Assembly: GCA_015296085.1 (NCBI GenBank)
Contig: DVDT01000017.1
Span: 1 to 32,171, forward strand
DNA length: 32,171 bases
Source of the DNA: Trichormus sp. M33_DOE_039
Lineage (GTDB): Bacteria; Cyanobacteriota; Cyanobacteriia; Cyanobacteriales; Nostocaceae
Reading direction: 5' to 3'
Numbering within the stretch: the stretch's first letter is position 1; each line of letters begins with the position of its first letter. The notes beneath the pieces are model-generated. The model saw nothing but the letters and a program-made list of their open reading frames with translations, did not search any database and was not told the DNA's origin. The position numbers and the translations under genes were made by a program. Below, piece by piece: positions 1 to 32,171 of this stretch.

Positions 1-507
1 ACAATTTTTCCTATTCCTCAATTATTTCAGGGTTTTTCTAAACTCCAGTCTATTGTTTATAGCCTCACATCTCCAATTTTTATATTCCTGACTCACACTG
101 AATTCTATTTTTCTTCTGCCTAGAGTGACAAAACAGGGTTAGTCAAAAGTTCAAATAAGAGAGTGGGCGATTGTTGAAATAGTTTATAAAAAATCGAACC
201 ACGCCGCATGAAGCATTCTAGTTAAACATTAGTCCTATTCAGTATCTAAGCATACTTCCCCCGGAATTCTTATTTCTTTACTGCTAAACCCATGCTCCAA
301 AACACGTTATACCAATCATCCAAAGTTCAGCAACAAACAGATAAGGACTTTAAAACCAATGTGGTTGCTCCCTTTTGCTTAAGCCAGTCCACTATTATGA
401 TCACTGAAAGCTGATGACGAAGCAAAAACTTAACTTTTTGAGGAGAATGAATCGGAAGCAGCTACTCAGTAGGATCAATTTAGGGTGTTTGGGACATAAA
501 CTTAGAT
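1..507. other. Gene-free left edge
   Basis: No convincing reading frame was found on either strand. The stretch is AT-rich and probably holds the upstream region of the flavin-binding protein that follows. A short ATG frame at 447 (about 26 codons) overlaps the next gene out of frame, and its Shine-Dalgarno-like AGGAG lies too close to the ATG to be convincing. Confidence 0.4.
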
Positions 508-1110
508 ATGGAAGGCGATCGCACTAGCAAATTAAGTGCCGCATATGAGGGTGAAGTTGTGATGAAACCAGGAGAATCAGCAAGTGTTGCTAATGGATGG
601 GTGAATACCATCGACTCCAACAAACCAGAAATTATTGCCAATGCCCAACGCATTATTGCCAATAATCTTTACTGTAATTTATCTACTTGCTCAGTAGAGG
701 GGTTTCCTTGGGCATCACCTGTATTTTTCGCCTACGATCACAGCTTAAATATTTATTGGTCTTCGGCGATCGCTGCCAAACATTCACAAAATATTTATTA
801 CAATCACGGCAGAGTTGCTATTGCTATTTTTGATTCGAGTCTGAATCAAGATGCTGTAGAAGGTGTGTATTTTGATGGTTCTGCATCTGAGGTGAACCAA
901 AACAATGCAGAAACAGCTTTTAATCTGCTGCGTTCACGGGCAAAAAAGCCAATTCCCCGAACGGTGGCGGATTATCTAGGTGATTCACCCCGCAGAATTT
1001 ACCAGTTTCAACCGCAACAGGCTTGGATTACTGGTAGTCGCTTACCAGTTGGTAATCAATTAGTAGACACCAAAATCCACATCCACTTGCCAGATATATG
1101 CGTTCCTTAA
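508..1110 (+). CDS. Pyridoxamine 5'-phosphate oxidase-family (FMN-binding split barrel) protein
   Basis: A 200-residue protein with the fold of PNPOx-like flavin proteins. After a variable N-terminus it has the typical opening of the split barrel, a helix followed by a strand with 'NLSTCSVEGFPWASPVFFAYD', then 'LNIYWSSAIAAKHSQNI', which matches the family pattern 'ly..ts..s.h..Ni'. Family members bind FMN or F420 and act as small oxidoreductases or sensors; the substrate cannot be read from sequence. The start is uncertain: ATG 508 gives the full length, but ATG 562, just upstream of the barrel, is also possible and follows a GAGG sequence about 11 bases away. It is convergent with the TfuA gene, 77 bp apart, so a role in the neighbouring RiPP locus is possible but unsupported. 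Confidence 0.75.
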   Translation: MEGDRTSKLSAAYEGEVVMKPGESASVANGWVNTIDSNKPEIIANAQRIIANNLYCNLSTCSVEGFPWASPVFFAYDHSLNIYWSSAIAAKHSQNIYYNHGRVAIAIFDSSLNQDAVEGVYFDGSASEVNQNNAETAFNLLRSRAKKPIPRTVADYLGDSPRRIYQFQPQQAWITGSRLPVGNQLVDTKIHIHLPDICVP

Positions 1111-1184
1111 ACAATTCGCGTAGTAATACTAATTTGCTATGATCGCAGACGAGGAAGGCAGAAATCTGATACTGAAGGCAGTTT

Positions 1185-1212
1185 CCCCTACATCCCTATA
1201 CCCCTGCACCCC
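1185..1212 (-). repeat. 8-bp tandem repeat at the 3' end of the TfuA gene
   Basis: Read on the minus strand this is a run of degenerate 8-mers of the form GGGGTGTA (GGGGTGCA, GGGGTATA, GGGATGTA). It overlaps the last codons of the TfuA gene, so residues GCRGIGM and the TAG stop are encoded by the repeat. The same unit occurs in the opposite orientation at 2933-2970, on the other side of the gene. Confidence 0.75.
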
Positions 1213-2831
1213 TTTTCAAATTCTTCTGGGTCATTAAAATCCAACCAAAAAGCTACTTGGGTTTTGTTACAAGTTGGCGGAAAGGAATTGAGTTGGCACC
1301 AATTTTTGAATTCAATTTCTTCAGTATCATTTGGGAATTGGGCGGTACGTTCGACTCTTTGGCTTAAAATTGGGTAAAAACCAGATAAATGTAAGGCATC
1401 AGGCAGAAAACATTCACTGACGGAGAAATATTTGCTCATACCTCGCCCCCACCATCGGGGTACATTTACGAATCCCTCTAACCGAGCGATCGCTGTGATC
1501 ATCTGAGCAAATTCGGTTTGACTCCAGCCATTTTCCCGCAGCCAAGTTTCTAAGTCGGCCTCGTTACTTAATCCTCGTTCTTGTAAAAAACGGTACTTGA
1601 TCTTTTCTATAATGCTCATCCTCAGACTGGTTTCAGACTGGCTGTTAGTCTGTTCTGCTAAGGCCCAGAGAGTGGCTACCTGAAGATACAATCGCCGTTC
1701 ACAATTTGCTAACTCTGATGCAGTCTGACTTTCTTCCTCTACAGCAGAGATATCTTTACCAACAATCGTTAAGATGAATTGATGCAGTTTCTCAACCTGT
1801 TGGTGAAAGCTATCCTGTTCACTATAAATTTTGAGCAATGCTTGAATGCGTCCCCAACGTTCTCTTAAGTTTGGTTCTAATTCCTCAGATTTGATAAGTG
1901 CATTGGCTAAATCAGTCCCCAAGGGTTGTAAGTTAAGGCTTTGAGCCACAGCATCACACCATCGCCATAGCCCAGCAAGATTACGTAATTGAACGTAAAC
2001 TTTACCGAGAAAGCGGGCTTCTTGGCAGACTTTTTCCGTTAGAGGTAGCCAGGAATATTTGGTGTGGAATGGACGGATGGTTATTCTGGCTTGGAGTTCT
2101 TCTATAAAAATTGACTTATTGAGTTGAAACTTGACTTGATTCTGGCTGATATTATCCCCCACCATAGTAGCTAGATGTTTCAGCAGTCCAATAGCATCTA
2201 ATTGTTTTTGATCCACATAGCCGCCGTTATTCACAAATTCCCAAAACTGGGCTAAAACTTTAGGATTACCTCCCTGTACCTCAGCGTCCACTACAGCTTG
2301 GCGCAAGTGTCGTTGAGTGAAGAATTGCCGCTTGGCACAACTAATAATTAAATTAGCGATCGCTGGATCAATAATATTTTCAGACACCGCATGGTTAACT
2401 GTGGCGCGGATATTGACTAAAGCATCGGTCAAAGGCTGATACCGGGCGGTAGCGTTGCTGTGTAAAACGGCTACTTCATCATCCCCGATATACTTACCCT
2501 CATGGTAGGCAGCAAAAATTGCGCCAAATCCCTCCATCCCAAAGGCTTCTAGTTCAGCCGCCCGTAATGCACCCATACTACTTGCCCCAAATACCCGTAC
2601 CCCTGTAGTGATCGCCCACATGATTTCTTTATGCCAAACTGAAGCACTGCGGTCAAAAAAACCATCAATGATTGCAATTACACGCGGTTGCAATCGCAGA
2701 CAAGCCAAAATATCGCCACAACGGACAGGGGAAAGATAACAAGCTGGTAAAATCTGACTAGCTTCGCTGACAGAAAGAGTAGGGCCAAGATAAATGAAAA
2801 TTTGACTAGGTTCTAAAGGTATCGAATCCAT
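1188..2831 (-). CDS. TfuA-like RiPP maturation protein, long form
   Basis: A 547-residue protein with an N-terminal TfuA domain (about residues 10-165). The landmarks are 'AIIDGFFDRSASVWHKEI' (54-70), 'GASSMGALRAAEL' (82-94) and 'GDDEVAVLH' (116-124). TfuA was named from trifolitoxin production and is the usual partner of a class of YcaO enzymes; in thioviridamide-type RiPPs and in methyl-coenzyme M reductase modification the pair makes backbone thioamides, with TfuA thought to deliver sulfur. The roughly 380-residue C-terminal extension is mostly helical-looking and I recognise no domain in it. The gene follows the YcaO gene on the same strand after 230 bp of repetitive spacer. No clear Shine-Dalgarno precedes ATG 2831. 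The last residues are encoded by an 8-bp repeat. Family assignment is firm; reaction is inferred from family. Confidence 0.85.
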   Translation of the reverse strand: MDSIPLEPSQIFIYLGPTLSVSEASQILPACYLSPVRCGDILACLRLQPRVIAIIDGFFDRSASVWHKEIMWAITTGVRVFGASSMGALRAAELEAFGMEGFGAIFAAYHEGKYIGDDEVAVLHSNATARYQPLTDALVNIRATVNHAVSENIIDPAIANLIISCAKRQFFTQRHLRQAVVDAEVQGGNPKVLAQFWEFVNNGGYVDQKQLDAIGLLKHLATMVGDNISQNQVKFQLNKSIFIEELQARITIRPFHTKYSWLPLTEKVCQEARFLGKVYVQLRNLAGLWRWCDAVAQSLNLQPLGTDLANALIKSEELEPNLRERWGRIQALLKIYSEQDSFHQQVEKLHQFILTIVGKDISAVEEESQTASELANCERRLYLQVATLWALAEQTNSQSETSLRMSIIEKIKYRFLQERGLSNEADLETWLRENGWSQTEFAQMITAIARLEGFVNVPRWWGRGMSKYFSVSECFLPDALHLSGFYPILSQRVERTAQFPNDTEEIEFKNWCQLNSFPPTCNKTQVAFWLDFNDPEEFEKGCRGIGM

Positions 2832-2890
2832 GTTGATGTTTACCGAAATTTTGGGTCTAAAGCCCCGTCATCCGCCAATCCCCTGTCTCA

Positions 2891-3038
2891 CAGGTGTAGG
2901 TTTTTTCCGCTTTGCCTATAAGACAATGTTTTAGGGTGTAAGGGTATAGGGGTGTAGGGGTGTAGGGGTGAATAAAAATATCATTCTGTCGTTGGTTTGA
3001 TAGTCATCACTCACTGCTCTATTAGAAACCTACACTTG
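2891..3038. repeat. Imperfect inverted repeat spanning the YcaO-TfuA spacer
   Basis: CAGGTGTAGGTTT at 2891-2903 is complementary in 12 of 13 positions to AAACCTACACTTG at 3026-3038. The arms are about 120 bp apart and enclose the 8-bp tandem repeat. Just outside them a direct repeat CAATCCCCTGTC occurs on both sides (near 2877 and 3043). This looks like a small repeat-type insertion between two genes that would otherwise be close together. Confidence 0.5.
2933..2970 (+). repeat. 8-bp tandem repeat (GGGTGTAG units)
   Basis: About four and a half copies of an 8-bp unit: GGGTGTAA, GGGTATAG, GGGTGTAG, GGGTGTAG, GGGTG. Short tandem repeats of this size are common in spacers of Nostoc-type genomes. 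A related run in reverse orientation sits at 1185-1212. Confidence 0.8.
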
Positions 3039-3061
3039 TCAGCAATCCCCTGTCCCCATCA

Positions 3062-4270
3062 TCAATAAACCGAAGGTAAATGCGTTCCTGGGACGACGAC
3101 ATGGACTACAGGAAAGCCAAACTCTGGGCGCGTATGATTGACGTAAACTGCTTGATTCAACCCTAGATTGCTGAGACAGTCGAGAATTTGCTGAATTTCC
3201 TCGGCAAAAGTGGAAGTCGGGGGGAGTTCCGGCTGAGTTTCAAAATCAATCAGGGTGGCGATGGGTCTTTTACTAGTAGATTTAACAGCGGGGCTACCTG
3301 GCAATTTGAAGCGTCCGAGGGCATAACTGTCAGGATGAATGTCATCACGACTGCCTGCAATCACTGTTACACGCGACTGAGCCGCTTCTGTAATCGCCCG
3401 TGCTAAAGCTACCTCTTTGGAACTGTGACAACCCCATCCGGCTGCTGTGGGTCGTCCAGACCAATTTTCTTGATCACTGATCAAGCATTTGTATGTAGGT
3501 ATGCCTACAGTGCTAGTTAAATCAGTTACTACGGCTGCTGCTCCTGCCTTTTTCACTTGCTGAAGTAATGATTGTAACATCGGTGAATTGATGGACTGAG
3601 TATCAACTATGCAGTTAATACGTTGTTCTATTGGTAATTGCCACCAACGCCACTCGGCTTCGCGTTCTATGACTTCAAATAGTCCGTGTGCGATCGCCTC
3701 TAGTAAATGGTTGCCTGATGCTAGTCCATTGCTGGATGAACTAAATAGATTTGTGTCACGTTTTTCTGCGGTGGTGTCTAGATCCAAATAAGCCTGTGGT
3801 ATGTAAACGGGTTGATTGGTGAATAGATCAGTGCCACAAATCCAATCTAGTGGTCTATGAGGATGATAAGACGGCCAATTTTTCCCAGGCTCTAAAACAC
3901 TGGGTGCGATCGCTTGGTGATTACGGCATATTTCTTCATAAGAAGCAACTATCTCTGGCTCTGGCAGATTTTCAGCGTGATAAGACTCCACAGATTCCAT
4001 TGTGGCGGAAATCATCGCTAACAGCCAGGAAATTCCTTTACCTTGAGAACCTGAAAAGGCTTTCCCGTTAGGTCGAATCGCTTGAGCAACAGGAATACCA
4101 ATGCAGTCAAGACCAGTAATATCCGCAATCCGTGTGATGCCAAAAATAGGCAGAAATTCTTGTAGTCGCTCCCATGTGGTGTGGGGTTCTTGTGTGCGAA
4201 ATGTACCATCCAGATTTAATTTAGGCGCAATCAGATTTTGCCACATCTGCTTGTTTTGTTGCTCAACCAT
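3062..4270 (-). CDS. YcaO-domain ATP-dependent RiPP maturase
   Basis: A 402-residue YcaO protein. Seen in sequence: 'ITGLDCIGIPVAQAIRP' (51-67); 'GSQGKGISWLLA' (74-85) with following E92, E95; the nucleotide-binding stretch 'SSSSNGLASGN' (177-187); E191, E199 and E202 in the helix 'EAIAHGLFEVIERE'; and 'RAITEAAQSR' (290-299) followed by 'GSRDD'. These are the conserved ATP/Mg-binding elements, so the enzyme should be active. It lacks the Pro-rich PxPxP C-terminus of azoline cyclodehydratases, ending instead in 'PGTHLPSVY', and has no fused E1-like partner. Together with the adjacent TfuA gene this favours backbone thioamidation, although azoline formation at the Cys residues of the precursor is not excluded. 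It lies 191 bp after the precursor gene, beyond a terminator-like hairpin. No good Shine-Dalgarno precedes ATG 4270. Confidence 0.93.
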   Translation of the reverse strand: MVEQQNKQMWQNLIAPKLNLDGTFRTQEPHTTWERLQEFLPIFGITRIADITGLDCIGIPVAQAIRPNGKAFSGSQGKGISWLLAMISATMESVESYHAENLPEPEIVASYEEICRNHQAIAPSVLEPGKNWPSYHPHRPLDWICGTDLFTNQPVYIPQAYLDLDTTAEKRDTNLFSSSSNGLASGNHLLEAIAHGLFEVIEREAEWRWWQLPIEQRINCIVDTQSINSPMLQSLLQQVKKAGAAAVVTDLTSTVGIPTYKCLISDQENWSGRPTAAGWGCHSSKEVALARAITEAAQSRVTVIAGSRDDIHPDSYALGRFKLPGSPAVKSTSKRPIATLIDFETQPELPPTSTFAEEIQQILDCLSNLGLNQAVYVNHTRPEFGFPVVHVVVPGTHLPSVY

Positions 4271-4349
4271 TGCAGCGAGTTATATCAATTCAAAATGAAA
4301 GAACCCCTAGAAGGAGATCAGGAATAATTTACAATTCAGCAAAATATAA

Positions 4350-4377
4350 GCACCTCCATTGAAGTTGATGGAAGTGC
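4350..4377 (-). terminator. Attenuator-like hairpin after the precursor gene
   Basis: Minus-strand GCACTTCCAT and ATGGAGGTGC form a 10-bp stem (one G-U pair) around an 8-base loop, followed by the U-rich tract TTATATTTT. It lies between the precursor stop (4462) and the YcaO start (4270). Such a partial terminator between precursor and enzyme genes usually gives more precursor mRNA than enzyme mRNA; here that is inferred. Confidence 0.7.
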
Positions 4378-4404
4378 CTTGATATCTAGCTGTCAAGCAT
4401 TGGA

Positions 4405-4461
4405 TTAGCTTGATTCAGCAACGCCCTCATCAGAAATTACGCTACCAGCACGAAATCAAGA
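4405..4461 (-). other. Open in-frame tail beyond the precursor stop codon
   Basis: In the frame of the precursor, after TAG, one codon and TGA, the reading stays open for 16 codons (FRAGSVISDEGVAESS) before TAA at 4405-4407. The 9-mer TGCTGGTAG, which encodes the precursor's terminal Cys-Trp-stop, recurs 20 bp downstream in another frame, where it would also read Ser-Cys-Trp-stop. This could be the remnant of an older or longer core peptide, or chance. Confidence 0.25.
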
Positions 4462-4824
4462 CTACCAGCAACACATAATTGTTGATGAGCCTTCTCTAAC
4501 AGCAGCTCCACCAGCTACGCTTTCTAATTCTTCTTCTGACAATTCGCGGTTAGCAGGTCTGGCTTTAATGCCGTTAACGCTGTCGATAGAGCGGATATTC
4601 ACAGATGGCCCAGAACTTGGCAATCCCAGAACCACTCTCTCAGCGGCAACCATTACGGCTTTCACGTCTTCAACGTTAAAATCAAACCCATTAGCTGCAC
4701 CTTGCTCAACGGCGATCGCGGCAAAATCACCGGCTTGAGCAGCATCTAAAGCTTCACGCAAAGCAGAATTTTCTGCCCGCGCTAAAAAATCTTCATAGTA
4801 GTTAACAAAACTTTGCTGTGACAT
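4462..4824 (-). CDS. Nif11-type leader RiPP precursor peptide
   Basis: A 120-residue precursor. Residues 1-60 match the Nif11-like leader family (YYEDFLARAENS...AAQAGDFAAIAVEQGA.GFDF..EDVKAVM). After a Ser/Pro/Asn-rich linker comes 'ELSEEELESVAGG' (94-106), the typical acidic helix and double-glycine cleavage site. The predicted core is the 14 residues AAVREGSSTIMCCW, with two Cys, two Ser and one Thr as possible targets. The frame stays open upstream to ATG 4929, but ATG 4824 is chosen because it starts the Nif11 domain and follows an AGGAG nine bases away. The YcaO and TfuA genes follow on the same strand. The Cys pair suits thioamide/azoline or disulfide chemistry; which residues are changed is unknown. 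Export would normally need a C39-peptidase ABC transporter, absent here. Confidence 0.92.
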   Translation of the reverse strand: MSQQSFVNYYEDFLARAENSALREALDAAQAGDFAAIAVEQGAANGFDFNVEDVKAVMVAAERVVLGLPSSGPSVNIRSIDSVNGIKARPANRELSEEELESVAGGAAVREGSSTIMCCW

Positions 4825-4833
4825 TATTGTATG

Positions 4834-4838
4834 CTCCT
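4834..4838 (-). promoter_or_regulatory. Shine-Dalgarno of the precursor gene
   Basis: AGGAG on the minus strand, nine bases before ATG 4824. It decides the start of the precursor over the upstream in-frame ATG at 4929, and it is much stronger than anything in front of the YcaO or TfuA genes, consistent with high expression of the peptide. Confidence 0.75.
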
Positions 4839-4866
4839 GGAAATTTTGGATGGTTGATATAGATAC

Positions 4867-4884
4867 AACACTTATATAAGTGTT
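4867..4884. promoter_or_regulatory. 18-bp perfect palindrome upstream of the precursor
   Basis: AACACTTATATAAGTGTT is identical on both strands and lies 43-60 bp upstream of the precursor ATG. It contains a -10-like TATAAG/TTATAT core, so it could be an operator overlapping the promoter. No regulator gene is in the locus. Confidence 0.5.
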
Positions 4885-5287
4885 ATGTCCATATTTGTGT
4901 GCAAAAAATCGAACAGATTGATTACGCAATACACGGAAAAATCAATCATAATCAATACAATAATTGAGGTATTTTTTTGTGTCTAGACAAATTACATAAA
5001 ATTTTGTTACGCACACTACAAAAAATTTACATTGTGTATGTACACAGTAGTATCAATTAAATCTTCAATAAAATAAAAACACTACTTATTTAAGTAATCT
5101 ATAAGACGAAAAAATCAAAGTAAGTCCATCTCCTGCACCCTATTCGCCATACACAATCAGGTTTAGGGACAACGCCAATACAGATTAATAAACTTGATGT
5201 GTCTTTTAATAAACAATAAAACTAGTCAATACTTGCTTTTAAATAACCACCATCTACACCAATAATTCTTAACTAAAATCATATGGT
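4885..5287. other. AT-rich spacer upstream of the precursor gene
   Basis: About 400 bp with no reading frame of note. It separates the LanB C-terminal-like gene from the precursor on the same strand and most likely carries the precursor's own promoter and 5' leader. Its composition is clearly more AT-rich than the genes around it. No second precursor with a Gly-Gly motif was found in it. Confidence 0.5.
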
Positions 5288-6151
5288 CTAATCTGAATCC
5301 TGTTGGTGTTCGTTCTCTAGAAAGTCGATGATAGCTGGGATTAGCCTACCGGAACGCTGTGAATCAAAGCCGTGGCGGTGAAAAGTGAACATTGCTATAG
5401 CCGCAAGGATATCAGCTAAATCCTGAGTTAATTCTCCAAGATGCTGGAGATTCACTAATTCCTGGGCAAGAATATGATTAGCAATTGTATATCCTTGTAA
5501 TATATCTGCTTCTTGACCGCTGACAGAGTAAAACTGAGATAAGTTTTCCATAGAAAGTAATTTAATTCTGGGAATTGTGGTTTCACCAGGTATGGGAATC
5601 AAAGCTGCTAAACTCTGCCAAGCTGCCAAAGTCGATCGCTGATTTGGCATAACACGGGTAAAAAGATCATGTAACAAGGTTGAGAGAAGTATATCTTTGG
5701 GGACAACACTTAGATGATGTTGATAGAGATAGTCGAGAAAAAGCCATAGGGAAGTGTCTGTGTCAAAGTGCTGGTGAACTAATTGCATGGCTGCTGTCCC
5801 ACCAAATCGATCAGTTTCAGGCTGATATTCACTAAAAAAGAAGAGATGAATAGAATTTTCTTGTTGCAGAGTGTACATTAGCTCAGATATCTCTGCGATC
5901 GCTTGTTTTTGATCTACTTTAGTAAAAAAGCGCAACCGCACATCTGGTGGCTTTCTCATGAAGAAAAACCAGTGCAGTAAACCATGATCCCGCCAGCGAT
6001 TTACTAAGGTGGCGATCCTAGCAAAGAGCAGACGCGCATTTGGTAGTGCATCCCCCTGCTGTCTGACAAGTCCTACATTAAGTTGCAGCCATTCCCCAGT
6101 TTCCCAGTTGTCATTAGTAAATTCTTGAGTTGGATTTGATTCGTTACTCAT
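5288..6151 (-). CDS. Stand-alone thiopeptide-type (LanB C-terminal/SpaB_C-like) RiPP protein
   Basis: A 287-residue protein resembling the C-terminal domain of class I lanthipeptide dehydratases ('thiopeptide-type bacteriocin biosynthesis' domain). Seen: an N-terminal 'WLQLNVGL' (21-28), 'LLHWFFFMRKPPDVRLRFF' (58-76), which corresponds to the family pattern WFFiRY.dp..HLRlR, and 'EYQPETDRFGG' (108-118) followed by 'FDTDTS', matching Y.PE..RYGG...F..DS. In the family this domain eliminates glutamate from glutamylated Ser/Thr, or, when free-standing in thiopeptide pathways, forms the pyridine ring. The glutamylating LanB N-terminal part is absent from the window, so full dehydration is not explained. 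It is first in the minus-strand order, 463 bp before the precursor, so it may have its own promoter. The family is fairly sure, the reaction is not. Confidence 0.8.
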   Translation of the reverse strand: MSNESNPTQEFTNDNWETGEWLQLNVGLVRQQGDALPNARLLFARIATLVNRWRDHGLLHWFFFMRKPPDVRLRFFTKVDQKQAIAEISELMYTLQQENSIHLFFFSEYQPETDRFGGTAAMQLVHQHFDTDTSLWLFLDYLYQHHLSVVPKDILLSTLLHDLFTRVMPNQRSTLAAWQSLAALIPIPGETTIPRIKLLSMENLSQFYSVSGQEADILQGYTIANHILAQELVNLQHLGELTQDLADILAAIAMFTFHRHGFDSQRSGRLIPAIIDFLENEHQQDSD

Positions 6152-6248
6152 ATGGACTGCCTTGATTCTGTTAAATCTAGAAAAGAAATATTGACAATTA
6201 AGGTAAGTCTACAGGAGCATTACGCCAAGTTAGCGGCGCGGAAATCAA
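6152..6248. promoter_or_regulatory. Divergent promoter region of the RiPP locus
   Basis: A 97-bp gap between the divergently read LanB C-terminal-like gene and the oxygenase gene; both promoters must lie here. A TTGACA at 6191-6196 could be a plus-strand -35 box, but no good -10 follows at the usual distance, so the exact sites are not assigned. Confidence 0.4.
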
Positions 6249-7268
6249 GTGGTTATCAATAAAATTGAGCGTATACCAGCACCTCCAAAAGATGAGTTTT
6301 ATCGAGAGTATATTCTTACCCAACGTCCAGTGATTATCACTAATCTCTTTGAACATACACCATTGTCTCAAATGGATACACTGGACAAGGTAAGAACTAG
6401 ACTGGCTGACCTACCAGTTCGAGTCTGTCACAATTACATTGCTCATTTAGTGAGTGGAAAAACAGTCGATGATCCCCGGATGATGAACTTAGGTGCATAT
6501 CTCGACTTTTTGAAAGCACAACCCTTAAATGCGGATATATATGTCGATTATTCGACACCACAAAATTTGTTGGAGTTATTACCCCTGACACAATACCAAG
6601 ATTTTTGGGATGAGAACGATTTATATTCCCATATGTTTGCCGCTGGTGGTAGTAACTACGCTCATCTGCACTATGATGTCGATCAGCGTAACGTTTTGCT
6701 ATTTCAAGTATTTGGTAAAAAGCGGTTTGTCTTGATTCATCCGCGTGAAACTCACAAACTAGATCCCATTGATCAGCCGAATTTATGTTGTAGCAGTGGC
6801 TTCTTTCTAGAAAATATGTCAGAAGTCCAGAAAACGAATTTTCTTGAATATACCAATGCTTTCGAGGTAGTACTTCATCCTGGCGAAACCATTTTCATGC
6901 CGATGATGTTCTGGCACTATATTGAGTATTTAGAACCAGCCATGTCTGTAGTTTATCGTTTGGGACGTAACCCTTATAATCGGCGATTTGCAGAAATATT
7001 TCCCGCCCCATCGGTAGATGTGCAGTCTCTTTCCCTACTGCTGATCAATGAGGAATCTGTCAAGCCAGAGCATATAGCTTGGTTAAACCAATTAGAAAAT
7101 GTCAGTCGTTCATTTAAAGGTAGTGAAAGCGATCGCCAAGCCATCTTAAACTACCTTTGTCTCAAGATGCGTGGACAATATGTCGGATTTGAGCCTATTC
7201 AGACTATGCAGGAATTGACAAGACGGCAAAACATTCTGGAACAAGCTTCACTGTATAGCAGAATTTAA
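6249..7268 (+). CDS. JmjC/cupin_8-type Fe(II)/2-oxoglutarate oxygenase
   Basis: A 339-residue cupin-like protein of the JmjC (cupin_8) class. The N-terminus 'EFYREYILTQRPVIITN' is the characteristic start of the fold. The iron triad is visible as H141 and D143 in 'AHLHYDVDQ' and H223 in 'MMFWHYIEYL'; the 2-oxoglutarate-binding Lys is likely in 'FGKKRFVLIHP' (156-165). Known members hydroxylate protein or peptide side chains at beta carbons. It is divergent from the minus-strand RiPP genes with a 97-bp shared spacer, which suggests co-regulation and action on the precursor core. Thioviridamide-type pathways also pair YcaO/TfuA with a 2-oxoglutarate hydroxylase. The start is GTG 6249 with a weak GGA upstream; an upstream in-frame stop near 6231 limits alternatives. 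Confidence 0.85.
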   Translation: MVINKIERIPAPPKDEFYREYILTQRPVIITNLFEHTPLSQMDTLDKVRTRLADLPVRVCHNYIAHLVSGKTVDDPRMMNLGAYLDFLKAQPLNADIYVDYSTPQNLLELLPLTQYQDFWDENDLYSHMFAAGGSNYAHLHYDVDQRNVLLFQVFGKKRFVLIHPRETHKLDPIDQPNLCCSSGFFLENMSEVQKTNFLEYTNAFEVVLHPGETIFMPMMFWHYIEYLEPAMSVVYRLGRNPYNRRFAEIFPAPSVDVQSLSLLLINEESVKPEHIAWLNQLENVSRSFKGSESDRQAILNYLCLKMRGQYVGFEPIQTMQELTRRQNILEQASLYSRI

Positions 7269-7273
7269 TTGTT

Positions 7274-7310
7274 TGATATCTCTCATGTATTTCAACCAGG
7301 GGAGATATCA
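7274..7310. terminator. Hairpin between convergent oxygenase and ABC genes
   Basis: TGATATCTC at 7274-7282 pairs perfectly with GAGATATCA at 7302-7310 across a 19-base loop. It lies just after the oxygenase stop and just beyond the end of the convergent ABC gene. The long loop and lack of a good T-run make it a weak terminator candidate. Confidence 0.4.
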
Positions 7311-7331
7311 CTGATAAAAATCTCATCCCTT

Positions 7332-9203
7332 TCAATTCTTAGAGCGTATCCTTTCAGGGCTGCCAGTGGGAATAGAGGCAATTAACTTTTGGGTATATGC
7401 TTCTTTAGGTTCGCGGTAAATGCTTTCGGCTGTACCCTGTTCCACAATTTGTCCACGATTCATGACTAAAATGCGATCGCTCATAAATTTGACGACGCTT
7501 AAATCATGGGAGATGAAAATATAAGTGAGTTGAAATTCGTCTTGTAATTCTTTGAGGAGGTTCAATACCTGCGCCTGTACGGACACATCTAAAGCTGATA
7601 CTGACTCATCACAAATAATAAATTTCGGGTTTAAAGCCAAGGAACGAGCAATACAAATCCTCTGGCGTTGTCCACCGGAAAATTGATGCGGATAGCGATT
7701 CATTGCATCTGCATTTAAACCGACTCTTTCTAAAAGTTCGGCTACTCTTTCTCGGCGTTGTTTTTTGCTTTTACCTATGGAGTGAATTAACAAAGGTTCT
7801 GCAATTGCTTCTCCGACCTTCATCCGGGGGTCGAGTGCGCTAAAGGGATTTTGAAAAACAATTTGCATTTCCCGCCGTAACTGCTGCAACTCTTTACCTT
7901 TGAGATGCGTAATATTTTGCCCATCAAAGATAATCTGTCCACCCATCGGTTCAATTAACCTTAACAGAGTTCTACCCAAGGTAGTCTTCCCACAACCGGA
8001 CTCTCCGACTAATCCCAATGTTTCCCCTGGTTTGACATCAAAGGAGACACTGTTGACTGCCATGTGGTAGCGTTTCTTAGTCCCGAAGATACTCCGCACC
8101 GGAAAACCAACTTGCAAATCATGGATTTTAAGTAAAGGTGGTTTCTGTTCTAATTGCGTCAATCTAGTACGCATTTCGGCTGGAGAAACTTCTGGTGGTG
8201 GCGATGGTTCTTTCTCTTGAATCAACAATTGTCCTGTTGGTGTTGTCTCCACACTCATATAGTCAGAGACTGTCAGCAGTTTTTGGGGATGGCGGGTGAG
8301 GGTGGGACGACAAGCAACCAAACCTTTGGTATAAGGATGCTGGGGATGACTAAAAATTTGCTCCGAAGGGCCATATTCTACAACTTTGCCTTTGTACATC
8401 ACCGCCACTTGATCAGCAATTTCCGAAATTAACCCCAAGTCATGGGTGATAAAAATTAACGCCATCTCACGAGTTTGCTGCAATTCTCTGAGGAGGTCAA
8501 TGATTGTCGCTTGGACGGTGACATCTAAAGCTGTGGTTGGTTCATCTGCAATGAGTAGCAACGGGTTGCAAGAAATTGCCATTGCAATCATCACCCGTTG
8601 TAGTTGACCCCCAGAAAGTTCATGAGGGTAGCGTTCCAGCATTGATTCCTTATGATCCTTAACTAGCTGCGCCACCTTGTATTCATCGAGGGGAGAGTTA
8701 GGATTAGTTTGCGGCCAGGTGTCGATGAATTGCTGTTGTAGTTGCTCATCACTAGGTAAAAGTTTAACTTCTTGCAGACCTGCGATCGCTATTTGTTGGG
8801 CTTGGGCTATACTGACATCCTGATGACGTTGAATGGCTTCCGCTAGCTGAAACCCGATGGTATAAACCGGGTTGAGGGAACTCATCGGTTCTTGAAAAAT
8901 CATAGCGATGTCCCCACCTCGGTAGAGTTGCATTTCTTGTGGCGGTAACTCTACCAAATTGATCGGATCAGCATTCGCCTGATGGCGAAACCAAATTTCC
9001 CCACCGCTAATTCTACCGGGATACTGCAACAAACCCATGACCGCTAGGGATGTGACCGATTTTCCACTACCAGATTCTCCTACAATACCTAGAGTTTCGC
9101 CTCGTTTTAGTGTAAAAGAAATGTCATCTACAGCTTTGGTAGTATCGCCATCACTGGAAAATTCTACTTGGAGATTGCGAACTTCTAGGATAGTTTCTCT
9201 CAT
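7332..9203 (-). CDS. Double-ATPase ABC protein, peptide/nickel (Dpp/Opp/Gsi) type
   Basis: A 623-residue fusion of two ABC ATPases, as in GsiA/YejF-type proteins that power dipeptide, oligopeptide or glutathione import. Domain 1 has Walker A 'GESGSGKS' (42-49), signature 'LSGGQLQR' and Walker B '[12 protein letters not shown]'; the linker contains '[17 protein letters not shown]', the oligopeptide-transporter C-terminal motif. Domain 2 has 'GESGCGKTT', 'FSGGQRQR' and '[12 protein letters not shown]'. Both catalytic centres look intact, although Walker B of domain 2 reads DES rather than DEP. No permease or binding-protein gene is adjacent, so partners must be encoded elsewhere, which is usual for cyanobacterial solute transporters. 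It is convergent with the RiPP oxygenase and is import-type, so it is unlikely to be the RiPP exporter. Confidence 0.93.
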
Positions 9204-9522
9204 AGGAGTATCGGTCTTGACTATTGAGTAAAAATTATTTGGATTTTAACAGTAGTTTTGCATTTAAGTAGATGAGCGTAAATATTTGTCTTGAGAATCA
9301 GGCTACTGTAGTGAAAATTCTCCAGTACCTAGCTAATTTAGCTATTGTTTGAAGAAAAGCAGAGGTGCGTTGACTTTTCGATTTCCCGGTTTGCGATCGC
9401 CTATTTTCAATACCATCAATTTTTTAGCGATCGCACTGACTGATTAAGTTTAAATATAACTTTGATGTTCTCTCCCGATATAGCTGCAAGGCTATATCGA
9501 GAGATTATTTTGGGAACTATCC
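9204..9522. other. Spacer between ssb and the ABC gene
   Basis: No gene. It contains two HIP1 octamers (near 9395 and 9427) and, next to ssb, the strong hairpin listed separately. The upstream region of the ABC gene lies at its left end. Confidence 0.5.
9471..9504 (-). terminator. Hairpin downstream of ssb
   Basis: A stem of 9 + 4 bp with one C/A mismatch (CGATATAGC/GCTATATCG extended by TCTC/GAGA) around the loop TGCAAG, 19 bp beyond the ssb stop. There is no clear U-run on the minus side, so it may be an mRNA 3'-end stabiliser rather than a classic terminator. Confidence 0.55.
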
Positions 9523-10053
9523 CTAAAACGGAATATCATCTGGATCTGGTTCTTCCACTGGCTGATAGCTACTGGGTTTGGTGACTGGTTCGTAGGTGTT
9601 TACCTGGGGAGTAACATTTGCGGGACTTGCAACTGGGGTGGGAGTTGGGCGTGGAGGTTCGTAACTAGGAACGTTGACTGGTTGTGGGGGTGGGGATGTT
9701 TCTGTAAATGCTGACGTTCTCGCTGGTGCTGGTGATGCGGTAAAATCACTGCCGCCTACAGATTGGATTTGTTGTACAGTCAATTCAGCCCGTTTTTCTT
9801 TAAAACCTTCTTGACGTTCGACTGTGTGCATCCCTAAACGTCCTGCGATGATCACGCGATCGCCTTGGTGATAATTTTGCTGAATTTCTGTAGCTAAATT
9901 TCCCCACCCCACCACTTTTAAGGTCGCTGGCGGGTCTTCTGGTTTTTGAGAATTGGGAAACTGCACCAACATTTCGGTGACTGCTAGGTTATCTGATGTA
10001 TAGCGTAATTGCGGTTCTTGAATAATTTCCGCCATCAACACACAGCTGTTCAT
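9523..10053 (-). CDS. ssb: Single-stranded DNA-binding protein
   Basis: A 176-residue SSB. An N-terminal OB fold (about 1-105: 'MNSCVLMAEIIQEPQLRYT', 'LKVVGWGNLATEIQQNYHQGD', 'VIIAGRLGM') binds single-stranded DNA. It is followed by a Pro/Thr/Ala-rich disordered linker and an acidic tail 'DPDDIPF', the hallmark tip that recruits replication and repair partners. Start codon ATG 10053 is firmly set by a perfect AGGAGG five bases upstream. The linker is unusually rich in Pro-Val-Thr stretches. It is monocistronic, with a hairpin after it and a palindrome 45 bp upstream. Cyanobacteria often carry more than one SSB-like protein, so whether this is the essential copy is not certain. Confidence 0.92.
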   Translation of the reverse strand: MNSCVLMAEIIQEPQLRYTSDNLAVTEMLVQFPNSQKPEDPPATLKVVGWGNLATEIQQNYHQGDRVIIAGRLGMHTVERQEGFKEKRAELTVQQIQSVGGSDFTASPAPARTSAFTETSPPPQPVNVPSYEPPRPTPTPVASPANVTPQVNTYEPVTKPSSYQPVEEPDPDDIPF

Positions 10054-10097
10054 CGCATCCTCCTGACTTAATAATTCGGAACTGTCTACGCTAACGT

Positions 10098-10113
10098 ATT
10101 CATAATTATGAAT
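10098..10113. promoter_or_regulatory. 16-bp palindrome upstream of ssb
   Basis: ATTCATAATTATGAAT is perfectly palindromic and lies 45-60 bp before the ssb start, a plausible promoter/operator position. AT-rich palindromes of this size can also arise by chance. Confidence 0.3.
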
Positions 10114-10347
10114 TCATTCATAAACCGTCTATTGTGCTTTATTCCTAGCATAAAAGCCAAGCGATCGCGTTATACAACAGTGATAAAACTGCTGAACACT
10201 CCCGCCTGACTAAAACGAGCATTGATTTCTGCATGAGTAGTATAATTGTACCACTGTATATTGATACTTACAATTATTGCATTGTGAATCGTACACTAGC
10301 GGGGGATTGATCAGCAGCAATTGCAGATTTCCAACGTCTCTCTGACA

Positions 10348-11559
10348 TTACTCATCTACGTGAACAGGAAATATACCTAAAGCGATTAATCTGGCTGGTA
10401 AATCGCGCAAAATCGGCAAGCGTAACCAAAATGGAGGTTGAAAAGTACGATTAGAGGAGAGGATGGGAGCAAATACTCGTTTTTGAATCAAAGTCTGAAA
10501 TGCTTGAATGATGCGTGTGGGTAATTCGCGTTGCTGCTGCACCTTTGCCAAATCTTTCAATTCTACATGGTGATTTTGCAGCGGCTTCGTTAACACATTT
10601 GCAGTGACGACAGCATCTTGAATGGCGTAGTTAATTCCTACACCCCCAACGGGTGACATGACATGAGCCGCATCACCAATGAGTAACAACCCTGGACGAT
10701 ACCAGCATTGCATACGGCTAGACTCTACAGATAAAAAAGCAACCTGTGACCAATCGTGTAAATGATCAATGCGGTTGGCTAATTCTGGGACAACTTCCAC
10801 CACAGAGGTTTTTAAGGTGGCTAAACCCTCAGCGCGCAACTTTTGATAACCTCCCTTGGGAATGACATAAGCCAGCTGCCATTCATCGCCACGGTCAAGC
10901 ATTGCTACAATGTGACCAGGAGCAAAGCGTCCCATTCCTCCCTCAATTTCTCCTGCTTGACGCGGTAAGCGAAACCAAAGTACATCCATTGGTGGTGAGG
11001 TTTCAATAGCTGTGAAATTACCTAACTGTCGTAACTTGGAATGACGACCATCTGCACCAACTGTCAGCATAGCGCGGATTTCATGCCAACCACCGCCACC
11101 CCGATAGCGTACACCTCGAATTACACCATCCTCTACAATTAGTTCTTGAACATTTGCCCCCATGACTAATTGAAAACTCGGATATTTTTGTGCTTCCTGA
11201 GTGATGAATTCGAGAAATTTCACCTGGGGCAGCATTGTAATGTAAGGATATCGGGTTTTCAGGTGACTAAAATCAGCCAAAGTCGTCGTACTTTCCGGCG
11301 TTTGAATCCTAATTTGGCGCATTTTAGCGTGGGGTAATTGTAGCAAGCGATCGCTCAACCCCAACTCTTCCATAATTTGCATTACCGAGGGGTGAATCGT
11401 ATCACCTCGAAAATCTCGGTCAAAATCCTTGTGTGCTTCCAACAGCATCACATTCACACCCCGACGCGCTAGCAACAAAGCCAAAACTGTCCCAGCCGGG
11501 CCACCCCCAACAATGCAACAATCTGTAGTTTGTACGTCTACAATGTCATGGATAGTCAT
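10348..11559 (-). CDS. FAD-dependent monooxygenase/oxidoreductase (PHBH-like)
   Basis: A 403-residue class A flavin monooxygenase-like protein. Visible motifs: the Rossmann FAD-binding 'CCIVGGGPAGTVLALLLARRG' start (residues 15-22 hold the GxGxxG core), 'RGDTIHPSVMQIMEELGL', the DG-type 'GADGRHSKLR', and 'LLLIGDAAHVMSPVGGVGINYAIQDA', the GD motif binding FAD ribityl. These are complete, so the enzyme should bind FAD and probably NAD(P)H and hydroxylate an aromatic or similar substrate. Substrate unknown; the general annotation in cyanobacteria is simply FAD-dependent oxidoreductase. It is divergent from the MalK-type gene across 118 bp that contains TTGACT repeats. Confidence 0.88.
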   Translation of the reverse strand: MTIHDIVDVQTTDCCIVGGGPAGTVLALLLARRGVNVMLLEAHKDFDRDFRGDTIHPSVMQIMEELGLSDRLLQLPHAKMRQIRIQTPESTTTLADFSHLKTRYPYITMLPQVKFLEFITQEAQKYPSFQLVMGANVQELIVEDGVIRGVRYRGGGGWHEIRAMLTVGADGRHSKLRQLGNFTAIETSPPMDVLWFRLPRQAGEIEGGMGRFAPGHIVAMLDRGDEWQLAYVIPKGGYQKLRAEGLATLKTSVVEVVPELANRIDHLHDWSQVAFLSVESSRMQCWYRPGLLLIGDAAHVMSPVGGVGINYAIQDAVVTANVLTKPLQNHHVELKDLAKVQQQRELPTRIIQAFQTLIQKRVFAPILSSNRTFQPPFWLRLPILRDLPARLIALGIFPVHVDE

Positions 11560-11642
11560 AAGGTCTAGGGAGTAAAGAGTATGGACAGTTGTGTGTAATT
11601 CTTAATCGCCTTACTGCTATGCTAACTCTTGACTAAATGACC

Positions 11643-11663
11643 GTTGACTGTTGACTATTGACT
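11643..11663 (+). repeat. 7-bp tandem repeat (GTTGACT)
   Basis: Three adjacent units GTTGACT, GTTGACT, ATTGACT in the divergent spacer between the FAD protein and the MalK-type gene. Heptamer repeats are typical of Nostoc-type spacers. They resemble -35 boxes, but that is probably coincidence. Confidence 0.75.
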
Positions 11664-11677
11664 AATCACTAAAACCC

Positions 11678-12964
11678 GTGGCGAAAGTTTTTATAGAAAA
11701 CGTTTATAAAAGTTTCCCTCCCCGTCGAGGGGAAAGTGCGGTTTCACCAGCTGCATCTGGGAAAAAAAGCGATACACCACCAGAACAAGCAGGAAATACC
11801 AATGTATTACGCCGAATTAACCTCACAGTCAGCGATGGGGAATTTATGGTGTTGGTGGGGCCTTCGGGTTGTGGGAAAAGTACCCTCCTGCGGTTAATTG
11901 CTGGCTTGGAAACAATGACAGGGGGGAATATTTGGGTAGGCGATCGCTTGATGAATGACTTACCCCCGAAAGAACGAGACATTGCGATGGTGTTTCAAAA
12001 TTACGCCCTCTATCCCCACATGACGGTGTATGACAACATCGCCTTTGGATTACGCCGTCGGGAATTAGGAACGGGGGACAATCAGCCCTCTCGACTACCT
12101 GATTTTGCAGAAAATCTATTGGTGGGAACAACCAGGAAGCTACCCAAAGGACTACGTTATCTATCACAAAAAGAACGACAAGTAGAGCAACGGGTGCGAG
12201 GTGTGGCGGAGTTGTTGCAAATTGAAACGCTGCTGCATCGCTTACCAAAACAGCTATCGGGCGGACAAAGACAAAGGGTAGCATTAGGAAGGGCGATCGC
12301 TCGCAATCCCCAAGTATTTTTAATGGATGAGCCGCTTTCTAACCTAGATGCAAAACTACGTGCAGAAACCCGCACGCAAATTGTCAAACTACAACGCCAA
12401 TTAGGGACAACAACAATTTACGTCACCCATGACCAAACTGAAGCCATGACAATGGGCGATCGCATCGCCATCATGAATCAAGGTCAAATTCAACAAGTCG
12501 CTTCTCCGTTAGAACTGTATAACAACCCGGTTAACCGCTTTGTAGCAGAATTCATCGGTACACCACCCATGAATTTTATTCCCGTAGAATTTCACGCACC
12601 TCTGTTAATTACCCATGCACAATTCCGTCTAACTCTCCCAGAAATTTGGGCTAGATCATTGCAAAGATACGATGGACAAACCCTGATTTTAGGTATCCGT
12701 CCAGAACATTTAAACGTGGGTGTACCTGCTACTAAAAATTTCCAAGTAGAAGTAGATTTAGTCGAAAATCTGGGTAACGATGCCTTTATTGCAGCTAAAT
12801 TAGTTGACCAGCAACCTCAATTTGCTCACAGCACCAATCCTCTGCAAGTACGTGTTCCTCCAGAACGTTTAGTTAGTGTAGGTGAAGAACTTTGGTTATC
12901 TCTCACCCCAGAGAAAATTCACTTTTTTGACCCAGATACTGAGTTAGCGATTTTTCCTGAGTGA
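11678..12964 (+). CDS. MalK/UgpC-type ABC transporter ATP-binding protein
   Basis: A 428-residue ABC ATPase of the sugar/glycerol-3-phosphate importer class. Walker A 'GPSGCGKST' is at 61-69, the Q loop is 'MVFQNYALYPHMTV', the signature 'LSGGQRQRVALGRAIA' and Walker B 'VFLMDEPLSNLDAKLR'; a C-terminal TOBE/regulatory part follows ('LGIRPEHLNVG'). Two insertions relative to standard MalK are visible: about 25 residues rich in Ser/Pro/Gly before the second strand (15-42), and about 45 residues after 'FGLRRRELG' between the Q loop and the signature, which lengthen the helical domain. No permease is adjacent. The start is GTG 11678; no clear Shine-Dalgarno is seen. Confidence 0.92.
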   Translation: MAKVFIENVYKSFPPRRGESAVSPAASGKKSDTPPEQAGNTNVLRRINLTVSDGEFMVLVGPSGCGKSTLLRLIAGLETMTGGNIWVGDRLMNDLPPKERDIAMVFQNYALYPHMTVYDNIAFGLRRRELGTGDNQPSRLPDFAENLLVGTTRKLPKGLRYLSQKERQVEQRVRGVAELLQIETLLHRLPKQLSGGQRQRVALGRAIARNPQVFLMDEPLSNLDAKLRAETRTQIVKLQRQLGTTTIYVTHDQTEAMTMGDRIAIMNQGQIQQVASPLELYNNPVNRFVAEFIGTPPMNFIPVEFHAPLLITHAQFRLTLPEIWARSLQRYDGQTLILGIRPEHLNVGVPATKNFQVEVDLVENLGNDAFIAAKLVDQQPQFAHSTNPLQVRVPPERLVSVGEELWLSLTPEKIHFFDPDTELAIFPE

Positions 12965-13749
12965 AAAGAGGAAGTAGGGAGTAGAAGAGAATTGGAGATT
13001 TGACGAAAAGTTTCTGGTGTGGGTTTCCCTTTTCACAAAATTCATGAATTCTCTCCCCCGAATTTTTACAGTCGAGAAAGTGTCAATCCGTCATTCAAAT
13101 TTTGCGCCTAATTACGAATTATCCAAAATTCAGCAACAGATAAAAACTCTAAGAGGGTGTTTGAAAAGTGTTCGGCTGTGACTTTCAGTACGTTCATATC
13201 CCCCCTAACCCTAGGGCTGATTCTTTGTAGCCAGAGAAAATTTAGGAATCCAATACTTTTGTTCCTTGATTATTTTGTTTCGCTAAGTAGGCTACGCAGA
13301 AATTAGGAGTCTGATTTTTCTCTGTAGAACATGAATTAGCCCTACCCCTAACCCCCCTTAAAAAAGGTGGGAATAAGAATCAAAGTCCCCCTTTTTAAGG
13401 GGAGCCACTGCGTTGAACGGGTTTCCCGGCTTCAAGCAAGTGGCGTGGATTTAGGGGGATCTAAAAATATTTGCTACATCACTAGGGACTTTTCAAACAT
13501 CCTGTAAAACACATAAACTATTTGGGTTTTTTCATTTGGCATTTTGAATTGGTATAACATCATCAACCTAGTAGCGATCGCCACTAGCCAACAATGCCAG
13601 CAGCACATTCAGATTAGTTTTCTCAAATCCTTGGGGTACAGGGACATAAAATGTGCAACTCCAGAATTGAGTAATCATGAATAGAATCGCATGATATAGT
13701 AACTTTAAAAAAGTTTAAAAAAATTAACAAAAATAAATTTTTTAGCTTC
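12965..13749. other. Gene-free spacer with repeats and a MITE-like element
   Basis: A 785-bp gap. The central 350 bp is the MITE-like element listed separately; the rest is AT-rich, with a HIP1 octamer near 13574. The last 100 bp presumably carry the promoter of the MATE gene. A reverse frame at 13623-13871 overlaps the MATE start and has no protein-like features. Confidence 0.5.
13154..13503. mobile_element. MITE-like element with 16-bp terminal inverted repeats
   Basis: AGGGTGTTTGAAAAGT at 13154-13169 is matched in inverted orientation at 13488-13503 (15 of 16 identical). The 350-bp interior has no gene but has nested inverted repeats: CCCCCTAACCC and CCCCTAACCCCCCTTAAAAAA against CCCCCTTTTTAAGGGG, plus the Nostoc-type motif GTTGAACGGGTTTCCCGGC. 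That layout (terminal inverted repeats, no ORF, internal palindromes) is that of a non-autonomous transposon. A target duplication could not be defined. Confidence 0.65.
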
Positions 13750-15147
13750 ATGAATAACATTTTCAGTAGAGACAGATTGATATCTGAAGTTAAACAATTT
13801 CTTTTGTTAGCTGTTCCTTTAGCAGCAGCACAGCTGGCGCAGTCGGCAACTGGCTTTGTAGATACGGTCATGATGGGCTGGTTGGGAAGTCAGACTATTG
13901 CATCTGGAGGTTTGGGTAGTGCAATATTTACTTTTTTAATTTTCATTACCACGGGTGTTGTTTCTGCCGTTAGTCCTTTAGCGGCTCAAGCATACGGAGC
14001 AGGACAGCCTGAGCAAGTGGGCAAGATTGTCCGCCAAGGATTGGGGATATCTGTGTTTTTAGGGATACCGATTGTTATAGTACTCTGGTATGGAGAAACT
14101 GTACTACTACTATTAGGTCAAAACCCAGATGCAGCAGCACTAGCAGCAACTTATTTAAGAGCGATCGCCTGGGGTTTTATCCCGGCTTTGGGCTTTGCTG
14201 TACTCAAAAGTTTTCTTTCTGCTCTCTCGCAACCGCAGATAGTTATGATCACTGTGGTGTTAGGTACTTTGCTTAACATTACAGCTAACTATGTTTTGAT
14301 GTTTGGCAAACTAGGATTACCCGCCCTAGGGCTAGCTGGGATTGGTTGGGCAAGTACACTGTCACTTTGGAGTATGTTTATTGCTTTATTTATCTATATA
14401 TATAGTCAGCATCAATTTAAAATTTACCGCATATTTCATAATTCATTCAGCTACACTTTAACCCCAGAAAATCGCCGCATTGTTGGGGAGATTTTTCAGT
14501 TGGGACTGCCTATTGGTGGGCTAATTGCAATGGAAGCAGGACTGTTCACAGTGGTGACGTTTTTAATAGGACAATTAGGAACGATTTCCTTAGCTGCCCA
14601 TCAAATTGCCTTGCAGACAAGTGCTATGTCTTTTCAGATTGCCCTTGGTATTTCTCTAGCAACTACTATACGCGTTGGACAATTAGCCGGAGAGCAAGAT
14701 TCAGCTGGTGTTCGTCTGGCTGGATATGTGGGTATGAGCTTGGGTGCTTTCTCTATGGGTATGGCAGGAATTATCTTCTGGTTATTACCCAAGTCGGTTA
14801 TTTCTCTTTACCTCGACATCAAAAATCCCAGTAATGAAAATGTAGTGAACTTGGCAGTTCAATTGCTTGTAGTAGCTGCGATTTTTCAAATTGTTGATGG
14901 AGTGCAAGTCAATGCTGCCGGAGCATTACGAGGATTAAAAGATACGCGAATTCCCATGCTAATTGGTATTTTTGCTTATTGGGGTGTGGGTTTATCTACT
15001 GGTTATATTTTGGGCATATGGCTAGAGTATGGAGCAATTGGTCTTTGGTGGGGATTAGCAATTGGTTTAGCTAGTGCAGCTATAGTCTTGACTTGGCGGT
15101 TTAGGATTGTGCAATCCATAACAAATTTGAACCAGATTAGTGATTAA
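13750..15147 (+). CDS. MATE-family multidrug/metabolite efflux transporter
   Basis: A 465-residue integral membrane protein with about twelve hydrophobic segments in two homologous halves. The start 'FLLLAVPLAAAQLAQSATGFVDTVMMGWLG' is the NorM-type first helix signature, and 'LGLPIGGLIAMEAGLFTVVTFLIGQLG' opens the second half. Family members export cationic drugs or metabolites using Na+ or H+ gradients. Length fits the family (about 450-470). It is followed after about 140 bp by the cupin-like gene on the same strand; co-transcription is possible. It could serve a metabolite-export role, but nothing ties it to the RiPP locus 6 kb away. Confidence 0.93.
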   Translation: MNNIFSRDRLISEVKQFLLLAVPLAAAQLAQSATGFVDTVMMGWLGSQTIASGGLGSAIFTFLIFITTGVVSAVSPLAAQAYGAGQPEQVGKIVRQGLGISVFLGIPIVIVLWYGETVLLLLGQNPDAAALAATYLRAIAWGFIPALGFAVLKSFLSALSQPQIVMITVVLGTLLNITANYVLMFGKLGLPALGLAGIGWASTLSLWSMFIALFIYIYSQHQFKIYRIFHNSFSYTLTPENRRIVGEIFQLGLPIGGLIAMEAGLFTVVTFLIGQLGTISLAAHQIALQTSAMSFQIALGISLATTIRVGQLAGEQDSAGVRLAGYVGMSLGAFSMGMAGIIFWLLPKSVISLYLDIKNPSNENVVNLAVQLLVVAAIFQIVDGVQVNAAGALRGLKDTRIPMLIGIFAYWGVGLSTGYILGIWLEYGAIGLWWGLAIGLASAAIVLTWRFRIVQSITNLNQISD

Positions 15148-15290
15148 GTCAACTTTGCTCAACCTCATATTTTTGGTATTGAGTTTATCTGCTGATCCTT
15201 AACTGAGCCTGATTTGAACGTATTCAACCTATTTATTGTCATGTAAAAATCTTCTAGTTCAATGTTTTATTTGGGATTTTGAGGTTTTAC

Positions 15291-16139
15291 ATGGCTAAAA
15301 GGACTCAACCTGAACTGATTAATGTTGCTCCACCTTTTGACTTGAGTTTGCTCAATCATACGACTGAGCTAATCATTGAAGCTATCAAGTCTGGTAAATG
15401 TACATTGCTAAAAAACAAGGCTAATTACCGCACAGATAGACCAGCAAACAAGGATAAAATGGGGAGTTTACATACTAGGGGAAACTCGGAATCAGAGGTG
15501 AGTCATCCCATTGATGTTGGTAGAGTCTGTAGGGAAGTTGGAATTGAATCGCCTGTAGTCTGCGTTAACAGTCTACGAATGTTTGGTCAAATTTCCGATG
15601 AAAATCCCCTTCATTTTCATGGTTGTAGTAATTCTCATGCAGGGATGGAATTTATCATTTTTTCAGTAAAGATGATCAGTTCTTACAATCCAGAAACAGG
15701 TGCTATTTTTGCTTCCGAATGCTCACGATATTTTCCATACGAACTTCATTGTGGAGGTGTATCCCCTGTTGTATTCATTTACGAAGAAGATGGAATAGTG
15801 AAGCATATTGCAGCTGAAGTAGGAGATATGTTGATTTTACCTTCAGGGGTTTTTCATGAATTCTCTTGCCTACCAAGGACTTTTGTGGATTTATCCTCGA
15901 TAGAAGTCGCTGCCGATGTCAGTATTCTTTCTGGAGGAAGTTGGACACGAGAACCCGGTTCAACTCCAGAACAAGTTATTTCACGGACGATTCTTCTAGA
16001 AACCGGAAATGCACCTGATAATGTTGATGATTTAACGTTGGCTGATATTCCTTCTTTAAAACGATACGTGGAAACCACTATTCCCAGGTTAGACGCACGA
16101 AGTCTAGATTCCACTAACTTTCTGCTTTCTAAGCATTAA
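15291..16139 (+). CDS. Unrecognised protein with a cupin-like metal site
   Basis: A 282-residue protein I cannot assign to a named family. ATG 15291 is chosen over an upstream TTG (15279) because GAGG lies six bases in front of it. Residues 178-189 read 'GDMLILPSGVFH', an exact match to cupin motif 2 (G-x5-P-x-G-x2-H). Upstream, 'HFHGCSNSHAGMEF' (108-121) resembles cupin motif 1 but with a longer gap between HxH and Glu. A single-domain cupin with a metal centre formed by H108, H110, E120 and H189 is therefore likely. No membrane segments or signal peptide. It ends one base from the stop of the convergent glycosyltransferase gene. Function unknown; a dioxygenase, isomerase or sugar-binding role is possible. 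Confidence 0.75.
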   Translation: MAKRTQPELINVAPPFDLSLLNHTTELIIEAIKSGKCTLLKNKANYRTDRPANKDKMGSLHTRGNSESEVSHPIDVGRVCREVGIESPVVCVNSLRMFGQISDENPLHFHGCSNSHAGMEFIIFSVKMISSYNPETGAIFASECSRYFPYELHCGGVSPVVFIYEEDGIVKHIAAEVGDMLILPSGVFHEFSCLPRTFVDLSSIEVAADVSILSGGSWTREPGSTPEQVISRTILLETGNAPDNVDDLTLADIPSLKRYVETTIPRLDARSLDSTNFLLSKH

Positions 16140-16140
16140 A

Positions 16141-17250
16141 TTACCAATTAACTAAAACTTCTTCTCTCAGCATCATCCTGGGAGGTTTGTAGTTCGTGAC
16201 TAATTCGCGGTAAACAGCCAATGTTTCCTCGTTGACTCTATCTGCATGGAATCTTTCTAAGTTTTGTGGGGCGCGGCTTTTCCATTTGTAGAGTTGGGTA
16301 GGGTCTCTGAGTAATTGGCTTAAAACATCTGCTAATGTCTGACTATCTTTGGGTGGTACTAACAAACCAGCTTGTCCATTATCTAAGGTTTCAGGAATGC
16401 CATCTACATTACTGGCAATAATTGCACAACCAGCTTCTCGCGCCTCTGTCAGTACCAGCCCAAAGGATTCGCAATGGGAAGCGAGAACAAAAATATCGGT
16501 CGCTAGCATATAGCGTTGGGGTTCTGGTTGGAAACCTTCAAAATGAATCCGGTGTTTGAAACTGGTATTTTGTGCCATTCTCTCAAACATCTGGCGATCG
16601 GGGCCATCCCCGACTAAATATAAATGTGCTTGGGGAAATTCAGCCGCAATTTTCGTAAAAGCAGCAATTAACTCTGCAATGCCTTTCCGAGAATACATCC
16701 CTGCGACGGTAGTAATTGCTGGGCTATGCAGAGGTAGTGGTTGATAATTTGATAGTTGGCGATGACGGGGGCTACCCAATGTACCATTAGAAACGATTTT
16801 TAGTTTCGATTTGGGAATACCACGCCGCACCATTGCATCAGATACCGCACGACTGACCGCAATTACCCGGTCTGCTAATCCCATCAGGATGGCACTACGT
16901 TGAAACTCATTATGTACTGTAGAAACTAAACTATAGTTATTACTATTTTTCCAAATTCCCGCCAGCACAACACCTGTCATCATGTGGGCGTGAACAATAT
17001 CCGGCTGAAAGTTTTGGATAATTTCCTGCAACCGCCAAACGGCTTTCATAATATTTAATGGTTGCCGGGATTGATCTAGATGAAAATGTCTAGCACCGTA
17101 ACTTGCTAGTAATGTTTCGTATTCTCCTCCGGCTGAAGTCACAGCAACTTCGTCACCGTTTTGGGCTTGCAAACAGGCTAAGTCTACGGCTACATTCACG
17201 ATGCCATTACCAATTTTTTGAACGTGATTCGTAATATGTAATATTCTCAT
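16141..17250 (-). CDS. GT4-family glycosyltransferase
   Basis: A 369-residue GT-B enzyme. The N-terminal half starts 'MRILHITNHVQKIGNGIVNVAVDLA' in the acceptor-binding domain. The C-terminal half has 'VAGMYSRKGIAELIAAF', 'LYLVGDGPDR' and the E-x7-E donor-binding motif in 'ESFGLVLTEAREAGCAIIAS', followed by 'GIPETLDNGQAGLLVPP'. These identify glycosyl transferase group 1 (GT4), retaining, using a nucleotide-sugar donor. It lies in the same direction as the PIG-L gene, 158 bp downstream of it, and is convergent with the cupin-like gene with a 1-bp gap. Most likely part of surface polysaccharide or glycolipid synthesis; donor and acceptor unknown. Confidence 0.92.
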   Translation of the reverse strand: MRILHITNHVQKIGNGIVNVAVDLACLQAQNGDEVAVTSAGGEYETLLASYGARHFHLDQSRQPLNIMKAVWRLQEIIQNFQPDIVHAHMMTGVVLAGIWKNSNNYSLVSTVHNEFQRSAILMGLADRVIAVSRAVSDAMVRRGIPKSKLKIVSNGTLGSPRHRQLSNYQPLPLHSPAITTVAGMYSRKGIAELIAAFTKIAAEFPQAHLYLVGDGPDRQMFERMAQNTSFKHRIHFEGFQPEPQRYMLATDIFVLASHCESFGLVLTEAREAGCAIIASNVDGIPETLDNGQAGLLVPPKDSQTLADVLSQLLRDPTQLYKWKSRAPQNLERFHADRVNEETLAVYRELVTNYKPPRMMLREEVLVNW

Positions 17251-17408
17251 TTAAATTTTCTCCATACAATTATTTAATTGTGGTGTTTAGATTAAGAAAT
17301 ATTTTTATTTACTTAATTTGCTGTTCACCCAAAAACAAAAGTTATTAAACACTTTTAGCACTGGTTGAGATGCAGCCCTCATGATTTTATATATCTAGAG
17401 AATTTTCT

Positions 17409-18197
17409 CTAAAACTGAGTTTTAAAGAAAACCTCATAAGAAGTTAAAAATTGCTTAACAAAGCCTTGGGGTAAACTTTGAAGTTGCGAAGTGTATGCAG
17501 CGATCGCTTGTCGTTTCTTCTCTTGTACAGTAGTAATAGAAAATCTGTAAGCAACCGCTAAATCTGGCAATTTTAACATCAAAAATAATGGCGATCGCCA
17601 GAACAACCAAATTGGATATTGTAACAAGTCTGGTTTGATATCAGCCGCCTTGATTCCTGCTTTGACTAATGTAAATGTTGCTTCATGATCTCTATGGCAA
17701 TCTTTGTGGTGAGGAACATAGACTTCTTCAGGTTGGTACAACTTTAACAGGTCAACTAATTCTTCAATTGTCTGTTGTTTTTCTTCGCTATTTAAACTTT
17801 GTAAATGTCCATCTGGTTTAGATAAAAAGTAAATATTCGAGGACTCCACCCCCAATATTTGTAGTGCTGTTACCGCTTCGTGTCTACGAGTAGCGATAAT
17901 TTGTTTTTGTAAATCTTGATTTAAACCACCTGCACCTTCTCCATTAGTGAGAAATACCACTACAACGTTAATTCCTAGTTCTCTTTTATGGGCAATCATT
18001 CCCCCACAACCAAAAGTCTCATCATCTTGATGGGGAGAAAATACCATTGCTGTTTTATGACTAAATACTATTGGTTGACTGCCATCAAATAATAGCCATT
18101 GCCATATAAAACGAGAGTGTATATATTGTAAATTCTCTAGCCATTGTTGGGGAATTACTTTTTGAATTTTTTGTAAATAAAATTTCATGTTTAGCAT
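17409..18197 (-). CDS. PIG-L/LmbE-family N-acetylglucosaminyl deacetylase
   Basis: A 262-residue zinc-dependent deacetylase. The metal-site motif 'PHQDDE' (55-60) and the second motif P-x3-D-x-H-x-D-H, seen as 'PHHKDCHRDH' (162-171), are both complete, so it should be active. Members remove acetyl from N-acetyl sugars on lipid or small-molecule carriers. An N-terminal extension of about 45 residues precedes the domain. With the downstream GT4 gene and the two GT4 genes on the other side of the spacer it suggests a glycan pathway with a free amino sugar. The start could also be Met 4 (18188); no clear Shine-Dalgarno for either. Confidence 0.9.
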   Translation of the reverse strand: MLNMKFYLQKIQKVIPQQWLENLQYIHSRFIWQWLLFDGSQPIVFSHKTAMVFSPHQDDETFGCGGMIAHKRELGINVVVVFLTNGEGAGGLNQDLQKQIIATRRHEAVTALQILGVESSNIYFLSKPDGHLQSLNSEEKQQTIEELVDLLKLYQPEEVYVPHHKDCHRDHEATFTLVKAGIKAADIKPDLLQYPIWLFWRSPLFLMLKLPDLAVAYRFSITTVQEKKRQAIAAYTSQLQSLPQGFVKQFLTSYEVFFKTQF

Positions 18198-19323
18198 ATT
18201 TTTATTTTATTGATAACTCACAAATTTCACTTTTTCTTTACAGATACGACCAAAATTATAAGTCAATACCCATCAAACTATAATAAAGATTTGGTGTGAA
18301 AAATATTTAGTTTATTTTTAAATAATCACTGCTAATTATAAAAAACACAAAATAGTTTATATTTAACATTCGTATATGTGAAACTCATATCTCCGTTTTC
18401 TCTAAGAAAACGGAGATATCATCTACATCATTTATTTAAAAAATTGAATAGTTGCAAGTTTTAAAATAAAGTGTGGAGTCGTTAAATATATTCAAATAAA
18501 TACTCAAGGTATTTTTATGTAGATTTTAAATATCAGAGATATTAATATTAACTCACCTAACTAAAAATAATATTTTCTAAATCATAGATACTTAATTAAT
18601 TTACGTCAACAGGAAAAATTTCAAATACCAGATATAAAAAGGGGCGCAAATAATTGTAAATCTCAAATTAAATTAAGTACAAAAGTCTACTAGATTTACA
18701 CATATTTCAACTAAACTTATGAGCCTATACTGATCAGCAATACATATATAGAACAATATCAAATTGTTTTTGTACGGCGGTTCATATTTACAATATTTTT
18801 ATCAAAAACATATATTTTTTAAGAATTATACTATTTTTTAAACGTGTTTTTAGTGTATCGTATTATGCCTTAAAACCATAAAATCACTCATGACTTCTGT
18901 TGATGGTTAACTATCAAAAACTGATTGTCAAGTAGAAATTATCTGGATTGCTACCTTGCAGGAAACAAGTAATTAATAAGAAAAAATTTTACAGACAGAT
19001 TGTATTCAGTAGAACCAAATAATTATTGATATAAATAAAACATGATTTATTTTGTTGGTTGAACTTGTAAAAAGATATTGCATCATTTGTAACAAAAAAT
19101 CATACTGACGATTCTCACAATTTATGATTTTGTATCTTATGGAAAATTTCCACAATAAATTTTCTATAAAATATCCATCTAGTCAGACGTAAGCTTACTG
19201 ATTGTGTTGGAGAATGGCGAAATATAAACATTAAGCAGTGTTAATTTTCGGTTGTATATAAAAAATAATCATCTTGGTATAAAAATCAACTTATCATGCG
19301 AAATTTAATTGTGGAGAGCAGTT
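18198..19323. other. 1.1-kb AT-rich spacer between divergent glycan genes
   Basis: No protein-coding frame of note. It separates the PIG-L gene (minus) from a GT4 gene (plus) and must hold both promoters, but it is far longer than needed. It contains one perfect hairpin (18387-18419). The rest is low-complexity AT-rich DNA with no repeats that I could define. A small RNA is possible but cannot be shown from sequence. Confidence 0.5.
18387..18419. terminator. Perfect 15-bp hairpin in gene-free DNA
   Basis: ATATCTCCGTTTTCT (18387-18401) and AGAAAACGGAGATAT (18405-18419) are exact complements around a 3-base loop. No gene ends nearby and neither side has a U-run, so it is not an ordinary terminator of a listed gene. 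It could be the end of an unlisted RNA, a processing site, or a repeat remnant. Confidence 0.45.
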
Positions 19324-20493
19324 GTGGAAGATAAAAAAGAAAATTATCATACAAAGTCTGCGTCTATTCTTACCATCGGGACAGGCTGGTTTCCTCAAAC
19401 TCCAGGAGGATTAGAAAGGTATGTTTATGACTTAATTCATACCTTATTGGCACACCAAGACCAAGTAGAATTATGTGGAGTTGATCTGCCAGAAAATACA
19501 TTAAATACATCAATTAGGTTGACTAACTTAGCATCACCTGCAAGTCCAATTTGGCAAAGATTGTGGTCAATTCGGAGTAATTTCCAGAAAACTAGAGTCA
19601 GTAAACCAGATGCAATTAATTTACATTTTGCCTTGTATAGTTTTCCGGTGTTAGATATTCTCCCCAAGGGAGTACCAATTACATTTAACTTTCATGGGCC
19701 TTGGGCGTTTGAAAGTAAACAGGAAATAGGCAATAATCAACTGAGTATTTTAATCAAGCGTCGGCTGATAGAACAAACTACTTATAATCGCTGCGATCGC
19801 TTTGTAGTTTTAAGCAAAGCCTTTGGTAATATTTTACACCAAAAATACCAAGTACCCTGGAGCAAAATTCATGTTATTCCTGGTGGTGTAAATATTCATC
19901 GTTTCCAGCCCAACTTCTCAGCCCAAGTTGCGCGTCAACAACTAGGCTGGCCACAGGATCGCCCTATTTTATTTACATCACGGCGTTTAGTCCAGCGAAT
20001 GGGATTAGATAAACTCCTAGCAGCCATAGCCATCATTAAACCTAGAATACCTGATGTTTGGCTAGCGATCGCTGGTCGTGGTCATCTGCAAACTACCCTA
20101 GAACAACAAACGCAAGCACTAGGGTTAGAAAATAACGTGAAATTCTTAGGTTTTCTACCTGATGAACAATTACCTTTAGCTTATCAAGCTGCTAACCTCA
20201 CTGTAATGCCTAGCCAATCTTTTGAAGGGTTTGGTTTAGCAATTGTTGAATCTTTAGCTTGTGGTACACCAGTTTTGTGTACACCAATTGGGGGAATGCC
20301 AGAAATTTTACAACCATTCTCACCACAATTAATTACTAGTTCTACTGAAACCTCAGCAATTGCAGAAAGGTTAGAACAAATTTTACTAGAAAAACTCCCT
20401 ATTCCCTCACGAACAGATTGCCGTCAATATACGATCAATAACTTTGATTGGCAAAAAGTTGGTCAAAGAGTGCGAGAAGTAATCTTAGCTTAA
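19324..20493 (+). CDS. GT4-family glycosyltransferase
   Basis: A 389-residue GT-B glycosyltransferase. The N-terminus has 'TIGTGWFPQTPGGLERYVYDL', the acceptor-domain opening of this family; the C-terminal donor domain has 'FTSRRLVQRMGLDKLLAAI', 'LAIAGRGHLQ' and 'EGFGLAIVESLACGTPVL' with the E-x7-E pair, then 'GGMPEIL'. GTG 19324 is preferred over the in-frame TTG at 19309 because GGAGA lies six bases upstream of it. It is followed by the next glycosyltransferase after a 25-bp gap, so the two form an operon. Substrates unknown; likely exopolysaccharide or glycolipid assembly. Confidence 0.92.
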   Translation: MEDKKENYHTKSASILTIGTGWFPQTPGGLERYVYDLIHTLLAHQDQVELCGVDLPENTLNTSIRLTNLASPASPIWQRLWSIRSNFQKTRVSKPDAINLHFALYSFPVLDILPKGVPITFNFHGPWAFESKQEIGNNQLSILIKRRLIEQTTYNRCDRFVVLSKAFGNILHQKYQVPWSKIHVIPGGVNIHRFQPNFSAQVARQQLGWPQDRPILFTSRRLVQRMGLDKLLAAIAIIKPRIPDVWLAIAGRGHLQTTLEQQTQALGLENNVKFLGFLPDEQLPLAYQAANLTVMPSQSFEGFGLAIVESLACGTPVLCTPIGGMPEILQPFSPQLITSSTETSAIAERLEQILLEKLPIPSRTDCRQYTINNFDWQKVGQRVREVILA

Positions 20494-20518
20494 TTAAACA
20501 TTGACATTATTTAATCAT

Positions 20519-21667
20519 ATGAAAATATTATTTTTAGACCAAAGCGGTAAACCAGGCGGTGCAGAACTGTGTTTAATCGATATTGCTCAACCTTACCGCG
20601 ATCGCGCTTTAGTGGGTTTATTTGCTGATGGAGATTTTAGAAAGTTACTAGAACAAAATCAGATTCCCGTAGAAGTTTTGACCAGTCAATCAATTGCAGT
20701 TCGTAAACAAAGTAATTTACTCCAAGCTTTCACCAGTTTAGGACAAATTTTGCCATTAATCGCCAAGGTAGTAGAAACAGCTTATCAATATGATTTAATC
20801 TACGCCAACACTCAAAAAGCCTTAGTTGTCGGTGCGATGGCTAGTTTGATCACTCGTCGTCCCCTGGTATATCATTTACACGATATTCTTTCTTTAGAAC
20901 ACTTTAGCAAAACTAATCTACGCGTCGCCGTTAACTTAGCCAACCTTTGTGCATCCTTAGTTATAGCTAATTCTCAAGCTAGCCAAACAGCTTTTGTGCA
21001 GGCGGGAGGTAAACCAGATATTACTAGAGTTGTGTATAACGGCTTTAATTCTAAAAATTATCAAACTAGCAATGATGATATTCAAAAACTACGGCAACGG
21101 TTAGGATTAGAAAATAAATTTGTTGTTGGACACTTCAGCCGACTTGCACCTTGGAAGGGTCAGCATATTCTCATTGATGCTTTAGCTCAATTACCACCAC
21201 AAGTTACAGCAATTCTAGTCGGTGATGCCCTATTTGGTGAACAAAATTATGTTAAACAATTACATCAACAAATTGCTGAGTTAGGATTAGAAAAACGGGT
21301 GATTTTTTTAGGATTTCGTACTGATATTCCTCAATTAATGGCAGCGTGCAATTTAGTTACTCATACTTCTACCGCTCCTGAACCCTTTGGTAGAGTAATT
21401 GTGGAAGCGATGCTGTGCGGCACACCTGTAGTAGCAGCCAAAGCTGGCGGTGCAATGGAATTAGTAGAACATGGAGTGAATGGTTTTCTGGTGACACCAG
21501 GAGAACCACAAGCACTAGCACAAGTAATTAATACCTGCATTCAAGAGATAGAAATGACTGAGAAAATTGCTGGTCAGGCAAAGAATATTGCTAGGCAGCG
21601 TTTTGATGTAGCAAATGTGAATCAACAGATAGCCCAGCTATTATCTAATGTGTATCAAACAAAATAG
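20519..21667 (+). CDS. GT4-family glycosyltransferase
   Basis: A 382-residue glycosyltransferase of the same class but a different subgroup from its upstream neighbour. It starts 'MKILFLDQSGKPGGAELCLIDIA', with the GGAE loop typical of GT4 enzymes, and has 'GHFSRLAPWKGQHILIDAL', 'AILVGDALFG' and 'EPFGRVIVEAMLCGTPVVAAKAGG' with the E-x7-E motif, then 'ELVEHGVNGFLV'. ATG 20519 is chosen over the TTG at 20501 because homologous enzymes begin directly with the MKIL-type first strand. It is 25 bp after the preceding glycosyltransferase gene, in the same operon. Convergent with the CHASE2 gene. Confidence 0.92.
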   Translation: MKILFLDQSGKPGGAELCLIDIAQPYRDRALVGLFADGDFRKLLEQNQIPVEVLTSQSIAVRKQSNLLQAFTSLGQILPLIAKVVETAYQYDLIYANTQKALVVGAMASLITRRPLVYHLHDILSLEHFSKTNLRVAVNLANLCASLVIANSQASQTAFVQAGGKPDITRVVYNGFNSKNYQTSNDDIQKLRQRLGLENKFVVGHFSRLAPWKGQHILIDALAQLPPQVTAILVGDALFGEQNYVKQLHQQIAELGLEKRVIFLGFRTDIPQLMAACNLVTHTSTAPEPFGRVIVEAMLCGTPVVAAKAGGAMELVEHGVNGFLVTPGEPQALAQVINTCIQEIEMTEKIAGQAKNIARQRFDVANVNQQIAQLLSNVYQTK

Positions 21668-21761
21668 TATAAAAAGATTTCGGCATTAATGAGTCGAGAG
21701 ATCATCACAACTTGATGAAATTTCTCCTCCTACTTGCCTACTAATATTTTTTCTCTCACCT

Positions 21762-24305
21762 CTAACTCCTATTTTCATCCGATTGATTACTAAGTAATAT
21801 CGTTGCTGCTTTACTATCCATAGGCTTGGAAAAGAAATATCCTTGCCCATATTCGCAACCCAGTAATTGCAATGTACTTTTCTGTACTGCTGTCTCCACT
21901 CCTTCAGCAATCACATTCATTCCTAATGTCTCACTCAGCAAGATGATTGTCCGCACAATTGCCGCATCTTCATCGGTTTCACCCATGCGACTAACAAAAG
22001 AACGGTCGATTTTTAAAGTGTTGACAGGAAAACGGTGTAAATAACTTAAAGAGGAATATCCAGTTCCGAAATCATCAATGCTAAGGCGAATATTTAAAGT
22101 CCTCAACTGTAGCATGACTGTGATGGCTGCTTCTACATTTTTCATGGCTACACTTTCTGTAATTTCTAATTTTAAACTTTCCCCATCTAATTCTGTTGTC
22201 TCAAGAATTTGTTGAATATATTCAACTAAATCGGGTTGGGATAACTGTTGTCCAGAAATATTTATACTCATCATCAGTGGCGGATCTTGAGGAAATTGTG
22301 ATTGCCAACTGAATAATTGGGAACAAGCTTGTTCGATAATCCATTTTCCTAAAGGAATAATGAGGCCGGTTTCTTCTGCAATCGGAATAAACTCTCCAGG
22401 AGAAATAAATCCGTGCTGAGGATGCTGCCACCTGACAAGGGCTTCAAAACCAACAATTTGATTATTTTCTAGCAATACAATTGGTTGATAATGAAGATAA
22501 AACTCTTGCTGCACAATAGCACGACGCAGATCAGTTTCTAACTGAAAACGCCTCACGATTTGAGTGTGCATCCCGACGGCAAACACTTCATGACGAGCTT
22601 TACCTAAATCTTTGGCTAGATACATGGCTGTATGAGCATCTCGCAACATATTTTCTGGTTGATGCTCAAGTTGAATTTGATTAAAAGCTATACCAATGCT
22701 GATGCTAGTAAATATCTCTTGCCCATTGATTTTAAAGGGAGAGGTCATCTGTTTTTGTAACTGGTCAGCGATGCAGGTGGCAACACAAGTCTCAGGAATA
22801 TTGTCTAGCAAAATGGCAAATTCATCTCCTCCAACCCTGGCGATAATTCCCTTACATCCTATAGAGGTGGATAATCTTTGGCTGAAGTTGACTAAAAACT
22901 GATCACCAACATAGTGAGTGAAACTTTCATTAATAACTTTGAAACGGTCTATATCTAAGAAAAGTAGGGCAAAGCAATTATTTCTGCTGGTTTTCGACTT
23001 CTTGATGGCTGTTTGCAGATACTTGAGAAATAGCGATCTGTTAGGTAGTCTAGTCAGGCTGTCATAGAGTGCAATCTGCCATTGTTTATAAGCTATGACG
23101 CAGACTGCCGTGGCAAACAATGTTAAGGCAGGAGGTAATAAAGGTATCCAACCTGCTTGAGTAAATACACTAAAGCAAATACCACATAACACCGCCAAAG
23201 CAACAACTCCAGCTATTCCTAAATAAAGTGGATGTCGCAGTCGCCAAGCTAAGATACCTCCTATTACAGCCCAAATCCAAATCCATAGCACTTCTGCCCA
23301 TTCTGGCCAAAACCAAAACAGAGGATTTTTATCGAGGGTGGTGCTGAGAATCTGACTCACTAGTTGAGTATGTAAAACTACTCCTGACATCCCAGGATTT
23401 GTGGATTTCCCTGCACTGTAGGGAGTAAAAAACAAGTCTTTTAAGCTAGGTGCTACTGTACCAATGATCACCACTTTGTTTTTCACCCAATTAGGATCAA
23501 ACTTGTCCTGTAACACATCATTAAGTGATATCTGCTGTGCTACTTTCTCAGAAGCACGGTAGGAAATCATGACTTGATAACCTGCACTGTCAACATTCTG
23601 ATAACCGCCTGCATTACAAGATATAGGATGAAATACTGTGTCGCCTAAATGTAAACCATCCTGTTTGACTTGAAGTTTAATACCTTGAGCAGCTAAATAT
23701 TTTAGGCTTAAGCGGAGAGCAAAAGAGTAATACTTCTCCTCACCTTGGTAAGCATACATTAAGTTACGGCGTACAACTCCATCAGGATCGACAACGAAAT
23801 CGTTAAAGCCGATTTGTTCTTTAGCTATACCTGGAATGGGCGAAACTGCTTCTGTTTTTGTGTCACCAAGATTAGTAATAGTAATAACATTCGGCTTTTG
23901 GAGTTCTTTTCGCAGCACCTCTTGTCCGGGCGGGTGAGGAATATTGCGATAAATATCTAAGCCAATCACCTTTGGTTGAGCTTTTTGTAACTTCTGTAAA
24001 ACTTGAGCGACGGTGAGGTCGGAAAGCGGCCATTGTTGCTGTTGTTTGAGGTCAGCTTCAGTAATTCCTACAATTAATACTCGCGGATCAGGTTTTGCTT
24101 CTGGTTGAAGACGTACCATCTGATCAAAAGTGATCAATTCTAACACCTGCAATCCGCCTAGCTGTCTGATGCCCCACAAAAGCCCAGTCATCACAATACT
24201 GGCTGCAATAACAGTTTGCTTTATACTCAAATGTGGATACGGTCGTTTGAGATAAGTTACTACAGATGCTAGTGAATCAAGCTTTTTGAAGGATTGAATA
24301 ATCAC
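21762..24305 (-). CDS. CHASE2-GGDEF-EAL cyclic-di-GMP signalling protein
   Basis: An 847-residue membrane receptor. An N-terminal membrane segment (about 28-47) leads into an extracytoplasmic CHASE2 sensor (about 50-325, with 'FDQMVRL', 'PKVIGLDIYR', 'VVIIGTVAPSLKDLF'). Three membrane segments follow (about 337-407). Next is a GGDEF domain with 'SLTRLPNRSLF', 'LFLDIDRFKVINE' and an intact 'GGDEF' at 492-496, then an EAL domain from about 590 with 'EALVRW' at 621-626, 'DDFGTGYSSLSYL' and 'AEGVET'. Both catalytic motifs are intact, so it may make and break cyclic di-GMP; no RxxD inhibitory site is seen before GGDEF. The start is GTG 24305 without a clear Shine-Dalgarno. The DUF928 gene lies upstream on the same strand and the CHAT gene beyond it. 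Confidence 0.95.
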   Translation of the reverse strand: MIIQSFKKLDSLASVVTYLKRPYPHLSIKQTVIAASIVMTGLLWGIRQLGGLQVLELITFDQMVRLQPEAKPDPRVLIVGITEADLKQQQQWPLSDLTVAQVLQKLQKAQPKVIGLDIYRNIPHPPGQEVLRKELQKPNVITITNLGDTKTEAVSPIPGIAKEQIGFNDFVVDPDGVVRRNLMYAYQGEEKYYSFALRLSLKYLAAQGIKLQVKQDGLHLGDTVFHPISCNAGGYQNVDSAGYQVMISYRASEKVAQQISLNDVLQDKFDPNWVKNKVVIIGTVAPSLKDLFFTPYSAGKSTNPGMSGVVLHTQLVSQILSTTLDKNPLFWFWPEWAEVLWIWIWAVIGGILAWRLRHPLYLGIAGVVALAVLCGICFSVFTQAGWIPLLPPALTLFATAVCVIAYKQWQIALYDSLTRLPNRSLFLKYLQTAIKKSKTSRNNCFALLFLDIDRFKVINESFTHYVGDQFLVNFSQRLSTSIGCKGIIARVGGDEFAILLDNIPETCVATCIADQLQKQMTSPFKINGQEIFTSISIGIAFNQIQLEHQPENMLRDAHTAMYLAKDLGKARHEVFAVGMHTQIVRRFQLETDLRRAIVQQEFYLHYQPIVLLENNQIVGFEALVRWQHPQHGFISPGEFIPIAEETGLIIPLGKWIIEQACSQLFSWQSQFPQDPPLMMSINISGQQLSQPDLVEYIQQILETTELDGESLKLEITESVAMKNVEAAITVMLQLRTLNIRLSIDDFGTGYSSLSYLHRFPVNTLKIDRSFVSRMGETDEDAAIVRTIILLSETLGMNVIAEGVETAVQKSTLQLLGCEYGQGYFFSKPMDSKAATILLSNQSDENRS

Positions 24306-24780
24306 AAAAAGTATTACTGAATAAGGTAATTTCTGACTAAAAAATCTTTGGAATCAAAAAGTGTTTAACATTTACAGATTATGATTACACTCTTAGTTTA
24401 AATGTCTCACAAAATGATTGCTCATAAAATTCTGAGTCTCCATTAACTTTTTACTAACAGCAAAATTGTAATCATGAATATTTGATATTTTTTTCCAGTA
24501 TAAAAAACCATCCCTTCTCCTAGCATATAACTTAGGCACTAGTTGACAAAAAATTAGCATTGGCAGTTACTACACCTTTCTGTGAAATGCACCGCCAACG
24601 CTCGTGATTACTGAAAATCCGGCATTATTATGATTTTAGAATGATTTATGCCACACAGAAGCTTAGAGGCAGATACTGGCGTGGCGATTAAGTCCCACTT
24701 GCTAAAACGGGGATAGACCCGCAATGCAGTGGAACTTTTTAAAGAGTCTTCTGATTACAGACGCGATCGCAGCTTACCAC

Positions 24781-24798
24781 ACAGAGCAAAGGCTCTGT
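24781..24798. other. 7-bp perfect hairpin
   Basis: ACAGAGC and GCTCTGT pair around the loop AAAG. It sits ten bases before the larger hairpin at 24809-24855; the pair may form one structured RNA or element end. Confidence 0.4.
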
Positions 24799-24808
24799 CA
24801 CTCAGAAA

Positions 24809-24855
24809 GAATCAGGAGTTTGAGATTTCATACATCAAATCTCATCTCCTGATTC
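24809..24855 (-). terminator. Long hairpin downstream of the DUF928 gene
   Basis: GAATCAGGAG plus TGAGATTT on the left pair with AAATCTCA plus CTCCTGATTC on the right, giving about 18 bp with a small internal mismatch and an 8-base loop. It lies 98 bp beyond the DUF928 stop; on the minus strand it is followed by TTTCTG, so it could terminate that transcript before the CHASE2 gene. Confidence 0.45.
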
Positions 24856-24952
24856 AGCAATACCGAAAATCTTAGTACGTGAGCAAATTATTTAGGAGTT
24901 TCCCAATTAGATGGAAAATTAACTTCTCAACTCTAGCCTCTGAACTTCACAC

Positions 24953-25696
24953 CTATCTCACACCAGAAGATATTTCATTGAGGTTGACATCTACAATCCC
25001 TTCTTGGACAATGGTTTCTAATTTTAGTACCTGTAACATTTGTGACCATTGGGCAACAAGCTCAGGATCATTGGGATTGTTGTAACGCAGTTTTGCTAAC
25101 TTTACTAGTGCATCTTGCCAAATGCCTAAATTAGCATACATACTCACTTGCTCTGTAGATGTTGCCGATTCTAACTTTTGAGCCATGTTCGGTTCTAATT
25201 TGACTCTGGTGATCCAACCATCTACAGAAACATCATTTTCTCTCATGTTTGGATTGCAAATCATTGAAAAGAACCAACGGTATCTTTTATCAATAGCGAG
25301 TTGCGGTAGAGATTTATGCTCAGGTAAGCTAATACTTACAATTCCTGGATATTTCTTGGTTGTAAAATTTTTTTCGTAAATTATATTTTCTTGGTCGTCT
25401 TGTAAGACAAACTCCAAAATTTTTGGTGTGGTAGTAGGAGGTAGATAAATAAGTAAATTTGGTTGTGAGGATGTTGTCACTAGCAAATTGCTCTCTGGTA
25501 CTAATGCGATGAGCTTTTTATCGCCGAAAGAACATTCCCCACGAGTTCCACCGCCCACTCTTCGCCCAGGTAAACCTTCTCTCCCCTTTGTAGATTGTGC
25601 CATTACCTGTTGTGTATCAGTATTAGCAAGGATCACAAAGAATGACAAGGAAAGAACTGTGAAAATTTTTTTTAACCGAGTTTTCTTACTGAACAT
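24953..25696 (-). CDS. DUF928-family exported protein
   Basis: A 247-residue protein of the cyanobacterial DUF928 family. A signal peptide is clear: basic 'FSKKTRLKK', hydrophobic 'IFTVLSLSFFVILA', then 'QQVMAQS' with a likely AxA-like cleavage near residue 34. The mature start 'GLPGRRVGGGTRGEC' followed by 'LIALVPESNLLVTTSSQPNLLIYLPP' is the family signature, and the C-terminal part contains 'YRWFFSMICNP' and 'VDGWITRV'. Probably a periplasmic or cell-surface beta-rich protein; its activity is not known. Proteins of this family are often found beside CHASE2 and TPR-CHAT genes in cyanobacteria, as here. It is divergent from the CHAT gene across 679 bp. Confidence 0.88.
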   Translation of the reverse strand: MFSKKTRLKKIFTVLSLSFFVILANTDTQQVMAQSTKGREGLPGRRVGGGTRGECSFGDKKLIALVPESNLLVTTSSQPNLLIYLPPTTTPKILEFVLQDDQENIIYEKNFTTKKYPGIVSISLPEHKSLPQLAIDKRYRWFFSMICNPNMRENDVSVDGWITRVKLEPNMAQKLESATSTEQVSMYANLGIWQDALVKLAKLRYNNPNDPELVAQWSQMLQVLKLETIVQEGIVDVNLNEISSGVR

Positions 25697-26375
25697 ATGC
25701 CTAGCCTGATTCGTGGTGTATAAGATAGCTTTTTTAAAAAATCAAACACTGATTGCAGCCTAGTATAAAATAAATCATAACTCTTATTCTATTGAGATTT
25801 GAATTGATTTAACTAATATAAAAGTGTGTAAGCAAACCTTAAGTACATAGTCAAAAACCAGACTAAATAGATAACTATTTATTTTTAATTTAGTGGCGGA
25901 TTGACTGCAAGTGTTTATTTTATACTAGGGCTAGTTGATGAAACAGGGTATTTATAAGTATTTTTTAGATGGTCTTTTAAGGATTGATTTAAAATCACTA
26001 GACCTCTGGATGATGCTCTCCTACAGATTATCACTATCAGTAGAGCCAATTGATAAACAACAGCGCAATACTCAAAAACAACCACATTAGACTTTAAATA
26101 GTAACTATAGAAAGATTCGGTTCATAAATCTTATATTTACGTAATAATACAGATTATATTACCCAATAGCTTTGTTAAACATGATATTGGTGTTTGTCTC
26201 AGATAACTAAATATAATTGTTGCTAACGTTTAGTTGATTCTGATTGATCTGATTCTTATCTCAGAAAAAAAATAAAAATCTCAGTAAAAGCACTCAATTT
26301 GTCAGATCAGGTATTTTGGTAATGCAGATTACTGCTGATGTTTCCATAGCCTTTGGTTGCTCTTAACTCATTGTT
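25697..26375. other. Divergent AT-rich spacer between DUF928 and CHAT genes
   Basis: A 679-bp gap with no reading frame of note and no recognisable RNA. It must hold the promoters of both flanking genes and, given its length, may contain shared control sites, but no convincing palindrome or repeat was found. Confidence 0.5.
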
Positions 26376-29006
26376 ATGCGCCCGAAAAAATCTCTGAAAT
26401 ATTTCCCTTTTAGCGACAGACACTTTCTACATGGGTATCGTCGATTTTTTGTCTTCCTCCTTTGGATAGTGTTAGGTATAGTTTTAACGGTTGTATTAGC
26501 AGTAGGAATATTGCCTGTTTCTATCCCAGCATCATTTCCGTTAGCGATCGCCCAGGTAGTTACTGAGACTGCACAGCAGGAACAACAAGGGAGAACATAC
26601 TATGAAGCCGAAAAATTTGCTGAAGCCATCAAAGTTTGGCAACAAGTTCTCCAGATTTATCGATCACAAGAGGATCGCTTCAATCAAGCCAGAGTATTAA
26701 GTAATCTTTCGTTGGCTTATCAGAAACTTGGACAATGGTCACAAGCAACTCAAGCTATTTCTGAAAGTTTGCAATTAGCATCAGTTAAACAGAATTATTA
26801 TACGCGAGAACAATTAAGAGTATTAGCGCAAGCGTTGAATACTCAAGGAAGTCTACTTTTAGCAACGGGAGATACACAAACAGCACTAACAACATGGCAA
26901 AAAGCAAACACTACTTATACTCAAGCTCACGATCAGACTGGGGTGATTCGCACTCTGCTGAACCAAGCACAAGCGTTAAAGGTACTAGGATTAAACCGTC
27001 AAGCTTTGTTGAAGCTAACTCAAGCAAATCAAATTCTACAAAAGCAATCTGAATCTTTAATTAAAGCAATTGGTTTACGTAGTTTAGGTATTAGCTTGCG
27101 CTTAGTCGGTGATTTAGAACAATCACAGCAAGTTTTACAACAGAGTTTAGCGATCGCCCAAAAATTACAATCACCACAAGATATTAGTGCGGCATTGATT
27201 GATTTAGGTAATTTGGCTCGTGTCCGCTCAGATTTACAATTGGCCTTGAGATTATATGAACAAGCTGCGATTATTTCCCCTTCTAAATACCTGAAAGTCC
27301 GCGCTCAACTTAATCAATTAAACGTTGCTATTGACAGCAAACAATGGCAATTAGCTCAATCTTTATGGCAGTCAATTCAACCCACACTCAATGATCTACC
27401 TAGTAGTCGCACTACTATCTACGCACAGTTAAATTTTGCTCAAAGTTTGACTCGTCTCCACCAAGAAAATATTCCTGATACTCCTACTTTAGAGACTATT
27501 GCTCAGTTAGTAGCTAATACTATTGTCCAAGGGAAAAATTTAGGAGACAGATACGCCCAAGCATATGCACTAGGCAAACTAGGTAGACTTTATGAACAAA
27601 CACGGCAGTGGTCTATTGCTCAAGATTTAACACAACAAGCTTTCTTGTTAGCTGAAGCTATCAATGCACCAGAACTTGCTTATCGGTGGCAATGGCAATT
27701 AGGAAGACTTTTAAAAGAACAAGCAGATATTCCCAAAGCGATCGCAGCTTATACCCAAGCTGTCACAACTCTCAAATCTCTGCGTAATGACTTAGTTGCA
27801 GTTGACCCAGACATTCAGTTTTCATTTCAAGAAAGTGTCGAACCTGTTTATCGAGGACTAGCCAGTTTACTGTTGCAACCAGGTACAAAGTCTGACCAAG
27901 AATCTTTGGCTCAAGCACGTCAACTGATGGAGTCTTTACAATTAGCTGAACTAGAAGATTTCTTTCGGGAAGCTTGTTTGGATCTAAAACCAACTCTGAT
28001 AGATAAATTTGATACTCAAGCCGCAATTATTTATCCTATTATCTTGCCTGACCGTTTAGAAGTTATTCTCAGTTTGCCACAACAACCACTACGACACTAC
28101 AGCATTCCTGTTCCCCAAACTCAATTAGAAAGCTATGTGGAGCAGCTGCGTCGAAATCTAGTGATCCGCAGTAGACAATCATTTATGCCGTTGTCGAGAC
28201 AACTGTACGATTGGTTAATTCGTCCGGCAGAAAAAGATTTAGCGAATAGTCAAACCAAAACATTAGTATTTGTACTGGACGGGATTTTACGTAATATTCC
28301 CATGGCCAGCTTACATGATGGTCAGCAATATTTAATAGAAAAGTATGCGATCGCCTTAACCCCAGGGTTACAACTACTGCCTTCATCGCCACTACAACAG
28401 GAAAAAATGCAGGTACTTGGTGCTGGATTAACTGAAGCACGGCAGGGTTTTTCAGCTCTAGATTATGTTGAACAAGAGATGAAGATGATTAAATCTGAAG
28501 TAACTAGTCAAGTGTTGCTCAATCAAGAATTCACCCTAGAAAATCTACAAAAGAAAATTCAAACCAAATTTTTCCCAATAGTTCATATTGCCACTCATGG
28601 CAAGTTTAGCTCCAAGGCAATAGAAACTTTTATTTTGACTTGGAATGAAAAAATTAGGATTGATGACTTAGATAATCTACTGCAAGCACCAGGTAAAAAA
28701 CAGCAACAGGCAGTGGAACTTTTAGTGCTGAGTGCTTGTGAAACGGCTACAGGAGACAAACGTGCTGCCTTAGGATTAGCAGGAATTGCAGTCAGGACAG
28801 GAGTGCGTAGTACGTTAGCTACACTCTGGTCTGTGAATGATGAAGCCACAGCTGATTTAATGGGTTTATTTTATAAAGAATTAGCTAATAGTAAACAAAC
28901 AAAGGCAGAAGCTTTACGTAATGCTCAATTAGCTCTTTTAAAAGATCCGCAATATAAGCATCCTCTCTATTGGTCGCCCTATATTCTGGTAGGTAACTGG
29001 TTGTAG
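26376..29006 (+). CDS. TPR-repeat CHAT-domain (caspase-like) protein
   Basis: An 876-residue protein. A basic N-terminus and hydrophobic segment (about 22-60) form a signal or membrane anchor. Residues about 65-480 are tetratricopeptide-like helical repeats ('GRTYYEAEKFAEAIKVWQQ', 'LSNLSLAYQKLGQWSQA', 'LGKLGRLYEQTRQWSIA'). The C-terminal third is a CHAT domain, a clan CD peptidase related to caspases and separase: the catalytic His is H741 in 'HIATHGKF' and the Cys is C788 in 'LSACETATGD', both present. The typical end 'HPLYWSPYILVGNWL' is intact. TPRs probably bind a partner that triggers or presents a substrate. If the N-terminal segment is a true signal, the protease acts outside the cytoplasm. 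It is divergent from DUF928 and CHASE2 genes. Confidence 0.95.
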   Translation: MRPKKSLKYFPFSDRHFLHGYRRFFVFLLWIVLGIVLTVVLAVGILPVSIPASFPLAIAQVVTETAQQEQQGRTYYEAEKFAEAIKVWQQVLQIYRSQEDRFNQARVLSNLSLAYQKLGQWSQATQAISESLQLASVKQNYYTREQLRVLAQALNTQGSLLLATGDTQTALTTWQKANTTYTQAHDQTGVIRTLLNQAQALKVLGLNRQALLKLTQANQILQKQSESLIKAIGLRSLGISLRLVGDLEQSQQVLQQSLAIAQKLQSPQDISAALIDLGNLARVRSDLQLALRLYEQAAIISPSKYLKVRAQLNQLNVAIDSKQWQLAQSLWQSIQPTLNDLPSSRTTIYAQLNFAQSLTRLHQENIPDTPTLETIAQLVANTIVQGKNLGDRYAQAYALGKLGRLYEQTRQWSIAQDLTQQAFLLAEAINAPELAYRWQWQLGRLLKEQADIPKAIAAYTQAVTTLKSLRNDLVAVDPDIQFSFQESVEPVYRGLASLLLQPGTKSDQESLAQARQLMESLQLAELEDFFREACLDLKPTLIDKFDTQAAIIYPIILPDRLEVILSLPQQPLRHYSIPVPQTQLESYVEQLRRNLVIRSRQSFMPLSRQLYDWLIRPAEKDLANSQTKTLVFVLDGILRNIPMASLHDGQQYLIEKYAIALTPGLQLLPSSPLQQEKMQVLGAGLTEARQGFSALDYVEQEMKMIKSEVTSQVLLNQEFTLENLQKKIQTKFFPIVHIATHGKFSSKAIETFILTWNEKIRIDDLDNLLQAPGKKQQQAVELLVLSACETATGDKRAALGLAGIAVRTGVRSTLATLWSVNDEATADLMGLFYKELANSKQTKAEALRNAQLALLKDPQYKHPLYWSPYILVGNWL

Positions 29007-29094
29007 TTATCATGTACCTACCCGCCATGCCTTGGCGTACTCGTCTGCCGTAGACATCGCTGATAATAGAATAAACTCGATTGGCAAAATACCG

Positions 29095-29688
29095 ATGGAA
29101 ACTGTCACCCTCAACATCCCACCCGCTGTAGGTCTCACGGATGAACAGTTTTATCAACTGTGCATAGCCAATGAAGAATGGCGTATAGAACTTACAGGGG
29201 AAGGAGAATTAATCATTATGCCCCCCACTGGCGGCGAAAGTGGCATTAGAAATTCGGATTTGAATCTACAACTTGGGTTGTGGAATCGTCAAGTAAAACT
29301 AGGAAAAGTTTTTGACTCCTCAACAGAATTTCGTCTACCTAATGGTGCTTTTCGTTCCCCGGATGTTGCTTGGGTAAAAAAAGAACGCTGGGAAACATTG
29401 ACTGCTGAACAAAGGCGACGCTTCCCCCCACTGTGTCCAGATTTTGTGATTGAATTGCGTTCTGAAACTGATTCCTTAACAATGTTAAGGGCAAAAATGG
29501 CGGAATATCGAGATAATGGCGTTCGTCTCGGTTGGTTAATTGACCCCAAAACACCATTAGTAGAAATTTATCGTCCTGGTGTTGAGGTGGAAATAATTAA
29601 TATCTCCATTGAGCAACCCCCTCAACTTTCTGGGGAAGATGTATTACCTGGGTTTATCTTGGATTTAAGTGTTATTCTCAACCCCTAG
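29095..29688 (+). CDS. Uma2-family (DUF820) restriction-endonuclease-like protein
   Basis: A 197-residue member of the large cyanobacterial Uma2 family, which has a PD-(D/E)xK nuclease fold. Seen: 'LTDEQFYQLCIANEEWRIELTGEGELIIMPP' split over residues 14-44, 'FRSPDVAWVKKERWE' (86-100) with the acidic D90, and 'PDFVIELRSETDS' (115-127) with E120, then 'KMAEYRDNGVRLGWLIDP'. ATG 29095 is preferred over an in-frame TTG at 29032, because the extra residues overlap a Nostoc-type repeat (GCCTTGGCG...CCGTAGACATCGC) just after the CHAT gene and family members start near 'METVTLN'. Its natural substrate is unknown; many copies per genome are usual and some are linked to mobile DNA. Confidence 0.85.
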   Translation: METVTLNIPPAVGLTDEQFYQLCIANEEWRIELTGEGELIIMPPTGGESGIRNSDLNLQLGLWNRQVKLGKVFDSSTEFRLPNGAFRSPDVAWVKKERWETLTAEQRRRFPPLCPDFVIELRSETDSLTMLRAKMAEYRDNGVRLGWLIDPKTPLVEIYRPGVEVEIINISIEQPPQLSGEDVLPGFILDLSVILNP

Positions 29689-29849
29689 ATTTTGCCACTT
29701 GGTTAATCAATAGATGAATGATCACCCAAAGTTAAAGAGAAAAAGGAGAAACAAGGTAGGATTTTCCCCATTGCCAATACTCAATTCCCAATGTCCAATT
29801 TCAAATCCCTATCTATCATGGAACAAAGCCTGTAAATTAAAACCAAGCA

Positions 29850-31031
29850 ATGCTGACCCATATTAAAGATTTAGCCACAAAACTAGCACCCCGTCTCATC
29901 GAGATTCGTCGCCACATTCACTCTCATCCTGAACTGAGCGGTCAAGAATATCAAACTGCGGCGTTTGTGGCCGGTGTCTTATCTTCTAGTGGTCTGCGTG
30001 TACAAGAAGGAGTTGGGAAAACTGGTGTGGTGGGAGAACTGCATGGTAGCGGTAAAGATCAGCCTTTCTTGGCAATTCGTACTGATATGGATGCTTTGCC
30101 CATTCAAGAATCTACTGAATTGGAATATGCTTCTCGGAAAGAGGGCGTAATGCACGCTTGTGGTCATGACGTGCATACAACTGTGGGTCTGGGAACGGCG
30201 ATGGTACTTTCCCAGATGGCGGAGGAATTACGCGAAAATGTGCGGTTTTTATTTCAGCCTGCGGAGGAAATCGCCCAAGGCGCAAGTTGGATGATTCAAG
30301 ATGGGGCAATGAAAAATGTCTCTGCTATCTTAGGGGTTCATGTGTTCCCTTCTATTCCCGCCGGTTCAATTGGTGTGCGTTATGGGGCATTGACGGCGGC
30401 GGCTGATGATTTAGAAATTCTCATTATGGGAGAATCTGGTCATGGTGCGCGTCCCCATGAAGCGATTGACGCGATTTGGATTGCTGCACAGGTAATTACC
30501 GCTTTGCAACAAGCTATCAGCCGCACCCAAAACCCCCTGCGCCCGGTGGTTTTGAGTATTGGTAAGATTAATGGTGGTAGAGCGCCAAATGTGATTGCTG
30601 ATAAGGTACAGTTGTTGGGAACAGTGCGATCGCTCCACCCAGAAACCCGCGCTCAACTCCCCAACTGGATTGAAAAAATTGTTGCTAATGTCTGCCATTC
30701 CTATGGTGCAAGTTATCAAGTTAACTATCACCAAGGTGTACCCAGTGTAAATAATGACTATAAATTAACGCAACTATTCCAATCAGCAGGTGAAGAAGCT
30801 TGGGGTAGCGATCGCGTCCAGATTTTACCAGAACCCTCTTTAGGTGCAGAAGATTTTTCTGTATATTTAGACCATGCTCCCGGTGCAATGTTTCGCTTGG
30901 GTGTAGGCTATCCAGACCGAATTATCAACCATCCCTTACATCATCCTGAATTTGACGCGGATGAATCTGCTATTGTGACAGGAGTGATTACAATGGCTTA
31001 CGCCGCGTGTAAGTATTTCCAACCACAATAA
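29850..31031 (+). CDS. M20-family amidohydrolase (aminoacylase/IAA-amino acid hydrolase type)
   Basis: A 393-residue metallopeptidase-like hydrolase of the hippurate/IAA-amino acid amidohydrolase subfamily. Metal-site and catalytic motifs are present: 'MHACGHDVHT' with Cys/His ligands, 'QPAEEIAQGA' with the catalytic Glu pair, 'GVHVFP' and the C-terminal 'HHPEFDADES'. An inner dimerisation domain (about 185-295) contains 'GHGARPHEAIDAI'. It cleaves N-acyl or amide bonds of amino-acid conjugates; the true substrate is not readable. The hypothetical gene follows 28 bp later on the same strand with its own good Shine-Dalgarno, so the two may be co-transcribed. Confidence 0.93.
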   Translation: MLTHIKDLATKLAPRLIEIRRHIHSHPELSGQEYQTAAFVAGVLSSSGLRVQEGVGKTGVVGELHGSGKDQPFLAIRTDMDALPIQESTELEYASRKEGVMHACGHDVHTTVGLGTAMVLSQMAEELRENVRFLFQPAEEIAQGASWMIQDGAMKNVSAILGVHVFPSIPAGSIGVRYGALTAAADDLEILIMGESGHGARPHEAIDAIWIAAQVITALQQAISRTQNPLRPVVLSIGKINGGRAPNVIADKVQLLGTVRSLHPETRAQLPNWIEKIVANVCHSYGASYQVNYHQGVPSVNNDYKLTQLFQSAGEEAWGSDRVQILPEPSLGAEDFSVYLDHAPGAMFRLGVGYPDRIINHPLHHPEFDADESAIVTGVITMAYAACKYFQPQ

Positions 31032-31059
31032 ATCTCAAGCTTACTTACGGAGATTGCTA

Positions 31060-31839
31060 ATGCAGGTTCTTGAATTCCCTAGTGTCGCAGTTATAGCCGG
31101 AGAGAATGCTGTTGCTGTCACTCAACTTCCTCCTATATGGCAAGACATTGCTCAAGGCGCAGCCAATACTGGACTCTGCAATCCACAAATTTATGTTGAG
31201 ATGGCGCAGTTGTTTTTATACAAGCTAGAACAGGGTGATGTTGACTTGTTTAATGAACGCCCAGAATTGACCCACCTCAAGCCATCATTTTGTCAATTAT
31301 TTGGACAATTAGCACGAGAAACCCTAGAATTCTACGGTCATGATTTCCTGACTCATAACTATCCCAATTGTGCGGAAATTTTGCGTGATTTAGAAAGTAA
31401 GGGGTCTGATTATGCAGATGAAATCAAAGTAGCAAAAATTGGCTTAGAACTTTTCGATGAGTTTGGTTACGAACTTCCCGCCAGTTTTTATCATGTGCAT
31501 TTAGCACCAATTTATCGAGATCATGTGTTTGAAGAACGTGCTTTAAGATTTGACAAGCGGGATATCGAACACAAGCGTTCTTGGGATGCCATCCTTCATG
31601 CGTGTAAAGTTTTTGCCATGCAAATGAAGGTGCAGAGTATCGCCTCAAAATATGGTTTTACTTATCAACATGGTTGCGGTTGCAACTCGCACCTATCGGC
31701 GATTGATTTATCTCATGGCAAATTTGAGTATGAATTAAGTCCAGAAAAACGCGATCGCTGGATTCGCAGTTTCATCTGGACTGCTTGGTATGAGTATGCT
31801 TTCTTCCCTATTGTGCCGAATACTAGTTATTTGGTGTAG
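31060..31839 (+). CDS. Conserved-looking hypothetical protein
   Basis: A 259-residue protein I do not recognise. ATG 31060 is chosen (two codons inside the longest frame) because GGAG lies seven bases upstream. No signal peptide or membrane segments. The sequence is rich in aromatic residues, Glu and His, mostly helical in appearance, with acidic 'DEFGYELPASFYHVHLAPIY' in the middle and 'QHGCGCNSH' near 203-211, whose His and Cys residues could bind a metal. Codon use looks like that of its neighbours, including a HIP1 site near 31751. It lies 28 bp after the M20 amidohydrolase, suggesting a linked role that cannot be specified. Confidence 0.75.
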   Translation: MQVLEFPSVAVIAGENAVAVTQLPPIWQDIAQGAANTGLCNPQIYVEMAQLFLYKLEQGDVDLFNERPELTHLKPSFCQLFGQLARETLEFYGHDFLTHNYPNCAEILRDLESKGSDYADEIKVAKIGLELFDEFGYELPASFYHVHLAPIYRDHVFEERALRFDKRDIEHKRSWDAILHACKVFAMQMKVQSIASKYGFTYQHGCGCNSHLSAIDLSHGKFEYELSPEKRDRWIRSFIWTAWYEYAFFPIVPNTSYLV

Positions 31840-32171
31840 GTATTGGGGACTGGGGAACTCGGGGCCCCCTCTGGGGATAAGGGGCAATGGGGATTGGGGA
31901 TGGGAGACTAGGAAAAATCTCCCTTGTCTGTCTTCTCTCAATCTCTCCTACCTCTCAGAATATAACTCGACAACTCACAAAAACCTTCTCCCTCTGCTGC
32001 ATTAGTAATGTAAGCAGGTAGGTATTGCATTTGGTTACTCATTTCTTGCACCAAGCGTAGATACCCGTAAAAAAACCAATAATCAGTCCAAAACTATAAC
32101 AACCGTCAAATCAAAACGGACAAGTATAGTTAGTTACAAATATAACTTAGCCTCTGTAGTATTACAGAAAC
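31840..32171. other. Gene-free right edge with G-rich repeats
   Basis: From about 31845 to 31912 is a run of degenerate G-rich units of the form TGGGGA (GGGGACTGGGGAACT, GGGGATTGGGGATGG) with a perfect GGGGCCCC palindrome, like repeats found in Nostoc spacers. The remainder is AT-rich and contains no supported gene, though a reverse frame of about 50 codons ends near 31938. Confidence 0.55.

Follow-up and report, generated by a model that had tools for sequence, protein, structure and literature searches.

What does a group of five neighbouring cyanobacterial genes, encoding a Nif11-like precursor peptide, a YcaO protein, a TfuA protein, a LanB C-terminal protein and a JmjC protein, produce, and do these genes make up a whole pathway? 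The set lies at positions 1188..7268 of a 32,171-nt stretch of DNA from Trichormus sp. M33_DOE_039 (DVDT01000017.1), hereafter the window. All five open reading frames that the initial annotation had read from motifs are present, with profile matches confirming TfuA, YcaO, the LanB C-terminal protein and JmjC, and its view of a single RiPP locus is supported by the results below. A PNPOx gene at 508-1110 was matched at 0/15 loci of relatives and was excluded from the set. The window was also scanned against Rfam (gathering thresholds) and for tRNA genes, and none were found.

The precursor gene had been listed as an open reading frame from a TTG at 4929; comparison with relatives and an AGGAG, the probable ribosome-binding site, at 4834..4838 (minus strand) set its start at the ATG at 4824. 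The resulting 120-aa Nif11-like peptide (4462..4824, minus strand) matches the Nif11 leader model TIGR03798 below its curated cut-off (E 1.1e-5, 25.6 versus 32.3 bits). The end of the leader carries an L(X)4L motif (LSEEEL, 4525..4542, minus strand), to which the available text of PMC10858898 ascribes a role in leaders of such precursors, and then AGG, present in all cyanobacterial precursors (8/8). A 14-residue core follows, AAVREGSSTIMCCW (4465..4506, minus strand). This core stands as it was first read, but its conserved part is only T[IV]MCCW (here TIMCCW, 4465..4482, minus strand), and the AAVREGS part is not conserved. T[IV]MCCW was found directly before a stop codon in 8 of 208 genomes of the family, with 0 in the reversed control. 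Seven of these eight precursors were aligned; that of G554 was read separately and ends in STIMCCW. In three relatives, Glu replaces the Ser that precedes the core Thr, and the Thr itself is invariant in all core ends compared, cyanobacterial and myxobacterial.

The same eight genomes are singled out by two other markers: of 217 family genomes, 8 have a LanB N-terminal protein and 8 a JmjC orthologue (seven full-length copies and one remnant, in G486). The eight genomes are related, so that this co-inheritance does not amount to eight independent events. Synteny of the five genes is held in five relatives, with two further cases split. In four genomes (G338, G422, G499 and G467), a span of 21-28 kb contains the window-type module, an exporter and a second module, which encodes a halogenase, a metallo-beta-lactamase (MBL)-fold protein and the LanB N-terminal protein. 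Pairwise dN/dS values, computed against three of the seven available relatives (six for YcaO), range from 0.09 to 0.26 across the five genes, which indicates that they are maintained and are not chance open reading frames. The five genes are intact, under purifying selection and form one unit. That they are chance neighbours or decaying remnants might be suspected from an 888-aa halogenase gene that is split in the window's genome, or from G486, where the set is dispersed over three chromosomal places; given three separate markers falling on identical genomes, the low dN/dS and the conserved synteny, we find this hardly credible. The co-occurrence of the set across cyanobacterial genomes, on which the first reading had been made to depend, is thus what we observed.

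Related core ends also occur in Myxococcota. When each species was represented by one genome, scanning returned 5 loci. The count from the Myxococcota search is a lower bound, since no more than three candidates were scored in any genome. At a Polyangiaceae locus (L053), the core ends in GSTIMCCW and two MBL proteins are encoded along with both halves of LanB; the SpaB_C domain is fused to one of the MBL-fold proteins, and the leader matches TIGR03798 below cut-off (E 9e-4). YcaO was not found in this Polyangiaceae genome, a MAG, suggesting that the wider family can do without thioamidation. At a second locus (L076), the core end is STVMCPW, with Pro replacing the second Cys; in its SpaB_C protein RxR is intact, but the E and R are missing from ExxRxGG, and YcaO was not seen on its 16.5-kb contig.

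The LanB C-terminal protein of the window (5288..6151, minus strand, 287 aa; PF14028, E 1.3e-17; TIGR03891, E 4.8e-20) had been called free. It is not: its LanB N-terminal partner is encoded on another contig of the same genome (C52), and the corresponding gene is located near the set in relatives. Aligned with NisB, the window's SpaB_C protein retains both RxR and ExxRxGG, which we take to be the catalytic residues of elimination, and both are invariant in the seven proteins aligned (7/7). PF14028 is present in 8 of 16 TfuA-bearing genomes, exactly the eight with a window-type TfuA. Used as query against 291 cyanobacterial genomes, the SpaB_C protein returned the window's own match only, the other seven carriers being outside that sample; plasmid searches gave only remote SpaB_C-like proteins, in 10 records (8 Streptomyces, 1 Cupriavidus, 1 Nonomuraea) and in 2 Streptomyces.

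Of the elimination or pyridine-synthase-like domain proposed earlier, the first half is the better fit. A structure model of the SpaB_C protein (pLDDT 85.6) is nearest by Foldseek to MadB, NisB and MibB (E 4e-10 to 5e-8), with weaker matches to the pyridine synthases PbtD and TsrL (E 5e-6 to 3e-5). A role as thiopeptide pyridine synthase would fit the name of TIGR03891, taken from thiopeptide-type biosynthesis, and the pairing of TfuA-YcaO with a split LanB in thioamidated thiopeptides (as described in PMC8120280). Yet besides the Foldseek ranking, the conserved core end lacks two Ser and each genome has just one PF14028 match (8/8), and we consider this role very unlikely.

Could the LanB N-terminal protein instead be an aminoacyl-tRNA ligase, extending or activating the C-terminal Trp of a pearlin-like scaffold peptide from which a small molecule is released? 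The invariant Trp and the flavin enzymes are reminiscent of ammosamide biosynthesis (as outlined in PMC12424672), and PEARLs typically have no elimination domain (according to passages of PMC11962472), as is the case for this protein. However, an elimination-domain protein, encoded separately, accompanies it in 8/8 cyanobacterial genomes and at both myxobacterial loci, which is the LanBB arrangement, where glutamylation and elimination are split over two proteins (PMC11962472, PMC10676384, in the parts available). Moreover, the invariant Thr is at hand for dehydration, a C39 exporter suggests that the peptide is secreted, and an invariant E-x-R pair was not seen in the alignment of 8 of the 10 LanB N-terminal proteins (leaving aside G518 and also G554, where the gene is split over two frames), a comparison made within the family. 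All together, the scaffold-peptide explanation appears improbable, and a split LanB dehydratase is preferred.

The TfuA (1188..2831, minus strand, 547 aa; PF07812, E 6.1e-45, residues 56-174) and YcaO (3062..4270, minus strand, 402 aa; PF02624, E 8.5e-77) genes are adjacent in the window and likewise in relatives. The nearest solved sequence to the YcaO protein is MJ1094 (E 2.7e-32), which we take to be a thioamidation YcaO, and the protein is also nearest to the McrA-thioamidation model, under that model's cut-off. The C-terminal PxPxP is absent in all seven YcaO proteins examined, presumably a sign against azoline formation. TfuA is 70-74% identical to its seven orthologues, versus 24-28% to eight other cyanobacterial TfuAs. 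Its TfuA domain is N-terminal and followed by a long C-terminal extension that may carry a SurA/PpiC-like helical domain, common also to the MBL proteins; the scores are suggestive only, E 2e-9 to 0.18 for 14 of the 15 TfuA proteins in a set of 629 open reading frames, where one reversed decoy reached 2e-5 and one unrelated frame 0.013. The predicted TfuA structure had a pLDDT of 36.7 and was left uninterpreted.

TfuA is described as the thioamidation partner of YcaO (PMC8120280, PMC9576775, in part), and Tha-1 of Desulforegula conservatrix, a genus among the Nif11-like/TfuA clusters listed by Malit et al. (PMC8120280, main text), acquired one thioamide upon expression (passages of PMC9576775). 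A possible alternative, to which we give the lesser weight, leaves the remaining pathway as proposed and has YcaO and TfuA form thiazolines at Cys-Cys: the IMCCW end strongly resembles the LCCCW of SrpE, where the YcaO SrpC acts as cyclodehydratase on the three Cys and SrpI as brominase on the C-terminal Trp (PMC10858898, as far as available). The best matches of the YcaO protein and its TfuA partner argue for thioamidation instead, as does the missing PxPxP. The Pro in place of one Cys in L076 also speaks against thiazolines, though the 16.5-kb contig of that locus shows no YcaO.

The JmjC gene (6249..7268, plus strand, 339 aa; PF13621 (Cupin_8), E 2.1e-23; JmjC_2, E 2.4e-6) is divergently transcribed. 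The protein matches JMJD5/KDM8 (E 4.4e-12) and FIH (E 2.4e-6) and carries the metal-ligand motifs HYD (141-143) and FWHY (221-224); HYD and [FI]WHY are kept in all seven full-length copies.

The five genes hold up as a module, but as a pathway about half had been missed, namely MBL-fold proteins, flavin-halogenase-like proteins and a C39 exporter. An MBL-fold protein and the 888-aa flavin-halogenase-like gene occur in each of the eight genomes. WxWxIP, which we take to mark flavin halogenases, is present in 7/7 aligned 888-aa proteins (seven of the eight, minus the window's genome), and WCW[QR]ID in 6/6 aligned 500-aa halogenase-like proteins (six of the eight, minus the window's genome and G486). 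The N-terminus of the 888-aa protein shows weak matches to TIGR03882, PqqD and SagC, each under cut-off, and is an apparent leader-binding unit (RRE plus E1-like). In the window's genome, the 888-aa gene is split over two frames and a 500-aa copy was not seen with the 888-aa protein as query; halogenation may thus be absent there. An orthologue of the C39-ABC exporter occurs in 8/8 genomes (83-100% identity), here outside the window, on contig C84; it is of the NHLM type, the L030 copy scoring above the TIGR03796 cut-off. An oligopeptide ABC gene at 7332-9203 was rejected as the exporter, since the NHLM-type one sits on C84.

With a probability of roughly 0.6, we propose that the window holds one module of a Nif11-like-leader RiPP pathway, the remainder being encoded elsewhere in the genome; which reactions take place, at which sites and in what sequence is what we infer. 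The leader, with its Gly-Gly and L(X)4L, would present a short core with an unchanging six-residue end, T[IV]MCCW. Glutamate from Glu-tRNA would be attached to the invariant Thr by the LanB N-terminal protein, and its elimination by the window's SpaB_C protein would leave dehydrobutyrine. YcaO and TfuA would thioamidate one of the backbone amides of the core, probably one of the MCCW region, hydroxylation of a core residue would fall to the JmjC protein, and the flavin-halogenase-like proteins, one with its apparent RRE and E1-like domain, would modify the C-terminal Trp. The MBL-fold proteins are counted as putative pathway enzymes, and the C39-ABC/HlyD exporter would cleave after Gly-Gly and then secrete the product.

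More tentatively, the cyanobacterial and myxobacterial loci might belong to one RiPP class, in which T[IV]MC[CP]W is kept as a fixed chemical warhead and the leader and the outer part of the core are free to drift. All members would share a split LanB and two MBL-fold proteins, with YcaO-TfuA, JmjC and halogenases as an extra layer in cyanobacteria. Leader binding would be built into otherwise unrelated enzymes (halogenase, TfuA, MBL, radical SAM), as an RRE-E1 unit in one of them and as a SurA/PpiC-like unit in the others. The stripped-down myxobacterial versions make the role of each added enzyme testable by comparison, and the shared core end across phyla hints at a single molecular target. 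Within about six residues, this rare family seems to bring together dehydration, thioamidation, hydroxylation and Trp modification; it also provides a halogenase apparently fused to a leader-binding domain and a split LanB whose halves sit in separate modules.

The combination had first been considered unmatched to any named class; it is not wholly unprecedented, since YcaO-TfuA with a split LanB and cyanobacterial Nif11-like precursors with YcaO-TfuA are both published (PMC8120280, in the text available). The gene set itself is not named in any title, abstract or passage found, supplements and subscription papers lying outside this scope, nor in the accessible passages of PMC4603692, PMC6511847, PMC7470986, PMC12710340 and PMC9426513. 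The clusters of Malit et al. 2021, like Tha-1, combine a Nif11-like precursor with YcaO and TfuA (PMC8120280, PMC9576775, in part), but the main text of the former does not contain 'halogenase', 'cupin', 'beta-lactamase' or 'JmjC'; as the comparison covers this main text and not the supplementary figures, this locus may be among their Nostoc clusters. The mpp cluster of Moorena producens shares a cyanobacterial Nif11-like precursor, dehydration and a Trp brominase, but has a LanM and the core ACWRWSG, and its available description does not name YcaO or TfuA (PMC11791876). Other LanBB dehydratases, in thiopeptides, pyritides and goadsporin, also divide glutamylation and elimination between two proteins (PMC11962472, PMC10676384, as available), whereas here the two are encoded in separate modules, away from each other, and the elimination domain of L053 is fused to an MBL-fold protein. 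Two systems come closer to this RiPP cluster family, for which we found no description. The srp pathway of sponge microbiomes (SrpE/SrpC/SrpI) resembles it in a long leader, a Cys-Cys-Trp core end, a YcaO acting on Cys and a flavin brominase acting on the C-terminal Trp, but has a proteusin leader, thiazolines and a halogenase without RRE (PMC10858898, in part), in contrast to the TfuA, split LanB, MBL-fold and JmjC proteins and the halogenase with an apparent RRE/E1 fusion of the MCCW family. The thioamidated thiopeptides saalfelduracin, thiopeptin and Sch 18640 share TfuA-YcaO with a split LanB (PMC8120280, in part); in the MCCW family, by contrast, a second SpaB_C ([4+2]) enzyme was not seen, the core end is not Ser-rich and the leader is Nif11-like. 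The nearest known logic is therefore that of srp and of the thioamidated thiopeptides.

The initial annotation had read a five-gene RiPP locus at window positions 1188-7268, encoding TfuA, YcaO, a Nif11-like precursor, a SpaB_C protein (the LanB C-terminal, elimination domain; PF14028) and a JmjC protein. Open reading frames and profile matches confirmed the five genes, each of them intact, at these positions and with the identities proposed, although the precursor scores below the cut-off of the Nif11 leader model (TIGR03798); the start of the precursor was corrected to an ATG at 4824, with AGGAG upstream, which gives a 120-aa protein. The dN/dS values of the five genes (0.09-0.26, against three relatives, or six for YcaO) indicate that they are maintained. 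The window spans an entire contig (C64), which belongs to a 7.0 Mb genome in 116 contigs. A PNPOx-family gene (window 508-1110) adjoins the TfuA gene and had no match in 15 relative loci; a protein encoded at 15279-16139, cupin-like by eye, lies outside the cluster.

Six of 386 genomes in a phylum-wide sample encode TfuA (PF07812), as do 13 of the 217 genomes of the family (Nostocaceae); the two sets together give 16 distinct genomes, and we compared 15 TfuA neighbourhoods besides the window's own. Eight of the 16 genomes carry a window-type TfuA (70-74% identity to that of the window); identity was 24-28% in the other eight. Among the 16, PF14028 was detected exactly in the eight window-type genomes, with one match apiece. 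A JmjC orthologue was present in eight of the 217 family genomes (full length in seven, a remnant in genome G486), and the precursor core end T[IV]MCCW followed by a stop in 8 of 208 (reversed control, 0). All these searches converged on the identical eight genomes, which are related and do not count as eight independent events.

Five-gene synteny is kept in G338, G518, G422, G499 and G467, the JmjC gene of G422 being on the same strand as the rest of the set. The set is divided between two contigs in G554, and lies at two chromosomal places in G486, three counting the halogenase module (L032, L033 and L047). A second JmjC protein (PF08007 in the G499 copy) is encoded beside TfuA in G499, G467 and G486. 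The co-occurrence on which the initial annotation had staked its reading was thus found, and the window-type locus is a real, co-inherited RiPP cluster family. A second type of cyanobacterial YcaO-TfuA cluster (L018, L025, L027 and L028) encodes Nif11-like precursors ending in CSQW, or in CGQW and PGPW in L027, with radical SAM, 2OG-Fe(II) oxygenase, Trp halogenase-like and MBL-fold (metallo-beta-lactamase) genes.

Real as it is, the five-gene locus covers only about half of the pathway. A LanB N-terminal protein (LanB-N; PF04738) is encoded in all eight genomes, adjoining a halogenase gene in seven and on a different contig in G518. Two genomes whose TfuAs are of another type also gave PF04738 matches, but with an extra C-terminal segment; a LanB-N query from a Polyangiaceae locus matched in exactly the eight of 217 family genomes. 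Its neighbours encode Trp_halogenase proteins of 888 and 500 aa (PF04820) and MBL-fold proteins of 589 aa (8/8 genomes) and 500 aa (7/8, the relevant G518 stretch being outside the sequence examined). The 888-aa protein occurs in 8/8, with identities of at least 80% in the seven genomes other than the window's; five additional genomes gave weaker matches, to different halogenase-like proteins (35-40% identity or partial). In the window's genome, where this second module lies on contig C52, two pieces together cover most of the 888-aa protein, its gene being in two reading frames (L046:7522-10198), a split that could be genuine or stem from misassembly. The 888-aa query matched no 500-aa halogenase in this genome; it did pick up the 500-aa protein in six others, and a shortened copy in G486. 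An NHLM-type C39 peptidase-ABC exporter (TIGR03796 match for the L030 copy) has orthologues in 8/8 genomes (83-100% identity; contig C84 in the window's genome), and both modules and the exporter fall inside 21-28 kb in G338, G422, G499 and G467.

SpaB_C aligns with NisB across RxR and ExxRxGG, and its predicted structure (pLDDT 85.6) most resembled MadB, NisB and MibB, which are class I dehydratases (E 4e-10 to 5e-8), against E 5e-6 to 3e-5 for TsrL, an aza-cyclase and PbtD. LanB-N keeps R...R...RTTP in 8/8 aligned sequences. The closest match of YcaO was MJ1094, and it lacks PxPxP, the mark of azoline-forming YcaOs. The JmjC protein is closest to JMJD5 and FIH, with HYD and [FI]WHY in 7/7 full-length copies. 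Aligned halogenases carry WCWNIP (888 aa, 7/7) or WCW[QR]ID (500 aa, 6/6). Residues 1-380 of the 888-aa protein matched TIGR03882, PqqD and SagC, each weakly and under the cut-off; this N-terminus (L030:3941-5080) looks like a TOMM leader-binding unit, RRE plus E1-like, joined to a flavin enzyme. Family knowledge suggests each reaction of the pathway: LanB-N/SpaB_C would convert Thr to Dhb, YcaO/TfuA would install a thioamide, JmjC would hydroxylate, the halogenases would modify Trp, and the C39-ABC protein would cleave and export the product.

A SpaB_C alignment scan (one genome per species) returned five loci: four from Nostoc, apparently those of G554, G518, G467 and G499 (three more of the eight genomes did not appear in the result), and L053, from a Polyangiaceae MAG. 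The L053 precursor is Nif11-like (leader model E 9e-4, below cut-off) and ends in GSTIMCCW. RxR and ExxRxGG are invariant in seven SpaB_C sequences, L053 included. There, one 754-aa protein (L053:8519-10783) joins a 500-aa-type MBL part to SpaB_C, a fusion suggesting that the two act together. L053 further encodes 589-aa-type MBL, LanB-N, cNMP-binding-like, HlyD-like and C39-ABC proteins; no YcaO was found in its genome. At least nine of 377 Myxococcota genomes matched the LanB-N query, strongly only that of L053 and G815. The G815 locus, L076, encodes a precursor with AGG and then a core ending in STVMCPW, two MBL proteins, LanB-N and a SpaB_C (profile E 7.6e-25) that has lost the E and R of ExxRxGG. 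A B12-binding/radical SAM protein (L076:6772-9423) adjoins this precursor; its C-terminus is similar to the putative SurA/PpiC-like domain present in the MBL proteins and, at a weaker level, in TfuA. Judged from the contents of L053 and L076, what the family has in common appears to be a split LanB with a pair of MBL proteins and the core end, and YcaO, TfuA, JmjC and the halogenases look like a cyanobacterial layer.

In the titles, abstracts and passages covered by our literature search, this cluster, with its JmjC, halogenase and MBL proteins, was not described. Malit et al. 2021 (PMC8120280), in the portions consulted, counted 18 TfuA clusters in cyanobacteria, some with Nif11-like precursors, and noted co-clustered proteins of bacteriocin biosynthesis; the supplementary figures, outside this comparison, may include a window-type locus. 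Tha-1, according to passages of PMC9576775, is a case in which a YcaO/TfuA cluster gives one thioamide. Judged from the parts of its report consulted, the srp pathway (core LCCCW; PMC10858898) is the nearest in logic to the window-type pathway.
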